In this document: positions 1 through 64,000 of the stretch, in pieces | Layout of the letters: the number at the start of each line of letters is the position of its first letter | Numbering within the stretch: the stretch's first letter is position 1 | Assembly (NCBI GenBank): GCA_030427835.1 | Contig: JAUICN010000006.1 | Coordinates: forward strand, 148,086 to 212,085 | Origin: Polyangia bacterium | Lineage (GTDB): Bacteria; Myxococcota_A; Polyangia; Polyangiales; JAUICN01 | DNA: 64,000 bases | Direction: 5' to 3' | Notes under the pieces: model-generated | What the model was told of the DNA's origin: nothing | Database searches by the model: none | Seen by the model: the letters and a program-made list of their open reading frames with translations, nothing else | Program-made: the position numbers and the translations under genes

Positions 1-1
1 A

Positions 2-397
2 AGAGCTTCGCTGCTATTCATAGGGTGCTTCGTCGCCATTGCCACAGGGTGCGCCCCGGCCATCGGTGATTCCTGCACCACCACCACCGATTGTTCGGTC
101 AACGGAGACCGGATCTGTGACCGCGCTTCCCCCGGTGGCTACTGTACTGTCGGTGGTTGCGAGGCGGATACCTGCCCTGACGGTGCCCGTTGCGTGGAGT
201 TCCGGTTCGACCCCTCTAGGCTTGCCACCCGATGGTGCATGGCCCGCTGCAGCTCCAGCCGGGATTGCCGAAAAGGGGACGGCTACCGGTGCCTCGAGGC
301 CTCCGAAATTGCCGGAACGGACGATGAAACTCTGGCCCGAGTGCTTGACGACGGAAAAGAATCCGCTGGATTCTGCGCCCAGCCCGCCGCCCAGTAG
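2..397 (+). CDS. C-terminal part of a Cys-rich secreted/lipoprotein-like protein, 5' end truncated by window edge
   Basis: Frame +2 is open from base 2 to TAG at 395-397: ...LLFIGCFVAIATGCAPAIGDSCTTTTDCSVNGDRICDRASPGGYCTVGGCEADTCPDGARCVEF...; lipobox-like ATGC then regularly spaced Cys. The ORF track shows only the internal ATG at 194. Confidence 0.65.
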   Translation, partial: RASLLFIGCFVAIATGCAPAIGDSCTTTTDCSVNGDRICDRASPGGYCTVGGCEADTCPDGARCVEFRFDPSRLATRWCMARCSSSRDCRKGDGYRCLEASEIAGTDDETLARVLDDGKESAGFCAQPAAQ

Positions 398-844
398 TCC
401 AGTGTTTGAAGGCGGCCAGCCCCAAATAGCTCAGCCCCATTCATCCAGCTCCAGTGTCCCAGCCCTGTTGTGATGTTCAGCTCTGTGCCCAGACTCCACA
501 CCTGGGGATCGCAATTTTTGCGGGATCTGAATGTCTGAATTCCCATGAAAAAAAATGACAATCATACAAACAAAACACCAAACGGCGGTATCCAACCAGG
601 GAGGGTTGGGGATTGAAGCTGGTCGTGGAATGCAAAACTTAAGAGAATAGTACGAGAGTCAGATCCGAGTAGAATCCAGGGAAAGGCTGCCGTAGCTTCC
701 CAAAAATAGACGCCCAATGGGGCATCCTTACTTGAGGAACCGCAAGAAATGCGTCACAACCTGTCCCTGGGGACACGTTGAGGTGGTTTTTGGGAGTTGA
801 TGAAAACCCGAGCATTCAGTTGAGTAGGACGCACATAGGCTAGA

Positions 845-949
845 TATCGACTGGGGTGAGCCCAGCTGTACGAGCAACGCTGGTAGGCGTCACAACTGGG
901 GGGAAGCCTGCTGGTTGAGTGGCTGCAGCTGGGCTCACCCCAGTCGATA
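845..949. repeat. Perfect 24-bp inverted repeat (845-868 / 926-949) around a 57-nt loop
   Basis: tatcgactggggtgagcccagctg ... cagctgggctcaccccagtcgata are exact reverse complements. Confidence 0.9.
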
Positions 950-1029
950 CAACGCCGGTCGACATCGTCCGGACTCCGTCGTAACAATCACCGCGCGAGA
1001 TTTCGACAGAGCTCCCTCCGTACTTACCC

Positions 1030-2460
1030 ATGAAAACCGAACCAAGTGATGAGGGCGCAAGTTCCGCCCGCACGGTCCATTTTGTTAGCCTTGGCTGTGC
1101 AAAAAACCAAGTCGATACCGAGGTGATGCTTGGGGTGAGCGCGGCCGAGCAGTACCGCTGGGTTCCCAATCCGGAGGAGGCGGACGTCATCGTGGTAAAT
1201 ACCTGCGGCTTTATCGGGCCCGCGAAGCAGGAGTCCATCGATGCCATTGTGGAAATGGCCGAACACCGATCCGAGGGTCGCTGCGAGAAACTCGTGGTCG
1301 CAGGATGCCTATCCCAGCGCTATTCGGACGACCTCGCCAAGGAACTTCCGGAGGTTGATCATTTCATCGGCTCCAGTGACATGCTCAAGTTGGGTCCCAT
1401 CCTAAAGAGCCCCACACCTCGCCTCAACGTGGGGAACCCGGCCCACTACACCATGTCCGCTTCGGATCCGAGGCTACGTGCTGGAAACAACTTTAGCGCC
1501 TACCTAAAACTGGCGGAGGGATGCAACAGAACCTGTAGCTTCTGTGCAATCCCATCCATGCGGGGCAAGCAGCGATCCCGATCCGTGGAAGACCTTGTAC
1601 AGGAGGCCAAACGGCTGGTGGCAGAGGGCGTGCTTGAGCTGAACCTCATTAGTCAGGATACCATCGCCTACGGGCGTGACCTTCCAGGCGAGAAGCGTAC
1701 CGACCTCGCAGAGCTGCTCCGTGCATTGGGAGAGGTACAGGGACTTCGTTGGATCCGCGTTCACTACCTCTACCCCGAAAAGCTGCAACCCCAACTGGTG
1801 GCGCTATTTCGGGATCACCCCAAGGTGCTGCCGTACATCGATATGCCCCTTCAGCACGTGGCTGACGGTGTGCTTCGCAGCATGCGACGGGGCCATGGTG
1901 GAGACCGAATCTACCGTACCGTGGAGCACCTTCGTGAACAACTCGAGGAAATGATCTTTAGAACCACCCTTATCGTAGGACACCCGGGTGAATCGGAGCA
2001 GGATTTCCAGGAGTTGCTCAAGTTTACCCAGTGGGCCCAGTTTGATCACCTTGGGGTATTCCAATATTCGCCTGAAGAAGGCACACGAAGCATGGACCTG
2101 CTGGCCCAGAACGTGGCCCCGGCAGTCCCCCAGGAAGTCATCGAACAGCGCCAACAGGAACTCATGGAGTTGCAGCGTGACATCAGCGCCGCCTCCATGG
2201 GCTCGCGGGTCGGCCAAACCCTAGAAGTGCTAGTGGAAGGCACAAGCGAGGAAAGCGATCTGCTCTTGGACGGTCGGTGGTGGGGCCAGGCCCAGGATGT
2301 GGACGGAAAAGTCATTCTCACCAACGGCATGCCTGACTTGGGAAGCTTCCAGCGGGCCACTGTGACCCACGCGACGGACTACGACCTCATTGCGGACCTG
2401 GAACGAACGGAAAGCGGCGAGCGTGCTGCCAACCGAATATCCTTGCCCACGATTCCCTAA
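1030..2460 (+). CDS. rimO: Ribosomal protein S12 methylthiotransferase RimO (radical SAM)
   Basis: VHFVSLGCAKNQVDTEVMLG N-terminus; radical SAM motif CNRTCSFCAIP; C-terminal TRAM-like region. Confidence 0.95.
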   Translation: MKTEPSDEGASSARTVHFVSLGCAKNQVDTEVMLGVSAAEQYRWVPNPEEADVIVVNTCGFIGPAKQESIDAIVEMAEHRSEGRCEKLVVAGCLSQRYSDDLAKELPEVDHFIGSSDMLKLGPILKSPTPRLNVGNPAHYTMSASDPRLRAGNNFSAYLKLAEGCNRTCSFCAIPSMRGKQRSRSVEDLVQEAKRLVAEGVLELNLISQDTIAYGRDLPGEKRTDLAELLRALGEVQGLRWIRVHYLYPEKLQPQLVALFRDHPKVLPYIDMPLQHVADGVLRSMRRGHGGDRIYRTVEHLREQLEEMIFRTTLIVGHPGESEQDFQELLKFTQWAQFDHLGVFQYSPEEGTRSMDLLAQNVAPAVPQEVIEQRQQELMELQRDISAASMGSRVGQTLEVLVEGTSEESDLLLDGRWWGQAQDVDGKVILTNGMPDLGSFQRATVTHATDYDLIADLERTESGERAANRISLPTIP

Positions 2461-2527
2461 ATGGGGTGGATTGCGTCCACAACATTGACGTAGCCAGGTC
2501 CAGGCACTAGATCCGCGCGGAAGTACC

Positions 2528-2833
2528 ATGTCCACCTACATCACATCCGACTGCATTAACTGCGGTGCCTGCGAACCGGAATGCCCCAACGACGCGATCA
2601 GTGAGGGTGAAGAAATCTACGTGATTGACACCACCCTATGCACAGAGTGTGTGGGGTTCTACGACACCGAGGCCTGCCAGGCCGTGTGCCCCGTGGAGTG
2701 TTGCTTGCCCAACCCCGAACATCGGGAAGAAGAGCCCGATCTCGCGCAAAAAGCCATTCTACTTCATCCAGAAGATGGTGAGTTGAAGGCACGAATCGCC
2801 TCCAACGACTACCCATCCCGTTTTCGCACCTGA
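2528..2833 (+). CDS. 2[4Fe-4S] ferredoxin (YfhL/Allochromatium type)
   Basis: CINCGACEPECP and CTECVGFYDTEACQAVCP, i.e. CxxCxxCxxxC plus CxxCx8CxxxC. Confidence 0.9.
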   Translation: MSTYITSDCINCGACEPECPNDAISEGEEIYVIDTTLCTECVGFYDTEACQAVCPVECCLPNPEHREEEPDLAQKAILLHPEDGELKARIASNDYPSRFRT

Positions 2834-2959
2834 TTGGGGCTCCTCACCTAGATCCCCTAGCTTTGGGCGACAAGCCGCCATTTCGTGCGGAAATTCCCAG
2901 CTTTGTGGGGTGGTTGCCTCCTTGTAAGTATGGCCAGGCAGGGTATTCTTGGCCCGTCC

Positions 2960-5900
2960 ATGAGTCGTTCCACCCATGCCTTGCCCGCGCAAATTGGTCG
3001 TTACCAGATTGTGCGTCGGCTTGGGGCCGGGGGCATGGCGGAAGTATTCCTAGCCAAGTCCACGGGCGTTGAAGGCATTGAAAAAATACTCGTGGTCAAA
3101 CGGGTCCTTCCCAACTTTGCCCGCCGCACAAAGTTCATCACCATGTTCCTTGAGGAGGCCAAGATTGCCACACGCCTCAACCACCCCAACATCGTGCAGG
3201 TCTATGCCTTTGAACAGGTGGCGGACGAGTTTTTGCTTGCCATGGAGTTTGTGGACGGGCCCGACATTGGCAAGCTGGGTGCGGCGGCACGACGAAAAGG
3301 AACACGCATACCGTTTGGGACCTCCGCATTCATTGCTCACGAAGTTGCCAAGGGGCTCGACTACGCCCATCGCCGCAAGGACGAGCGTCACGATCCCATG
3401 GACATCGTGCATCGAGACATCAGTCCCCAGAATATTCTCCTGAGTTATGAGGGCTCGGTAAAGATCGCAGACTTCGGTATCGCGAAAGCCAGAAAAGTCT
3501 CCGAGGAGAGCGGTGTCATCAAGGGCAAGTTTGGCTACATGGCTCCGGAGCAAGCACGTGGGCAAGCCGTAGACCAGAGATCCGACATCTACTCCCTGGG
3601 CATTCTGCTGGCCGAGATGTTGATGGGCCGCAACATGTTTCCCGGGCGACAAGGTGTTGAAGTACTCGAGGACGTACGTCGCGGTAACATCACACCGCCC
3701 AGCCAAGTCGACGCTACCATTCCCACTTCCCTGTGTAACATCGTAGAAAAGGCGACCCACTACCTACCTGAGAATCGCTACCAAACTGCGCGGGAGCTTG
3801 CAGCGGATCTTCATCGCTACCTCCGGAGCTTGGAAGACGTGCACGATGGCGAAAGCCTGGAGCAGTTCATCGCAGAAGTCCTCCCTAGGGACCTCACCCA
3901 CCCCGATGAACTCAACAGCGGCATTCAAGTCGATGGAGAAGGCGCCAGCGCCACCGTTGACTCATCCCTTTCCCATCCCGATCAGGAAGTGAGAGAGCGA
4001 AGGCATGTGGTCATCGTTTCAGGCAGAGTTATTCAACGGAACGCCGAAGACATCTCCGGCTTTGAGGTAGGTCCAAAGTTTGCCACGTTGCTTGCGGACC
4101 TCGCCTACAAAAATGACGCGGTTCTCTCTTGGGAAGACGGGGATGTTCGCCGCAGGTTCCGTTTTATTGTCGGTCTGCGTCGAGCCTCGGTCCACGATCC
4201 CTTAACTGCCATGAGGCTGTCCCTAGACGTTCATGAGGCAGTCGCAGGTTTCGTACCGGACGGAAACAACCCGATACAGATTGCTCTTGGAGTGACACGG
4301 GGTGTGGTCGCTACCGTGCGTGACAGCAACGGCATTTTACTGGACTACGATCCCAAATCAAAAGCCTTCCAGCTGGCCCACAAGCTGGCAGACTTGGCAG
4401 TAAACAACGAAACCCGAGTCACCTCAGAAATATATCGGCTCACCCGAAGGGACTTTCTGTTTCACGCGACGCCACCGGATTCGAAGGTACAAGCGTCTGC
4501 CGGTAGCGAACAGCACCTTTCTGCCAGCGTGGGCCCAGTTCCCCAGGCAGAGGCGGTAGAACAAGTCAGTTTCAAGTTGGAGGGGATACGAAGCCATGCG
4601 TCACGGGCAGCGGAACTCGTGGATCACCAGGAAAACATCGTGGGTAGGCAGGAGGAACGCCGGCTGCTTGGGGAGATGTTCCAGGAAGCCATCGCCTCCT
4701 CAAGAAGCATAGGGCTTGTGGTCACCGGTGAAGTTGGCGTTGGAAAAACCTACCTTACTGCCGCAGCCATTGCCGAGTTCGTACCCAAACCACATATGGT
4801 GCACACGGAATGCGCGTTTGGCACTTCCGACGCTCCCCTGTCCACGGCCCGTCAGATCTTGCGGCAAACGCTTGGGTTGACCGAACAGGACAGCCCCGAA
4901 ATTGCGCGAGAACGCCTTCAAAGGCAGCTCAAGCGGCATCAAATACCCGGAGCAGACCACCACCTTCTTGAAGCGCTAGTGCATGGAAGCCATGGCGGGA
5001 TCTCTCAACAGCCCGGCGGTACCAATCGAATCCCCCTATTGGCGCAGGCTGTTGCCACCTTTCTTGAAGCCATAGCCAACACCCAACCCCATGTGCTTTG
5101 GGTCGATTCTTCCCAGTGGATCGATTCTCCAAGTCTTGAGCTATTTGCGTCCGTACTTCGATCTCAGGTGCAGGCTCCATTGCTTGTTCTGTTCTGTGCA
5201 CGGCCTGATACTCGCATCGAGCGAGCCCTTTCCGCGGTGCCCCACATTGAGCTTGATGAATTGGAAGAATCCCACAGCCACGAACTGGTGCGTCGGCGTT
5301 TTCCCAACGCTCAGATCACGCCCTCGGTTCTCAGATTGGTTACCGATAGGGCCGGTGGGAACCCATTGTTCATTGCCGAGTTACTTGAAACGCTTTTGGA
5401 GCGTGGTGTGGTCAAAGTTCTCGTTGACAGGGATGGCCATTCCCAGATTGTACGATCGTCCGTTTCGGCGCTCGCACTTCCAGCCACATTGGAAGGGGTG
5501 GTGGCCTCCAGGCTCGATGAGCTACCAGAGATCGAACGCCGCATGTTGCGGTGGATTGCCGTTCTTGGGTCTGGGTTTTCCAGTGACGACCTTCGTGAGA
5601 TCACGGGGCAGGATCCAGGTACTGAACTCGACAATCTCGAAAAACGCAATCTTCTGATCGCTTCCGTTGAAGGTCGTTTTCGGTTTCCAAGCACGGTGCT
5701 TCGCCAGGTTGTTTACGAAACCACAGACGAAGAAGACCGAACAAAAATGCATCGACGTGTGGGTCGGTGGATGTCCAACTCCTTTCGCCCGTTTGCACCT
5801 GCGCGGGTGGCGCGCCATCTAGAAAAAGCCAAGGAATACGATTCGGCCGCAGACGCTTACCTACGCGCGGCCACGTCCGCACGTGCCACCTACGCCAATC

Positions 5901-7300
5901 GGGAGGCGTTGCGATTTTTCTCCAGGGCGCTTAGCCTGCTGCCTGCAGGATCTCCAAACCGGTTTTTTGCCCATGAGGCACGCGAGCAGATGTTGCGTGG
6001 AATGGACCGTCCCGCAGAGCAGGTAAAAGAAATTGAGGCCATGCGGGCCCACGCGGACCGAAACAACGATCCGAGCATGCAAGCTCTCGCTTTCAACCGG
6101 CTTGCTCGTCACCAGCTCGATCAGGGCAATCACACAGGTGTCCACAACGTAATCAAGCAGTCCATCGCGGCGGCGCTACAGGCGCAAGATGCAGGCGCGG
6201 AAATCGAAGCGCTTCGACTCGCAGCGCAACTGGCACGTATGGAGGGGAGCATGGAGACCGCTCTGCAAGCCTGTGAACGTGCATTGAAAAAGTGTGGTCT
6301 AAGGCGGGAACGCCTCGCAGCGCGGGGTTCTGTTCTTGTTCAGAAGGCGCTTATTTTGCACCGAATGAATCGGATTGCTTCTTCCCTGGAAGCGAGTTCC
6401 GAGGCGGTGGTGGTATTTCGCCGTCTTGGGTTCCGTCGCAACGAATCCCAGGCCCTCAACGCCCTTGGGGTCACACTCGCTGCGAGTGGCGCATGGGAAG
6501 ACGCCGTCGCCGTCCTGTGCGCATCTATCCGCATCGATCGGGAAATCGGAGACAAGATCCATCTGGGCCGAAAGCTCTCCGACGTCGGGCAACTCCATGC
6601 AGACATGGGAAACTATCGATCTGCCGGAGAATTCCTGGGACGCTCAATCGAGGTTTTTGAAAGGGGCCACGATCGCGTTGGATACTCCCATGCTCTCAGC
6701 ACGCTTGCAGAAGTGCACATCGCTGAGCTCTCCAAGAAACACGACGTAGTAGAAGGTGTCCATCACGGAAATGATTCCAACGTTACTGATCCCGACACCA
6801 ATCTGATCTTGAACACCCTGGACCATGCCCGCGATCTCGCAAAACAAACGGGCGACAGGGTAGATCTTGCCAGGGAGCGATTGGTACGCGCCACGTGGCA
6901 CCGTTTAAGGGGCTCCTGGATAGACACCGAAAGTTGTCTGCGAGAAGCGCTTGCCATTGCCCGGGCGGCTCGCCTTGAGGTGCTTGAACTTCTTGCCAAC
7001 GCCGCGCTTGCGGAAGCCCTCGTGGAGCGGGGCCAAAAGCATGACGCGTCGTTGATTATCCAATCCATTTTGCCCCAGTTGGAACTTCGAGACGGCCTAG
7101 AGCGGTCAGAGCAGGTTCTTTTCTTCCTCCGGCGCGCCATGGAGCGTATTGGAGTTTCAAAGAACCTGGCCAGCCTCGATCAGTTTTCTCGAAACATTGT
7201 GGGTCGTCGCCTCTCACAAATACGAGGAGACCACACACGGGATCAATACCTCGACACACCGCAAGTTCAGTCGATCACAAGCGTTGCACCCGTTGCATAG
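2960..7300 (+). CDS. Ser/Thr protein kinase fused to a cyclase-like domain, AAA ATPase and TPR-like repeats
   Basis: IGRYQIVRRLGAGGMAEVFLAK, IVHRDISPQNILLS, DFGIAKA; Walker A GEVGVGKT; long helical C-terminus. ORF track starts at 2885; the likely start is ATG 2960 (MSRSTHALPAQIGRYQ). Confidence 0.92.
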   Translation: MSRSTHALPAQIGRYQIVRRLGAGGMAEVFLAKSTGVEGIEKILVVKRVLPNFARRTKFITMFLEEAKIATRLNHPNIVQVYAFEQVADEFLLAMEFVDGPDIGKLGAAARRKGTRIPFGTSAFIAHEVAKGLDYAHRRKDERHDPMDIVHRDISPQNILLSYEGSVKIADFGIAKARKVSEESGVIKGKFGYMAPEQARGQAVDQRSDIYSLGILLAEMLMGRNMFPGRQGVEVLEDVRRGNITPPSQVDATIPTSLCNIVEKATHYLPENRYQTARELAADLHRYLRSLEDVHDGESLEQFIAEVLPRDLTHPDELNSGIQVDGEGASATVDSSLSHPDQEVRERRHVVIVSGRVIQRNAEDISGFEVGPKFATLLADLAYKNDAVLSWEDGDVRRRFRFIVGLRRASVHDPLTAMRLSLDVHEAVAGFVPDGNNPIQIALGVTRGVVATVRDSNGILLDYDPKSKAFQLAHKLADLAVNNETRVTSEIYRLTRRDFLFHATPPDSKVQASAGSEQHLSASVGPVPQAEAVEQVSFKLEGIRSHASRAAELVDHQENIVGRQEERRLLGEMFQEAIASSRSIGLVVTGEVGVGKTYLTAAAIAEFVPKPHMVHTECAFGTSDAPLSTARQILRQTLGLTEQDSPEIARERLQRQLKRHQIPGADHHLLEALVHGSHGGISQQPGGTNRIPLLAQAVATFLEAIANTQPHVLWVDSSQWIDSPSLELFASVLRSQVQAPLLVLFCARPDTRIERALSAVPHIELDELEESHSHELVRRRFPNAQITPSVLRLVTDRAGGNPLFIAELLETLLERGVVKVLVDRDGHSQIVRSSVSALALPATLEGVVASRLDELPEIERRMLRWIAVLGSGFSSDDLREITGQDPGTELDNLEKRNLLIASVEGRFRFPSTVLRQVVYETTDEEDRTKMHRRVGRWMSNSFRPFAPARVARHLEKAKEYDSAADAYLRAATSARATYANREALRFFSRALSLLPAGSPNRFFAHEAREQMLRGMDRPAEQVKEIEAMRAHADRNNDPSMQALAFNRLARHQLDQGNHTGVHNVIKQSIAAALQAQDAGAEIEALRLAAQLARMEGSMETALQACERALKKCGLRRERLAARGSVLVQKALILHRMNRIASSLEASSEAVVVFRRLGFRRNESQALNALGVTLAASGAWEDAVAVLCASIRIDREIGDKIHLGRKLSDVGQLHADMGNYRSAGEFLGRSIEVFERGHDRVGYSHALSTLAEVHIAELSKKHDVVEGVHHGNDSNVTDPDTNLILNTLDHARDLAKQTGDRVDLARERLVRATWHRLRGSWIDTESCLREALAIARAARLEVLELLANAALAEALVERGQKHDASLIIQSILPQLELRDGLERSEQVLFFLRRAMERIGVSKNLASLDQFSRNIVGRRLSQIRGDHTRDQYLDTPQVQSITSVAPVA

Positions 7301-7384
7301 GACATCGCCACCACGGGAATGTGAGCCTCACTTTAACAACCCGGTGCGTCATGGCGATTCGGTACAGGCTGCTACACTCCGTAA

Positions 7385-8740
7385 GTGAAGCACTCCAACA
7401 TATCCCAAGCGGCTGCAGTATTTGCGGTCATCTTTTTGGCTTGTCAGATGGGCGCCTGTCGACAAAAAAGTGCTTCCGGCGATCCAAATAAATCCGATGG
7501 TTCTTCCCTGTGCGGCGATGGTGTAAGGAGCCCAACAGAAGCCTGCGATGACGGAAACACCTCAGACGGCGACGGCTGCAGCGCGGCCTGTGCTTCCGAA
7601 ACCCGGTGTGGAAACAACCAAAAGCAGGCTGGCGAAGCCTGTGATGACGGCAACATTGTTTCTGGCGATGGCTGTTCAGCCGACTGCAACTCCAATGAAC
7701 AATGTGGGAATGGCATCGTTGATTTCCAGGTGGGTGAACAGTGCGATGACTCCAACACAGTCGGCGGCGATGCCTGTGCGGCAAACTGCGACGCTGTACC
7801 CTCCTGTGGAAACGGTACAGTAAACTCCCATGAGCAGTGTGATGACAGCAATCAGAACAACTGGGATGGCTGCCAGTCCAACTGTACGGAAGATGTGACC
7901 TTTGGCGTGGGCGCTTTGTCGGTCAGCGAAAGCACGGTCGGCTGCGATCTCAATGGGGACTTCCTCCCTGACAATCAATTTTCTTCCGCCATCGGAGTCG
8001 CTCGAACACTCGTAAACTCACAGCTCACAACCCAGCTGAGCGGAGACAATGAGGTGGTTATCACACTGCTCGGATGGAACGGAGGGGACGACTCAAATAC
8101 CCTGGTTGGTGTACTGCGAGGCGGCGAACAGGCAACCACTGCCAAATACAAGGTACGCCCCACGTCAGTCAGCACATCGGGAGTGCCCACCGTGAGTATC
8201 GGAACGTCGGTCTTCAGTGATGTCTTCAGCGGGGGTCCCGAAGACATCGTAATTGAAAATGCATTTCTTGCAGATAGCAATCTAGTTCTCAATAAGGGCC
8301 ATATCTTTGGAACCATATTGCGTGAGATGAATGAACCTTCCGCAGTGGAAAACGGCCTGTTGTGCGGAAGCATTCCGCTGCGTTCGCTCAACGAATCTTC
8401 TTCGCTACTCAGCGGGTTTGGCGCTGCTCCCTCAGATCCCTGCGACGGAAGCTCGAAGGATCCATCCCTCGGAGACATCTTGATTGGAGGGCTGCCTTTG
8501 CTAGGAATTCTTGGCGCGCAACCCGACATTGATATGGATGGCGACGGGTTGGAAACCATCGAGATCAACCGAGAAGGCGTACCCTGGTGTCAACCTGTGG
8601 TGGTGGCCTGCGTAGATGGTGACGGCACACGTATTGAAGGCCGAGATTGCCTAGGAGACCCTCGAATAGCAGATGGATTCTCAGTAGCGCTCGATTTTGA
8701 TGGCCCTCGGGTTTCACTGGATGGCACACTTGCTCCGTAG
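7385..8740 (+). CDS. Secreted Cys-rich repeat protein (myxococcus-type Cys-rich repeats)
   Basis: Repeats CGDGVRSPTEACDDGNTSDGDGCSAAC / CDDGNIVSGDGCSADC / CDDSNTVGGDACAANC / CDDSNQNNWDGCQSNC; signal/lipobox-like ACQMGAC. Confidence 0.85.
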   Translation: MKHSNISQAAAVFAVIFLACQMGACRQKSASGDPNKSDGSSLCGDGVRSPTEACDDGNTSDGDGCSAACASETRCGNNQKQAGEACDDGNIVSGDGCSADCNSNEQCGNGIVDFQVGEQCDDSNTVGGDACAANCDAVPSCGNGTVNSHEQCDDSNQNNWDGCQSNCTEDVTFGVGALSVSESTVGCDLNGDFLPDNQFSSAIGVARTLVNSQLTTQLSGDNEVVITLLGWNGGDDSNTLVGVLRGGEQATTAKYKVRPTSVSTSGVPTVSIGTSVFSDVFSGGPEDIVIENAFLADSNLVLNKGHIFGTILREMNEPSAVENGLLCGSIPLRSLNESSSLLSGFGAAPSDPCDGSSKDPSLGDILIGGLPLLGILGAQPDIDMDGDGLETIEINREGVPWCQPVVVACVDGDGTRIEGRDCLGDPRIADGFSVALDFDGPRVSLDGTLAP

Positions 8741-8745
8741 GGCCA

Positions 8746-10539
8746 GTGACCATCGGTTTATTTGCGATAGACGGGCAACCTTCCCTGGTTCCTTGGGTGC
8801 TGATCATCGTATGTGTCGCGGCAGTAGCCGTCGGTTTTGTCTTCTTGGGGCGCCGGAAGTCCATACGTAAAGAAGAGGTCAAACCCAAGTCCACGCCCAC
8901 TTCAGAGCCGGACGCCCTCACCCAATCCGTGCGTGGTCCAGGTGAGGACACGGATTTCCTAAAGACTCTCAACCATGAGCTGAGAACACCTCTCAATCGA
9001 ATTCTCGGTTTTTCAGACGTTCTTCTCCAGGGAATTGATGGTCAACTCACACAGGAACAAGCCCGTGACGTGGAAACCATCCGCCAGTCGGGGGGGCGCC
9101 TCCATGAGCTGGTCGATGACGTATTGGATTTGGCCTCGGTACGATCTGGAAAATTTTCAGTGCAGACCATTCGAGTGGCACCTGGTCCTGTGTTGCAAGA
9201 GGTCGCCCGTCTACTGGAGGGGCATAAGAAAACAAAACCGGTAGAGATTCGAACTTCCATAGAAGATAACGTTGGTGAGGTGTTGGCGGATCCAAAGAGG
9301 CTCCGGCAGATCCTCATTAACCTTGGTCACAACGCGTTGAAGTTCACAAAGCAGGGAAACGTGACCCTCAGTGTGAAAAAGCGTGGCAACGTGATTCGCT
9401 TCTCAGTAACAGACACCGGCGCTGGGATCGCCCAACAACAACTGGAAACAATCTTTCGCGCCTTTTCCCAGGCAGTCGCAAGCGATTCATCCATGGGGGT
9501 AGGTCTTGGGCTGGCGATCGCAAAGGAACTGGCAGAAGTACAGGGGGCCACGCTCAACGTGGAAAGTGAAGTGGGTCAGGGATCCAAGTTCCATCTGGAC
9601 ATTCCCACCGGGCCCCGGGATTTCTCAAAACTCCCTGTGACAGATGCCAATCGAGTGGCTGCGCCTAACCAGATAGACCCCTCCCAGGCCCAACACGTAG
9701 ATCAAGCCCGGCATTCGACCCGAGTATCTCGGGGTTCAGGATTGGCCCTCAGTTCAGCCCCCCCACGATCCCTGGATGCCAGCACAGGACCCAACGTTCA
9801 GCCCGTATCCCTGGAGCGAAGCACGGGACAAAGGCATCCGCGTCTTCGGTTTCTTGCCGCCATCGGGCACGACTTGCGCGCCCCGCTAAATGCGGTGCTT
9901 GGTTTTTCAGATGTGCTTCGAATGGGCTTGAGTGGAGAACTAAACCCAAGCCAGCAGGCCAGCGTCCGCTCCATCTCTCGGAGCGGACGCGAACTGTTGC
10001 GGCTCCTTGACGACATTCTAAATATTGCCCGAATGGACGCGGGTGCCTTGCCAAGCAGGCGTGAGCAGATCCCTTTTGACCAGGTGCTCGATGCCGTTCT
10101 TGGGCAGCTCCAGCCGCTGGTCGAAGGGAGCACCGTCAACCTAGAAGACCATTCAACGCGCCCGTTACCTACGATACTGTGCGATCGCGACTTAATGATT
10201 CATGCTGTAGCTTCAATCATTTCCCACAGGGTATCCGCCAGTAGCGAAGGCACGGTTGCTATCTACGCCCAAACCAATATTGGAAACGATGGTTTAGACG
10301 AGTTGAGGATCCTCGTAGAAGATGAATCCGCTGGGGTCGCTCCACAGGATACACCACATGTGTTTGAGCCCTTTCGAACCATACGAGATGGGAACGGAAA
10401 AAGGATCGAGGGGCTGGGATTTGGCTCGGCCTTTGCTCGCCACGTTTTTGAAAACTACGGCGGCCGCATCTACTTCGAGAACCGGGTGGGAAAAGGCGCC
10501 GCGTTTACCCTATGCCTGCCCTGTGTGCCAAACACCTGA
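8746..10539 (+). CDS. Membrane histidine kinase with two tandem HisKA-HATPase modules
   Basis: First: NHELRTPLNRILGFSDVL, LINLGHNALKF, VTDTGAGI, GVGLGLAIAKEL. Second: GHDLRAPLNAVLGFSDVL with degenerate ATPase boxes. N-terminal TM segment. Confidence 0.9.
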   Translation: MTIGLFAIDGQPSLVPWVLIIVCVAAVAVGFVFLGRRKSIRKEEVKPKSTPTSEPDALTQSVRGPGEDTDFLKTLNHELRTPLNRILGFSDVLLQGIDGQLTQEQARDVETIRQSGGRLHELVDDVLDLASVRSGKFSVQTIRVAPGPVLQEVARLLEGHKKTKPVEIRTSIEDNVGEVLADPKRLRQILINLGHNALKFTKQGNVTLSVKKRGNVIRFSVTDTGAGIAQQQLETIFRAFSQAVASDSSMGVGLGLAIAKELAEVQGATLNVESEVGQGSKFHLDIPTGPRDFSKLPVTDANRVAAPNQIDPSQAQHVDQARHSTRVSRGSGLALSSAPPRSLDASTGPNVQPVSLERSTGQRHPRLRFLAAIGHDLRAPLNAVLGFSDVLRMGLSGELNPSQQASVRSISRSGRELLRLLDDILNIARMDAGALPSRREQIPFDQVLDAVLGQLQPLVEGSTVNLEDHSTRPLPTILCDRDLMIHAVASIISHRVSASSEGTVAIYAQTNIGNDGLDELRILVEDESAGVAPQDTPHVFEPFRTIRDGNGKRIEGLGFGSAFARHVFENYGGRIYFENRVGKGAAFTLCLPCVPNT

Positions 10540-10579
10540 ACACCAGACACTTGAACGCCAGACCGCGTAGCAGAAAGCC

Positions 10580-12169
10580 TTATGCGTCTCCGTAGGCAAG
10601 AACGACAGGGTTGATCTTGATGCCCTTTTTATCTTCGGCTCGTTCCCGTAGTTCTTCCACAAACAAACGAACCGTTTCTCGTCGTTTTGAGGACAGCAAA
10701 CCCCGCTCCAGGCGGGACCTATCCTCATCCGAAAAAGCGTTTGCGTCGGCCACCGCACGATCCTTGAGCTCCATCACCAAAAGGTCAGCATCCATGGAGA
10801 ACACCTCCGGGTGGAGAGGCGACTCTTCCGATAGCTCAAAAGCAATCTTCACGAGCTCGGCACTCTGTTCACCGGCCACAGGCGTGCCCCCACGACCGAA
10901 CGCCTGTGTCACCGTTACCGCAACCATTCCATCCTCGAGCGCTGTAGCGGCGTCGTCAAAGGAACTTCCGGTCTTGACCTGTTCAAGAAAAGAGGACGCA
11001 AACGCGTTTGCTTTCTCGCGAGCTTGATCCTGAACAAACAGGTTCGTGGCGAGCTCCGCTTTTGCGAGCTCCATTGGAACGTCACCCTCCTGTAGATCCT
11101 CAACTTTCAGAATATGCAACCCCTTGGGAGACTCCAGCACATCCGAGACTTGCCCCACCTCCATAGCAAACAGGGTTTCTTCTAGGCCCGAATCCAAACG
11201 ACCCTTGGGATTGTAGCCCAGGTCGCCCCCCCGTGGCGCGGTGAGTTCATCCTCACTCGAAGTTCTGGCAAGTGTGGCAAAATCTTCCCCACGGCGAACC
11301 CTGGCAAGCAGAGCTTCCGCGCGTTTCCTACCCGCAGTCTTGTCTGCATCGGTTGCGTCAGAGGCCACCGCCACAAGAATATGCCGGGCTCGAACCTGCT
11401 CGCCCAGGCCCGTGTACCGATACTTCTTCCGTTCGTACTCTTCCTGGAGCTCCTTGGGGTGGCCCTTACTCCAAATCGCCACCGCCTCATCGTCCACAGG
11501 CACCGTGGATTCCAGATCGGAGGGCACAAACCGAACGTATCGAAGCGTGACTGTTTCAGTCTCTCTCACGTAGGCATCCCATACTTCCTGGGGGCTCACC
11601 GCCACGGTCAGGGTGGCCCATTGTCGCATGCGGTGGGCCAACGTCTCTTCCACTTGGGCTTTGGCAAACTCCGCGACACTACGCCTGAGCCGGTATTGAA
11701 TGAAACGTCGCGCGGCTTCCTTGTCGAACACGTCGTCCGAATCCATGACAGGCAGCGCAATCGCGCCCGAGGCAAGATGGGGCGGTGCGTCCACACCCAG
11801 GCTTAGGTACGCCTTCCCAGTTCGGGCCAACTGCGCCATGGCCTCATCTTCGGTCACGTCCAGGCCCAACTCCCTTGCCTCCTTCGCCAACAGGGTGCGC
11901 TCCACCAAACCGTCCATGAGGATCTCCCTCAGGCGCGCGTTCTGGGCGGTCGCGGGCGGATATCGGTCAAAACCTGCCATCACATAGCCTGCGTCAAACT
12001 CACCCTCGGTGACCGTTGTTCCCAGGATCTTCGCACCATATGCGGCGCCATTGGAAGAACAGCCCTCTGCCTGGGGGCCACCAAACTGCAGGGCAAAAAC
12101 CACACTGAGCAGAACAACAATGGCTCCAAGTGCCATTTGAGTAAGGGATTTAGCGAGCTTTCCAAACAT
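10580..12169 (-). CDS. Membrane-anchored PpiC/SurA-type peptidyl-prolyl isomerase
   Basis: N-terminal TM (MFGKLAKSLTQMALGAIVVLLSVVFALQFGG); parvulin core VRARHILVAVASDATDADKTAGRKRAEALLARVRRGEDFATLARTSSEDELTAPRGGDLGYNPKGRL. ORF extends to 12256; MFGKLAKS at 12169 is the probable start. Confidence 0.88.
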   Translation of the reverse strand: MFGKLAKSLTQMALGAIVVLLSVVFALQFGGPQAEGCSSNGAAYGAKILGTTVTEGEFDAGYVMAGFDRYPPATAQNARLREILMDGLVERTLLAKEARELGLDVTEDEAMAQLARTGKAYLSLGVDAPPHLASGAIALPVMDSDDVFDKEAARRFIQYRLRRSVAEFAKAQVEETLAHRMRQWATLTVAVSPQEVWDAYVRETETVTLRYVRFVPSDLESTVPVDDEAVAIWSKGHPKELQEEYERKKYRYTGLGEQVRARHILVAVASDATDADKTAGRKRAEALLARVRRGEDFATLARTSSEDELTAPRGGDLGYNPKGRLDSGLEETLFAMEVGQVSDVLESPKGLHILKVEDLQEGDVPMELAKAELATNLFVQDQAREKANAFASSFLEQVKTGSSFDDAATALEDGMVAVTVTQAFGRGGTPVAGEQSAELVKIAFELSEESPLHPEVFSMDADLLVMELKDRAVADANAFSDEDRSRLERGLLSSKRRETVRLFVEELRERAEDKKGIKINPVVLAYGDA

Positions 12170-12310
12170 AGTACTTCCCACCGTTTCCCTGGATAGTGGG
12201 GTGGGCCTGTGCCCAAAAGACCCGCAACGCCTGTCGCTGGGGGTCAATACGACCACGGGAAAACGGTAAGCGGAACGTAGAAGAGTGACCGCTACCAGGC
12301 AAGTTCTCCC

Positions 12311-13420
12311 CTAACGGGGTGTCGGTGCCGGAGTTTGGGGTGCCTCCTCGGGTATGGGTGAGCTTGCATTTGCTGGAATTTCACCCGTCAAAGATTCCAA
12401 AAATGCCACAATTTCAGTGACTTGAGAATCTTTCAGGGTAGCCCCAAGTTGGTACTTGCCCATGGTCCGAACCGTGTCCCCCAGGGTTTGGTGAGAGCCG
12501 TCGTGAAAGTACGGCGGTGTCAAAGCCACATTCCGAAGGGTGGGCACTTTGAAGAAATGACGATCCACATCCTTCTTGGTGACGTTGAACCGCCCCAGGT
12601 CGGCGTCGGTGACCTGGCCTCGATCCGCAAAGTAGTCGCTCACCAAACCCATCTTTTGAAACATCGTCCCACCAAGGTTCACTCCGGTATGGCAGGCAAC
12701 GCATCCCACAGACTGGAAAGTGCGAAAGCCCTTCTGCGCCAAGTCTGAAATGGAGCTTTCGTGACCTGCCAGGTAGTCGTCAAAGGGCGACGGTGTAATC
12801 AACGACTTTTCATACTCCGCAATGGCATCCGTAATCCGATCCCTGTTCACGGTAGTGTCGCCATAGGCCTTGGCGAATCGAGGCGGGTAAGATGGGCTTT
12901 GCTGCAGCGTGGCCACCACCGTTTCCCAGTTGGCTCCCATCTCAATGGGGTTGGTCACAGGCCCCGCGGCCTGCTCTTTCAGGTCAGCCGCCCTACCATC
13001 CCAGAACTGCCGAAAGTTGAATACGGCGTTAAATACCGTAGGTGCTTGAATAGGCCCCTTCTGTTGTCCAATCCCCACCGACACCGGCCTCGGTTCCGCG
13101 CCGCCGTGGTCCGGCATGTGACAGCTGGCACAGGAAACTGAGCCGTCTCCCGAAAGGGCTCCGTCGTGAAAGAGAAACCGCCCAAGCTCCGCACGGGCAC
13201 CATCGAACGGCACCATGCCCACGGTAAGCGGAACCACTCCGCCCGAGGAACCTGCACCGGTGGCGCTTCCCTTCTGTTGATTCGAAGTTTCAACCGCGGA
13301 TGTCGCTTCCGTTTTCACGGAACTTCCACCGCACCGGTCACACCCGGCGATCACCAAAAGCAGCACCAGCAGACCAGGTCGTCCCAACGCCCTGCATTTT
13401 TTCCCGTTCAGCCTATCCAT
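12311..13420 (-). CDS. Di-heme cytochrome c peroxidase / MauG family lipoprotein
   Basis: Two heme motifs CASCH and CVACH; LGRFLFHDGALSGDGSVSCASCHMPDHGG; lipobox LLLVIAGC. Confidence 0.9.
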   Translation of the reverse strand: MDRLNGKKCRALGRPGLLVLLLVIAGCDRCGGSSVKTEATSAVETSNQQKGSATGAGSSGGVVPLTVGMVPFDGARAELGRFLFHDGALSGDGSVSCASCHMPDHGGAEPRPVSVGIGQQKGPIQAPTVFNAVFNFRQFWDGRAADLKEQAAGPVTNPIEMGANWETVVATLQQSPSYPPRFAKAYGDTTVNRDRITDAIAEYEKSLITPSPFDDYLAGHESSISDLAQKGFRTFQSVGCVACHTGVNLGGTMFQKMGLVSDYFADRGQVTDADLGRFNVTKKDVDRHFFKVPTLRNVALTPPYFHDGSHQTLGDTVRTMGKYQLGATLKDSQVTEIVAFLESLTGEIPANASSPIPEEAPQTPAPTPR

Positions 13421-13440
13421 GGAGTTCTCCTTAAAGAAAT

Positions 13441-14457
13441 CTAGGGCCCTGCGCCCACGCCCGCGCGTACTTTACCACCTCCCCAGGTGATCCAAGCACA
13501 AGCCCCCGCAACCATGCCCACGCCAGCAACCAAGGGAAAGGTCACCCATCCAACCCGGTGGCAAGAGGAGGGCTCCGAACAATCCCGTGTTCCCAGTGCC
13601 CACGCACCAGCCCCGATAGAAACCACGCCCGCAACCCCAAGGGCCACTGCAGCCCATGGGCGAAATACCTTCGTCGTTCCCGGGGATTCATGGTCCGTAG
13701 CGAGCGCTGTCGTGGGTTCCCGGTTCCAAAAAGAAGACATTTCAAACGTCTCCAACCGCTCGGGCGACTGGTTGTGGGGCGTGGGTTCGATAACCAAATC
13801 CCTTACAAGCCGTTCTCCCAGGAACTCCACCGCGAGGCGGTGCTTTCCCGACGAAACCAGTGCCCTGCATGGGGTCATGCCCACGGGTCGCCCGTCCAAA
13901 AAGCAGGTCGCGTGTTTGGGAGCCTCCACAAGCAACAGGGTCTTGCCTAGCCCAATGCGTTCCCATGCCTCCCTGGACGCACGCAACACCCCCTCCTCCA
14001 GGGAACGCCCCCTGAGATCGGAAAGCCCATAGGACTCACGCCCACCGGCACTCAACCGTACAGATACCTCCCGCAGCGTTCCCCGGCTCGAGTCCCGGCG
14101 CCTCCCCTGCCTGGTTTTCAAGTCATTGTCGTCCAATCGATTCGGCCAAAGTCGAATCACCAACACCACGTCCGCACCGGTGACTGCACGTACCTGCCTT
14201 GCACAGGCGGCCGAAAAGCAACCTTCCATACGTGCGGCGCGCAGGGCACGCTCCACGTCTCGGGGTACGATCACTTCTGCGCCATTCTGTTCCAACAGCT
14301 CCCGTGAGATGGCCACGGCGCGCAGTCGAGTATCCGCCGCGATGGTATCCGCCCCCTCGGGTTCGAGCACCGCCACACGCTGTGCCGAGGCCCTGTCCGA
14401 GCACGCCAAGCCAAGGATAAACAGAGCAGCGGCGGTGAATGTGGTTTGATTCTTCAC
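13441..14457 (-). CDS. Secreted protein with PEGA-like domain and C-terminal TM segments
   Basis: HATCFLDGRPVGMTPCRALVSSGKHRLAVEFLGE resembles PEGA. ORF track starts at 14511, but GTG 14457-14455 overlaps the upstream stop TGA (14456-14454) as GTGA. Confidence 0.65.
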   Translation of the reverse strand: MKNQTTFTAAALFILGLACSDRASAQRVAVLEPEGADTIAADTRLRAVAISRELLEQNGAEVIVPRDVERALRAARMEGCFSAACARQVRAVTGADVVLVIRLWPNRLDDNDLKTRQGRRRDSSRGTLREVSVRLSAGGRESYGLSDLRGRSLEEGVLRASREAWERIGLGKTLLLVEAPKHATCFLDGRPVGMTPCRALVSSGKHRLAVEFLGERLVRDLVIEPTPHNQSPERLETFEMSSFWNREPTTALATDHESPGTTKVFRPWAAVALGVAGVVSIGAGAWALGTRDCSEPSSCHRVGWVTFPLVAGVGMVAGACAWITWGGGKVRAGVGAGP

Positions 14458-16523
14458 CGCACCGCTCCCGTGACGCCCACAAGCCATCCACCGGGCACGC
14501 CCTGCGCCCAAAAGGCCACTGGCCTACGAAATCGCTGGTTCTGAGACGCATCCCGCCGCGGAACCCCCGCCGCATGCCGTGTGGCAAGCCAACCGCGCAC
14601 CGCCACCGACAGAAGCGGCAAGGAATGAATTGCCATCATCGTTCCCAAGTCGGCGGTGTCCGCATACTCCAGGCAGGCACCACTGGTGTCCTTCAGTTCA
14701 CATCGGCCATCGGCGATCCACGCCCAGGTCGATCCGGCCAACAGCCCCACCCCTGCCGCCCCCGCAGCAACACCAAGCCAGGGCTTTCGGTTTGGGTCTC
14801 TTTCAAGCTCCTCATGCAAGACCTCGGGAAGGGATATTGCAAGCAACGTACCTGCGGCCCAACCCGTTCCCAAAAGCCCCCACCGGGCCCGTTGTTGGTT
14901 ACGGCGAACAGAAGCAAATCGGGAAGAGTTCATATCCAGGCGGTTCAGGTCACCGCCAAGCTTCCGTACACGAGCATAGCTCCACCAGCCCGTCCCCAGG
15001 AGCGTAAGCCCCAGTGCGCTGCCCACCCATGGCAGTACCTGTTGTCGGTGTGAACGGGTGATATCCGTGGAACCCGTTTCCCTTAAAGAAGTCCCTGGAG
15101 ACGACCCTAAAACAGATCCAGAAGCTTGTGTCTCAGATCCCCAGGCAGCGATTGCGGTGGGAAACCGAGGATCAGCCCAGGTTCTGGAACGTTTCTCCAA
15201 GAGATCCAACACCGCCAGGTGCAATACGTCGCGGCCACGACTGTCGGGGTGAACGGCGATCTCCACCGATGCGGTAACCTTCGCCTTGGGTTCACCCTGG
15301 ACGTCGATGCGGTCCAAACGGTATTGGTGGGCGCTGAGTGCGGAAGGGGTAACCAAGAGGATACCATCCACACGTAGCTGTTGACCGAGGCGCAACCCAT
15401 GCTCCACACGGTGGGCCACAAAATCGGAAATGCGTTCCCCGTAGTGCAGCCCCAGGGCACCGTCGGTTTCCACGGCCCGTTCAAACTGAGGATCCACGTC
15501 CAACAGATTCATCCCCGGCCGCAGCTGCACGTGATGCAGGCGGCCCGGCTCGTCACCGCACGTGACCTGCACCCAAACCGTGCCAGGAAGCACGTCCGTC
15601 ATGGCCCAGGGTGAGTAACCGACACCGATCCCGTTGAGATTCACCTTGCATGAGCCCTCTGGAGTATCGCGGTCCACGCGCAGGCTGCTCTTTGTCAACG
15701 CAAGGGCGATCTCCCGATCCACGTTCACCTGCAGGGTAGCCTGTGGGCCAATACGCAACTCGTCCTTCGTAGTCGCGTACAGTTCACGAACATGGGGAGG
15801 ATGCAGATCCGGGTCAGGCTCAAGGAAGGGTGCACGACGAACACATTCCTGGGTTTGAACGCGGGCCTCAGCGTCGTTACCGTGGCGCATCAAGTACCGC
15901 ACCAGCACGAGGCAGCCGTTGAGTAGCTCCCTTGCGCCCTTAGCATCCACCGTACCTTCACTGGCCAATCTGTTGGTCAATGATCCAAGGGCTTCGTATT
16001 CGTTGCGCGCGGCTTCTGCTTCACCGATGGCCAAATGCCGTGCAGCTACCCGCGTTCGTTCCGCCACTTCGGCGATCTCCTGGGGGTCCAGAACCCGTGC
16101 CCGTGACGAATGCCGGCGTTCGAAAATCCGGGATGCTTCCCAAGGATCCAGGGTTTCCACACCCATATCGTTCAGGTGGTGGGTCAGCGGTTCCAGTAGG
16201 GTCTCAAGGGTAGGGTCCATTTTCCGCTGGGCGCTGTTGAGCACCAACGCCCAGACAGGCCTCTGGCCAGACTCGAAGTTGGCCCTAGCTGCGTGTTCTT
16301 GAGTACTGTGGTCCTGGGCCATAGCGGGAGTCGATCCCAACCCAATCAGGCCCAGAACCAGGCAGCCGACACGCCGGGCGACCCCAAACGCACGCCTAGA
16401 TACCTGGAAACTGGGGTCGGTGTGTCGCTCGAAACGCTTCAAATCCCTGTTTGTCCGCCCCACAACAAGGCCCAACATAGCTCGAACCGTACAGCGGTCG
16501 AAGGATCTATCCCCAACGGGCAC
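14454..16523 (-). CDS. Secreted/membrane protein with PEGA-like segment
   Basis: Signal-like VGCLVLGLIGLGSTPAMAQ; GSCKVNLNGIGVGYSPWAMTDVLPGTVWVQVTC; two C-terminal TM segments; downstream of an STK gene on the same strand. Confidence 0.7.
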   Translation of the reverse strand: MPVGDRSFDRCTVRAMLGLVVGRTNRDLKRFERHTDPSFQVSRRAFGVARRVGCLVLGLIGLGSTPAMAQDHSTQEHAARANFESGQRPVWALVLNSAQRKMDPTLETLLEPLTHHLNDMGVETLDPWEASRIFERRHSSRARVLDPQEIAEVAERTRVAARHLAIGEAEAARNEYEALGSLTNRLASEGTVDAKGARELLNGCLVLVRYLMRHGNDAEARVQTQECVRRAPFLEPDPDLHPPHVRELYATTKDELRIGPQATLQVNVDREIALALTKSSLRVDRDTPEGSCKVNLNGIGVGYSPWAMTDVLPGTVWVQVTCGDEPGRLHHVQLRPGMNLLDVDPQFERAVETDGALGLHYGERISDFVAHRVEHGLRLGQQLRVDGILLVTPSALSAHQYRLDRIDVQGEPKAKVTASVEIAVHPDSRGRDVLHLAVLDLLEKRSRTWADPRFPTAIAAWGSETQASGSVLGSSPGTSLRETGSTDITRSHRQQVLPWVGSALGLTLLGTGWWSYARVRKLGGDLNRLDMNSSRFASVRRNQQRARWGLLGTGWAAGTLLAISLPEVLHEELERDPNRKPWLGVAAGAAGVGLLAGSTWAWIADGRCELKDTSGACLEYADTADLGTMMAIHSLPLLSVAVRGWLATRHAAGVPRRDASQNQRFRRPVAFWAQGVPGGWLVGVTGAVR

Positions 16524-16569
16524 AACGGGCCCCCAACGAACTCTTCGATAACGTCAATTGAGGAGTGCA

Positions 16570-18735
16570 TTAGGGTTCCGCAGTACCGGGCGGATCGTTC
16601 AAGCGCATGACGTGATGATAGGTCTCACCCGACATCACCGTAACCTCATGAAAGTGGGTGGGTCGGCTCGAAGCTTGGGCTCCACCGAGCACGTAGGTCC
16701 CCGCCTTGAGCACCCTATTGAAAGGTGAATAGCCTGCAAATTTCCCATCCAACCAAATCTTCCCCCACGGAATGAGCACCACCGAGACTCTCCCGTGTCC
16801 TGCAGCGGGTTTGGGGAGCAGTTCCTGTTCGGCCAGCTTGGCAACCACTTCTGGAGGTAGCTCGTCCAGGGCCGGGTCAGTCCGGGCCAGGTCAGTTCGT
16901 GCCAGGTCAGTGCGTTCTGGGGCTCTGGCGGCAGCAGCTCCATGGTTGGGGCGGGCCGGTGTCACCTGTTCTCCAGTTTTGGCGGCCAGCCCAGGTTCCG
17001 CAGAGGGGGCGCCGGGGGTTTCTTTTTTGGCAGGCGATTCTGCCTGTGCCCGTGACGGATTTTCGACAAGTCGCTCGATGGCAGGGTTTTTCACATCCTG
17101 TAAATCGTTTTGTGTCCCCTCAGGCCTCCCACCGGATCTGGCTCCCGGAGTTGACCTGGCTACGGAGCCCTCGTCACCGTCGCCACAATCCAACACCGGA
17201 AGAAACGTCAGCACAACTGCAACACCCAGGATCGCCGCGCCACCCACTCGGGTTTTCCGTGGAGCCTGGGCCCACCACGACAACAGTGCGCCTTTTCCAC
17301 GTCGCTTTGGTGGGGTTTGGGCGCCCTTCGACAGCGGATCTTCGGTGCCGGGCCCTAGAACCTCTGGGAGAAGCGTTTCTGCGGAGTCCCCCTCTGGCTC
17401 CTCCTCGGGTTCCCCCTCTGGCTCCCCCTCGGGTTCCTCCTCGGGGCCACGAAGCATGTCGGCTGAAGCACCCTCCGGACTCGAGGTATCCTCCACATCG
17501 GAGGCCTGCAGCGCGCTAGGGCGGTTCGCGGAAGTGAGTTCCTGGCGCGATGGATCGGCATCGTCCTCTGAAGAAATCGAGTCGCCGGTTCCCGGTAGGC
17601 GCGTGCGAGTCGCCTGGTCTGCCGCAGCGGCCACCACCTTTGCACCCGTCATCATCCCAGCATTGGCCACCGCGGCTTCTATTGGGTCCTTGCTTGGCTC
17701 ATCTACGTCAGATGGAGCCGTTTCCGTTGCAGCCAATGCAACGGCCTCATCCGATTCCACGGAAGCGGTCCCTCTCACCCCAGACTTCGAAGCATCCCCC
17801 TCTGCGGTTGGGGGAACGGAGCCCGGAGGACGGGCTTCCTTGACCAGGTTTCCCAGCTGGCGCCTCACATTGGATGGCGGGGTAAGCTCAGTCAGGGCGT
17901 CCACCACCTCTGCCGCGTTTTTGGGGCGGTCCGAAGGATCGACGGCGATAAGGCTCTCTACCAGGGAGACCATGTCGGGTGGAAGGCCAGCCATGGCATC
18001 GCCTAATGGCACATGTTGGCCGTCCATCACCCGGCGCATGGTTTCGATTTGGGTAGGCCCGTCAAAGGGACGGTGCCCCACCAACGCCTCATACATCAGC
18101 ACACCCAATGAAAAGAGGTCGCTGCGCCCGTCCACCACCAGCCCCTGGGCCTGTTCAGGAGCCATGTAGGGTACCTTGCCCTTGATAGAATGCGTGGCCG
18201 TGGCGTGCACCGCATTGCGCATGGCCTTAGCGATACCAAAGTCGGTGAGCTTGACTTCCCCCGCGTAGCTAACCAGTACGTTGGAGGGCGAAAGATCCCG
18301 ATGGACCAGCCCAGAATGCTCGTTGCCTAGCCGACACGTATGGGCGTAATCCAGGGCGTAGGCCAAGTCGTTCGCCACCAATGCGACCAGTTTGAGCGGT
18401 AGTCTCCCCCCTTTGGCCTGGCGCAGGAGGGTGCGCATATCCACACCATCCACAAGCTCCAGAGCCATAAAATAGACTCCATTTACCTCCCCAAGCTCAA
18501 TCACCCCCACGATGTGGCCATGGTGCAGGGACGCCGCCAGGCTTGCTTCCTGGGTAAACATTCGGGCGAATTCCGGATCGCTTGCGTAGGCTGGAAGCAC
18601 ACGCTTCAGGCACACCCGCTGCTCAAAGCCAGCGGGACCCCGTCGAATGGCTAGAAATGCTTCTGCCATTCCGCCGACACCCAGGCGCCGAAGCACCTGA
18701 TAGTTGCCGAACTCTGCTTGTTCGGGCGCCCCCAT
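16570..18735 (-). CDS. Ser/Thr protein kinase with TM segment and C-terminal PEGA-like domain
   Basis: FGNYQVLRRLGVGGMAEAFLA, LVHRDLSPSNVLVS, DFGIAKA; acidic EPEG linker; GKIWLDGKFAGYSPFNRVLKAGTYVLGG. Confidence 0.92.
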   Translation of the reverse strand: MGAPEQAEFGNYQVLRRLGVGGMAEAFLAIRRGPAGFEQRVCLKRVLPAYASDPEFARMFTQEASLAASLHHGHIVGVIELGEVNGVYFMALELVDGVDMRTLLRQAKGGRLPLKLVALVANDLAYALDYAHTCRLGNEHSGLVHRDLSPSNVLVSYAGEVKLTDFGIAKAMRNAVHATATHSIKGKVPYMAPEQAQGLVVDGRSDLFSLGVLMYEALVGHRPFDGPTQIETMRRVMDGQHVPLGDAMAGLPPDMVSLVESLIAVDPSDRPKNAAEVVDALTELTPPSNVRRQLGNLVKEARPPGSVPPTAEGDASKSGVRGTASVESDEAVALAATETAPSDVDEPSKDPIEAAVANAGMMTGAKVVAAAADQATRTRLPGTGDSISSEDDADPSRQELTSANRPSALQASDVEDTSSPEGASADMLRGPEEEPEGEPEGEPEEEPEGDSAETLLPEVLGPGTEDPLSKGAQTPPKRRGKGALLSWWAQAPRKTRVGGAAILGVAVVLTFLPVLDCGDGDEGSVARSTPGARSGGRPEGTQNDLQDVKNPAIERLVENPSRAQAESPAKKETPGAPSAEPGLAAKTGEQVTPARPNHGAAAARAPERTDLARTDLARTDPALDELPPEVVAKLAEQELLPKPAAGHGRVSVVLIPWGKIWLDGKFAGYSPFNRVLKAGTYVLGGAQASSRPTHFHEVTVMSGETYHHVMRLNDPPGTAEP

Positions 18736-18804
18736 TTGAAGACGTCAGTCTAACACGAGTTGGTTGCTCTGTGGCCGCAAGCGTACGAAGTTCCGCAAGG
18801 AACC

Positions 18805-19461
18805 CTATCGATTGAAGTTCGCCGTCTGGGAACTTACCTGCGGCGACGTGGATTGCAGGTAACGCCTGAGTTCATTAGGAATACGCATCATCCATTCGTG
18901 AACCTGGGGCCGAAGGATTCCTGAAATCACCCCGCCCCCCACATCCGCCATGATTCCATAGGTGATAATCGTCCGACGGTCGTCGTATCGGCGAACGGAA
19001 AAGAACCCCCAGCCGGCACGCAGGTCCGAGGGAGCCTCCGTATCCACCCGAAATTGGGCCGCCCGGCCAAAGCGGTTGTAACTCACGTCCAGCGTGTACC
19101 CAACCACCAACGGGCCCTTCTGGTGTCTCACCTGGATTCGTCGGGTTGTCCGTGTCTCGCGAACGATACGTGCCCTGTGAAGGAACGGAATGAAGTGCCT
19201 ATATTCCCGCGTGTTCATCACCGTGCTCCACACCACTTCCGGTGAAGCATCCATCAGTTGAAACGATGTTCCGCCCACAAGGTGCAGGGGCCCACGGCGT
19301 TCCTGCCGCTGGCGCACAACAAGCTCACCGCGTTCTAGTTTAACGCGCTCTGCCGCCGAAAAATCGTCCTTGGCCTGGGCGTGGCTCGAACCCACCAAGA
19401 GAAAAAGTAGACCGTGCAACCACGCAACACATCCGATCCCTGTCATTGTTGTTCGCAACAT
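18805..19461 (-). CDS. SRPBCC/START-like (polyketide cyclase/aromatase-type) secreted protein
   Basis: Signal peptide, then FQLMDASPEVVWSTVMNTREYRHFIPFLHRARIVRETRTTRRIQVRHQKGPLVVGYTLDVSY. Confidence 0.65.
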   Translation of the reverse strand: MLRTTMTGIGCVAWLHGLLFLLVGSSHAQAKDDFSAAERVKLERGELVVRQRQERRGPLHLVGGTSFQLMDASPEVVWSTVMNTREYRHFIPFLHRARIVRETRTTRRIQVRHQKGPLVVGYTLDVSYNRFGRAAQFRVDTEAPSDLRAGWGFFSVRRYDDRRTIITYGIMADVGGGVISGILRPQVHEWMMRIPNELRRYLQSTSPQVSSQTANFNR

Positions 19462-19597
19462 AACCTACCAAACCAGTCTGACGCCCAAGGCGCTCGAGCG
19501 ATTCAGTGTGTCATTGAGCTGCCCGGTCATACAAGACTTTGAAGACTTCCCTGACGTACACTATGGTCGCAGACCTTACAGAACTTAGGACTTCACC

Positions 19598-20179
19598 ATG
19601 ATCGATTCCATGCCCCCCCCATCTTCCAGCCCCAACGCCAAATACATCCTTGTGGGGCTTCTATTGATCGCTGGCGCACTGGCGGTGGTATTCGGTACCT
19701 GTCGCGATACCCAAGAAGAAGAGCCCAAGGTCGAAGAGCAGGCGTCGGCGCCCAATAACATCGAACGATCCACCTCCCTTGGAAGCAACACCCTGAACCT
19801 TGCCGAGGTAGAGGAAAAAGCTCCCGCACCGGAGCCTGCTGCACCAAAACGGAGGGCGCGGCGTGCAAGTACGGAATGGGACTGTGAAGGTGAGTTGGCG
19901 GCCTCTGCAGCACTTGGGGTGATCAATGCCAACCGCTCGGCGGTTCGATCCTGCTACGAACGACGCCTCAAGAACGACAACTACCTCCAAGGGAGCGTAA
20001 ACGTAAAGCTAAAGATCAGTCCCACTGGATCCGTGGAAGCCGTCCACCTAAGTGGCACTCTCAGGGACAGGACAGTCTACAGCTGCATTCGTAAGCAGGC
20101 GCAGGCCTGGAACTTCCCTGCACCCCAAGCGGGTTGTGCTGTCATCAGCGCTCCATTCAACTTCACCCCCGCCGGGTAA
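19598..20179 (+). CDS. AgmX/PglI C-terminal domain (TonB-like) protein
   Basis: N-terminal TM anchor; VINANRSAVRSCYERRLKNDNYLQGSVNVKLKISPTGSVEAVHLSGTLRDRTVYSCIRKQAQAWNFPAP. Confidence 0.8.
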   Translation: MIDSMPPPSSSPNAKYILVGLLLIAGALAVVFGTCRDTQEEEPKVEEQASAPNNIERSTSLGSNTLNLAEVEEKAPAPEPAAPKRRARRASTEWDCEGELAASAALGVINANRSAVRSCYERRLKNDNYLQGSVNVKLKISPTGSVEAVHLSGTLRDRTVYSCIRKQAQAWNFPAPQAGCAVISAPFNFTPAG

Positions 20180-20203
20180 GTACCCTGCAGCCATTCTCAC
20201 GCA

Positions 20204-22426
20204 CTACGTGCGTCGCACGTCCAGTACGCCGTCTAGGCGGCTGATTTGCCGAACAATGGATCGTAGTTTGGCGGCATCCTCCACGCGGAACTGAAAAATG
20301 TTTTCGGCCCGTTCTTGATCCAGGCTACGGCAGGTGGCTTCGTTGATGTTGACCCCTGCCTCCGTAAGCGCTGCTGAAACATCGGACAGCACCCCGGGCT
20401 GATCGTTGGTTTCGACCCTTAAACTCACTGGAAGTTTGAGCTTTGCGCTCGCACCCCAGCTCGCCTCCACACGGCGCTGGGGGTCCAGTTCCATGGCACG
20501 GGGGCAGGCACGGCGATGAATGGTGACACCGCGTCCACGGGTAATCCATCCAGTAATCGGATCCCCTGGGAGGGGATTGCAGCACTTGCCGTACCGTACG
20601 AGAACGTTGTCGATCCCCTCGAGCAGGATGCCGGCGCTGTCCTTACCCGTCACCCGACGTACCGTCCGTTCCAACAGGCTGGGGCGCACATCCGAAGAAG
20701 GAGGGTTCTTGCTACTCTTTTCGTGAATCCAATCACATACCTGACGAGGTGCGATTTTTCCGTAACCTACCTTTGAAAGAAGCTCCTCGTGATCATTGGC
20801 GCGAAACTGAGCGTGTAACTCGTCCGCCAATTTCCCCTTGAAATACTTGGCATAGGAGAACCCTCCGCGGTGCATCTCCCGTTCGAGCAGTTCCTTCCCC
20901 ATTTGAATGCTGCGTTGTCGTTCCTCCCGACGAAGATAGGTCCGAATGCGTGCACGTGCGCGCCCGGTAACCACAAAGTCCAACCAGGACTTGTTGGGGA
21001 TCTGTGTGTTGCTGGTGAGGATCTCCACCACGTCCCCGTTTCGCAGTTTGTACCGAAGGGGAACGATGCTTCCGTTGACGTGTGCGCCAACGCAGTGCAG
21101 CCCCACCTCAGAATGAACCTCAAATGCAAAATCCACAGGAGTTGCGCCCCTGGGAAAGGTTTTGACGTCACCCCGCGGCGTGAACACGTAGACCTCGTCT
21201 GAAAACAGGTCGACCTTGACGCTATCTAGAAACTCAGCGGGGTCAGAAACATCCCGCTGAAACTCCATGAGTTGTCGCAACCACGAGAAACGTTCCGCAT
21301 CCTTGCGGTCCAAGCCTCCGGACTGCTCCTTATACTTCCAATGGGCTGCAATTCCCTGTTCTGCTGTCCCATGCATGGCGTGGGTACGTATTTGCACTTC
21401 GATGCGGCGATGCCCGGGCCCAATCAGCGTCGTGTGAAGGGACTGGTACATGTTCGGTTTTGGCAAGGCCACGAAATCCTTGAATCGGCCCGGCACTGGG
21501 GTCCATCGGGCGTGCACCACACCCAAAGCCGCATAACAATCCGCCACACTGTGGGTCAGTATCCGAAATGCCACAAAGTCGTGAATCTGATCGAAGTCCA
21601 CGTTTTGACGCTGCATCTTCCGATGAATGGAATACAGATGTTTCATGCGCCCGGTGACGTCCACCTGTAGGCCTTCGCCATGCAGCGCTTTTCGAAGCTC
21701 TTCGGAGACCTCGGCGATGTACCGATCCCCGTCCTTGGAAACCCGAGATACGTTTTCAGAGATATCTCGGTGAGGTTCTGGCGAGAGATACTGAAAGCTT
21801 AGGTCTTCCAATTCGCCCTTGAGCCACTGGATCCCGAGCCTTCCTGCCAATGGCGCATAGATCTCGAGGGTTTCGCCGGCGATGCGCTCCTGGGAGTCGG
21901 GTTTCATGTGTTGAAGCGTTCGCATGTTGTCCAGACGATCCGCCAGCTTCACCAGCAGCACGCGAATATCCCGCGCCATGGCGACCAACATTTTCCGAAA
22001 GCTCTCTGCCTGCTGATCCTCCTTGCAGGCAAAGTTCACCCGACCGAGTTTGGTAACCCCAGAAACCAGGAAGGCCACTTCCTCACCGAACAGATCCTGC
22101 AACTCCTTTTCGGTCACCTGAGTGTCTTCGATCACGTCGTGCAGTAGGGCGGCGCACACGCTTGCGGTATCGAGCCGCATGTCTGCGATAATCCCCGCTA
22201 CACTTGCGGGGTGAATAAAATAGGGGTCTCCGGATTTCCGGCGTTGCCCATCGTGCATTTTCTCAGCAAAAGCAAATGCCTTGCGAATCAAAGAAGCGTC
22301 GACTCCCTTGTGGTATTGCTCGACCTTACCAACGAGATTCAGGATCCCCTGGTTTCCAATCACGTCCCCCGAAGGCGGGGGGACACGCAATGCAGTTTGG
22401 CCCATACCCTGCTTGAAAAATAACAC
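20204..22426 (-). CDS. RelA/SpoT family (p)ppGpp synthetase/hydrolase
   Basis: HD hydrolase motif ALLHDVIEDT; synthetase EVQIRTHAMHGTAEQGIAAHWKYK; TGS and C-terminal ACT-like domain. Confidence 0.95.
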   Translation of the reverse strand: MLFFKQGMGQTALRVPPPSGDVIGNQGILNLVGKVEQYHKGVDASLIRKAFAFAEKMHDGQRRKSGDPYFIHPASVAGIIADMRLDTASVCAALLHDVIEDTQVTEKELQDLFGEEVAFLVSGVTKLGRVNFACKEDQQAESFRKMLVAMARDIRVLLVKLADRLDNMRTLQHMKPDSQERIAGETLEIYAPLAGRLGIQWLKGELEDLSFQYLSPEPHRDISENVSRVSKDGDRYIAEVSEELRKALHGEGLQVDVTGRMKHLYSIHRKMQRQNVDFDQIHDFVAFRILTHSVADCYAALGVVHARWTPVPGRFKDFVALPKPNMYQSLHTTLIGPGHRRIEVQIRTHAMHGTAEQGIAAHWKYKEQSGGLDRKDAERFSWLRQLMEFQRDVSDPAEFLDSVKVDLFSDEVYVFTPRGDVKTFPRGATPVDFAFEVHSEVGLHCVGAHVNGSIVPLRYKLRNGDVVEILTSNTQIPNKSWLDFVVTGRARARIRTYLRREERQRSIQMGKELLEREMHRGGFSYAKYFKGKLADELHAQFRANDHEELLSKVGYGKIAPRQVCDWIHEKSSKNPPSSDVRPSLLERTVRRVTGKDSAGILLEGIDNVLVRYGKCCNPLPGDPITGWITRGRGVTIHRRACPRAMELDPQRRVEASWGASAKLKLPVSLRVETNDQPGVLSDVSAALTEAGVNINEATCRSLDQERAENIFQFRVEDAAKLRSIVRQISRLDGVLDVRRT

Positions 22427-22470
22427 TCACCTCAAAGTGCGACAAGCAACGCACTGCGACAAAACGTTCC

Positions 22471-23013
22471 ATGACCGAGCCAGAAACTCCCCAAAAGGCA
22501 CTTCCGCCCACAGAAATGCCACGTTCCAGACGAGGGCGTTGGGTCTGGGTAATTGGTGTTCTTGTGGCCTCGATACCTTTTTTGGGCACGTTCCCCACCG
22601 AAATCATCCTGGGTATCCCGACCCACGCAGACCGGGGGTGCCTTCGGTCCCTTACCCTGGAACTGCGCTCCGAGGGACAGACCTACGCCCGTACAACCTG
22701 GAATTGGATCACTCCCTCCCCATCCCGCACCAGCGAAAGGCCAGCGGGTGAGAGGTCTCCGAGCGAGCTGAGTTACCGGGTTGAACTACCTCCGGGAGAG
22801 TACCAAGTGAATCTTCAGCTTTTTTCGGTGATTCCACCCGGGGCTCACACATCGGGACAGGTGCCCGTTACCCGAACTGGGGAGTTCAAAAAACGCAACG
22901 TCCTCAGTTCATGGATCACAACGGGCCACACCACCCGCCAACTCCTTCGAATGGACCCCGAAACCCAGCTGCACTGCGCCACAACGGTTGCCAAAGCCCC
23001 CGCAAACCAGTAG
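22471..23013 (+). CDS. Hypothetical membrane-anchored protein
   Basis: ORF with one N-terminal TM (WVWVIGVLVASIPFLGTFPTEIILG); 12 nt upstream of a GT39-like gene on the same strand. Confidence 0.55.
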   Translation: MTEPETPQKALPPTEMPRSRRGRWVWVIGVLVASIPFLGTFPTEIILGIPTHADRGCLRSLTLELRSEGQTYARTTWNWITPSPSRTSERPAGERSPSELSYRVELPPGEYQVNLQLFSVIPPGAHTSGQVPVTRTGEFKKRNVLSSWITTGHTTRQLLRMDPETQLHCATTVAKAPANQ

Positions 23014-23025
23014 TCCCGCTGCTGC

Positions 23026-25776
23026 ATGACTGACCATCCAGAGCCTTCCCCCACATCAGGCCAGCACCCAACGGTGGGGTTCTCACGTGCCCGTGTGCCT
23101 GGTGGCATCCTCCTGTTGCTCGGAGGGCTGCTTGCGATGGTGTTGCTCACCTCCAACGATCGCCAGTTGCTCCACGGGCCCTTGTGGGGCGCCATGGCGC
23201 TTTGTGTGGCTCTTGTGGGTCTGTTGTCGGCCACTGGATTGGTGCGCTGGCGCCCACGCCACCAGGGCTTGGAACATCAGAACACCCTGTCCCCGAACAC
23301 CCCACTGCAGGCCACCGGATCGTGGTGGACCCGCCCCGGAGTGCTTGGTGTTGGGGCCGTACTTGTGGTTCTCCTCATGACTCCGGTGGTTGGCATGCAA
23401 GCGCTCCCCTGGGTGCTCTTCGCGGCGCTGCTTCTACTTTTTCCTGCGGTGTTGAGCCGTCCAGGGCTGTTTGTAACGTGGGTCACGGCCCTGATCTACC
23501 TGCCCACCCTGGGTGCCTATGGCCTCTGGGATCCCTGGGAGACCCACTACGGCGAGGTCGCGCGGGAGATCCTGGGTCGCGACGATTGGATCAGCCTTTG
23601 GTGGGCCCAGGACGGTTGGTTCTGGTCCAAACCCATCCTGATTTTTTGGATCGAAGCGCTCACGGTCGGGGCGTTGGGCCTACCTTTTCAGCCGGACGTA
23701 TTCCCCGAGCATATCGAATGGGCCGTACGGCTCCCCATCGTATTGCTCAGCATGGGGGCTACGGCGGCCACCTACCAGGCGTTGCGGGATGCCTTTTCAA
23801 CACGCGCGGGTGTCTACGGGGCCCTTGCCGTGGCTACCGCCCCCCATTTCCTATTGTTGGGCCACCAAGCCATCACAGATATGCCCTTTGTGGCTTGCAT
23901 GACCATTGCCATTTGCGCCTGGATACGCAGCATGGTGCGGCCCGCGGGCGAGCAGGATGAATTGCGCACCTGGGGCCCCTTGCAGATCAACCGACGTGCG
24001 GGCGTGGTGGCACTGCTCTTTGCCGTGGTGGCGCCCCAGGCGGTGTACTGGATTTCCCGCAATCTCCTGTGGACTCGCCCGTTCCGTCTCGCGTTCCGTT
24101 GGGATACCTACCTTATGGGATCGGCTGGCAACCACGGCGTTCCTGGAAATGCAGCACACCAGCAAGTGCAATCCGTGTTCCATTCCATGGCGGCACAACC
24201 CGCATTTCAGGGGCTGTTGTTGGGCGTTGCCCTGGCCGGGCTGCTGTGGGTCGTCATTCGGCAAACCCAAGTCCGCGCCCTGTTCATGTACGTGTTCTAC
24301 ATTTTCTGTGGTCTTGCATTTCTGGGCAAGGGCATCCCAGGTTTTGCCCTTCCTGGGCTCATCGCCCTATTGTTTCTCGTGGGTACCGGGCGTTGGTCCA
24401 TGCTGTTGAGTGGCCAACTCAAAGTGGGCACCGGAATCGGCTTGCTCTGCACGGTGGGCCTTCCCTGGTACGTAGCCATGTACACCCGCCACGGGGTTGG
24501 GTTCACAGATCGCCTCTTTGTGCACGATCACATCAACCGCCTGGCTTCGGGCGTACACGGTGACAAGGGCGACGTCCAGTACCTGGTGGAACAACTGGGT
24601 TTTGGAATGTTCCCGTGGATAGGATTGCTGCCCGCCGGGCTCATGCTTTGGCGTGCCTGGTTACCGCCCCAAGGGGGTACCTCTTCTGTGGCGGACTCCA
24701 CCCCCACGGACCCCACGCGGGCCGTTCCCCCCACAGACATTCTCAAGCTCATTACGATCTGGTGCCTCGCTGCCTTTGTGTTGTTCAGCGCCATGATTAC
24801 CAAATTCCACCACTACATCTTTCCCATGGTCCCTGCTGGAGCCATGCTCTGTGGGCTCCTGCTGGAGCGCTTCCACACCAAAGCGATCGGCCCCAGGGAG
24901 CTAGTTGCCATCATGGTGGGCGTTGGCCTTTGTGTCCTCGGTATGGCCCTTGGCTGGGGAGACATCCGTGGTGTTGTGCCCGCTGGGGTGTTGGGTGACG
25001 ATTGGGTGCTGCAACAGGCCTCTCCCCTGTGGGTTTCCTTGGGAACCTTTGGATTGGGAGTTGCGGCTCTTGTGTACGCCGCCCGGTCTTCCACGGGTTC
25101 AGTCCCAGCTCCCCTGGAAGGTTCAAACACAGGAACCAGTGCCATGGGTGCACAACAGCTGATTGCCATGGTGGCGGCAACGGGTTTGCTTGCCTTCGTG
25201 GGTCGAGATCTCAGCTGGGCCACGGATGCGAGACCCCACGGGTTTGAGCGTTTCATCCAGCTTTTTATCTACAAGTACGAGCGACCCTGGCCCCCTCATC
25301 TGGACTATCGCCCTATTCTGACGGGGTTTGCGGTAGTAGCGGGCCTCATCACATGTGCGGGTTGGTGGTCCCGGGTTCGCCCCTTGGTAGCGCCTGCCTT
25401 CCTTTCACTGGCCATTCTGATCTCGGGGTGGATCATGTACGTTTACATCCCCGACGTTTCGCCCCACTGGAGCCAAAAAGAGTTGGTCTCGCGGTATTAC
25501 CAGCTCCGCCAGGATCCCACCGAGCCCCTGGTGGCCTACCAAATGAACTGGAAGGGGGAGAATTTCTATACCGGAAACCACGTCGCAGCCTTCGCGACCT
25601 TGGACAACACCCGAATCAAAAACTGGATGGAAGTACACACAGGCTCGAGGGTATTTTTTGTTCTAGAGCACCATCGTTTGTCCGGGCTGCGGCAGCTTCT
25701 CGGCAAACGGTTTGTGCGAGAAGTCACCACAAAACGCGACAACAACCACTTTTTGCTTGTGGAAGCGAAGCTGTAG
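23026..25776 (+). CDS. Glycosyltransferase family 39 / ArnT-like membrane protein
   Basis: Many TM segments; LWDPWETHYGEVAREILGRDDWISLWW...WFWSKPILIFWIEA. Confidence 0.85.
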   Translation: MTDHPEPSPTSGQHPTVGFSRARVPGGILLLLGGLLAMVLLTSNDRQLLHGPLWGAMALCVALVGLLSATGLVRWRPRHQGLEHQNTLSPNTPLQATGSWWTRPGVLGVGAVLVVLLMTPVVGMQALPWVLFAALLLLFPAVLSRPGLFVTWVTALIYLPTLGAYGLWDPWETHYGEVAREILGRDDWISLWWAQDGWFWSKPILIFWIEALTVGALGLPFQPDVFPEHIEWAVRLPIVLLSMGATAATYQALRDAFSTRAGVYGALAVATAPHFLLLGHQAITDMPFVACMTIAICAWIRSMVRPAGEQDELRTWGPLQINRRAGVVALLFAVVAPQAVYWISRNLLWTRPFRLAFRWDTYLMGSAGNHGVPGNAAHQQVQSVFHSMAAQPAFQGLLLGVALAGLLWVVIRQTQVRALFMYVFYIFCGLAFLGKGIPGFALPGLIALLFLVGTGRWSMLLSGQLKVGTGIGLLCTVGLPWYVAMYTRHGVGFTDRLFVHDHINRLASGVHGDKGDVQYLVEQLGFGMFPWIGLLPAGLMLWRAWLPPQGGTSSVADSTPTDPTRAVPPTDILKLITIWCLAAFVLFSAMITKFHHYIFPMVPAGAMLCGLLLERFHTKAIGPRELVAIMVGVGLCVLGMALGWGDIRGVVPAGVLGDDWVLQQASPLWVSLGTFGLGVAALVYAARSSTGSVPAPLEGSNTGTSAMGAQQLIAMVAATGLLAFVGRDLSWATDARPHGFERFIQLFIYKYERPWPPHLDYRPILTGFAVVAGLITCAGWWSRVRPLVAPAFLSLAILISGWIMYVYIPDVSPHWSQKELVSRYYQLRQDPTEPLVAYQMNWKGENFYTGNHVAAFATLDNTRIKNWMEVHTGSRVFFVLEHHRLSGLRQLLGKRFVREVTTKRDNNHFLLVEAKL

Positions 25777-26070
25777 AAGGGGGTTCCCAATCAGGGATCG
25801 CATATTTTTCGAACGCATCGCGTCAATTTCAGGATATTCAAACCGTAGTAATTCCGGGAAGTTGCGTCGATTCCCTGGACTCTGGCCCCGAAATTGCTAG
25901 ATCGCTTAGGCCCCCCCGGGCTCCACATAGTCTCACCAACTAGACCCCCGGTTCCCGTTCCAACGTACGTGAGCTGGAGGTTGTTCCAGAACCAGTACTG
26001 GAGTTGTGGAGGTCTTGCCTAGCCTATTTGCTGACCTGCTCCCCTTGCCTACTGTTCCGCTGTTTTCAGC

Positions 26071-29000
26071 ATGAGCGTCGTTACACCCATAGAAGATCTC
26101 ACGAGCAAAGCCGAAAAGCTTGTGAACCAGCAGGACTTTGGCGAGGCCTGCAGGGTGTGCCGCCGTATCTTGTCCCACCATCCAGAGTTGTTGGCTGTAA
26201 GGCATCTCCTGGGCAACTCTTTGATGGCCCTGGGCAATGCGGGCGAGGCCCGTGAAGCCATGTTGGAGCTTCTAGACCAAATACCCAATGACAGTATTGC
26301 CCTTCGGTTGGTGGGTGAGTCCTGGATCCGTGATGGAGATCACAGCCAGGCCCGCGAGTATTTGCTTCGCGCCAAGTCTTCGGATCCCGAAGATACGAAG
26401 GTGGATGTTCTTCTGGCAGAGCTCGATCGGCTGCCGAGTCCCGATGAAGAAACGCTGAACCGTTGGTTTTCACACAGTGCCCAACGGGAGCAAAGCGAAT
26501 CCCAATCCAAGCCCTCTGGGAAGGGGGTCCCACCAGTTACGGGTCTCCCAGGGAGCAGCCACCCTCCTCCACCGCCCGGCTCTTTAGGGCGCCCCACCAA
26601 CGAGCAGGACGCTGAGACAGTCGTCGGTGAAGCCACTCCCCATGCCGTCGATCTTGGGTCAGCCGCGCCCACGCCAGAGTGGAGTCCAAACCTGGGCTGG
26701 GGCCAGGAAGGAAATACCGATGAGGCTCGAACCACGGCCTGGCAGGGGGCCTCTACAGCTGACGCCGCCCCGCAGGATTTCTCCTCACAGGATTCCTCAC
26801 GGATCAATGGGGGTTTCGCGGGCGACCACGTACCCGCGAGAAGCTACACACAAGCGGATCCCCTGGAGGACCTCACCACGGGTGCCCACATTCCAAAGAT
26901 CTCTCATGACCCTCTCGAGGCAGAAGAGACGCGGCGTCGGGAACCCATCGGACCGCGGTCCTCGGATCACGACACACACGATCAATCCCGAGACTACGAA
27001 GTAAACCCGGAGGATTTCCCGGCCCCCCCCCTACGGTCGCCCAAATCCCCAGGGTTTCAGATTCCAGCGGCAGCAAAAACGGCAGGCCTGGCAGCTCTCG
27101 TTCTTGTGGCTGCAACGGCCCTTGGGACATCCACCTACCGTTGGTGGAAAGCGTCCCGTTCCGAGGATGAAATTCTGTCCAAGATAGCCGCAGCCGCGAA
27201 TTCAGGGTTGAGAACCGATCTCGAAGATGCGCTGCGCTATTCAAGCCATGTCCAAGAACTTAGTACCGAGAGCACAGCAGCCCTTGCACGGGGGCTCGCC
27301 ATTGCCTCCTACGAGTTTGGCCAGGACGTGGAAGAAGCCTACAAAAAGGCAATGGATACGCTCGGAGCGAAGGCCGATCGACTGCCCGATGCTGTCATCG
27401 CAGCAATCTATCAAGGTCTGGTGCAGGGCAACCCGGGTAGGGTCCTCCCGCCGTTAGAGAGCTTCAAGATGGATCCAGCCCAGGATCCAAGCGCCACCAT
27501 AGCGGAACACCACCGACTCAACGCCCTGTTGCTAGAGCAACAGGGTCGCATGGCGCAGGCGGCCGCATCCGCCATGTCGGCACATCGAGTAGACCCCAAC
27601 GCCCCGAGGCATGCATCCCTGGCCGCCATCTTTCTAGCAAAGCGCGGCGATTCACCCCAGGCCCTGCGCCTTCTGGATTCTGTGCAGTACGGCGATCGAT
27701 ACCCTGCGGTTCGGGTCGCCAGGGCCCGAATCCTGTTTTCCACCGGGGACGCCATCGAACGGGCCCGTGCGGAAGCCCAAGCGGTACTGAAAACCCAGCA
27801 GGCCCAGGCGACGGCTCTGGAACTCGCATGGGCCAATCTGATTTTGGCCAAGGATGCCCTGTCCTCGGGAGAGAATGCGGATGCTTTCGCACGGGCCCAG
27901 GCCGCATCGGGGGTGGCACAAACGCGAGATATCTATTTTGGGCTTGAACTTGCCGAGGCTTTCCTTCGTGCAGGAGGCGTGGAGGATGCAGATCAGGTTC
28001 TGAAGACCCTGCCCGTCACCGCCGGATACGCGGCAAGGCGTGCTGTGGTCAGTGCAGAGGTGGCCATCACCCGTGGTGACCTACCCGCAGCCAAGGCCGC
28101 ACTTGGGGCAGCCACACGGGGGCCCCATGTGGCATTCCTCCACGGGTTGATCGCTGAAACGGAAGGCAGATTCGACGAAGCAAAAGACCTCTACAGGACC
28201 GCCGCCCAGGATCCCAACGAGTTTGTACGGGCTCGAATCCGCTGGGGAGGGATTGAGCTGAATGCTGGAAATGCGCGCCGTGCGGCAAACCTACTGAACG
28301 AGGCACGGCTCAAGGCTCCCCATGATCCGGAAGTGATTCCACTGCTTGCAAAGGCCTGGCTTCAGGCTGGAGATGTGGACAATGCGAAGCAAGTCCTGGA
28401 AAGCACCCTGCAGATCCGGCCAGATGCCGCTGAGTTGCTCACCGTAAAGGCCCATATCGAGCTGAGTCAGGGGAACGCAGAGAAGGCACTCCAGACGTTC
28501 CTGCGGGTGCTTGAACACCGGCCCGAGGATCCGGAAATTCTAGCCGCCTATGGCAGGGCGGCCAACGAGGCGGGCCAGCCCCTGGAGGCAGAGAAGGCAT
28601 TCAAGAAAGCCATCGAACTCGATCCCAACAACGGTTCAGCATTGATCGGCCTTGCGGACATCGCCCTTCAAAGCGAAGAGATCGAACACGCGCAACAGCT
28701 TGTGGACAAGGCGAGTCAGGTCCGTGTGCCTCCCGATGCAATCGATGTGATTCGCACGCGGCTGGCCGTATGGCGAGGCGCAGGCGCCGATGTGGTTCCT
28801 GCCCTCCGTTCCATTGCCCGTTTGACCAATCGTCCTGAAATCAACTTGGAACTCGGCATTGCCCTGTTGCAAGCCGAGCAGGATCGGGAGGCCCGCGCTG
28901 TGCTCGAGAGGGCCCAGAGGGACGGCAACCCCATGGTACAGGCCCAGGGTGCCCTGGGGCTGGCATGGATATCATTGCGATCTGGAAACTCCGGCGCCGC

Positions 29001-29460
29001 AAAGCGGTACCTTCAAACCGGGGAAAAGCTCGCCGGGGATCTCGCCAACCTCCGTCTGAAAGCGCGGTTAGCAGCGCTTGGAGCGGCATTGCAGTTTGGG
29101 CGTGGTGGTTTCACCCGTGCGAAGGAAATCGCGCAGGAGTCCCTCGAGCTCGACCGAAGTTGTGGGCTTGCCCATTTGGCTCTTGCAAACGTGGCACTTG
29201 AACGAGGTAGGGATCCCATCGTCCATCTCCTGGCCGCGGTGGACGGCCATCTTCCACCGGCGGAGGCACTTGGGATGCTCGCACCCAAGCTATCGGGTAG
29301 CCGGGCCTGCGAAATCGCGCGTCGATACCTACGCATTGCGCCCCAGGGATATGACGCCCGTGCGGCACAGGAGGTCGTACGGGCCTGTCCACAGGCAAGT
29401 GTCAGCCCACCGGGACTCGGGCTGTCTCCCACGGGGTCAGCTTCCGAAAAACGACCCTGA
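26071..29460 (+). CDS. TPR-repeat membrane protein
   Basis: Repeated TPR signatures (EDPEILAAYGRAANEAGQPLEAEKAFKKAIELDPNNGSALIGLADIAL); central TM after a Pro-rich linker. Confidence 0.85.
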   Translation: MSVVTPIEDLTSKAEKLVNQQDFGEACRVCRRILSHHPELLAVRHLLGNSLMALGNAGEAREAMLELLDQIPNDSIALRLVGESWIRDGDHSQAREYLLRAKSSDPEDTKVDVLLAELDRLPSPDEETLNRWFSHSAQREQSESQSKPSGKGVPPVTGLPGSSHPPPPPGSLGRPTNEQDAETVVGEATPHAVDLGSAAPTPEWSPNLGWGQEGNTDEARTTAWQGASTADAAPQDFSSQDSSRINGGFAGDHVPARSYTQADPLEDLTTGAHIPKISHDPLEAEETRRREPIGPRSSDHDTHDQSRDYEVNPEDFPAPPLRSPKSPGFQIPAAAKTAGLAALVLVAATALGTSTYRWWKASRSEDEILSKIAAAANSGLRTDLEDALRYSSHVQELSTESTAALARGLAIASYEFGQDVEEAYKKAMDTLGAKADRLPDAVIAAIYQGLVQGNPGRVLPPLESFKMDPAQDPSATIAEHHRLNALLLEQQGRMAQAAASAMSAHRVDPNAPRHASLAAIFLAKRGDSPQALRLLDSVQYGDRYPAVRVARARILFSTGDAIERARAEAQAVLKTQQAQATALELAWANLILAKDALSSGENADAFARAQAASGVAQTRDIYFGLELAEAFLRAGGVEDADQVLKTLPVTAGYAARRAVVSAEVAITRGDLPAAKAALGAATRGPHVAFLHGLIAETEGRFDEAKDLYRTAAQDPNEFVRARIRWGGIELNAGNARRAANLLNEARLKAPHDPEVIPLLAKAWLQAGDVDNAKQVLESTLQIRPDAAELLTVKAHIELSQGNAEKALQTFLRVLEHRPEDPEILAAYGRAANEAGQPLEAEKAFKKAIELDPNNGSALIGLADIALQSEEIEHAQQLVDKASQVRVPPDAIDVIRTRLAVWRGAGADVVPALRSIARLTNRPEINLELGIALLQAEQDREARAVLERAQRDGNPMVQAQGALGLAWISLRSGNSGAAKRYLQTGEKLAGDLANLRLKARLAALGAALQFGRGGFTRAKEIAQESLELDRSCGLAHLALANVALERGRDPIVHLLAAVDGHLPPAEALGMLAPKLSGSRACEIARRYLRIAPQGYDARAAQEVVRACPQASVSPPGLGLSPTGSASEKRP

Positions 29461-30795
29461 TCGAAGGGACCAACCGAGCCAGGCAGCACCTGCGGCAGCG
29501 GTAAGAAAAAGCACCACGCCAAGTACGATCCAACCCGTGCCAATCTTGCGTTCCTGAACAGTTTCAGAAATATCACGCACGTTCAGTGGCGCAATATCCA
29601 TGGGAGGCCCCGTACGCGTATCTTCCAGCAACCCGGCAAGGTTGGCGCGGCCGCTTTCTGAGCTGTCCACGGAGGGTGCCTGGGGTAGCGAGAATCTATC
29701 GCCATCGAACCACGCGCTCGGGTCCTCGAGGGATCCGGTGAGAGTACCCACCTCTGAAATCTCTTCCACCATCAAGGGTTGAGCTCCCGCAGAGCCCTCC
29801 TTTCCATCTTCGATGGAGGTGAAATGCAGCAACTCTTCCTGGATCAGCTGGTCGATCACCGTGGGATCGCTGCTTAAGCGTGGCACTTGCTGAAGCGTGC
29901 GTTTCACCACAGTGGCCAACTCGTAGGAAGTCACCTTGAGTTGATGTTTAAAAATGTACTCCGCGAGGGCGTCGCCAAACTCTGGGGCCGATTGGTAGCG
30001 ATCCGCTGGATCCCGGGCGAGAGCCCGTTGAATCACGGCGTCCAGTTCAGGGTCCACATGGGGGTTCAGTCGCTGTAAACTTGGTACAGCAGCTCTTTGT
30101 ACGAGCTTTACGGTTTGGTAGTCGGTTTCCCCCACAAAAAGGCGGCGCCCAGCCAGCATTTCCCAAAGTACGATGCCCAGGGAAAAAATGTCAGAACGCA
30201 AGTCCACCACTTTTCCATCGGCAGCCTCCGGCGACAGGTAGCCAAATTTACCTTTGACCACACCAGGGTCGGTCTGTTCGAGCTGGGTACTCGCTTTTGC
30301 AAGGCCGAAATCAGTGAGTTTCACCTCACCTCGCTTGCTCACTAGAATATTTGGAGGGGAAATATCTCGATGAACAATCCCGAGAGACACTCCATGTTCG
30401 TCCTGAAGATCGTGGGCGTAACTGAGCCCACGGCAGGCTTCGATACAAATGTAGATGGCTTCCTTCATGGGAAAAGCCTCGCCGCGGCTCCGCAGCGTCT
30501 CTACCAGCTGCTTGAGGTTCCCCCCATCCACGAACTCCATGACGATGAAGTACGTATCGTCCGAGGCTCCGATATCAAAAACCGTGACGATGTTGGCGTG
30601 GCTAAGGCGGGCACCAAGACGCGCCTCATCCAAAAACATCGCAATAAAGTTCTCATTTTGGGCAAGGTGGGGCAGCACCCGCTTAATGGCTACGGCTTTG
30701 CGAAAACCCTGTACGCTGACCGCTTCTCCCCGGAAGACCTCTGCCATTCCTCCGGATTCCAAGCGGTCGACAACCCGATACCTGTCGTTCGACAT
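29437..30795 (-). CDS. Ser/Thr protein kinase with C-terminal TM
   Basis: YRVVDRLESGGMAEVFRG, IVHRDISPPNILVS, DFGLAKA; IGTGWIVLGVVLFLTAAAGAAWLGW. Confidence 0.93.
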   Translation of the reverse strand: MSNDRYRVVDRLESGGMAEVFRGEAVSVQGFRKAVAIKRVLPHLAQNENFIAMFLDEARLGARLSHANIVTVFDIGASDDTYFIVMEFVDGGNLKQLVETLRSRGEAFPMKEAIYICIEACRGLSYAHDLQDEHGVSLGIVHRDISPPNILVSKRGEVKLTDFGLAKASTQLEQTDPGVVKGKFGYLSPEAADGKVVDLRSDIFSLGIVLWEMLAGRRLFVGETDYQTVKLVQRAAVPSLQRLNPHVDPELDAVIQRALARDPADRYQSAPEFGDALAEYIFKHQLKVTSYELATVVKRTLQQVPRLSSDPTVIDQLIQEELLHFTSIEDGKEGSAGAQPLMVEEISEVGTLTGSLEDPSAWFDGDRFSLPQAPSVDSSESGRANLAGLLEDTRTGPPMDIAPLNVRDISETVQERKIGTGWIVLGVVLFLTAAAGAAWLGWSLRSGSFFGS

Positions 30796-30944
30796 GCTGA
30801 TTCTGCCCGCTGCAAAAGAGCAGCCTAGACAGGACCGAGTCTGGAAGTCCTTGGCCTTCCGGTCAAATGCAGCTTCAAATTCACCAATATTCCGCGCGCC
30901 CAGGCAGAATTCCGTGAAACAACCGTGGTCCGCCCGTTGAACCG

Positions 30945-31715
30945 GTGTGTCGACCAGTTGACAGGAGGCACCGTCAGGGCTTCAATTCACGCGTGTCCCC
31001 CCAATTTGTGACCGTCGCCCCGTCGGTCCTGGCCGCGAATTTCGCCGATCTCGCATCCGAAGTTCAAGCTGTACAAAATGCCGGAGCAGACTGGATCCAT
31101 GTGGATGTCATGGACGGCCACTTCGTGCCCAACATCACCATCGGTCCACCGGTGGTGAAAGCGTTGCGTGCAAGCACCACCCTACCGTTGGACGTGCATC
31201 TCATGATCGAGAGGCCGGAACGTTATCTGCTGGATTTCGCCAAAGCGGGGGCCGATACCATTACGGTTCATGCGGAGGCCTGCACCCACCTGCACCGCAC
31301 CCTACAGGAAACGCGGGCCACCGGCGCCAAGGTCGGGGTGGCCCTCAATCCCCACACCCCCGTAGATGCCTTATTGCATGTGCTCCATTTGGTGGATTTG
31401 GTGCTGCTCATGACTGTGAACCCTGGTTTTGGAGGGCAGAGTTTCTTGCCAGAGGTTCTTCCAAAAATAGGCAAAGTTCGCGAAAGGGTCGATGCCCTCG
31501 GTCGCGACATTCGAATCGAAGTGGACGGGGGCATCACTAAGAACACCGCCGCCGACGTGGCCGGGGCGGGTGCGGACACGCTGGTCGCCGGCAGCGCGGT
31601 ATTCGGCGCCCCGGACTATGCCCAGGCGATCAAGGGCATTCGGCAGGCGGCAGAGGCACAGTTGAACATGGGTGTTGGGGAATACCGAGCCACCACCGAA
31701 AAGGAAGTACCGTGA
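30945..31715 (+). CDS. rpe: Ribulose-phosphate 3-epimerase
   Basis: VAPSVLAANFADL, WIHVDVMDGHFVPNITIGP, MTVNPGFGGQSF, EVDGGI. A GTG at 30993 is an alternative start. Confidence 0.95.
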   Translation: MCRPVDRRHRQGFNSRVSPQFVTVAPSVLAANFADLASEVQAVQNAGADWIHVDVMDGHFVPNITIGPPVVKALRASTTLPLDVHLMIERPERYLLDFAKAGADTITVHAEACTHLHRTLQETRATGAKVGVALNPHTPVDALLHVLHLVDLVLLMTVNPGFGGQSFLPEVLPKIGKVRERVDALGRDIRIEVDGGITKNTAADVAGAGADTLVAGSAVFGAPDYAQAIKGIRQAAEAQLNMGVGEYRATTEKEVP

Positions 31716-33094
31716 CCGAGCAAGCAGCCCTTACCACCGTTTTCGAAGACAAAAGGCCCAGTCGTCGTGTGCTTAAACGCAGCAAACTTGTGGTTGTGGA
31801 CGGGCCCGACGCCGGCTCCGAGTGCGTAATCGAGAAAGAACGGATCACGATTGGGCGAAGCGTCATCTGTGATCTGGTTCTTGAGGACAAGGCCGTGAGC
31901 GGCACTCACGTGGAAATCGTGGCTACCGAAAAGGGCATGTTGCTTCGGGATCTGGATTCCACCAATGGATGCTACCTCGGATCAAGCCGCATCAAGGAAG
32001 TGTGGATGATGCCTGGAACCAACATTCGTGTGGGCCAAAGCGTGCTCCGGTTTGAGCTTGCAACAGGCAACGTGGAGTTTGACCTAAGTAAGGAAGATAG
32101 GTTCGACAAACTCATCGGCCGAAGCGTGCGCATGCGCGAAATTTTTGCGGCCTTGCAGAAGATCGCAACCACCGATCTTACCGTGTTGATTCGAGGAGAA
32201 ACCGGTACAGGCAAGGAGCTGGTGGCCCGGGCACTGCACATGCATTCCAAACGCTCCAGCCATCCACTTGTGGTGCAGGACTGCAGTGCCATTCCCAAGG
32301 ACCTCGTGGAAAGCACGCTGTTTGGCCATGAGAAGGGGGCCTTTACGGGTGCCAACGATCGTTTTCGTGGTTCTTTTGAGCAGGCGGATGGCGGCACCAT
32401 ATTTCTTGATGAGATCGGTGAACTGGATCTCGCGCTCCAGCCCAAGTTGTTGCGGGTGCTCGAAAATAGGGAAATCAAGCGCGTGGGTGGAGATCGAACC
32501 GTCTCCGTAAACGTGCGAGTGGTGGCCGCCACAAACCGCGATCTTCGGCAGATGGTGAATGATGGCACCTTCCGAGAGGATCTCTACTATCGCCTGAGTG
32601 TGGCCCAGGTGGAGTTGCCAGCCCTGCGAGAGCGCCCGGAAGATGTGGAGCTTCTCGTACAAAACTTCCTTGAAGATTTTTGCCGAAGGAACCCCACCGA
32701 ACGCTCTGAAAACCAGTTCTCCATTGCCCCGGACGCCATGGACAGGCTCAAGTCCTATCCCTGGCCCGGCAACGTACGGGAACTCAAAAATACGATTGAA
32801 CGGGCAGCATCCCTTGCGGATCATACGGAACTCACCGTCCGGGACCTGATGCCGGCTTCCCAGAAAACACCCGCGGTATCCATGCCCGGTGGAACTTCCG
32901 CCGAACAGTTTGTGGAAGAAAACGTTCCCTTCAAGGAAGCAAAACAACGCATCGTGGATAGTTTTGAGGCGTCCTACCTAAAAGCACTTGTGGACAAGCA
33001 CGCGGGCAACATTACCCGCAGCGCCCAGGCCGCAGGGCTCACGCGTTACCACCTGCGAGAACTGACAAAGCGCTACAGCGTCCGCGGCGACTAG
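31712..33094 (+). CDS. FHA-domain sigma54-dependent transcriptional activator
   Basis: N-terminal FHA (TIGRSVICDLVLEDKAVSGTHVEIV...DSTNGCYL); AAA+ GETGTGKE, GAFTGA, Fis-type HTH; no receiver domain. GTGA overlap with rpe. Confidence 0.95.
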   Translation: MTEQAALTTVFEDKRPSRRVLKRSKLVVVDGPDAGSECVIEKERITIGRSVICDLVLEDKAVSGTHVEIVATEKGMLLRDLDSTNGCYLGSSRIKEVWMMPGTNIRVGQSVLRFELATGNVEFDLSKEDRFDKLIGRSVRMREIFAALQKIATTDLTVLIRGETGTGKELVARALHMHSKRSSHPLVVQDCSAIPKDLVESTLFGHEKGAFTGANDRFRGSFEQADGGTIFLDEIGELDLALQPKLLRVLENREIKRVGGDRTVSVNVRVVAATNRDLRQMVNDGTFREDLYYRLSVAQVELPALRERPEDVELLVQNFLEDFCRRNPTERSENQFSIAPDAMDRLKSYPWPGNVRELKNTIERAASLADHTELTVRDLMPASQKTPAVSMPGGTSAEQFVEENVPFKEAKQRIVDSFEASYLKALVDKHAGNITRSAQAAGLTRYHLRELTKRYSVRGD

Positions 33095-33393
33095 GCCGCT
33101 TTGGGATCTTCTTGCTCGGATAGTCGATTGCGCGAATTGAACCGGTAGAGCCCAAGGCCCGTACCAATACCCAGTAGGCCCGCGATCACGGCACCGATGG
33201 ATGGGGTCCACGGTAGCGCCTCCCATGAAATCAGAATCGTGAGTGCCACGCCCACAGCACCAAATGTACCCATACCACTGGCAACCCCGATACCCGTGGC
33301 ACCCAAAAACCCATCTGACGACGGGGGTGCCAGCACTAGCCCTGTGGCAAGCCCTGCGATCCCAATCACCATGGATGCCAGGTAGAACTCCAT
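33091..33393 (-). CDS. Small multi-TM membrane protein
   Basis: 100-aa hydrophobic ORF between flanking CDSs. Confidence 0.5.
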   Translation of the reverse strand: MEFYLASMVIGIAGLATGLVLAPPSSDGFLGATGIGVASGMGTFGAVGVALTILISWEALPWTPSIGAVIAGLLGIGTGLGLYRFNSRNRLSEQEDPKAA

Positions 33394-33398
33394 AAGCT

Positions 33399-34742
33399 CT
33401 ATGGAGCCGGCTGAGCAAACCCGTGGCTGCTCACTGGTGAAAGTTTGGGATCCTGCTTCATGGAATCACGGAGCTGTGCCAATGCGGCATGGGCCGCTTG
33501 AAGAGTAACGTCACCCAGGCGATGGATCCGGTGAGCCACTTTCTCCACTTCGTTTCCACCTGCCCCTGCGGCCACGGCGACTGACCGGGCATGCAGCGCC
33601 ATGTGGCCACGTTGAATACCGTCGGACGCCAACGCGCGAAGGGCCGCCAAGTTGGATGCCATTCCAACAGACGCAACCAGCATGGCAAGTGCGCTGGCCG
33701 ATTCCACACCGGTCATTTTCAGTCCAAGCTTCACACCTTCATGGACCCGAGTGGGGCCACCCACAATTCCAAGGGCCAGCGGAAGTTCCAAGTCTCCCAC
33801 GAGGTTACCGTCTTCGTCCTTGCTCCAGGTGCACAGCGGTGAGTACGATCCATTGCGTGCGGCGTAGGCATGGGCCCCCGCTTCCACAGCACGCCAGTCG
33901 TTTCCCGTAGCAATGACCACTGCGTCCACACCATTCATGATTCCCTTGTTGTGTGTGGCAGCCCGATAAGGGTCCTTTTCTGCAAATCGAGAGGCAAGCA
34001 CAATCCCGTCGCGAACCCGCTCCCCCGTGAAGCTACCAAGCCCAAGAGATATCGCCGGGATCCTGGCCCGAACACGAACCTTCCTTCGATCTGCCAGGTT
34101 CGAAAGAATCCGCAGGCCCACAGAGCCGCCGCCTGAGTTGTTCGCGATGGTTTGAATAATCGGGGCTGCCGCCTCTGCCACAGTATTGACAAGGTTGGCA
34201 CCCATGGCGTCCTGGCAGTCCACGATGAAGTGCACGACCACAAACCCATCGCCGAGATCCCTAACCTCCAGATCCACCACGCCACCGCCACGGGCCACAA
34301 GCCCTGGAACGGCTTTGTCACCCAACACCATCAACGCCTCACGGGCCTCTTCAATCGCGTGAATCGTCTGTGCGCTGTGGTCCACATCATGCAGTTCCAC
34401 CTGGGCAATCATGTGCGGTGGATCGGCTTGCGCACAGAACCCACCGCCCGCTCGAATCATCTTGGCGGCATTGGAAACCGCCGCCACCACGGAAGGTTCC
34501 TCGACTGTCATCGGAGCAAGAAAGTCCTCACCGTTGATGCAAACATTCAACCCAAGGCAAAAGGGAAGGGAAAACGTTCCGATCACGTTTTCCACAGTCT
34601 TGTCTGCTCGTTCCACTTCCAGGCCGCCACTATCCAATACAGAAGAGAGGGCCGCTTCGCTAAGTCCCAACAGCTCGGCCGCCCGTTTGCGACGTTCGGA
34701 AACGGAGAGCTTATAAAAACCTGGGATACGTGATTCGGTCAT
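33399..34742 (-). CDS. mvaA: Class II hydroxymethylglutaryl-CoA reductase
   Basis: IPGFYKLSVSERRKRAAELLGLSE; ENVIGTFSLPFCLGLNVCINGEDFLAPMTVEEPSVVAAVSNAAKMIRAGGGF; DAMGANLVNTVAE. Confidence 0.95.
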   Translation of the reverse strand: MTESRIPGFYKLSVSERRKRAAELLGLSEAALSSVLDSGGLEVERADKTVENVIGTFSLPFCLGLNVCINGEDFLAPMTVEEPSVVAAVSNAAKMIRAGGGFCAQADPPHMIAQVELHDVDHSAQTIHAIEEAREALMVLGDKAVPGLVARGGGVVDLEVRDLGDGFVVVHFIVDCQDAMGANLVNTVAEAAAPIIQTIANNSGGGSVGLRILSNLADRRKVRVRARIPAISLGLGSFTGERVRDGIVLASRFAEKDPYRAATHNKGIMNGVDAVVIATGNDWRAVEAGAHAYAARNGSYSPLCTWSKDEDGNLVGDLELPLALGIVGGPTRVHEGVKLGLKMTGVESASALAMLVASVGMASNLAALRALASDGIQRGHMALHARSVAVAAGAGGNEVEKVAHRIHRLGDVTLQAAHAALAQLRDSMKQDPKLSPVSSHGFAQPAP

Positions 34743-35833
34743 GATGCTGTCCTGTAAAGAGTGCGGTCGTTCGTATCCGTGCGTGCGGGCTCCTGCCGGA
34801 TACCTTCTACGCCAATCGCCAGGTCCAGTGTTTGCAGGCCCGGTTCCGCCTCCACAAGGCCGTCGAAGTATTCAGCGGATTCCAGGTCCGGAAACGCAGC
34901 AAAGGCCACGTCGCCGCCGCCCGCACCGGACGGTTTACTTCCACCGCCACAACGCCGCGCCAATTGGGAAGTTCTGGCAAGGCCTGCTTCCACAATGGGA
35001 ACCCTTGCGGCGTTTCCAAGTGCTTCCATGGCATCTTGGTGATGCCGGATCCCCTCGATGAGTTCCGTCGTACCGGTTTCCGTAAGCCCAGACATCATCT
35101 GTTCTGCAGCCTGTCGAATATCGGAAAAGCATTGTCGGTGTAGCTCCCCATCTCGATGTTCAAGCGCTTCCACGCTCCCCACAAAATCCTCGGTTTTTGC
35201 GGGTTTGCCCACCCACACCACCCGAACATGTTCTAGACTTGTGGAGTTCAATCGTCGAAATGAGGGTCGAGTATCGGCCTGTTCGGCCATGCTGTATTCA
35301 AGAACACCGCCGAGGCAGCTCGCAGCCACGTCCGCCCCACTGCCTCTAGGTGCCACCGCGCGATGCCCGGCCAGGGCGTAGTCAAAAAGCGACTCCCGGA
35401 CAGAATCGTCGATGGGCGTACCCATGCGCTGCTGCCAAATCAGTCCCGCCGTGCAGGCGGCTTTCGCGGCCGAAGAGCCAAGCCCAAGCTTCACCCCCCT
35501 AAAGCGAAGGGCCCGATCGTTGAGCGCAAGGCTCCCTTCACAATGTCCCAAATTCTGTTCCACCAGTTCACGGGTTAGCAATACTTCGGGGGATCGTCCG
35601 TCATTTTCCAGGGATCCGTGCTCCAGCCGAGGTCGGCTGTCGAAAACGGGGCCCAAGCCGTCACCTGGCTCCTGTAGCTCGAGTGTTCCAAAAACCCGTG
35701 CACCCACGGCCGCAACCAACGCCACCCCCCCCCGGGTGATCGCGTATTCGCCGGCGAGCATCATTTTGCCTGGTGCGGAAATGGGGTTTCCCGTACTCGC
35801 CATACCTGTACTCGCCATACCGGTCCTAGTCAT
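34739..35833 (-). CDS. GHMP kinase, probable phosphomevalonate kinase
   Basis: SAPGKMMLAGEYAITRGGVAL; LGLGSSAA; RGSGADVAAS; KPSGAGGGDVAFA. Start trimmed to ATG 35833; the stop TGA 34741-34739 overlaps the mvaA ATG. Confidence 0.85.
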   Translation of the reverse strand: MTRTGMASTGMASTGNPISAPGKMMLAGEYAITRGGVALVAAVGARVFGTLELQEPGDGLGPVFDSRPRLEHGSLENDGRSPEVLLTRELVEQNLGHCEGSLALNDRALRFRGVKLGLGSSAAKAACTAGLIWQQRMGTPIDDSVRESLFDYALAGHRAVAPRGSGADVAASCLGGVLEYSMAEQADTRPSFRRLNSTSLEHVRVVWVGKPAKTEDFVGSVEALEHRDGELHRQCFSDIRQAAEQMMSGLTETGTTELIEGIRHHQDAMEALGNAARVPIVEAGLARTSQLARRCGGGSKPSGAGGGDVAFAAFPDLESAEYFDGLVEAEPGLQTLDLAIGVEGIRQEPARTDTNDRTLYRTAS

Positions 35834-36830
35834 GGAACGGCGCGATCCTTTGCACCGCCATGTCCGGGCCAGGCCCAGCCACAAGTGTGGATTCCACCCC
35901 AGGTACCCGGGCCAGAACGCGCTGTATCGTTTTGGCATCCCTGCGCAGGCACAGCGCCTTGACGTGGGGGCCCGCATCCATCGTGGCGTAGACGCCAACT
36001 CCACGTACATCCCGTAGGTCGCGAATCTTGGAAAGCACATCCAAGGTGGTGCCATTCCAGTAACTAAACCAGGGCTCGGAGGTCAGCGTGCACGCGTGAA
36101 ATGCCATGGTGCTTTGTTCCATGGCTTCACCCACCACCGCCAAATCACGGTTTCGGATGCCACTGCGGATGGCCCGTGTCCACCTCCCCGCAGAATTCAC
36201 CCACGGAGCGTAGTAGGGCGATGTCTTGCGAGAACGTTCCATCCCCTCTGTGGATCCCACCTTCTTTCGGGCTTGGGTCGTCTTTGCGACCACAAGGCAC
36301 ACGTCCCAGAAACCGGGCCCATGAAGTGGTTTGGCGCACAGAGCGTCATCGCCGGGTTGTCCCGCATTGAGTTGAACAAAACCCCCGTACACGGACCGGG
36401 CAGCAGAGGCGCTCGACCAACGGGCAAGCCGGCTGATCTGCCTGGGGCGAATCGTTCCCCCCGCCGCACACACAGACGCTGCCGCCAGGGCCGCAAAGCC
36501 GGAAGCGCTAGAAGCCAGGCCCGCAGCGGTAGGAACATGGTTGGTGCTTTCCACAACGGCAAAGAGTTCCAGGCGGTGGTCTTTCCGTACCCGATTCAGA
36601 ACACGTACCATTCGATCGCGTTCTTTTCCTCGGGCAGCTTTCCCATCCAAACGCACCACATCGGACCGCAACCCCTGTACAAACTGCACCCGCGTTTCCG
36701 TGAACAGGGAATCCAACGTAAGCGAGATACTCGGGACAGCGGGAAGGTTCAGGAGAAGATCAGATTTCCCCCAATACTTCGCAAGGGCAATATTCGTGTG
36801 AGCCTTTGCCTGGCCTGCAAAACCAGTCAC
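35826..36830 (-). CDS. mvaD: Diphosphomevalonate decarboxylase
   Basis: AKAHTNIALAKYWGKSDLLLNLPAVPSISLTLD; NHVPTAAGLASSASGFAALA. GTG 36830-36828 overlaps the mevalonate kinase stop TGA (GTGA); the ORF-track extension to 37304 is antisense-like filler. Confidence 0.92.
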   Translation of the reverse strand: MTGFAGQAKAHTNIALAKYWGKSDLLLNLPAVPSISLTLDSLFTETRVQFVQGLRSDVVRLDGKAARGKERDRMVRVLNRVRKDHRLELFAVVESTNHVPTAAGLASSASGFAALAAASVCAAGGTIRPRQISRLARWSSASAARSVYGGFVQLNAGQPGDDALCAKPLHGPGFWDVCLVVAKTTQARKKVGSTEGMERSRKTSPYYAPWVNSAGRWTRAIRSGIRNRDLAVVGEAMEQSTMAFHACTLTSEPWFSYWNGTTLDVLSKIRDLRDVRGVGVYATMDAGPHVKALCLRRDAKTIQRVLARVPGVESTLVAGPGPDMAVQRIAPFHD

Positions 36831-37798
36831 TGGGTGCCACCCCGTGGTGTAGGAATTCGGCTCACAAACGAATGGCTGGAAATCCCCTGAAGTTTCTCGC
36901 AGAGCTGATTCGCATGCTCCGCATCCTTTGCCAACGCAATGACACACCCGCCTCCCCCAGAGCCAGTAAGCTTGGATCCCAGCGCTCCCGCTTCCCGGGA
37001 TGCACGGCGGAGGGTCTCCAGTTCGGGTGTGGACAGCATCATGGCACTCAACAGCATATGGTTCATGTCCATCAACTGGCCAAATGCCTTCTGATCTCCA
37101 TCCGCCAACGCAAGGCGCCCATTGCGAACGATGGCGCCAATGGCCTCTACGTTGTTCCGAGTCTGCTCGGGTCGGTCCTTCATTTGTTGAGCCACCAAAC
37201 CTACCATTTCCTGTGTGGAAGCGCCGCTTCCAGAATTGGCCACCACAAAGTGCCAGGTGCCCTCGCATCGGGAGGCTTGCATGCCGTTGTCCCTTGAAAA
37301 CCAACCGAGGGCTCCCTTTGCGGCGATGCTACTGTCCAGGCCGGAAGGGTTTCCGTGAAACACGTTTTCCCACGTGAGTGACATTTCTATTTCTTCATCC
37401 TGGGAAAAGTGCTGGCCGTAGAGCGATGCCACTGCCCGTAGAATAGCAATGGCCATACTGGCGGAGCTGCCAAGCCCAGCGCCCACCGGGGTTTCCACGG
37501 TCGCGGTGACGTGGCACTTCGTGCTTCGGGAGGAAAACTCACCCAGCAGTCGGTCGAACGCTAGGGCAAGTTGAGAATACTCTGGGGTCTGGCCCTTCAA
37601 AAGAACCGGCAGAGCGATGGTGACGTCGTCCACCCCCCCGGGGAAACGTATTTCCAACACGTCCGTGTCCTGTGGAGTAGCGATCGCTCGTGTGCCGATC
37701 CCCAGTGCGGCAGCCAAAGCAGGTTGCCCGTACACCACGGCATGTTCACCCAGAAGAATGATTTTCCCGCATGCGCGACCGGTGCCTTCCCGTTCCAA
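36827..37798 (-). CDS. mvk: Mevalonate kinase
   Basis: ACGKIILLGEHAVVYGQPALAAAL; PVGAGLGSSASMAIAI; KLTGSGGGGCVIAL. Confidence 0.93.
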   Translation of the reverse strand: MEREGTGRACGKIILLGEHAVVYGQPALAAALGIGTRAIATPQDTDVLEIRFPGGVDDVTIALPVLLKGQTPEYSQLALAFDRLLGEFSSRSTKCHVTATVETPVGAGLGSSASMAIAILRAVASLYGQHFSQDEEIEMSLTWENVFHGNPSGLDSSIAAKGALGWFSRDNGMQASRCEGTWHFVVANSGSGASTQEMVGLVAQQMKDRPEQTRNNVEAIGAIVRNGRLALADGDQKAFGQLMDMNHMLLSAMMLSTPELETLRRASREAGALGSKLTGSGGGGCVIALAKDAEHANQLCEKLQGISSHSFVSRIPTPRGGTQ

Positions 37799-37927
37799 AA
37801 CCCTGGATGGATATCACATCGATTCCCTTCGATCGAGTTGTGTCCCGTGGGCCACAGAGCGAGTTTACACGGACACAAACAGCAGTGGTTTTACGGAAAC
37901 AGAACCAATTTCCAACCGCGAAACCCC

Positions 37928-39319
37928 ATGGCACAGACCCTGCTTCTATCCCCATCGATGAATACTCCAACGGCCAGCAATCCAGAACCCAGCACGCCAC
38001 CCAACTACACCCTTCGTGGATTGATGGTGGCAGGACTGGTACTGCTATTGCTCATTCCCTCAGCGTTTATTGCGGAACTGGTATCGGAACGACAGGGGCG
38101 ACACGAACAGGCCATTCAAGAAGTAGCCGCTTCCTGGGGGCAACTTCAATCCATCGCAGGGCCCCTATTGGTCGTTCCTTACACTGCCTACGTCACGACT
38201 GAATCCGTCAAAAACGGATATCCCGTATCTGAAAAAAGAGCACACCAAAGGCACATGGTGTTTTTGCCTGAGACCCTCGACGTTTCAGGAAATATTTCCA
38301 CAAAGGTCCTCCACCGAAGCATCTACGAGGTTCCGGTCTACGAAGGTGAGTTTCAACTCCGGGGGAGGTTCCGGGCGATTCAGGCCCAAGAGTTCCCCGT
38401 GCCCCTCGATCAAGTTGACCTGGCCTCTGCGAGCTTGTTGCTGGAAATCAGGGATCTCCGGGGGATGCAGTCGTCACCCCGGGCCACCTGGAACCAACGC
38501 TCAATGGAGTTTAGGTCTGGAATACTACCCGTGAACATTCGAGGCATTCAAGCACCCGTGTCTGTCCACCTCGGAAAGAGTGGTGACTATCTCGTGGAGC
38601 TTGATATCCGGGGATCGAGAGGTTTCCGCATCAAACCCCTGGGAAGAAATGTGGACGTGAAGATCGATGGGAACTGGCCTCACCCAAGCTTCGTGGGCGG
38701 CTTTTTGCCCACTTCTCGCAACATCACAGACGAAGATTTCGCTGCCACGTGGCAGGTGTCACACATCAATCAGGAGATTCCTGAAAAATGGACCTCCACT
38801 CTCGTTGCGAGTCGAGAACAACAGAACGATCTTGCCCAGCCCCTGAACGCGGCTGAGGATCTTGGTGCGGATCTGGTAACTCCGGTGGATAACTACGATG
38901 TGACAGAGCGCTCCGTGAAATACGCCATACTTGTTCTAGGCCTTACCTTTTTTGCCCTGTTCTTTGTGGAAGTCCTGAAAAAGCTGCGAGTGCACCCCAT
39001 TCAATACATTCTTATCGGTCTTGCCCTATGCGTGTTTTACACCCTACTGCTTTCGATTTCAGAGCACCTTGGTTTCAACATGGCCTATGGGCTTGCGGCA
39101 GGCGCCACCACCCTGCTTGTGGGTATGTACGTCCGTTCTGTGCTTGGAACCTGGGGCATGGCAGGCCTCTTTTTTAGTGTGTTGGGCGCTCTCTACACCT
39201 GCCTGTTCGTACTCCTCCAACTGGAAAGTCACGCCCTCCTGATGGGAAGTGTGGGTCTCTTTGTGGTACTCGCCCTGGTCATGTACCTCACGCGGCGCAT
39301 GGATTGGGCACAAAGCTAG
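37928..39319 (+). CDS. creD: CreD-family inner membrane protein
   Basis: LMVAGLVLLLLIPSAFIAELVSERQGRHEQAIQEVAASWGQLQSIAGPLLVVPY; VDNYDVTERSVKYAILVLGLTFFALFFVEVLKKLRVHPIQYILIGLALCVFYTLLLSISEHLGFNMAY. ATG 37928 (or 37958) preferred over 37571. Confidence 0.9.
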   Translation: MAQTLLLSPSMNTPTASNPEPSTPPNYTLRGLMVAGLVLLLLIPSAFIAELVSERQGRHEQAIQEVAASWGQLQSIAGPLLVVPYTAYVTTESVKNGYPVSEKRAHQRHMVFLPETLDVSGNISTKVLHRSIYEVPVYEGEFQLRGRFRAIQAQEFPVPLDQVDLASASLLLEIRDLRGMQSSPRATWNQRSMEFRSGILPVNIRGIQAPVSVHLGKSGDYLVELDIRGSRGFRIKPLGRNVDVKIDGNWPHPSFVGGFLPTSRNITDEDFAATWQVSHINQEIPEKWTSTLVASREQQNDLAQPLNAAEDLGADLVTPVDNYDVTERSVKYAILVLGLTFFALFFVEVLKKLRVHPIQYILIGLALCVFYTLLLSISEHLGFNMAYGLAAGATTLLVGMYVRSVLGTWGMAGLFFSVLGALYTCLFVLLQLESHALLMGSVGLFVVLALVMYLTRRMDWAQS

Positions 39320-40365
39320 GAAGATCGTTGGGACAGATTCGACACCATGTCGCTCAATAGGGCCGTATCTAGGGGGGAGTTTTCCAGTGCTCCGAGAGAA
39401 GCGCGAGTCAGCTCCCCCAGTCGGCCTTCCACGTGGGTACGGGCACCGCATGATTCCAACAAACGAATTGCCGTATTGATTTCTCCATCCGGTGCATCCC
39501 TGCGTCCCAACACGTTTTGTACAACGTTCCATGAATCGGGTGGCACATGGGCACGGGCGTATTGTACTAGGCACGTGACCTTTCCTGCCCGTAGATCGTT
39601 GCCCGCAGGCTTTCCAGTTTGGGAGGGGTCTCCAAAGGTTCCAAGTAACTCGTCCCGTAGTTGAAACGCCACTCCCGCGGGATGGGCGAACTCGCACAGT
39701 GCCCCCACCTCCGTGGGTGAAGCTCCACCGAGTATGGCACCTAACGCCGTGGGCCCCCGCACCGTGTATGCGCCGGTTTTCAGGGCGTACATGGCTTCCA
39801 CCTGTTCGGTGCCTTGCAGGTCGAGCTCCTGGCCAAAGATCACGTCCCGTTCCATTTGAGTAAATGCCTGAAGTAGCCGAACCATGGCATCTCCATTCAC
39901 AGGCGCTTTGGCCAACATTTCGTGGGCGTAGGCCCCTGCAAGGTCACCCGCCAGAATGGCAACCGAGGCCGCATCGTGGGGAGATAGGCTCTGTTCGTAA
40001 AGGGTGTGGACCGCAGGCCCTCCCCGCCGTTCCACATCCCCGTCCATCCAATCGTCGTGAATCAAGAAGTAGCTCTGCAACAACTCCAGGGCAGCTCCCA
40101 CGGCGTACATGGGTTCCAAGGGCGCTGTTGGGTTTACCGCATGCATGGCGGCGGCGGTCACCATGGGCCGCATGCGCTTGCCACCGCGTAGGGTCAGATC
40201 TTGAACCACACGCACAAGCTCTCTTGTGGATGCAGGAAGTTCGTGGTGGGACTCCAGCTCCTGGGAGAGGAACTCCTTCAGGCAATGCTCCACCCCGTTT
40301 CGAACCTTCCCCTTCCAGTTCCCGTCCATGCTCCAGTGTGCATCCGCCGACATAGGGCGGCTCAT
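39316..40365 (-). CDS. Polyprenyl (isoprenoid) diphosphate synthase
   Basis: LRGGKRMRP, HDDWMDGDVERRGGPAVH (DDxxD), GxxFQLRDELLGTFGD. Start uncertain (40425, 40365 or 40353). Confidence 0.9.
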   Translation of the reverse strand: MSRPMSADAHWSMDGNWKGKVRNGVEHCLKEFLSQELESHHELPASTRELVRVVQDLTLRGGKRMRPMVTAAAMHAVNPTAPLEPMYAVGAALELLQSYFLIHDDWMDGDVERRGGPAVHTLYEQSLSPHDAASVAILAGDLAGAYAHEMLAKAPVNGDAMVRLLQAFTQMERDVIFGQELDLQGTEQVEAMYALKTGAYTVRGPTALGAILGGASPTEVGALCEFAHPAGVAFQLRDELLGTFGDPSQTGKPAGNDLRAGKVTCLVQYARAHVPPDSWNVVQNVLGRRDAPDGEINTAIRLLESCGARTHVEGRLGELTRASLGALENSPLDTALLSDMVSNLSQRSS

Positions 40366-40470
40366 GCGTTCAACGGGCGGCCTCGTCAAGGCCTGGAATC
40401 CCATCACACACCGGCCCGGAAGCAAAGATGTTCCCTACCTACCTGCCGTCCCGGTGCTAGAAGGCCCAAC

Positions 40471-41526
40471 GTGTCTGATCCTACCCATATCTCCACCCGT
40501 AAGGACGATCATCTGGATTTGTGTGCCACAGATCAGGTTCAGTTTCGCGACCGCACCACTCTCCTTGAGTGTGTGCAGCTCGTCCACCAGTGCCTCCCTG
40601 ACCTCCACGTGGATGACGTGGACCCATCTGTTGAGTTTCTGGGAAAGACGCTCCGGTATCCCATTTTTGTTTCCGGAATGACTGGGGGGACAGAGCGTGC
40701 CGCGGAGGTGAACCACGGTCTCGCCAAACTCGCACAACGCCATGGCGTGGGCTTTGGCCTGGGCAGCCAAAGGGCCATGAAGCGCGACCCTTCTGTCACC
40801 CACACCTACGCCGTGCGTGATTCGGCGCCGGACGTGTTGCTACTGGGCAATATTGGGGTCGTGCAAGCGAGGGACTACAGCACAGAAGAAGTTCAAAGCC
40901 TTGTGAACGCGGTGGGGGCCGACGGCCTTTGCGTACACATGAACGTACCGATGGAGTTGGTGCAGCCGGGTGGTGATCGGGACTTTCGCGGAGGCCTGCA
41001 GACCTTTGAACGCTTGGCAAATCAGCTGACCGTTCCAGTGGTGGCCAAGGAAACGGGGCAGGGGATCAGCGCCCAGGCCGCCGCAAAGCTAAAGAGCGTG
41101 GGTGTCCATTGTGTGGATGTTTCCGGGGCTGGCGGTACGTCCTGGGTGGGTGTCGAAACCCTGCGCGCAAAAGGCGAGGCACGGGACCTTGGGGATCTCC
41201 TGTGGGATTGGGGCATCCCCACTGCAGCGTCGGTGGCCTACAGCTCCGGCGAGGGCATGGCCACCATTGCTACCGGGGGTATTCGCACGGGTCTGGACAT
41301 CGCGCGGGCCATTTCCCTTGGGGCCAGTGCCGGCGGTGTCGCGAGAAGTTTGTACCAGGCATTCGTATCGGGCGGTGAGGCCGCGGCGGATCTCATGCTC
41401 ACAAAGCTTGAGAACGAACTCAAAGCCGTCATGCTGATGTGTGGAGCGCGCACAGTTGAGGATCTCCAGGGTGCCCCCAAAGTGATTCGAGGTGAGCTTA
41501 GGGAATGGGTAAGGGTGACGACCTAG
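40471..41526 (+). CDS. fni: Type 2 isopentenyl-diphosphate delta-isomerase (FMN)
   Basis: STRKDDHLDLC; PIFVSGMTGGTERAAEVN; VVAKETGQGIS; DVSGAGGTSWVGVE. GTG 40471 proposed instead of the track start 40201, which overlaps the prenyl synthase. Confidence 0.92.
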   Translation: MSDPTHISTRKDDHLDLCATDQVQFRDRTTLLECVQLVHQCLPDLHVDDVDPSVEFLGKTLRYPIFVSGMTGGTERAAEVNHGLAKLAQRHGVGFGLGSQRAMKRDPSVTHTYAVRDSAPDVLLLGNIGVVQARDYSTEEVQSLVNAVGADGLCVHMNVPMELVQPGGDRDFRGGLQTFERLANQLTVPVVAKETGQGISAQAAAKLKSVGVHCVDVSGAGGTSWVGVETLRAKGEARDLGDLLWDWGIPTAASVAYSSGEGMATIATGGIRTGLDIARAISLGASAGGVARSLYQAFVSGGEAAADLMLTKLENELKAVMLMCGARTVEDLQGAPKVIRGELREWVRVTT

Positions 41527-41561
41527 CCGCCGGTTCTAGCCGTCGGTTCTAGCCGCCGGCC
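41523..41561. repeat. Tandem repeat, period 13 x3 (ctagccgccggtt)
   Basis: ctagccgccggtt / ctagccgtcggtt / ctagccgccggcc between convergent fni and the EamA gene. Confidence 0.8.
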
Positions 41562-42607
41562 ATGGTCCGCTCACCGAAGCTGCAGTGCTGAATGTACCGT
41601 TCCCGGGCAACATGAAAGACAACCATTCCCGCAAGAATACTGATGAGCGCGGGCACCTCTCCTGCTTGCAAGCGCTCCCCAAGCAGTATCCACGCGCCCA
41701 CCATCGTGAGGATAGGGGTCGCCAGGGCCAAATCAGCCACAAAGCGTGGGTTGGAGGATTGTACGCCGAAGAACCAAAACGACTGCCCCAGCATCACAAT
41801 CACAAGTCCGTAGGCCAGCATGATCCAAAGAAAGTCTGGTGCGAAGGCCTGGGCAAAGTGCTCCACCCCAAACAGAATGGTTCCCACAATAAAAAAGACA
41901 ATGGCGGACAGCCCATTGCGAACCAGAACAAACGTGGGGATCGAGACTTTGTGAACAAGGCGCCGGGTGATCACAAAGATGGCCGCCTGAACGGGTGCAG
42001 CAGCAAACACCAGGAAGTCTCCCAGTTGGAGGGTGGTGAGGTTCACCCCAAGAACCAAAACAACCCCAACGGCGATAAGCCCAAGGCCGAGCAACTCAAG
42101 GCGGCGCATCTTTCGCCCCAGCGCCACCACGGCTGCAACCGTTGAAACAAGGGCCTCCACCCGTGAGAGCACCGTGACCCTCACCACGCTCGATCGTTCC
42201 AGGGCGGAAAAAATGAGTGCCGGATGCAGGGCCGCCAACGCCCCCAATACCCACACCCGGGTGCGGTCCGCATCGTTGAGTTTCAACAGTTCTTGCCCAT
42301 GGACTTGAGGCCGTTGAACCACCAGTGCCCAGGCGGCCGCAACCAGGTTGCCCACAAAGAGAACGTTGCACAGGGAAAGTGCATCCGGAAAAATGAAGGC
42401 CAACGAATCCCGCCGTTGCACCAGCCAACGGATCAGCACCGGGGCCAAAGAAAAAAGAAGCGCGCCCAGAATCAAAGCCACAGGCCCAAGCAAACCCATC
42501 CATTGATTGGCCGCCTGGCCGGGCATCTGGACCGTCGGAAGCTCCGCCACGGCACGATCGTCTGCCGCAAGCTTCTCCCTTGCTTCCAACCGCTCCCCTG
42601 CCGGCAC
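41549..42607 (-). CDS. EamA/DMT-family transporter
   Basis: About 10 TM segments in duplicated EamA-like arrangement; ATPILTMVGAWILLGERLQAGEVPALISILAGMVV. Confidence 0.8.
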   Translation of the reverse strand: MPAGERLEAREKLAADDRAVAELPTVQMPGQAANQWMGLLGPVALILGALLFSLAPVLIRWLVQRRDSLAFIFPDALSLCNVLFVGNLVAAAWALVVQRPQVHGQELLKLNDADRTRVWVLGALAALHPALIFSALERSSVVRVTVLSRVEALVSTVAAVVALGRKMRRLELLGLGLIAVGVVLVLGVNLTTLQLGDFLVFAAAPVQAAIFVITRRLVHKVSIPTFVLVRNGLSAIVFFIVGTILFGVEHFAQAFAPDFLWIMLAYGLVIVMLGQSFWFFGVQSSNPRFVADLALATPILTMVGAWILLGERLQAGEVPALISILAGMVVFHVARERYIQHCSFGERTMAGG

Positions 42608-42658
42608 CCCCCCAATCTGCCCGGGATCACCAGCAATGCAACAGCTAACTTAACGTGC

Positions 42659-43774
42659 CTATTGAAACAATCCGTCTCGAACTAGCTCCATCACATATCC
42701 GGATACTTCCGTTTCGGACTCTTGCCCCGGTTGGTAAATCCAAGTCCAGTGATTGAAATGAACCTTTTGAGCATGGGTGAAACCATGGTCCCCTTCCGCC
42801 GTTTCTATCACCGAAAAGACCGCGGTCAGTCGACTCCCATCTTCCAGTGCCTGCCCGATTTGAACGTAGCCCTGAGGGCTGTAGAGGTCACCCTCAGATG
42901 CCTTAGCTTGTTGCACAGCCAACGTCGTGGTTGGAACAGCAGACTGCGTGATCGGCATTTGAAATCCGACCGAGCTGGCGAAAAAACGTGTGGTTGCGCT
43001 ATCTAGAAACACAAGGGTATCCGTGCTCCAGTTCCTAAACTTCAGGGGAGATAGGTTGGGAGTTTCACCAAGGGTAGTAATCTTTCTTTTTTCGATCCCT
43101 GAAATCTCGACCGGGTCCGTATGAGCTTGTGCCAGTTCTAGAACCTCGCAGGTTAGAATCTCCCGTGAATCGGGGTTGCCGTACTCGATAAGAGGAGCTC
43201 GGTTCCCGTCCACGACCCAGCTTGCATCTTTAACATCAAACGTGGCCCAGGTCCGGAACGTTGGTTTGAGCACATCGTTCCGAGTGGGGAGATCGCCTTC
43301 AACTCCTGCCAGCGACAACTCAAGTAGTGCACCCTCCTCTGAAATAGAAATCGACATCGTGTGTCGTGCCTTCCAGTTTGGATAGTCCTTCATGTGGGTG
43401 ATCTTCTCGGCGTTGTCCAAGGTGACAAACGAGCCTTCGGAAGTTGGGTCCTTCCAGTAGGTTCTCATGGTGGTGAATGTGAATCCTGCGGTTGTGTCAA
43501 CACTACCCACCACTCCGTTCCGAATCATTTCAACGGCTAGATTCTGGGCGACCGCATCGGCCCCAAAACCACTATGACTCTGAAGTGCTTCAGCAAACAT
43601 CTGTGCCAAATTGGAACCACACACATTGAAAGTGTGAGAAGAGGTTGCCCCGCCCTCGACCGATTCAATCGATTTGGAAGATTCAGGAGTCGTTGGGGCC
43701 GCACATCCTGTCGCAGCTGCCAGGCAAAGACCTAAGAAACTCAAAATAATGGTTGGCGTGGGAACTTGGTACAT
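42659..43774 (-). CDS. Uncharacterised lipoprotein, paralog of 44211..45350
   Basis: MYQVPTPTIILSFLGLCLAAATGCAAP lipobox; FNVCGSNLAQMFAEALQSHSGFGADAVAQNLAVEMIRNGVVGSVDT resembles the neighbour. Confidence 0.7.
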   Translation of the reverse strand: MYQVPTPTIILSFLGLCLAAATGCAAPTTPESSKSIESVEGGATSSHTFNVCGSNLAQMFAEALQSHSGFGADAVAQNLAVEMIRNGVVGSVDTTAGFTFTTMRTYWKDPTSEGSFVTLDNAEKITHMKDYPNWKARHTMSISISEEGALLELSLAGVEGDLPTRNDVLKPTFRTWATFDVKDASWVVDGNRAPLIEYGNPDSREILTCEVLELAQAHTDPVEISGIEKRKITTLGETPNLSPLKFRNWSTDTLVFLDSATTRFFASSVGFQMPITQSAVPTTTLAVQQAKASEGDLYSPQGYVQIGQALEDGSRLTAVFSVIETAEGDHGFTHAQKVHFNHWTWIYQPGQESETEVSGYVMELVRDGLFQ

Positions 43775-43796
43775 CAGAAACCTCAATCCCCATAAC

Positions 43797-43812
43797 GCAA
43801 GGTTTGTGCCGA
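43797..43812 (-). promoter_or_regulatory. Candidate sigma54 -24/-12 promoter for lipoprotein 42659..43774
   Basis: Minus strand CTCGGCACAAACCTTGCG; GG-N10-GC spacing; 23 nt from -12 C to ATG with TTGAGG before the ATG. Confidence 0.45.
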
Positions 43813-44047
43813 GCAAAATCCCCGAAAAATAGGAAGTAAATCCAGATTGGAGCGCGACACGGAAGGTCACACCGGCCAGGTGCCCTGTCCCCATCGAGTA
43901 CCGCGTTTTGGCGTGCGACGGGGCGTAGGCTCAGGCCCCAAAGGGCAGCCTAACAATGGGCCCCAATGATTCACGGTTCAGTTCCTTAGCGGGCGACTTT
44001 TGCTAAAAAATGTAATAATTTCAAGACGAGTCTCTTTGGAGTTTCAA

Positions 44048-44065
44048 ATTCGCCCTAGGGCGAAT
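44048..44065. repeat. 18-bp perfect palindrome attcgccctagggcgaat
   Basis: Equals its own reverse complement; intergenic. Confidence 0.85.
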
Positions 44066-44210
44066 AGCATTTGTCGCCACGAAACCTGTGGCGGGGGTCG
44101 GCAACCTGGGTCGATTTAGGGACCCGAGTGGAATGGGTTTTAGGTGCTTGAGATTATTGAAGTTAGGATTCTGAAACCCAACCTGGGTGATCTTTTTCGC
44201 GCGCTGCTGC

Positions 44211-45350
44211 TCAGTGAAGCCAGCCGGCGTCGATGGTCCGGACTACGGTGTCTCCCAGGCAACGCCCGGATCCCAGCGTTGAGGTGTCACACCACATCCA
44301 TTCCAGGAGCCTCGCGGACTGCAGTAGGAGGAGCCCGTTTTCCGGTTCGTCGAACCTGAACTCGTACTCCGCGCGAAGGATGCTGCCGTCATCCAGCCAC
44401 CAGTGCATGCTTGCCTTGTCCGCGGCACCCGTTTCGTTGTGGGGTACACCAATGTTCGTCTTCACCTCATCGGGAACCGCCTCGATACCCAGGCCCCGGG
44501 CAAGCTGCACCCGGTCGGCTTCTTTCAATACATCCTGTTTACCGACTGCCGCTGAGAAATACGTCAGCGCCTTTCCACCCGGTTGCCCGGAGATCTCCTT
44601 GGACAATGTCTCTGCAATCACGGGCACACCGTGTAGCGCGCTTGCCCGAACCAAATCGCAATCAATTTTTCGTAGGTCGCCGGAAATTCTGTACCTCACG
44701 CCCGCATCCACCCTGGGAACCCACCGTGCCACATCCGTATTGAACGCGACCCAGCTTTCGTAGCCGAGCTCGAGGTCAAGCGCTGCCGATGATCCTGTGT
44801 CTGACGACCGCGCAACGTCCAGGGACAACATGACACCAACGGGGCTTCGGATAATCGACAGCACGTAGTCAGCGATCAGCGCTGCTGCGTTGTCGATTGC
44901 TCCAGTGCGACGTACCCGGCCAAGGGGTTTTTGATCCCATTGTGCCCTCGCCGCGTTCTCCAAAACATGTTCTGCCCCACCGTCTTCGTCTGCGGTCGCC
45001 TCTAGCCATCGCACCGCCAACAACGGCATGATCGGTGTCTTCTGTGGATGATTTGTGTCCAGCAGTCCAATGTACCCATCGTCCAATAACCGTTGACCGA
45101 GGGCCATGGCCACGTTTTCCAACCGGAACGGCCCTTCGCCCATGGCGTCCGCCGTACTCTCAACTTCGATGGCATCGATCAGCCTCGCCTCAACGTTTGC
45201 CTCACATACACGGAACATATGTTGGAGGTTTTCGGGTGCCTCCGACCCTAGCTTCACTCCCGGCGAAGCATCACTGGGCGCTCCACAACCAATACCTATC
45301 TGACTCCACAGGAAAAAAAGAAAGAAGGGTCGAGTGTGTTGAATGACCAT
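44211..45350 (-). CDS. Uncharacterised lipoprotein, paralog of 42659..43774
   Basis: MVIQHTRPFFLFFLWSQIGIGCGAPSD lipobox; HMFRVCEANVEARLIDAIEVESTADAMGEGPFRLENVAMALGQRLLDDGYIGLLDT. Confidence 0.72.
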   Translation of the reverse strand: MVIQHTRPFFLFFLWSQIGIGCGAPSDASPGVKLGSEAPENLQHMFRVCEANVEARLIDAIEVESTADAMGEGPFRLENVAMALGQRLLDDGYIGLLDTNHPQKTPIMPLLAVRWLEATADEDGGAEHVLENAARAQWDQKPLGRVRRTGAIDNAAALIADYVLSIIRSPVGVMLSLDVARSSDTGSSAALDLELGYESWVAFNTDVARWVPRVDAGVRYRISGDLRKIDCDLVRASALHGVPVIAETLSKEISGQPGGKALTYFSAAVGKQDVLKEADRVQLARGLGIEAVPDEVKTNIGVPHNETGAADKASMHWWLDDGSILRAEYEFRFDEPENGLLLLQSARLLEWMWCDTSTLGSGRCLGDTVVRTIDAGWLH

Positions 45351-45362
45351 GGCCTGTAGCGC

Positions 45363-45379
45363 AGCAATATCCGTACCGT
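45363..45379 (-). promoter_or_regulatory. Candidate sigma54 -24/-12 motif for lipoprotein 44211..45350
   Basis: Minus strand ACGGTACGGATATTGCT; GG-N10-GC; 14 nt from -12 C to ATG. Confidence 0.3.
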
Positions 45380-45497
45380 TGCCCGGTTGCGGGCTAGTTC
45401 ACACCCACGGACGCGAGTAGTCACCGTAACCGCGGTTCCAGTAGCCACCCGCAATGGTGCCTTGACCCCAGCCCCTTTCCGCACGAAAGATCAGGCT

Positions 45498-46484
45498 GTG
45501 AAGCCAATTTCAAATGGCGCGGATACCGGCTCGAAGGTCGAAAAACCACCAAAGGCAAAGAAGCCCCCCTGGCTGAGGGTGCGCATGCCCGGGGGCGAGC
45601 GTTACACCGGCCTCAAGGAAACCCTTCGAACCCTAGACCTAAACACGGTGTGCGAAGAGGCCCAGTGCCCAAACATTGGCGAGTGTTGGGGCGAGGGCAC
45701 CGCCACGATCATGATCCTGGGTGAAACCTGCACTCGCGGTTGCCGATTCTGTGCGGTCAACACCGGGGATCCAGGCGGCTACACAGATCCCCGCGAGCCG
45801 GAACACACGGCCCGTGCCCTGGCCAAGTTGGATCTGGCCTACGTGGTGCTCACCATGGTGGACAGGGATGACCTGTTGGACGGCGGCGCTGCCCACGTGG
45901 CCCAAACGGTGCAGCGCATTCGCGCCCATTGCCCGGAGCTGCTCGTGGAAACACTGGTGGGTGACTTCCAGGGCATTCAAAAAGATGTCCGTACCCTAAT
46001 CCACGACGGCCCCCCCGATGTCTTTTCCCACAACGTGGAAGTGGTGCCTGAACTCCAGCGCACCATGCGCGACGTGCGCTGTTCCTGGGACCGTTCCATT
46101 CAGGTACTCCAGTGGGCCAAGGATGCGGGCAGCAATGTGACCAAATCTTCCCTCATGGTCGGCTGTGGTGAAACCGAAGCACAGGTGCTCTCCGCCATGC
46201 AAAGTCTCCGGGATTCCAACGTGGACGTGGTGACCGTAGGTCAATACCTTCGCCCCTCCATGAAACATGCCGCACTCGTGCGTTACGTGGACCCGTCCGA
46301 GTTTGAAACCTACCGCCAGGCGGGACTGGACATGGGCTTCAAGTACGTGGCTTCAGGCCCCCTAGTACGTTCCAGCTACCGCGCCGCAGAAGCCTTTATT
46401 CAGGGCATGCTCACCCCCGCCAAAAAGCCCAACCCATTCGACCGCTACGGAAAACCCGTTCACCAACTCAACGTCTTGCGCTAA
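45498..46484 (+). CDS. lipA: Lipoyl synthase
   Basis: TVCEEAQCPNIGECWGEGTATIMILGETCTRGCRFCAVNTG; VKSSLMVGCGETEAQV-type region. GTG 45498 preferred to 45387. Confidence 0.95.
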   Translation: MKPISNGADTGSKVEKPPKAKKPPWLRVRMPGGERYTGLKETLRTLDLNTVCEEAQCPNIGECWGEGTATIMILGETCTRGCRFCAVNTGDPGGYTDPREPEHTARALAKLDLAYVVLTMVDRDDLLDGGAAHVAQTVQRIRAHCPELLVETLVGDFQGIQKDVRTLIHDGPPDVFSHNVEVVPELQRTMRDVRCSWDRSIQVLQWAKDAGSNVTKSSLMVGCGETEAQVLSAMQSLRDSNVDVVTVGQYLRPSMKHAALVRYVDPSEFETYRQAGLDMGFKYVASGPLVRSSYRAAEAFIQGMLTPAKKPNPFDRYGKPVHQLNVLR

Positions 46485-46496
46485 CATCGTAAAGCC

Positions 46497-46811
46497 ATGT
46501 TTTCTAAGCTGGAAGAGCCCGAGTTCTTGGAGCAAATTGCTCGGATTTCGAGTGCTTATCATTTGCGAAAAGTAGCCGTGTTTGGTTCTGCAGTTCGGGA
46601 CGATTTTTCGGAACAAAGTGATGTCGACTTTTTGATTGTCCTTCATCCTGATCACGTTCCGGCTTTTGGTTTCTTTAGGATGGTGGATCAATTGAGGGAA
46701 CTGACCGACCGAGAAGTGGACGTGGTGACCTATGAGAGCCTCAGTCCACATCTTCGTGAACAAATTCTCAATGAAGCAGTTGTGATTTACCAATACGATG
46801 ACGCAGCATAA
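46497..46811 (+). CDS. MNT-type minimal nucleotidyltransferase (MntA-like antitoxin)
   Basis: GSAVRDDFSEQSDVDF, i.e. GSX10DXD. Confidence 0.88.
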   Translation: MFSKLEEPEFLEQIARISSAYHLRKVAVFGSAVRDDFSEQSDVDFLIVLHPDHVPAFGFFRMVDQLRELTDREVDVVTYESLSPHLREQILNEAVVIYQYDDAA

Positions 46812-47136
46812 TCCACAAATCGCGCTCCAACACATGCTGGATGCATTAGAGGAAGCACAGGCTGTGCTTTCCAAAACGCCAGGTATGGAAGATGATATTT
46901 TACGACTTGCGGAATTGGCACTTGTCCAACTTTGCCAGGTGGTAGGTGAGGCCGCCAACAGAGTGCCCCAGGATATCCGTGCAAAAATTGTTGATATCCC
47001 TTGGCGAGATGTGATCAGTCTTAGGAATCGATTGGTACATGGCTACGACACGGTTGATATTCGTGTGGTGAAGAAAATCGTTGAGGCAGAGTTTCCCTCC
47101 CTATCGTTGATAGTTCGCACTGCCTTGAATGAGTAG
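46798..47136 (+). CDS. HEPN-domain protein (HepT-like toxin, DUF86)
   Basis: ISLRNRLVHGYDTVD carries the RX4HXY HEPN motif; overlaps the MNT gene by 14 nt. Confidence 0.88.
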   Translation: MTQHNPQIALQHMLDALEEAQAVLSKTPGMEDDILRLAELALVQLCQVVGEAANRVPQDIRAKIVDIPWRDVISLRNRLVHGYDTVDIRVVKKIVEAEFPSLSLIVRTALNE

Positions 47137-47183
47137 CGCTACCTGAGGGCCACACTCCACGTACTTTCTGGTACCCTTAGGGG

Positions 47184-48311
47184 GTGAACCACCAAGTGCG
47201 TCGGCCCAGCATTTTTTTGCGTGAGGGCATTCCAACAGCCATTCGCCCAGATGGCACCCTGGACCGCACCCACGCACCCGACATTTCCACCGAACGCAAA
47301 CGGGAGCTCTACGTGGCCATGTTGCGCACGCGTGTCATCGACGGGCGCCTAGAACGGCTGCAGCGCCAGGGGCGAATCGGATTCCACATTGGCTCCCTGG
47401 GAGAAGAAGCGTCCATCCTTGGGTCCGCCATGGCCATGGGAGCACAGGATTGGATCTTCCCCTGCTACCGAGAGTTTGGTGCTTTGCTATCCCGCGGTTT
47501 TCCACTGCAGAGCTACGTGGACAACATGTTTGCCAACGCCAACGACATTGTGAAGGGCAGGCAAATGCCCGATCACTACACCAGCCGTGCACACCGTTTT
47601 GGTTCGGTGAGCTCGCCCATCGGCACTCAAATTAGCCAGGCGGTGGGGTTTGCCTGGGCCGCCAAGCTCAAACGTGATCCCATCACCGTGGCCGTCTATT
47701 TTGGGGACGGCGCCACAAGCTCCCACGATTTTCATACCGGCCTAAACTTTGCCGGTGTGTACGGCGCCCCGGTGCTCTTTTTGTGTCGCAACAACCAGTG
47801 GGCCATCAGCCTTCCCTCCAACGAGCAAACCGCCTCCCAGAACTTCGCAGAAAAAGCATCCAGCTACGGGGTGGCGGCCAAGCGGTGCGATGGCAATGAC
47901 GTTCTCGCCACCTACCACACCATCACCGAAGCCCTGGGCTACATCCAGCGCGAGAAGAAACCCATGATGATCGAAATGCTCACCTATCGCATGGGTGGCC
48001 ACTCGACCTCCGACGATCCTCGGGCCTACCGGGTAGACGATGAGGTGGACCGTTGGGCGAAAACCGATCCCCTGGTTCGAATGCGCCGCCACCTGGAACA
48101 CCTTGGCGGTTGGAACGAAACCGATGAGTCTGAAGCGAAACAGGCCGTGGAACAGGAGCTCTCCCAGTGCATCGAAAGGGCAGAAGCCGCCCCTCCACCC
48201 GAGCTGGACACCATGTTTGACGACGTGTACCAAACACGCCCGCCCCACTTGCAACAACAGGCCTCACAGTTGATCCATGGTCCCCGCGCCGTGGATCCTC
48301 ACCTGCGTTAA
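47184..48311 (+). CDS. Branched-chain 2-oxoacid dehydrogenase E1 alpha
   Basis: IGFHIGSLGEEA; GDGATSSHDFHTGLNFAGVYGAPVLFLCRNNQWAIS; YRMGGHSTSDDPRAYR. Confidence 0.93.
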   Translation: MNHQVRRPSIFLREGIPTAIRPDGTLDRTHAPDISTERKRELYVAMLRTRVIDGRLERLQRQGRIGFHIGSLGEEASILGSAMAMGAQDWIFPCYREFGALLSRGFPLQSYVDNMFANANDIVKGRQMPDHYTSRAHRFGSVSSPIGTQISQAVGFAWAAKLKRDPITVAVYFGDGATSSHDFHTGLNFAGVYGAPVLFLCRNNQWAISLPSNEQTASQNFAEKASSYGVAAKRCDGNDVLATYHTITEALGYIQREKKPMMIEMLTYRMGGHSTSDDPRAYRVDDEVDRWAKTDPLVRMRRHLEHLGGWNETDESEAKQAVEQELSQCIERAEAAPPPELDTMFDDVYQTRPPHLQQQASQLIHGPRAVDPHLR

Positions 48312-48315
48312 GACC

Positions 48316-49290
48316 ATGCCCAAGAAGAACCTCGTCACAGCGCTCAACGAAGGGCTCCGCTCAGAACTCGCCGAAAATCCCGACGTCGTCGTGCTCGGTG
48401 AAGACGTGGGCCGGGTCGGTGGCGTGTTTCGGGTCACAGCGGGCCTCCAGGAGGAGTTCGGCTCGGATCGCGTGATCGACACGCCCCTGGCAGAGGGCGG
48501 CATCATCGGAGCCGCAATCGGAATGGCCATGTACGGGTTGCGGCCCATTGCTGAAATCCAGTTTTCAGATTTTATTTTTCCCGCTTTTGATCAAATCGTC
48601 AGCGAGGCGGCAAAGTATCGCTATCGATCCGGGGGCGAGTTCCCCATCCCCATGGTGATTCGCGCTCCCGTCGGGGGTGGCATTCGCGGCGGTCACTACC
48701 ATTCCCAGTCGCCGGAGGCCCTATTCATCCACACCCCCGGGCTCAAGGTGGTGTGCCCCTCCAACCCCTACGATGCCAAGGGGCTTTTGAAGAGTGCCGT
48801 GAAGGACAACGACACCGTCATGTTCTTTGAGCCCAAGCGCGTCTACCGCGCCGTAAAGATGGAAGTGCCCGACGGGCCCTACGAAATCCCCCTGAGCCAA
48901 GCCAAGGTCGTACGCCCGGGTGAGGACGTCACGGTCATTGCCTGGGGCGCCATGCTGTTTGAGGCCCTGGCCGCTGCGGAGTCCGCCCAACAACAGGGTG
49001 TGAGCACCGAAGTGCTGGATTTACGCACCCTTTGGCCCGTGGACGTGGAGTCCATCATGCAAAGCGTAAGGAAAACAGGCCGCGTGGTAGTGGTTCACGA
49101 AGCACCAAAAACGTGCGGGTTTGGTGCGGAATTGCTTACCCTAGTCTCCGAGCATGCTTTTCTTCACCTCCAAGCGCCCCCAAAGCGCGTTACGGGATGG
49201 GACACCCCGTTTCCCTACCGGCTGGAACAGGAATACCTGCCCCTCCAGCACCGCATTCTCCCGGCTCTCTTGGAAACCGCTGCCTACTAG
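48316..49290 (+). CDS. 2-oxoacid dehydrogenase E1 beta
   Basis: VVVLGEDVGRVGGVFRVTAGLQEEFGSDRVIDTPLAEGGIIGAAIGMAMYGLRPIAEIQFSDFIFPAFDQI. Confidence 0.93.
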   Translation: MPKKNLVTALNEGLRSELAENPDVVVLGEDVGRVGGVFRVTAGLQEEFGSDRVIDTPLAEGGIIGAAIGMAMYGLRPIAEIQFSDFIFPAFDQIVSEAAKYRYRSGGEFPIPMVIRAPVGGGIRGGHYHSQSPEALFIHTPGLKVVCPSNPYDAKGLLKSAVKDNDTVMFFEPKRVYRAVKMEVPDGPYEIPLSQAKVVRPGEDVTVIAWGAMLFEALAAAESAQQQGVSTEVLDLRTLWPVDVESIMQSVRKTGRVVVVHEAPKTCGFGAELLTLVSEHAFLHLQAPPKRVTGWDTPFPYRLEQEYLPLQHRILPALLETAAY

Positions 49291-49319
49291 CACTGCGGCA
49301 CGTAAACGCGGAGGCCACC

Positions 49320-50816
49320 ATGGCGGCCTTTGAGTTTCGGTTGCCGGATATCGGCGAAGGCGTGGCCGAGGGCGAAGTGGTGCAGTGGCACGTCCAGGTG
49401 GGTGACGTAGTCGCAGAAGACGACCCCATGGTGGAAGTCATGACCGACAAGGCCACCGTCACCATCGCAGCGCCCAAGGCCGGCACCATTGCTGAACTGC
49501 GAACCGCCATCGGCGACACCGCCCAGGTCGGTGATGTGCTGGTTGTTATTGAGACTGACGCCGCTGCCGTGAACGAACACTCCGCGAACGAATCCCCCGC
49601 GAACGAACAACCCACAAAGGAAACTGCAGCTTCCGCAGTGGGCGACATCCAGGACGCACTGCCGGGCTCCCAGTTCTTCTCAGAACAGACAGCCACCCAT
49701 TCGGACTCAACACGCGTACCTGCTTCAGCCGGCGCAGGAACACAGCAGTTACCGGGTTACTTTGAGCCCAGGCCCCTGGCCACTCCTGCCACACGCAAGC
49801 TTGCTCGGGATCTGGAAGTGGATCTCCGCCAGGTGGAGCCCTCGGGCACGGGAGGCAGAGTTACCCAAAGTGATATTCGTGCGTTCACCCACGGGCACGA
49901 CGGCCAACTGCCCACCTACCAAAGCGTGCCACCCGGGCTGCCCACCCCTGTGCCCACCGGTGACGAAGAGCAACACGCTTACCAAACCCGCCGCACCACC
50001 CCCGCACCACCCCTCCCTTCATTCTCCCAGCCCCCAGGCGCACAACGTTTGGGATCGCAACGTTCAGGATCGCAGCGACCGGCATCACCGCCCCCCACTG
50101 GAACTCGGCCGGGTTTCCAGGAACGGCGCACCCCCTTCGTGGGATTGAGGCGTCGCATCGCAGAACGCATGCAGGCTTCCGTGCAAACCGCCGCCCACTT
50201 CACCTTCGTGGAGGAATGCGATGCCGAGGCCATGATGCAGCTACGGGAGCGTTTTAAGGAACCCGCCCGTGCCCAGGGGGTGCAGCTCACCTACCTGCCC
50301 TTCATTGTGAAGGCCGTCGTGGGTGCACTCCGCCGCCACCCCCAACTCAACACCATGTTGGACGAAGCCCGCAACGAGATTGTCTACCAGGATCGCTACG
50401 ACATTGGCATTGCCACCTCCACCGAACGTGGATTGATGGTGCCCGTCCTGCGCGATGCCGATCGTCGCAGCCTTGTGGATCTTGCAAGTGAAATCACCCG
50501 CCTTGGCCAATGTGCCCGGGATGGCACCCTCACCGCGGACGAACTCACTGGCTCCACCTTTACCATCACGTCGCTCGGTAAGCGCGGCGGCCTACTTGCC
50601 ACGCCCATCCTCAATTCGCCGGAAGTGGGCATCTTGGGTATCCACCAGATCAAAGAAAAGCCAGTGGTCCGCCGTGGCCGCGTGGTGGTGGGCCACGTCA
50701 TGAATCTCTCCCTATCCTTCGATCATCGCATCGTGGACGGGCACGTCGGGGCGGAATTTGCCTACGATATCATCGATACCCTGGCAGACCCCGATCGCTT
50801 GCTACTCCAGGTTTAG
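49320..50816 (+). CDS. 2-oxoacid dehydrogenase E2 (dihydrolipoamide acyltransferase)
   Basis: Lipoyl domain MAAFEFRLPDIGEGVAEGEV...VMTDKATVTI; subunit-binding TPATRKLARDLEVDLRQVEPSGTGGRVTQSDI; catalytic LSFDHRIVDGHVGA. ORF-track start 49032 overlaps E1 beta. Confidence 0.94.
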   Translation: MAAFEFRLPDIGEGVAEGEVVQWHVQVGDVVAEDDPMVEVMTDKATVTIAAPKAGTIAELRTAIGDTAQVGDVLVVIETDAAAVNEHSANESPANEQPTKETAASAVGDIQDALPGSQFFSEQTATHSDSTRVPASAGAGTQQLPGYFEPRPLATPATRKLARDLEVDLRQVEPSGTGGRVTQSDIRAFTHGHDGQLPTYQSVPPGLPTPVPTGDEEQHAYQTRRTTPAPPLPSFSQPPGAQRLGSQRSGSQRPASPPPTGTRPGFQERRTPFVGLRRRIAERMQASVQTAAHFTFVEECDAEAMMQLRERFKEPARAQGVQLTYLPFIVKAVVGALRRHPQLNTMLDEARNEIVYQDRYDIGIATSTERGLMVPVLRDADRRSLVDLASEITRLGQCARDGTLTADELTGSTFTITSLGKRGGLLATPILNSPEVGILGIHQIKEKPVVRRGRVVVGHVMNLSLSFDHRIVDGHVGAEFAYDIIDTLADPDRLLLQV

Positions 50817-50853
50817 GTTTGAGGTAACACCGCGAGTCAACAGGATGCAGGTA

Positions 50854-50870
50854 TGGGCACGGCGCTTGCA
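50854..50870 (+). promoter_or_regulatory. Candidate sigma54 -24/-12 promoter for lipoprotein 50883..51779
   Basis: TGGGCACGGCGCTTGCA, one mismatch to TGGCACG-N4-TTGCA; GG-N10-GC. Confidence 0.45.
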
Positions 50871-50882
50871 TTTGCCCCTCGC

Positions 50883-51779
50883 ATGTTGTTTTCCCCCAAA
50901 TCCAAGCTCCCCCTATTCCCCGTGCTGTTCCTATGTGCGTCCCTATGTGGGTTCCTGTGTGCCTGCTCCGCGTTCGTTGACCTGAGTGGAACGCCCAAAC
51001 GTGCTGAAACGGAAGACGAGCAAGTGATTGATCCCCAATGCACCATCCACAGCGATTGCGGCGAGGATGAGGCCAACTCCTGCATTCGAGGTGTCTGCGT
51101 AGCCAACGAAAGCCCCATAGGCGTTCGAGTCCGTGAGGTCACATTTGAGGGAGGCAACCACGAACACTGTTCCACTGAGTTTGATGTTGCTGGGCATCAA
51201 GAATACCTGGAACTCTATTACCGTTTGGGAATGGTTCGGCCCGACGATAGCTCGTTTGTGTATTCCGAATTCGAAGCGAGTCAGGTGCCGTACAGGTACG
51301 GCTACTATTGTCAAAAAGAGAACAGCTCCGGTAACTCTCACGTATTTTCTGCGAAAGGCGACAACATGGGCCTCATCCTGCCCATGGGCGAACTCCTTCG
51401 GCGGCAAGCCTACATTCGTGTCCCAGCCCGTGTCTGTCACCTTAGACCTGAAACCCGGCGGAATATACTAAGCCGCAGTCACGAATGCTACGCCAACGAT
51501 GGCCTGCGCCTTACCCAAATCTCGGCATTCTTCCGCACCGGTAGCCCCACGGAGTTTCCCGAGGAGTCGCAGGAAGCGAGCGTTATCGAAAACAAAACAA
51601 TTGCCGTTCCCCTCCGGAAATCCATTGAACTAGAGGCAAGCGCTGTGAGTTGTCACGCAACAGCCCACGTCGAACTATTCACACCGACCGTTGAAGAGAA
51701 CCATGGTGTGGAGATTCCAGGCACATCGCTGGTCGGCTATCGGCCAGTGCCTCCTAGGTCGAGTACCTCAACCGAGTAG
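50883..51779 (+). CDS. Uncharacterised lipoprotein
   Basis: MLFSPKSKLPLFPVLFLCASLCGFLCACSAF; IDPQCTIHSDCGEDEANSCIRGVCVANES. Start moved from 50853 to 50883 because a sigma54-like motif overlaps the first codons. Confidence 0.65.
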   Translation: MLFSPKSKLPLFPVLFLCASLCGFLCACSAFVDLSGTPKRAETEDEQVIDPQCTIHSDCGEDEANSCIRGVCVANESPIGVRVREVTFEGGNHEHCSTEFDVAGHQEYLELYYRLGMVRPDDSSFVYSEFEASQVPYRYGYYCQKENSSGNSHVFSAKGDNMGLILPMGELLRRQAYIRVPARVCHLRPETRRNILSRSHECYANDGLRLTQISAFFRTGSPTEFPEESQEASVIENKTIAVPLRKSIELEASAVSCHATAHVELFTPTVEENHGVEIPGTSLVGYRPVPPRSSTSTE

Positions 51780-52904
51780 GTCGTCGCCCAGCGCACGTTT
51801 GAGAATCTTGTGGGTAAGCGACGAGACTCCCACGGCCTTGAGGTCGTTTGCATGGAACCAATCGCCGTTGCTCGATTTTCTTGGGGATCTCCCTGTCAGT
51901 TCTGACCGGAGCACGCGCAGCTTCATTTTGCGATGGCTGAGCACATGCCTCACCTCACCCAAAAAGACAGGCTCCGATGACTTCGCGCGTAGGGCTTCTT
52001 CCAGCGTCGAGGGTTGAAAACCGGTGTCTTTCATACGTACGGGAACCCCCCAAAGGCCCCCAAAAAGAGCCTCTCCCCCGCGCTGCAGCCAAATCTGACC
52101 GTCCCGTTTTCGCACGAACACAACCGCTTCTCCCTCCACAGGCTTGGGCGCCGTGCGCGCCTTAGGCACAGGGAGCTCCGCGACCCTGCCCTCCAAACGG
52201 GCTTGGCAGTGTTCCCGCACAGGGCACCGATCGCATTGGGGTTGCTTGGGGGTGCACACCAGGGCTCCCAGTTCCATCAGTGACTGGTTAAAGTCGCCAG
52301 GGCTCGGCCCCACCACCAACTGTTCCGCAATGGCCCAAAGCCTCTTTTCTGTTTCGGCCTTTCCAAGTGGCGTGTCCACCCCAAACAAACGGGCAAACAC
52401 CCGAGCCACGTTGCCGTCCACCAGCGCCACCTGTTGGCCAAACGCAATGGAACCGATGGCGCCCGAAGTGTAGCGCCCGATGCCGGGCAACTTCCCACGT
52501 TGATCCACGTCCTGTGGAACTTGGCCCCCGTAGATCCCCACCACATCCTTCACACCCGCGTGCAGCAGTCGAGCCCTCCGGTAGTAACCGAGCCCACTCC
52601 AATACGACAACACCTCATCTTCGCTCGCTTGGGCCAAGCTATGGGCACTCGGAAACCGCTCCATGAACCTCTGATAGTAGGGAATCACCGTATCTACCCG
52701 GGTCTGCTGCAGCATGATTTCAGATACCCAAATCGAATAGGGATCCTTTGTCCTCCTCCAGGGAAGGTCCCGAGCCTGGGACCCGTACCACATGAGGAGC
52801 GCATCACGAACGGCTTGAGCCACGGGGGGCCCAATAGTTCGTTCCGTGGTGTGCTCCTCACCTATTTTGGGAGCGCCTGCCCCAGCAACGCTAGGCATCG
52901 CCAT
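51768..52904 (-). CDS. mutY: A/G-specific adenine glycosylase
   Basis: DLPWRRTKDPYSIWVSEIMLQQTRVDTVIPYY; LPGIGRYTSGAIGSIAFGQ; FeS loop CTPKQPQCDRCPVREHC. Confidence 0.95.
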   Translation of the reverse strand: MAMPSVAGAGAPKIGEEHTTERTIGPPVAQAVRDALLMWYGSQARDLPWRRTKDPYSIWVSEIMLQQTRVDTVIPYYQRFMERFPSAHSLAQASEDEVLSYWSGLGYYRRARLLHAGVKDVVGIYGGQVPQDVDQRGKLPGIGRYTSGAIGSIAFGQQVALVDGNVARVFARLFGVDTPLGKAETEKRLWAIAEQLVVGPSPGDFNQSLMELGALVCTPKQPQCDRCPVREHCQARLEGRVAELPVPKARTAPKPVEGEAVVFVRKRDGQIWLQRGGEALFGGLWGVPVRMKDTGFQPSTLEEALRAKSSEPVFLGEVRHVLSHRKMKLRVLRSELTGRSPRKSSNGDWFHANDLKAVGVSSLTHKILKRALGDDLLG

Positions 52905-53547
52905 CCACGCGCAACGAATGAACCGAGGTCAGCTCGCCCACGGTGGCTCCATCCCATGAAAAAAACCGCGCTTCCCGCAGTTCCAGATCGATCTCAAGCA
53001 GGCACTCGCCCTCCCCGGGGCGTAGTGTTCCCGCATTGATAAACCAGCACTCCCCGATACGCCGCACCATGGGCTGGTGGGTATGGCCACCCACAAGTAG
53101 GCGTGTTTCCTCAAATCCTTCCATGGCATCCAGTGCCGTTCGCAGGCTGTAGCCCGACGTTTGGGCAAAGAGTTCTGCTTCGTCATCATCACCCACGCCG
53201 TGGCAAACCAACAACGGCCCCAGGTCGGTATCGAAGCCAAGGGTTCTCGGCAGTCCAGCAAGGTACGCCCGGGTTTGCGGTGTGGCGTCCATGGTTGCAT
53301 TGGGAACTTCACGCATTTCACCCGTCAAAAACCACCGCTCGTGATTGCCCGCCACGGCCACAACGCCGCCCTCACGCAAGAGCTTGCAGGTGCGATCCAG
53401 ATCCCCGTCACCGTCCGCAATATCTCCCACACAAAGTACCGCGTCGACCCTGGGCCCGAAAAACTCCAGGGCAGCTTCCACCCGCGCATCCTGTGCGTGT
53501 ACATCCCCAAGCACACCGATCCGCTTCCACCTGTCCTGTTCCGTCAT
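52891..53547 (-). CDS. Calcineurin-like metallophosphoesterase
   Basis: IGVLGDVHAQDARVEAAL, VLCVGDIADGDGD, AVAGNHERW, LLVGGHTHQPM. Confidence 0.9.
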   Translation of the reverse strand: MTEQDRWKRIGVLGDVHAQDARVEAALEFFGPRVDAVLCVGDIADGDGDLDRTCKLLREGGVVAVAGNHERWFLTGEMREVPNATMDATPQTRAYLAGLPRTLGFDTDLGPLLVCHGVGDDDEAELFAQTSGYSLRTALDAMEGFEETRLLVGGHTHQPMVRRIGECWFINAGTLRPGEGECLLEIDLELREARFFSWDGATVGELTSVHSLRVDGDA

Positions 53548-53589
53548 AAGACTGGAAGGCTAGCCGTTGTCCACACTCCACGCTAGACC

Positions 53590-54912
53590 GTGTTCATGTT
53601 GGATTTACGTCTACTCACCGACCAGCTGCAGGAGGTTACCATCCAGCTCCAGCGTCGCGGATTTCATGACGAAGCCCTGCTTTCGGAGATAGTGCGGCTC
53701 GCAGATCAACGGCGCCAACTTCTCACAGAAGTGGAGGCCCTACGTGCCCGTCGCAACGAAGTCAGTAGCGCCATGGCCTCGATTAAGGACAAGTCCTCCC
53801 CGGAGTTCGCAAGCCAACGGGACGCCATGCGCGAGGTGGGCAACTCCATCAAGACCCTGGAAGACCAGCACCGAAAGGTGGAGCAAGATCTTAGCGACGC
53901 AGCCCTTGGCATCCCCAACCTTCCCGCAGAAGATGTGCCTGATGGAAAAACCGAGTCCTCCAACCAGCAAATCCGTGTGGTGGGCGAAAAACCAACCATG
54001 GCATTCCAGCCCAGGGATCACGTTGATCTTGGTGCGGCACTCGGCGTTCTCGATGTGGAACGGGGCGCGAGAATTGGCGGTGCGCGGTTTACGGTCCTGC
54101 ACGGTGCCGGTGCCCGCCTTGAGCGTGCCCTGATGAACTTCATGGTGGATCTCCATGTGGATCAACACGGCTACCGCGAAGCCTGGCTTCCCGTCTTGGT
54201 CAAACCAGATGCCCTCCAGGTTACAGGCCAGCTTCCAAAGTTCGAAGAGGACGTATTCAAAACAAGCACCCACGGGTCCGAAGAGGAGGGCGCACGGCCG
54301 CTCTATCTCTCGCCCACGGCCGAAGTCCAACTTACCAACCTCCATGCCGGTGAAATCCTGGAGCCCGAGCAACTGCCCCTGGGGTACACAGCCTACGCCC
54401 CCTGCTTTCGCAGTGAAGCGGGCAGCTACGGCCGCGACACCCGTGGGTACATTCGCCAGCATCAGTTTGGAAAAGTCGAACTGGTACGATTCTGCAGACC
54501 CGAACAGGCCCAGGATCAACTGGAGTTGCTCACCTCCCACGCCGAGGAGGTGCTCAAACGCCTGGGTCTCCACTACCGGGTCATGTTGCTGTGTGCGGGA
54601 GACACTGGGTTTTCTGCGAAGAAAACCTATGACCTTGAAGTCTGGCTACCGGGTCAGGACGCCTACCGAGAGATCTCCAGCTGCTCGTGGATGGGGGATT
54701 TCCAGGCCCGACGCGGCAAAATCCGCTACCGGCCTGCACCCAAGGCAAAGCCTGTCCTGGCCCATACCCTCAACGGATCTGGTCTGGCCCTGAGCCGTAC
54801 CGTCGTTGCGGTCCTGGAGCAGTACCAGCAGGAGGATGGCTCGGTGCGTATTCCTGAGGCCCTGCAGCCCTACATGGGTGGCCTCACCGAGATTCAGGCA
54901 ACGAAGAGCTAA
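53590..54912 (+). CDS. serS: Seryl-tRNA synthetase
   Basis: MLDLRLLTDQ, coiled coil, PLYLSPTAEVQLTNLHAGEIL, CFRSEAGSYGRDTRGYIRQHQFGKVELVRF, ISSCSWMGDFQARR, NGSGLALSRTVVAVLEQYQ. Confidence 0.96.
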   Translation: MFMLDLRLLTDQLQEVTIQLQRRGFHDEALLSEIVRLADQRRQLLTEVEALRARRNEVSSAMASIKDKSSPEFASQRDAMREVGNSIKTLEDQHRKVEQDLSDAALGIPNLPAEDVPDGKTESSNQQIRVVGEKPTMAFQPRDHVDLGAALGVLDVERGARIGGARFTVLHGAGARLERALMNFMVDLHVDQHGYREAWLPVLVKPDALQVTGQLPKFEEDVFKTSTHGSEEEGARPLYLSPTAEVQLTNLHAGEILEPEQLPLGYTAYAPCFRSEAGSYGRDTRGYIRQHQFGKVELVRFCRPEQAQDQLELLTSHAEEVLKRLGLHYRVMLLCAGDTGFSAKKTYDLEVWLPGQDAYREISSCSWMGDFQARRGKIRYRPAPKAKPVLAHTLNGSGLALSRTVVAVLEQYQQEDGSVRIPEALQPYMGGLTEIQATKS

Positions 54913-54920
54913 ACACAGCG

Positions 54921-56006
54921 GTGACCCAATCTCCTCCCGACGGCCTGCAAGAGAACGTGGCCCTTGCACCTCTCACCACGTTGGAGCTTGGTGGGCCCGC
55001 CCGTTGGTACGTCCGGGCCGCCAGTGAAAACCAAATAAAAGATGCGCTCCAATGGGCCAGCAGCGAACAGGTAGAGGTCCTGCTGCTGGGTGGTGGTTCC
55101 AATGTGGTCATCGACGAGGGCGGGTGGCCCGGGTTGGTCATCCACATGGATACCCGTGGGGTGCGGCCCAGGTGTGTGGGCAACGGAGAAATCGATGTCA
55201 CCGTGGCCGCAGGGGAACCCTGGGATCCCTTTGTGGAGCGAACCGTTGGCGAGGGTTGGGTAGGCCTCGAGTGTCTTTCAGGCATTCCCGGGAGTGTGGG
55301 CGCGACACCCATCCAGAACGTGGGCGCCTACGGCCACGAAGTTTCACACACCTTGCAATCCGTGAGGGTCTTGGATCGAACCACAGGCCTCATTGGGGAC
55401 GTGCCAAACGAAGCTTGCGATTTCGCCTACCGCCACAGCCTTTTCAAGGAAACTCCCCACCGCTGGGTCGTTCTGAGTGTGACGTTTCGTCTTTTGGAAA
55501 CAGGCGTTCCAGTGGTGCGTTATCCTGAACTTGCCCGCGCCATCTCAAGAGACAAAACCACGGTTTCAGAAGTGCGCCATACCGTGCTGCAACTGCGCCG
55601 TAGTAAATCCATGGTGATCGATCCCCACGATCCAAACCGGCGCAGTGTCGGATCCTTCTTTACCAACCCCATCGTCTCAACAGAACAGGCCGACGCCATT
55701 GCCCAGGCTGCCGTGGGCCTGGGAGCGGTCAAGAACACGGACGACGTACCCAGGTTTGCAACCGACCCAGGGCTTGAGAAAATCCCGGCGGCCTGGCTCA
55801 TCGAGAAATCAGGATGGAGCAAGGGCCATCGGCAAGGCCCCGTGGGCATTTCCACAAAACACTCCCTTGCCCTTGTGCATCACGGTGGCGCAACGGCCGC
55901 CGATCTGATCAAGCTTGCCCTACAAATCCGAGACAGCGTGCACCAACGCTTTGGGGTTACCCTAAAACCCGAGCCCAACCTGATTCAGATCCCGTGGAAC
56001 CAGTAG
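54921..56006 (+). CDS. murB: UDP-N-acetylmuramate dehydrogenase
   Basis: TTLELGGPARWYVRA, LLLGGGSNVVIDEGGWPGLVI, SGIPGSVGATPIQNVGAYGHEV, SVGSFFTNPI, KHSLALVHHGGATAADL. Confidence 0.95.
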   Translation: MTQSPPDGLQENVALAPLTTLELGGPARWYVRAASENQIKDALQWASSEQVEVLLLGGGSNVVIDEGGWPGLVIHMDTRGVRPRCVGNGEIDVTVAAGEPWDPFVERTVGEGWVGLECLSGIPGSVGATPIQNVGAYGHEVSHTLQSVRVLDRTTGLIGDVPNEACDFAYRHSLFKETPHRWVVLSVTFRLLETGVPVVRYPELARAISRDKTTVSEVRHTVLQLRRSKSMVIDPHDPNRRSVGSFFTNPIVSTEQADAIAQAAVGLGAVKNTDDVPRFATDPGLEKIPAAWLIEKSGWSKGHRQGPVGISTKHSLALVHHGGATAADLIKLALQIRDSVHQRFGVTLKPEPNLIQIPWNQ

Positions 56007-56016
56007 ATTCAGTGGA

Positions 56017-56050
56017 CCCAGTAAACTAGGAGAGCCCAGTAAACTAGGAG
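56017..56050. repeat. Tandem repeat, period 18: cccagtaaactaggag x2
   Basis: Exact 16-nt copies at 56017-56032 and 56035-56050 between convergent murB and grpE. Confidence 0.85.
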
Positions 56051-56715
56051 GACTCGGTAGTCTCAGTGACCTCAGCGGTATCTGTGGCTTCCTCACTACC
56101 AAGGGCCGGCGCCTTGGCCACGATCACCATGGCCGCACGCAGCAGCCTTCCGTTCATTTGGTAGCCCGCTTGCACCTCGGTCACCACGGTGTTTGGTGGA
56201 TATTCATCGGTTTCGAGCTGCTGCAACGCCTGGTGTAATGCAGGGTCAAAGGCTTTGCCTACCGTTTCAATCCGGGTCAGGCCCAGGCGATCCCCAAGTT
56301 CCTTGAACTGGGCCAGCACCATCTGCACGCCCTCGGCCACGGCCTGCACATCCGACGCGTGGCTTGCCGCGTCCGATGCCCGCTCCAGGTTGTCCATGAC
56401 GGGCAGAACTTCCCTCAACATGTCCTCCCGGCCCCGCTTCAAGGCATCTTGGGCATCTTTTTGGCCCCGCTTCCGGGCGTTTTCCAGATCGGCGGCAGCC
56501 CGCAACAGCTTGTCCTTGTATTCGTCCCGTTCCTGCTCGAGAAACAAAAGCGGATCCACCACCGGCGACTCCATGGTCTCCGCATCCTGCACGTCGGTTG
56601 CCACATCGTGGCTGCGTTGGGCGTCGCGATTGACGGCATCACTGCCGGATAGGTCACTGCCGGATAGGTCGCTGTCGGATACGTCCGTGGGGTCCATGGT
56701 GTCTGACTCGCTCAT
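56044..56715 (-). CDS. grpE: GrpE nucleotide exchange factor
   Basis: LRAAADLENARKRGQKDAQDALKRGREDMLREVLPVMDNLERA; GLTRIETVGKAFDPALHQAL; GYQMNGRLLRAAMVIVAK. Confidence 0.93.
   Translation of the reverse strand: MSESDTMDPTDVSDSDLSGSDLSGSDAVNRDAQRSHDVATDVQDAETMESPVVDPLLFLEQERDEYKDKLLRAAADLENARKRGQKDAQDALKRGREDMLREVLPVMDNLERASDAASHASDVQAVAEGVQMVLAQFKELGDRLGLTRIETVGKAFDPALHQALQQLETDEYPPNTVVTEVQAGYQMNGRLLRAAMVIVAKAPALGSEEATDTAEVTETTESS
56641..56685. repeat. In-frame 15-bp tandem repeat x3 in grpE 5' region
   Basis: actgccggataggtc x2 then gctgtcggatacgtc; encodes SDSDLSGSDLSGSD. Confidence 0.9.
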
Positions 56716-56754
56716 TGTCTAAGAGATAACCATTCCTGGTGGCGATGCCAGTCG

Positions 56755-57855
56755 TTACCGCCCCCCTTTTACCCCTGGCGCCCCAAATTCTTTCTCCTCA
56801 TCGTCGTCCCCCCGCAATCGCTGGGCCATGGCCCGAGCGGTCATTTCCACGATGGGCAACACCCGTGCGTAGTCCAAACGGGAGGTACCCAATACGCCGA
56901 GCGCACCCTGGGCATCCCCCGAACCCGCGTAGGTCGATGAAACAAAGCTCACACCGTCCGAAGGCGTAAACGAGGTCTCATCCCCGATCCGCACCTGTGC
57001 GCCCTCATCCCCCGCAAGGGTCCTGTCCAACATTTCCAACAGGGTCTCCTTGTCCTCAAAAGCCTTCATGAATGTGCGAACCGTTTCGGGGTCCTCAAAC
57101 TCTGGCCGGGCAAACAACACGTCCCGACCGGTCAACCGCACCTCGGTCGCCCGCTCTGCCGTTCTCAATGTGGCATCCACCATTGCCCTGGCCACAGTAG
57201 CAAGCTCCCGGTAGTCCCCCCGTTCCTGCTCTGTTTCATCCGCGATCCGGTCCCGCAATTGCCGCAGCGTCCGGCCCGGCGCCCACCGTCTCAGGTATCG
57301 GTGCAATCGGTCCAAGTCCTCTTCGCCTGTGAGTTTAGGGAACTGAACCATCCTGTTCTGCACGGTTCCGGATGTGCTCACCAACACAGCCAGAAACCGA
57401 CCCTCCTGCAGTGGCACAAACTGCACACGCTCCAATTCCGCATCGGCCGCTGCAGGGGGAGCAACCACGGCGGCGGCCCCCGTAAGGGTCGACAGCAGTT
57501 TGCCCACCTCCCGCAGCCAATCGGCCTGCCCTGTCTGAAGGTTGGACACGGTGTTCGAAACCTCTGCCTGCTCCGCGTCCGTGACCTGTCGCATTTGCAC
57601 AAGGGCGTCCACAAATGCCCGAAATCCCTTATCGGTTGGAACCCGACCCGCGCTCGTATGGGGCTGGGACAAGAATCCACCCTCTTCCAAATCCGCGAGC
57701 ACATTGCGAATGGTCGCCGCCGAAAGGTCCAGGCCGTACCGTTTGGAGAGCGTCCGCGACCCCACCGGCTCCCCCACCGCGATGTACTCGGTCACGACGG
57801 CATACAGCACCCGCCGGGCCCGAAATGTGACATCCGCAAGGGCATCCAAAGGCAT
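56755..57855 (-). CDS. hrcA: Heat-inducible transcription repressor HrcA
   Basis: YAVVTEYIAVGEPVGSRTLSKRYGLDLSAATIRNVLADLEEGGFLSQPHTSAGRVPTDKGFRAFVD. Confidence 0.95.
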   Translation of the reverse strand: MPLDALADVTFRARRVLYAVVTEYIAVGEPVGSRTLSKRYGLDLSAATIRNVLADLEEGGFLSQPHTSAGRVPTDKGFRAFVDALVQMRQVTDAEQAEVSNTVSNLQTGQADWLREVGKLLSTLTGAAAVVAPPAAADAELERVQFVPLQEGRFLAVLVSTSGTVQNRMVQFPKLTGEEDLDRLHRYLRRWAPGRTLRQLRDRIADETEQERGDYRELATVARAMVDATLRTAERATEVRLTGRDVLFARPEFEDPETVRTFMKAFEDKETLLEMLDRTLAGDEGAQVRIGDETSFTPSDGVSFVSSTYAGSGDAQGALGVLGTSRLDYARVLPIVEMTARAMAQRLRGDDDEEKEFGAPGVKGGR

Positions 57856-57942
57856 ATCCCATCATGCCACGGGAGTAGTGAGAGCCAACTTCTGGGCCCA
57901 AGCTTCTTGCCAGGAGGCAGGCTCCCATGCGATCTAGTGGCC

Positions 57943-58302
57943 GTGGCACGCCGCACCAAGAACACCGCCCACCCCCGGCAAGTCCTGTCGGGGGACCAAC
58001 AGGTCGATCCCTCCCGGACTCCTGCCTGGTCCTGGATGTTGCCTTTTGGCGTGCTGGTGTTGGCTATCGTTGCGGTGCCGGTGAAGCTCATGGAGCAAGA
58101 GGGCCTACCCCGGTACCGCACCCTTTCGGCCGAACTTTCCCGTGTACAGGAACAAAACGCGGAGCTTCATCATGAGGTATCCCAACTGCTACTCGAGGTG
58201 GACGCGTTGCGAACCGACCCCAAGGCCCTGGAACGTATTGCCCGCCATGAATTGGGAATGATCTACCCCGGCGAACTGGTTTTTCAGTTTCCCGAACGAT
58301 GA
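57943..58302 (+). CDS. FtsB/DivIC-like septum formation initiator
   Basis: TM then coiled coil: MLPFGVLVLAIVAVPVKLMEQEGLPRYRTLSAELSRVQEQNAELHHEVSQLLLEVDALRTDPKALERIARHELGMIYPGELVFQFP. GTG 57943 (alternatives 57937, 58036); track start 57259 is antisense to hrcA. Confidence 0.8.
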   Translation: MARRTKNTAHPRQVLSGDQQVDPSRTPAWSWMLPFGVLVLAIVAVPVKLMEQEGLPRYRTLSAELSRVQEQNAELHHEVSQLLLEVDALRTDPKALERIARHELGMIYPGELVFQFPER

Positions 58303-58338
58303 TCGGGCCGTGTGAATACGTGCTCCACGTCGCCCGAT

Positions 58339-58377
58339 GTGAAGGCCCGGCGTGAAGGCCCAGTGTAAGGGCCCAGC
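58339..58377. repeat. Tandem repeat, period 13 x3
   Basis: gtgaaggcccggc / gtgaaggcccagt / gtaagggcccagc. Confidence 0.75.
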
Positions 58378-58577
58378 GCGCGCTCGTACGAGCCCAGTGC
58401 CATTGTGGCCGGGGTTACCGTGCAATTGACGTCCTGCGGCAATTCAGGGTGGACCAGTCGGCTGAAATGCGACTGTTTCGGCGTAGATTAAGATTGTAAC
58501 ATTCCACTCCCCCGGATTCATTTTGGCGACGCCAAACGGGTCCATAGGCCATTACCGTTGCCCGAGAGGACGATCGA

Positions 58578-59618
58578 GTGAACCCTTTGTATTCTTGGAT
58601 CTCTACACTCCTGGCGCTCGCCTGCGCCTGTACCACCACCGCTTGCACTGCCACCGCGTTCCCCAGCCCCAATGCGAAGGATTCCGAGTTCGGGGATGAC
58701 CAAGCGCTCCTTGACGCCAACCCAGGTGACTCTGGTGACATCAGCACCCTGGCCGGCACTTACACCCTCGTGGCCGAGATTCAGACAAAGGGCAGCGGCA
58801 CCACACAACCCACAAAATTTTACGGCCTAGTCACCATCGACAAGCAGGGCCAAATGAAGCTCCAGGGCTGCAGCATAGCCTTCGCGAAGATCGAGAACAA
58901 AACCGTAGGTACCGTGTCAGTCAAGATTGAACCCGCTTCCCTTTGGGCGAGCCCCCCTACCTCAGGCAGGCTCGTCGTTGTCCAACCAGAAAATCCTCAG
59001 GATAGTTTACAAAGTGATTCTATCGAAGCGGGAAAAATCGCGCCTGTGTCCAACGAAAGCTCCCAGCAGGCGGACACTGCGGTAGACACTTTGCCGCCTT
59101 ACGTCGCCATGGATCGTGCGCGCAGCCTTTCCATTGCCTGGCCGGAGTACAAGGATCACAGCGCGGACTACGACTTTGACAACAGAAACGGTGTCCGGTT
59201 GTCGGTCAGCAGCGACGGAAGTGGCCTACAGGACGTGGCAGGTGCCTTCGGGATCGGCGATCTCAAGGTGTCCATTCAGATCCAGTTCAAGATCCACGTA
59301 TCCGCGTCCAGGGACAACCAAGGAATCATCCAGCTTACCGGGGATCCTGAAACCTCCACAATGTCCGCGGAGGCCGAAATATACGGAACGTACGCCTACA
59401 AACCCACCGGGACACTTCAAGACGAGGTAAAGTCGTTCGTCAAGAAGATCAACAGTTTCAAGTCCATCCAGCTTTCTTTCGTGAGCAAAACCATGCCGAA
59501 CCTCGGTGCTTTCGGCGTACCCGTTGCCTCAGACAGTGAGGCTGCATGGGGAGCGAAAATCCGAGCCAACCAGGGCCAAGCAAGAGCGCTCTGCCAACAG
59601 TACCGCATGGTGCAGTAG
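58578..59618 (+). CDS. Uncharacterised lipoprotein, trio member 1
   Basis: GTG start; LLALACACTTTACTATA; LAGTYTLVAEIQTKGSGTTQPTKFYGLVTIDKQGQMKLQGCSIAF. Confidence 0.75.
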   Translation: MNPLYSWISTLLALACACTTTACTATAFPSPNAKDSEFGDDQALLDANPGDSGDISTLAGTYTLVAEIQTKGSGTTQPTKFYGLVTIDKQGQMKLQGCSIAFAKIENKTVGTVSVKIEPASLWASPPTSGRLVVVQPENPQDSLQSDSIEAGKIAPVSNESSQQADTAVDTLPPYVAMDRARSLSIAWPEYKDHSADYDFDNRNGVRLSVSSDGSGLQDVAGAFGIGDLKVSIQIQFKIHVSASRDNQGIIQLTGDPETSTMSAEAEIYGTYAYKPTGTLQDEVKSFVKKINSFKSIQLSFVSKTMPNLGAFGVPVASDSEAAWGAKIRANQGQARALCQQYRMVQ

Positions 59619-59682
59619 CCACTCACCTTTTTTAAACTAGCCATATTGCTGGAAAAAACGCCACAAGTGGCCGTATTTGACA

Positions 59683-59699
59683 TTGGAACGGGACTTGCT
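59683..59699 (+). promoter_or_regulatory. Candidate sigma54 -24/-12 promoter for lipoprotein pair 59732..61399
   Basis: TTGGAACGGGACTTGCT vs YTGGCACGRN3TTGCW; GG-N10-GC; 34 nt upstream of ATG. Confidence 0.5.
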
Positions 59700-59731
59700 T
59701 CATTTTATATTCACTTTTAAGAGGTGTCTAA

Positions 59732-60538
59732 ATGAACAGTTCCCCCCTTGTTATCTTCCCATCGGTCTTTGCTCTGGCCGCGTGCGCCATCGCCGCCTGC
59801 GCCATCGACCCTGTGCAAAGTGCGCATGATCCCAAAAACGCTGAGTTCGAAGGGACGGTCGGCTCCCCGGATATCTCCATCTCAGATTTCAACGGCGCCT
59901 ACAAACTCACCGTAGAAATGCTCACGGAGGGCAGTGGCGCCACTGGGCCGACCGTATTCAACGCTGTGGCCACGATTCAGGAAGGGGTGCTGGAAATCTA
60001 TCCCTGTTCCATCCAGTTTTCCTCCATCACACACAACGGTGTGGGAACAGTCACCCCCTCCATTCCCAACGAACGCCTCCGTGCTCTTCCCGTGGTCTCA
60101 TCCAGTTTGGCGCTTCACTCCCATTCCGAAGAGCCTGGATCCCTAACCGGTTCCTACGTTTCGATGAACAAACCTGCCAAGTTGGTGATGGGCACTTCTA
60201 AACAGGACCCGTTCCAGATCGACTTTGAAAACTCTGGAAATGGGTTCCAGAATATTGTGGGTGCAGGAACCGTGGGTGCGCTGGCGGTTGCTGTGGAACT
60301 GAAGTTTCAAATCCACGCCAACATCAAAAATAACAAGCTGATTCCCGACATCAACCGTTCAACCATGTCCGCCACCGCGGACACCTTTAGCTGCAGTTGC
60401 TTTGTCGGCGGGCCGTTGCGATCTGCTTTTCAAAAGTTTGTCACCAACATCAAGTCCTACCACGCCATCAGTCTCGAACGTTTGGCCGATGTACCGGCTT
60501 CCAACGAAAACATCTGCGAGGATGTCGGGGTGGAGTAA
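59732..60538 (+). CDS. Uncharacterised lipoprotein, trio member 2
   Basis: FALAACAIAACAIDP; FNGAYKLTVEMLTEGSGATGPTVFNAVATIQEGVLEIYPCSIQF. Confidence 0.78.
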   Translation: MNSSPLVIFPSVFALAACAIAACAIDPVQSAHDPKNAEFEGTVGSPDISISDFNGAYKLTVEMLTEGSGATGPTVFNAVATIQEGVLEIYPCSIQFSSITHNGVGTVTPSIPNERLRALPVVSSSLALHSHSEEPGSLTGSYVSMNKPAKLVMGTSKQDPFQIDFENSGNGFQNIVGAGTVGALAVAVELKFQIHANIKNNKLIPDINRSTMSATADTFSCSCFVGGPLRSAFQKFVTNIKSYHAISLERLADVPASNENICEDVGVE

Positions 60539-60541
60539 CCC

Positions 60542-61399
60542 ATGAAATACCTCACTTTCACTCTTGCCATACCCTTGGTAGCTGCTTGCACGGCAATCAC
60601 CGTGGGTCCAGATACAACCGGAAAAAATAGCGACGTTGAGATTACGGCACAGGAACTACTCCCGTCGGGCTACACCCACCAACTCTTCATCCAAACCCGC
60701 CCGACCAAGCATAAAAAGAAGGGCGCACGATTGTTCTCGGTCGCAAGGTTTGTGGACGGTGGGCTTGAAGTTCTTCCCTGTAACATCACCCTCGCTAAGA
60801 CGACGTTTCCATTGGCCTCAGTGGATGCTGTCATTTCTGCAGAAGATACCCTGACCGCATCCGTCCCCACGGTTGTACCGCTCACAGACAATACAGAAAC
60901 GTCCCTAGTCACCGCGCGCACTGATTGGTGGTTGGGGGATCACCAGGGCACCGCTAAAACAACAGAAGGCCCTGCGGGAACACTTGACTGCAGCAATACA
61001 AAGGTAAAACGCATCGACCTTTCGCTAGATGGTACAGGGTGGCTCTTTTGGATTTCTAGCCAACTAGAATATGTCTTCGCGCTCAACATGGAGTTGAATC
61101 TCACGCGATCTAGTGTTGGCGAAAAATGGGAATACAAAAGACAGTTAGAAGAAAACGCCACGGATACAGAGGCTGACTACCTGAAGATTACTCCGTTCGT
61201 CTGCAAAGAAGATACGGACAAGGTGCATCCCGGTGTAAAAAATGAGTTGCCCAAGGTAAACACCATTTACGCGGCATACATGGAAGCGGTATCCAACGCA
61301 TCTTGCGCCAGGGTTCAAGACTGGTCCCAAACCATGATTAAGGACGCCTACCCCCAGGATGGGCAAGTGCCCCTGCCTTGGAATAAGCCCATCGAGTAG
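60542..61399 (+). CDS. Uncharacterised lipoprotein, trio member 3
   Basis: LTFTLAIPLVAACTAI lipobox; SGYTHQLFIQTRPTKHKKKGARLFSVARFVDGGLEVLPCNITLAK; 3-nt gap from member 2. Confidence 0.75.
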   Translation: MKYLTFTLAIPLVAACTAITVGPDTTGKNSDVEITAQELLPSGYTHQLFIQTRPTKHKKKGARLFSVARFVDGGLEVLPCNITLAKTTFPLASVDAVISAEDTLTASVPTVVPLTDNTETSLVTARTDWWLGDHQGTAKTTEGPAGTLDCSNTKVKRIDLSLDGTGWLFWISSQLEYVFALNMELNLTRSSVGEKWEYKRQLEENATDTEADYLKITPFVCKEDTDKVHPGVKNELPKVNTIYAAYMEAVSNASCARVQDWSQTMIKDAYPQDGQVPLPWNKPIE

Positions 61400-61509
61400 T
61401 CGGCATTGTCTGGACACTTCCAGAGAATTGGGGTCGGGTTCCGGGAACTAACTAGAACAGGTTTCTTGCACTACTCACCATTTGTGCAGTACCAAGGAAC
61501 GACTAAGTC

Positions 61510-63723
61510 ATGTCGCGGTTGGTTCAGTTTAGCCTACGGACGCGTAGGTTTTTGCGAGCAGGCTATGGGTTTGCCGCTTCGCTATTGCCCGTCGCGTGGC
61601 TGATTCAGGGGCATTTTTCGCCCGGCTGGTCTTGGGACGCTTGGCTTCTTTCCAGCGCCTTTTTGATGCTGGTTGCCTGGCGTGCATTGCTGCGTCGTCG
61701 CGACATTCGACGGGGGCACGGTACGGCCATCTGGGATGTGGAACTGGGCTGGTACCTCCTGCTAGCCATTCATATCGGTCTTCAGGGATTGGCGGCCTTT
61801 GGTGGTCCCTGGCACACCCTGGTGTACGCACTGCTTGCCACATCCGCTGTATTCGCGGCCGCTCCCGCTCCCAGTGTACTGGTCGTTCTTGCCCTTGGGT
61901 TGGAGGTGGCTGTGCATCTACCCAACGAGAAAGGTGAACTCTTTACACTAATCCAACGTGGTGCATTTATTCTCTTCTTTGGCGTCCTGCATCAACTGTA
62001 CACACGGTTGGAGGTGGCTCGGGTACGGCAGGATTCGCAACGCCGACAGACCGAAAATCAGCGACGTATGGAAGCCGAAGCTCGCATGTTTCGGATGGTG
62101 GCGGCACCCACATCAGCCGCTGTCTCCAGCGCGGGAAACGTAGACGCTGCTGAGTCCGATCCTACGCGGGCACTGCGCGCAAGCATTCAAGAGGTTCACC
62201 AGTCCCTATTTCACATGTTGGAGTTCATCAAAACGACGCTCCACCTTCATACATGTGTTCTGCTATTTCGAAGTCCTGACGGTAGCCACCTGAGGATTGC
62301 GGAGGTAGCCACAGACAGCGACCTCATCAATCCAGAGCCCATACCGGCTGGAGAAGGGGCCGTGGGAGCCGTAGCGACCCGGGGCCTGGTCATGAATCTC
62401 GAGCATTTGAAGCCCGGTTTCCGTGGAATTCGGTACTACACAGCAGAGGTCCCAGTGCAGGCATTTTTGGGTGTACCGGTGGTGGAAAACACGGAGCTTG
62501 TGGGCGCCCTCTGTGCCGACCGATCGACCGACACGCCGTTCACATCAGAAGATGAGGAAGCTCTCAAACAGGCGGCCGGTTCCCTGCTTCGTGTTATCGA
62601 AAACGAACGTGTATTCCTCCAACTGGAACGTAGCAAAGAAGAACAGGCTGTTCTCTACCGTGCTTCCCAGGCACTAGGCTCTGCCCACGGCCTGAACGAC
62701 GTGATTGAGCGTAGCCTAAGTGCTGCCAAGGAAATCACAGATCATGACTTTGCAGCCGTGGTCTTTCACGACGCCGCAGCAGGGAAACACACTGTACAGC
62801 GGGCGGTAGGTGAGGACGCGGAGCGATTCCTGGGGTTGACGTTCAAGGACAACAGCTCCCTGACGTCCATGGCGGTTAAAAATAGGCACTTTTTGCCCTA
62901 TCGAGGGCACTACGACGAGCAACAGCAGGTGCTGTTCACAAGCCGAACACGTCTAAGAGGAATGAAATCCCTGCTGGTGCTCCCTCTTGTGATTGGTCAG
63001 GAGGCGTTGGGGGTGGTCGCGTTGGCGGCGCGCCGCGAACGGGCATTTGGAGACACTTCACGAGCGACATTGCAAGTTCTTGCAAACCACATGGCGGTCG
63101 CACTTTCCCACGCGAAAGCGGTGAAGCGACTGGAGGACATGGCGATTACAGATGGTCTCACGGGGTGCCTAAATAAGCGCGCGTTCCGTGAAGAACTGGA
63201 CCGTCGAATGCTCTCCGCAAGGCGTTTTGGTCGGCCCCTATCTCTTCTGGTAACAGACATTGATCACTTCAAAGTCGTCAATGATACCTATGGACACGCC
63301 ACGGGGGACCGTGTACTTCGCATGCTTGGCGAGATGCTGCAGCAGGTGAAGCGTGAAACAGATGTGGTCGCCAGGTTTGGTGGCGAAGAGTTCTGTGTGT
63401 TGTGCGAGGAGACAGACACCGCGGGTGCGGTCCTGCTCGCGGAACGTATTCGAGAAGAACTGGAAAGCCGGATCATACAAACAGAAATAGGTAAGCTTTC
63501 GGTGACCACTTCCATCGGTGTGGCTACGTTTCCAAACGACAGCAGTGATGCCGGGGGCCTTTTCGAGTCTGCAGACAAAGCCTTGTACAAAGCCAAGGAA
63601 ACAGGGCGAAACAGAGTATGTACGGCTTCTCATCAACGACCAGGTAGCCAGCCCGTACCAGCAAATCCCCAACCCCAACATCGAGGTCGCTCGGCCACCT
63701 CTTACGCCAAAACCGGATCGTAG
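61510..63723 (+). CDS. Membrane diguanylate cyclase: TM region, two GAF-like domains, GGDEF
   Basis: DMAITDGLTGCLNKRAFREELDRR; RETDVVARFGGEEFCVL (active GGEEF and RxxD I-site); TM N-terminus. Confidence 0.93.
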   Translation: MSRLVQFSLRTRRFLRAGYGFAASLLPVAWLIQGHFSPGWSWDAWLLSSAFLMLVAWRALLRRRDIRRGHGTAIWDVELGWYLLLAIHIGLQGLAAFGGPWHTLVYALLATSAVFAAAPAPSVLVVLALGLEVAVHLPNEKGELFTLIQRGAFILFFGVLHQLYTRLEVARVRQDSQRRQTENQRRMEAEARMFRMVAAPTSAAVSSAGNVDAAESDPTRALRASIQEVHQSLFHMLEFIKTTLHLHTCVLLFRSPDGSHLRIAEVATDSDLINPEPIPAGEGAVGAVATRGLVMNLEHLKPGFRGIRYYTAEVPVQAFLGVPVVENTELVGALCADRSTDTPFTSEDEEALKQAAGSLLRVIENERVFLQLERSKEEQAVLYRASQALGSAHGLNDVIERSLSAAKEITDHDFAAVVFHDAAAGKHTVQRAVGEDAERFLGLTFKDNSSLTSMAVKNRHFLPYRGHYDEQQQVLFTSRTRLRGMKSLLVLPLVIGQEALGVVALAARRERAFGDTSRATLQVLANHMAVALSHAKAVKRLEDMAITDGLTGCLNKRAFREELDRRMLSARRFGRPLSLLVTDIDHFKVVNDTYGHATGDRVLRMLGEMLQQVKRETDVVARFGGEEFCVLCEETDTAGAVLLAERIREELESRIIQTEIGKLSVTTSIGVATFPNDSSDAGGLFESADKALYKAKETGRNRVCTASHQRPGSQPVPANPQPQHRGRSATSYAKTGS

Positions 63724-64000
63724 TTTCAATCCTGCGTCGCTTGAAGGATACACAATAGGGCAGTCGTTTCGCCCTTTGACCCAGGTTGATTTGGATTGGA
63801 GAGACATAATAGTACGAAACACGTTGTGTCTTTTTCCAAACAAGCGAAGGGCCTACGTTTTTCCCCGACAGGTGGAGGCCTTTTTGGCCGCCTCAGCGTG
63901 GAAATACTGCTTTGTTTTCCTTCAAGCTCGGCAAAAAGCAGATCGGTGCACTAGCGACGAATCGCATCTGGAAGAATGCTGTACGAAGGAAGCGGCTAGG

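What the first reader, a model, noticed from the sequence alone, without database searches (positions are those of the whole stretch)
58578..61399. Tandem trio of divergent paralogous lipoproteins: candidate undescribed family
Three consecutive lipoproteins share a core: TYTLVAEIQTKGSGTTQPTKFYGLVTIDKQGQMKLQGCSIAFAKI / AYKLTVEMLTEGSGATGPTVFNAVATIQEGVLEIYPCSIQFSSI / GYTHQLFIQTRPTKHKKKGARLFSVARFVDGGLEVLPCNITLAKT. The first two also share GSGLQDVAGAFGIGDLKVSIQIQFKIHVS vs GNGFQNIVGAGTVGALAVAVELKFQIHAN and TMSAEAE / TMSATAD. Members 2 and 3 form an operon with a sigma54-like promoter, next to a diguanylate cyclase. No known family recognised.
Basis: partly seen in the sequence, partly recalled or inferred. 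Interest (0 to 1): 0.65.

Follow-up and report, generated by a model that had tools for sequence, protein, structure and literature searches.

The report
Sigma-54 lipoprotein arsenal in a myxobacterium
Three odd surface-protein genes turn out to be one small piece of a genome-wide set of at least 35 promoter-linked, mostly unrelated lipoproteins in an uncultured myxobacterium, switched on by the same kind of promoter that usually sits almost directly on the start codon.

Summary
The three lipoprotein genes are real. P1 (58578-59618) and P2 (59732-60538) are clear paralogues (BLASTP 2e-21; shuffle z = 33). P3 (60542-61399) is not demonstrably homologous (26/3000 shuffles as good; hhalign probability 5%). 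No Pfam, NCBIfam or PDB sequence match and no relative in 318 genomes of the class. The sigma-54 promoter of P2-P3 holds up: 59684-59698 is the only exact match in 64 kb, and rpoN and 15 strong activator (EBP) genes are present.

Following that promoter gave the main result. Of 58 sigma-54 sites in this 3.3-Mb genome (class Polyangia, inferred), 35 stand directly before a lipoprotein gene; a spacer-shifted control gives 0/13. In 26 of 35 the start codon lies 10-16 nt after the -12 element, predicting mRNAs with almost no leader. The proteins fall into many unrelated families, often in tandem pairs like P1/P2. 30/35 carry a lysine 7-13 residues after the lipid cysteine, including all of P1-P3. 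A few resemble exoenzymes or effectors (matrixin-like and other HExxH proteins, GDSGG, ART, LRR).

The promoter-on-ATG arrangement recurs across the class, again mostly before lipoproteins, without the lysine tag. Best reading: a sigma-54-regulated, fast-diversifying surface or secreted lipoprotein arsenal. Its function is inferred, not shown.

The parts
58578..59618 (+). P1: lipoprotein, 346 aa, GTG start; tag C23-TATAFPSPNAK-DSEF; no good sigma-54 site upstream
59684..59698 (+). sigma-54 promoter TGGAACGGGACTTGC (-24/-12) of the P2-P3 unit; 32 nt from TTGCT to the ATG, with an AAGAGGTG Shine-Dalgarno
   Evidence: exact match, only one in the window; PSSM 23.5 bits; rpoN in the genome
59732..60538 (+). 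P2: lipoprotein, 268 aa, paralogue of P1; tag C23-AIDPVQSAHDPK-NAEF
60542..61399 (+). P3: lipoprotein, 285 aa, 3 nt after P2 (same operon); tag C16-TAITVGPDTTGK-NSD; homology to P1/P2 not shown
50855..50869 (+). one-mismatch sigma-54 site GGGCACGGCGCTTGC, 12 nt before an ATG
50883..51779 (+). further regulon member: orphan lipoprotein (C-SAFVDLSGTPK-RAE), probable start at 50883 rather than 50853
45364..45378 (-). one-mismatch sigma-54 site CGGTACGGATATTGC, 12 nt before an ATG
44211..45350 (-). further regulon member: orphan lipoprotein (C-GAPSDASPGVK-LGS)
42659..43774 (-). probable further member: orphan lipoprotein (C-AAPTTPESSK-SIE) behind a weak sigma-54-like site at 43811-43797 (9.8 bits)

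Best explanation
P2-P3, and probably P1, belong to a large sigma-54-controlled set of lipoproteins in this uncultured myxobacterium. RNA polymerase with sigma-54, driven by one or more enhancer-binding proteins, transcribes at least 35 lipoprotein genes from -24/-12 promoters. In most of them the start codon lies at about +1 to +7, so the mRNA is leaderless or nearly so. P2 is a minority case with a leader of about 20 nt and a Shine-Dalgarno. The products share a Sec/lipoprotein signal peptide and, after the lipid cysteine, a short linker with a lysine at about +9 to +12, but otherwise belong to many unrelated, fast-diverging families multiplied by tandem duplication (P1/P2 is one such pair). 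Because several members carry exoenzyme- or effector-like domains, I infer that the set is a surface-displayed or released arsenal for dealing with prey, hosts or polymers, and that P1-P3 are binding or accessory members of it (P1/P2 beta-rich). Shown by sequence: promoters, spacing, lipoprotein enrichment, tag, tandem copies. Inferred: sigma-54 dependence, leaderless mRNA, surface location, role.
For: rpoN present; 15 strong sigma-54 activator domains. Site counts: 33 exact TGGNACG-N4-TTGC vs 13 reversed controls; 51 vs 11 for the second pattern. 35 of 58 distinct sites stand directly before a lipoprotein gene, against 0 of 13 for the spacer+2 control (Fisher p about 6e-5). Start codon 10-16 nt after TTGCW in 26 of 35, in a set chosen without any condition on the ATG. 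Pattern with a fixed ATG: 18 vs 0 control in this genome; 209 of 308 class genomes match, control near zero; spacing peaks at 12 nt; 23 of 45 checked genes are lipoproteins. Lysine at +7..+13 in 30/35 vs 34/67 other lipoprotein-like ORFs (p 5e-4), P1-P3 included. 62 proteins fall into 49 sequence clusters; related pairs are mostly neighbours. Domains: ART above cut-off, matrixin-like HEIGHSLGLYH, weak LRR and alpha/beta hydrolase; HExxH in 5/40 vs 0.67 expected.
Against: No expression data. P2's promoter is not of the near-leaderless type, P1 has no good sigma-54 site, and a sigma-70-like box overlaps P2's promoter at chance frequency. The control for the lysine tag is impure: it includes false ORFs and neighbours of regulon genes, and the tag is absent from most of the class relatives' lipoproteins. 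Domain hits are few and several are sub-threshold; most members, including P1-P3, have no function assigned. Two members are ordinary (beta-propeller, cupredoxin), and flgB, an ECF sigma gene and a membrane protein also have such promoters.
Confidence: 0.62

Rival explanations
1. An isolated, lineage-specific tandem duplication of periplasmic lipoproteins of unknown role, with the sigma-54 site a coincidence and no wider regulon relevant to the trio.
For: P1/P2 have no other relatives in the genome or class; P1 has no sigma-54 site; a sigma-70-like box overlaps the P2 site.
Against: The P2 site is the best of the window (23.5 bits) and is one of 35 such sites before lipoproteins; all three proteins carry the lysine tag typical of the set.
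Confidence: 0.15
2. All three are true paralogues of one undescribed beta-rich lipoprotein family, P3 having diverged beyond detection.
For: P1/P2 certain; P2-P3 similarity is borderline (BLASTP 8e-4; 26/3000 shuffles) and spans the same N-terminal strand region with a cysteine at the same place.
Against: hhalign probability 5%; no similarity over the C-terminal two thirds; P1-P3 not above chance; many unrelated tandem tagged lipoproteins exist in this genome.
Confidence: 0.3
3. A SitA-like set of contact-delivered polymorphic lipoprotein toxins for kin discrimination.
For: Lipoproteins with variable bodies in a myxobacterium; an ART-like member; a linker after the lipobox, as described for SitA (PMC8546572).
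Against: No shared escort domain; neighbours in tandem are further lipoproteins rather than small immunity-like genes; most members have no toxin-like domain.
Confidence: 0.1

Closest known systems
Sigma-54 control of the bacterial exterior (Francke et al. 2011, PMC3162934), including Borrelia RpoN/Rrp2 lipoprotein control
   Same: Sigma-54 and its activators linked to lipoproteins, flagella and surface components
   Different: Here at least 35 lipoprotein genes each carry their own -24/-12 promoter, mostly placed 10-16 nt before the ATG, and the products share an N-terminal tag
SitA lipoprotein toxins of Myxococcus xanthus (PMC5562445, PMC8546572)
   Same: Variable lipoproteins of a myxobacterium with a linker after the lipobox
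   Different: No conserved escort domain, no evident SitI-like partner, mostly unknown or exoenzyme-like bodies
MYXO-CTERM surface proteins (TIGR03901; myxosortase, PMC11980579)
   Same: Lipid-anchored surface proteins shared as a class by a sorting tag in Myxococcota
   Different: The tag is N-terminal and lysine-containing; P1-P3 end without a transmembrane helix or arginine-rich tail
Leaderless mRNAs (S. meliloti TSS map, PMC3616915; Deinococcus-Thermus, PMC12340547)
   Same: Promoter core element set next to the start codon
   Different: The promoter here is the sigma-54 -24/-12 type; no report of a sigma-54 set of this kind was found in the papers searched

Membership tests
Sigma-54 (RpoN) regulon | -24/-12 promoter with GG-N10-GC spacing | tested here: met
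   59684-59698 exact; 35 sites before lipoprotein genes; spacer-shifted control 0/13
Sigma-54 (RpoN) regulon | rpoN and enhancer-binding proteins in the genome | tested here: met
   PF04552 1.5e-65; 15 strong PF00158 domains
Sigma-54 (RpoN) regulon | upstream activator site | tested here: inconclusive
   Palindrome TGGGGT-N6-ACCCCA with at least 10/12 matches in 7 of 35 upstream regions vs 0.75 expected, but the motif was found in the same data; P2's own region has only a weak copy
Sigma-54 (RpoN) regulon | expression lost without sigma-54 | not testable with these tools
   needs a cultured relative
Bacterial lipoproteins | signal peptide with lipobox cysteine | tested here: met
   P1 C23 (or C16), P2 C23 (or C18), P3 C16 by sequence and a simple rule; P1 and P2 lack a K/R before the hydrophobic stretch
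SitA toxins | conserved escort domain of about 375 residues defining each family | tested here: not met
   49 sequence clusters among 62 proteins, no shared N-terminal domain beyond signal and tag; not compared with SitA sequences themselves
SitA toxins | cognate immunity gene in the same operon | tested here: inconclusive
   P2 is followed by P3, itself a lipoprotein; downstream genes elsewhere were often further lipoproteins; not tested by function
MYXO-CTERM proteins | C-terminal cysteine motif, transmembrane helix, arginine-rich tail | tested here: not met
   C-termini of P1-P3 read directly
Any Pfam or NCBIfam family | score above the curated cut-off | tested here: not met

The most novel reading that the evidence does not exclude
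The lysine 9-12 residues after the lipid cysteine marks cargo of an undescribed lipoprotein export or release pathway. Sigma-54, acting through promoters fused to the start codon, switches on a whole arsenal of such tagged, unrelated effector and exoenzyme lipoproteins at once.
Probability: 0.25. Interest if true: 0.85.

Novelty: new variant of a known kind. Interest (0 to 1): 0.6.

Why it matters
If right, three anonymous orphan genes point to a rule that finds dozens of unannotated surface or secreted proteins at once in an uncultured myxobacterium, from promoter and N-terminal tag alone. The class-wide promoter-on-ATG arrangement would make sigma-54 a driver of near-leaderless mRNAs, which can be tested directly by 5'-end mapping in culturable relatives. 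The tagged set offers a defined cargo list for asking how myxobacteria sort lipoproteins to the surface.

Tried and rejected
Pfam, NCBIfam and PDB sequence searches of P1-P3: nothing. Relatives of P1/P2 in 57 relatives, then 184 order and 318 class genomes, and a named-genome scan: only weak signal-peptide-type hits. AlphaFold of P2 with a two-row alignment gave pLDDT 56, pTM 0.60, beta-rich; Foldseek against PDB had no hit at E <= 0.001, best 0.03, so the lipocalin, LolB and LprG rows were not used. AlphaFold of P3 alone failed. Gibbs motif search upstream was not convincing apart from the palindrome. Literature searches for leaderless sigma-54 sets and sigma-54 lipoprotein regulons in myxobacteria found nothing directly on point. 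The own genome was not taken whole because the tool does not lay it out; only stretches round the sites were fetched.

Full report
What is there. Three + strand genes stand between a DivIC/FtsB-like gene and a GAF-GAF-GGDEF diguanylate cyclase: P1 58578-59618, P2 59732-60538, P3 60542-61399. All begin with lipoprotein-type signal peptides. P1 and P2 are paralogues beyond doubt (BLASTP 2e-21; shuffle z = 33). P3 is not demonstrably homologous: P2-P3 reaches 8e-4 only with the signal peptide included, 26/3000 shuffles match it without, and profile comparison gives 5% probability. Pfam, NCBIfam and PDB sequence searches find nothing.

Distribution. The host is a 3.3-Mb genome (98% complete) with no held relative in its genus or family. 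Its seryl-tRNA synthetase is closest (54-56%) to Myxococcales/Polyangiaceae MAGs. I therefore place the host in the myxobacterial class Polyangia, by inference. P1/P2 relatives are absent from 318 class genomes and from the named-genome scan.

The promoter. TGGAACGGGACTTGC at 59684-59698 is the only exact sigma-54 match in the window. The genome has rpoN and 15 strong activator domains. Exact sites number 33 against 13 for the reversed control, and 51 against 11 with a second pattern.

The regulon. I read the DNA behind every such site. Of 58 distinct sites, 35 stand directly before a lipoprotein gene of about 130-730 aa, P2 included. Most of the rest are inside genes or have no gene behind them, about the number expected by chance; the non-lipoprotein exceptions include flgB, an ECF sigma factor and a membrane protein. 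Sites with the spacer lengthened by two bases give 13 matches and no gene behind any. In the window, one-mismatch sites lead to two more orphan lipoproteins (50883-51779 and 44211-45350), each 12 nt before the ATG, and a weaker site to a third at 42659-43774.

Promoter on the start codon. In 26 of 35 cases the start codon lies 10-16 nt after TTGCW. Where an in-frame start lay closer than that, the next start was taken. With the usual transcription start about 12 nt after the -12 cytosine (established sigma-54 knowledge), these mRNAs would have 0-6 nt of leader. The signal peptide begins right at that ATG, so the start is credible. A pattern with the ATG fixed finds 18 places in this genome against 0 in the control, and matches 209 of 308 class genomes with controls near zero. 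In the class genomes the spacing peaks sharply at 12 nt, and 23 of 45 genes checked encode lipoproteins; others are ECF sigma factors, secreted proteins and one recA. P2 itself is one of the minority with a leader (32 nt, Shine-Dalgarno AAGAGGTG).

The tag. After the lipid cysteine most members have a short linker and a lysine, commonly followed by S, G, A or T, at about +9 to +12: 30 of 35, against 34 of 67 other lipoprotein-like ORFs, many of which are neighbours of regulon genes (p 5e-4). All three trio members have it (NAK-DSEF, DPK-NAEF, TGK-NSD). Most class relatives do not show it at this place, so it looks like a trait of this lineage. This is the only firm feature that joins P3 to P1.

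The bodies. Sixty-two tagged or sigma-54-linked lipoproteins fall into 49 sequence clusters; related ones are mostly immediate neighbours. Tandem duplication is thus the habit of the set, and P1/P2 is an example. Most have no family. Exceptions: an ADP-ribosyltransferase-like protein (L142, PF01129 2.4e-5, above cut-off), a matrixin-like metalloprotease (L159, HEIGHSLGLYH), weak LRR (L148, L153), weak alpha/beta hydrolase (L138), a GDSGG protein by eye (L127), a beta-propeller (L146) and a cupredoxin (L132). HExxH occurs in 5 of 40 proteins, against 0.67 in shuffles.

Mechanism. Shown by sequence: promoters, their spacing, lipoprotein enrichment, tag, tandem copies. Inferred: sigma-54 and one or more activators turn the set on together; a palindrome TGGGGT-N6-ACCCCA in some upstream regions may be one activator's site (found and tested in the same data). 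The products are lipid-anchored and probably displayed at or released from the surface, where the enzyme-like members act on prey, host or polymer. P1/P2, beta-rich in a low-confidence model (no PDB match), would be binding or accessory members. The lysine may be a sorting or release signal; that is speculation.

Known background. Sigma-54 is described as a controller of the bacterial exterior, lipoproteins included (PMC3162934). SitA toxins are variable myxobacterial lipoproteins with escort domains and immunity partners (PMC8546572), features not found here. MYXO-CTERM tags are C-terminal (PMC11980579) and absent here. I found no report of a near-leaderless sigma-54 lipoprotein set in the papers searched; subscription literature was not searched.

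Verdict. Its sigma-54 hunch was right and leads to a regulon of wider interest.

Noticed in passing
window 31712-33094 (+): A sigma-54 activator (PF00158, 2.9e-71) lies in the same window about 27 kb from the trio; it could be one of the activators of the set.
   Followed up: no
L142 (G000:C6:18309-22809), gene 2849-3973 -: A sigma-54-linked tagged lipoprotein with an ADP-ribosyltransferase-like domain above the Pfam cut-off.
   Followed up: partly
L140, L147, L144, L152, L128: Tandem pairs or triplets of tagged paralogous lipoproteins, the same layout as P1/P2.
   Followed up: partly
G221 (L195-L203): 41 matches to the sigma-54-plus-ATG pattern; those read are near-identical sites followed by ATG and a four-codon ORF (MTEP/MTGP), which looks like a dispersed repeat that carries a sigma-54-like motif.
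   Followed up: no
L209 (G240:C9:341576-343776): A recA-like gene whose ATG lies 12 nt behind a sigma-54 site in another genome of the class.
   Followed up: no
L207, L210, L214, L170, L041: ECF-type sigma factor genes behind sigma-54 sites in several genomes, mostly with the ATG 12-13 nt away, suggesting sigma cascades.
   Followed up: no
L072 (G000:C8, site 89274) and L101: A flgB-like gene with a sigma-54 site 12 nt before its ATG, just downstream of an activator gene, in a myxobacterial genome.
   Followed up: no
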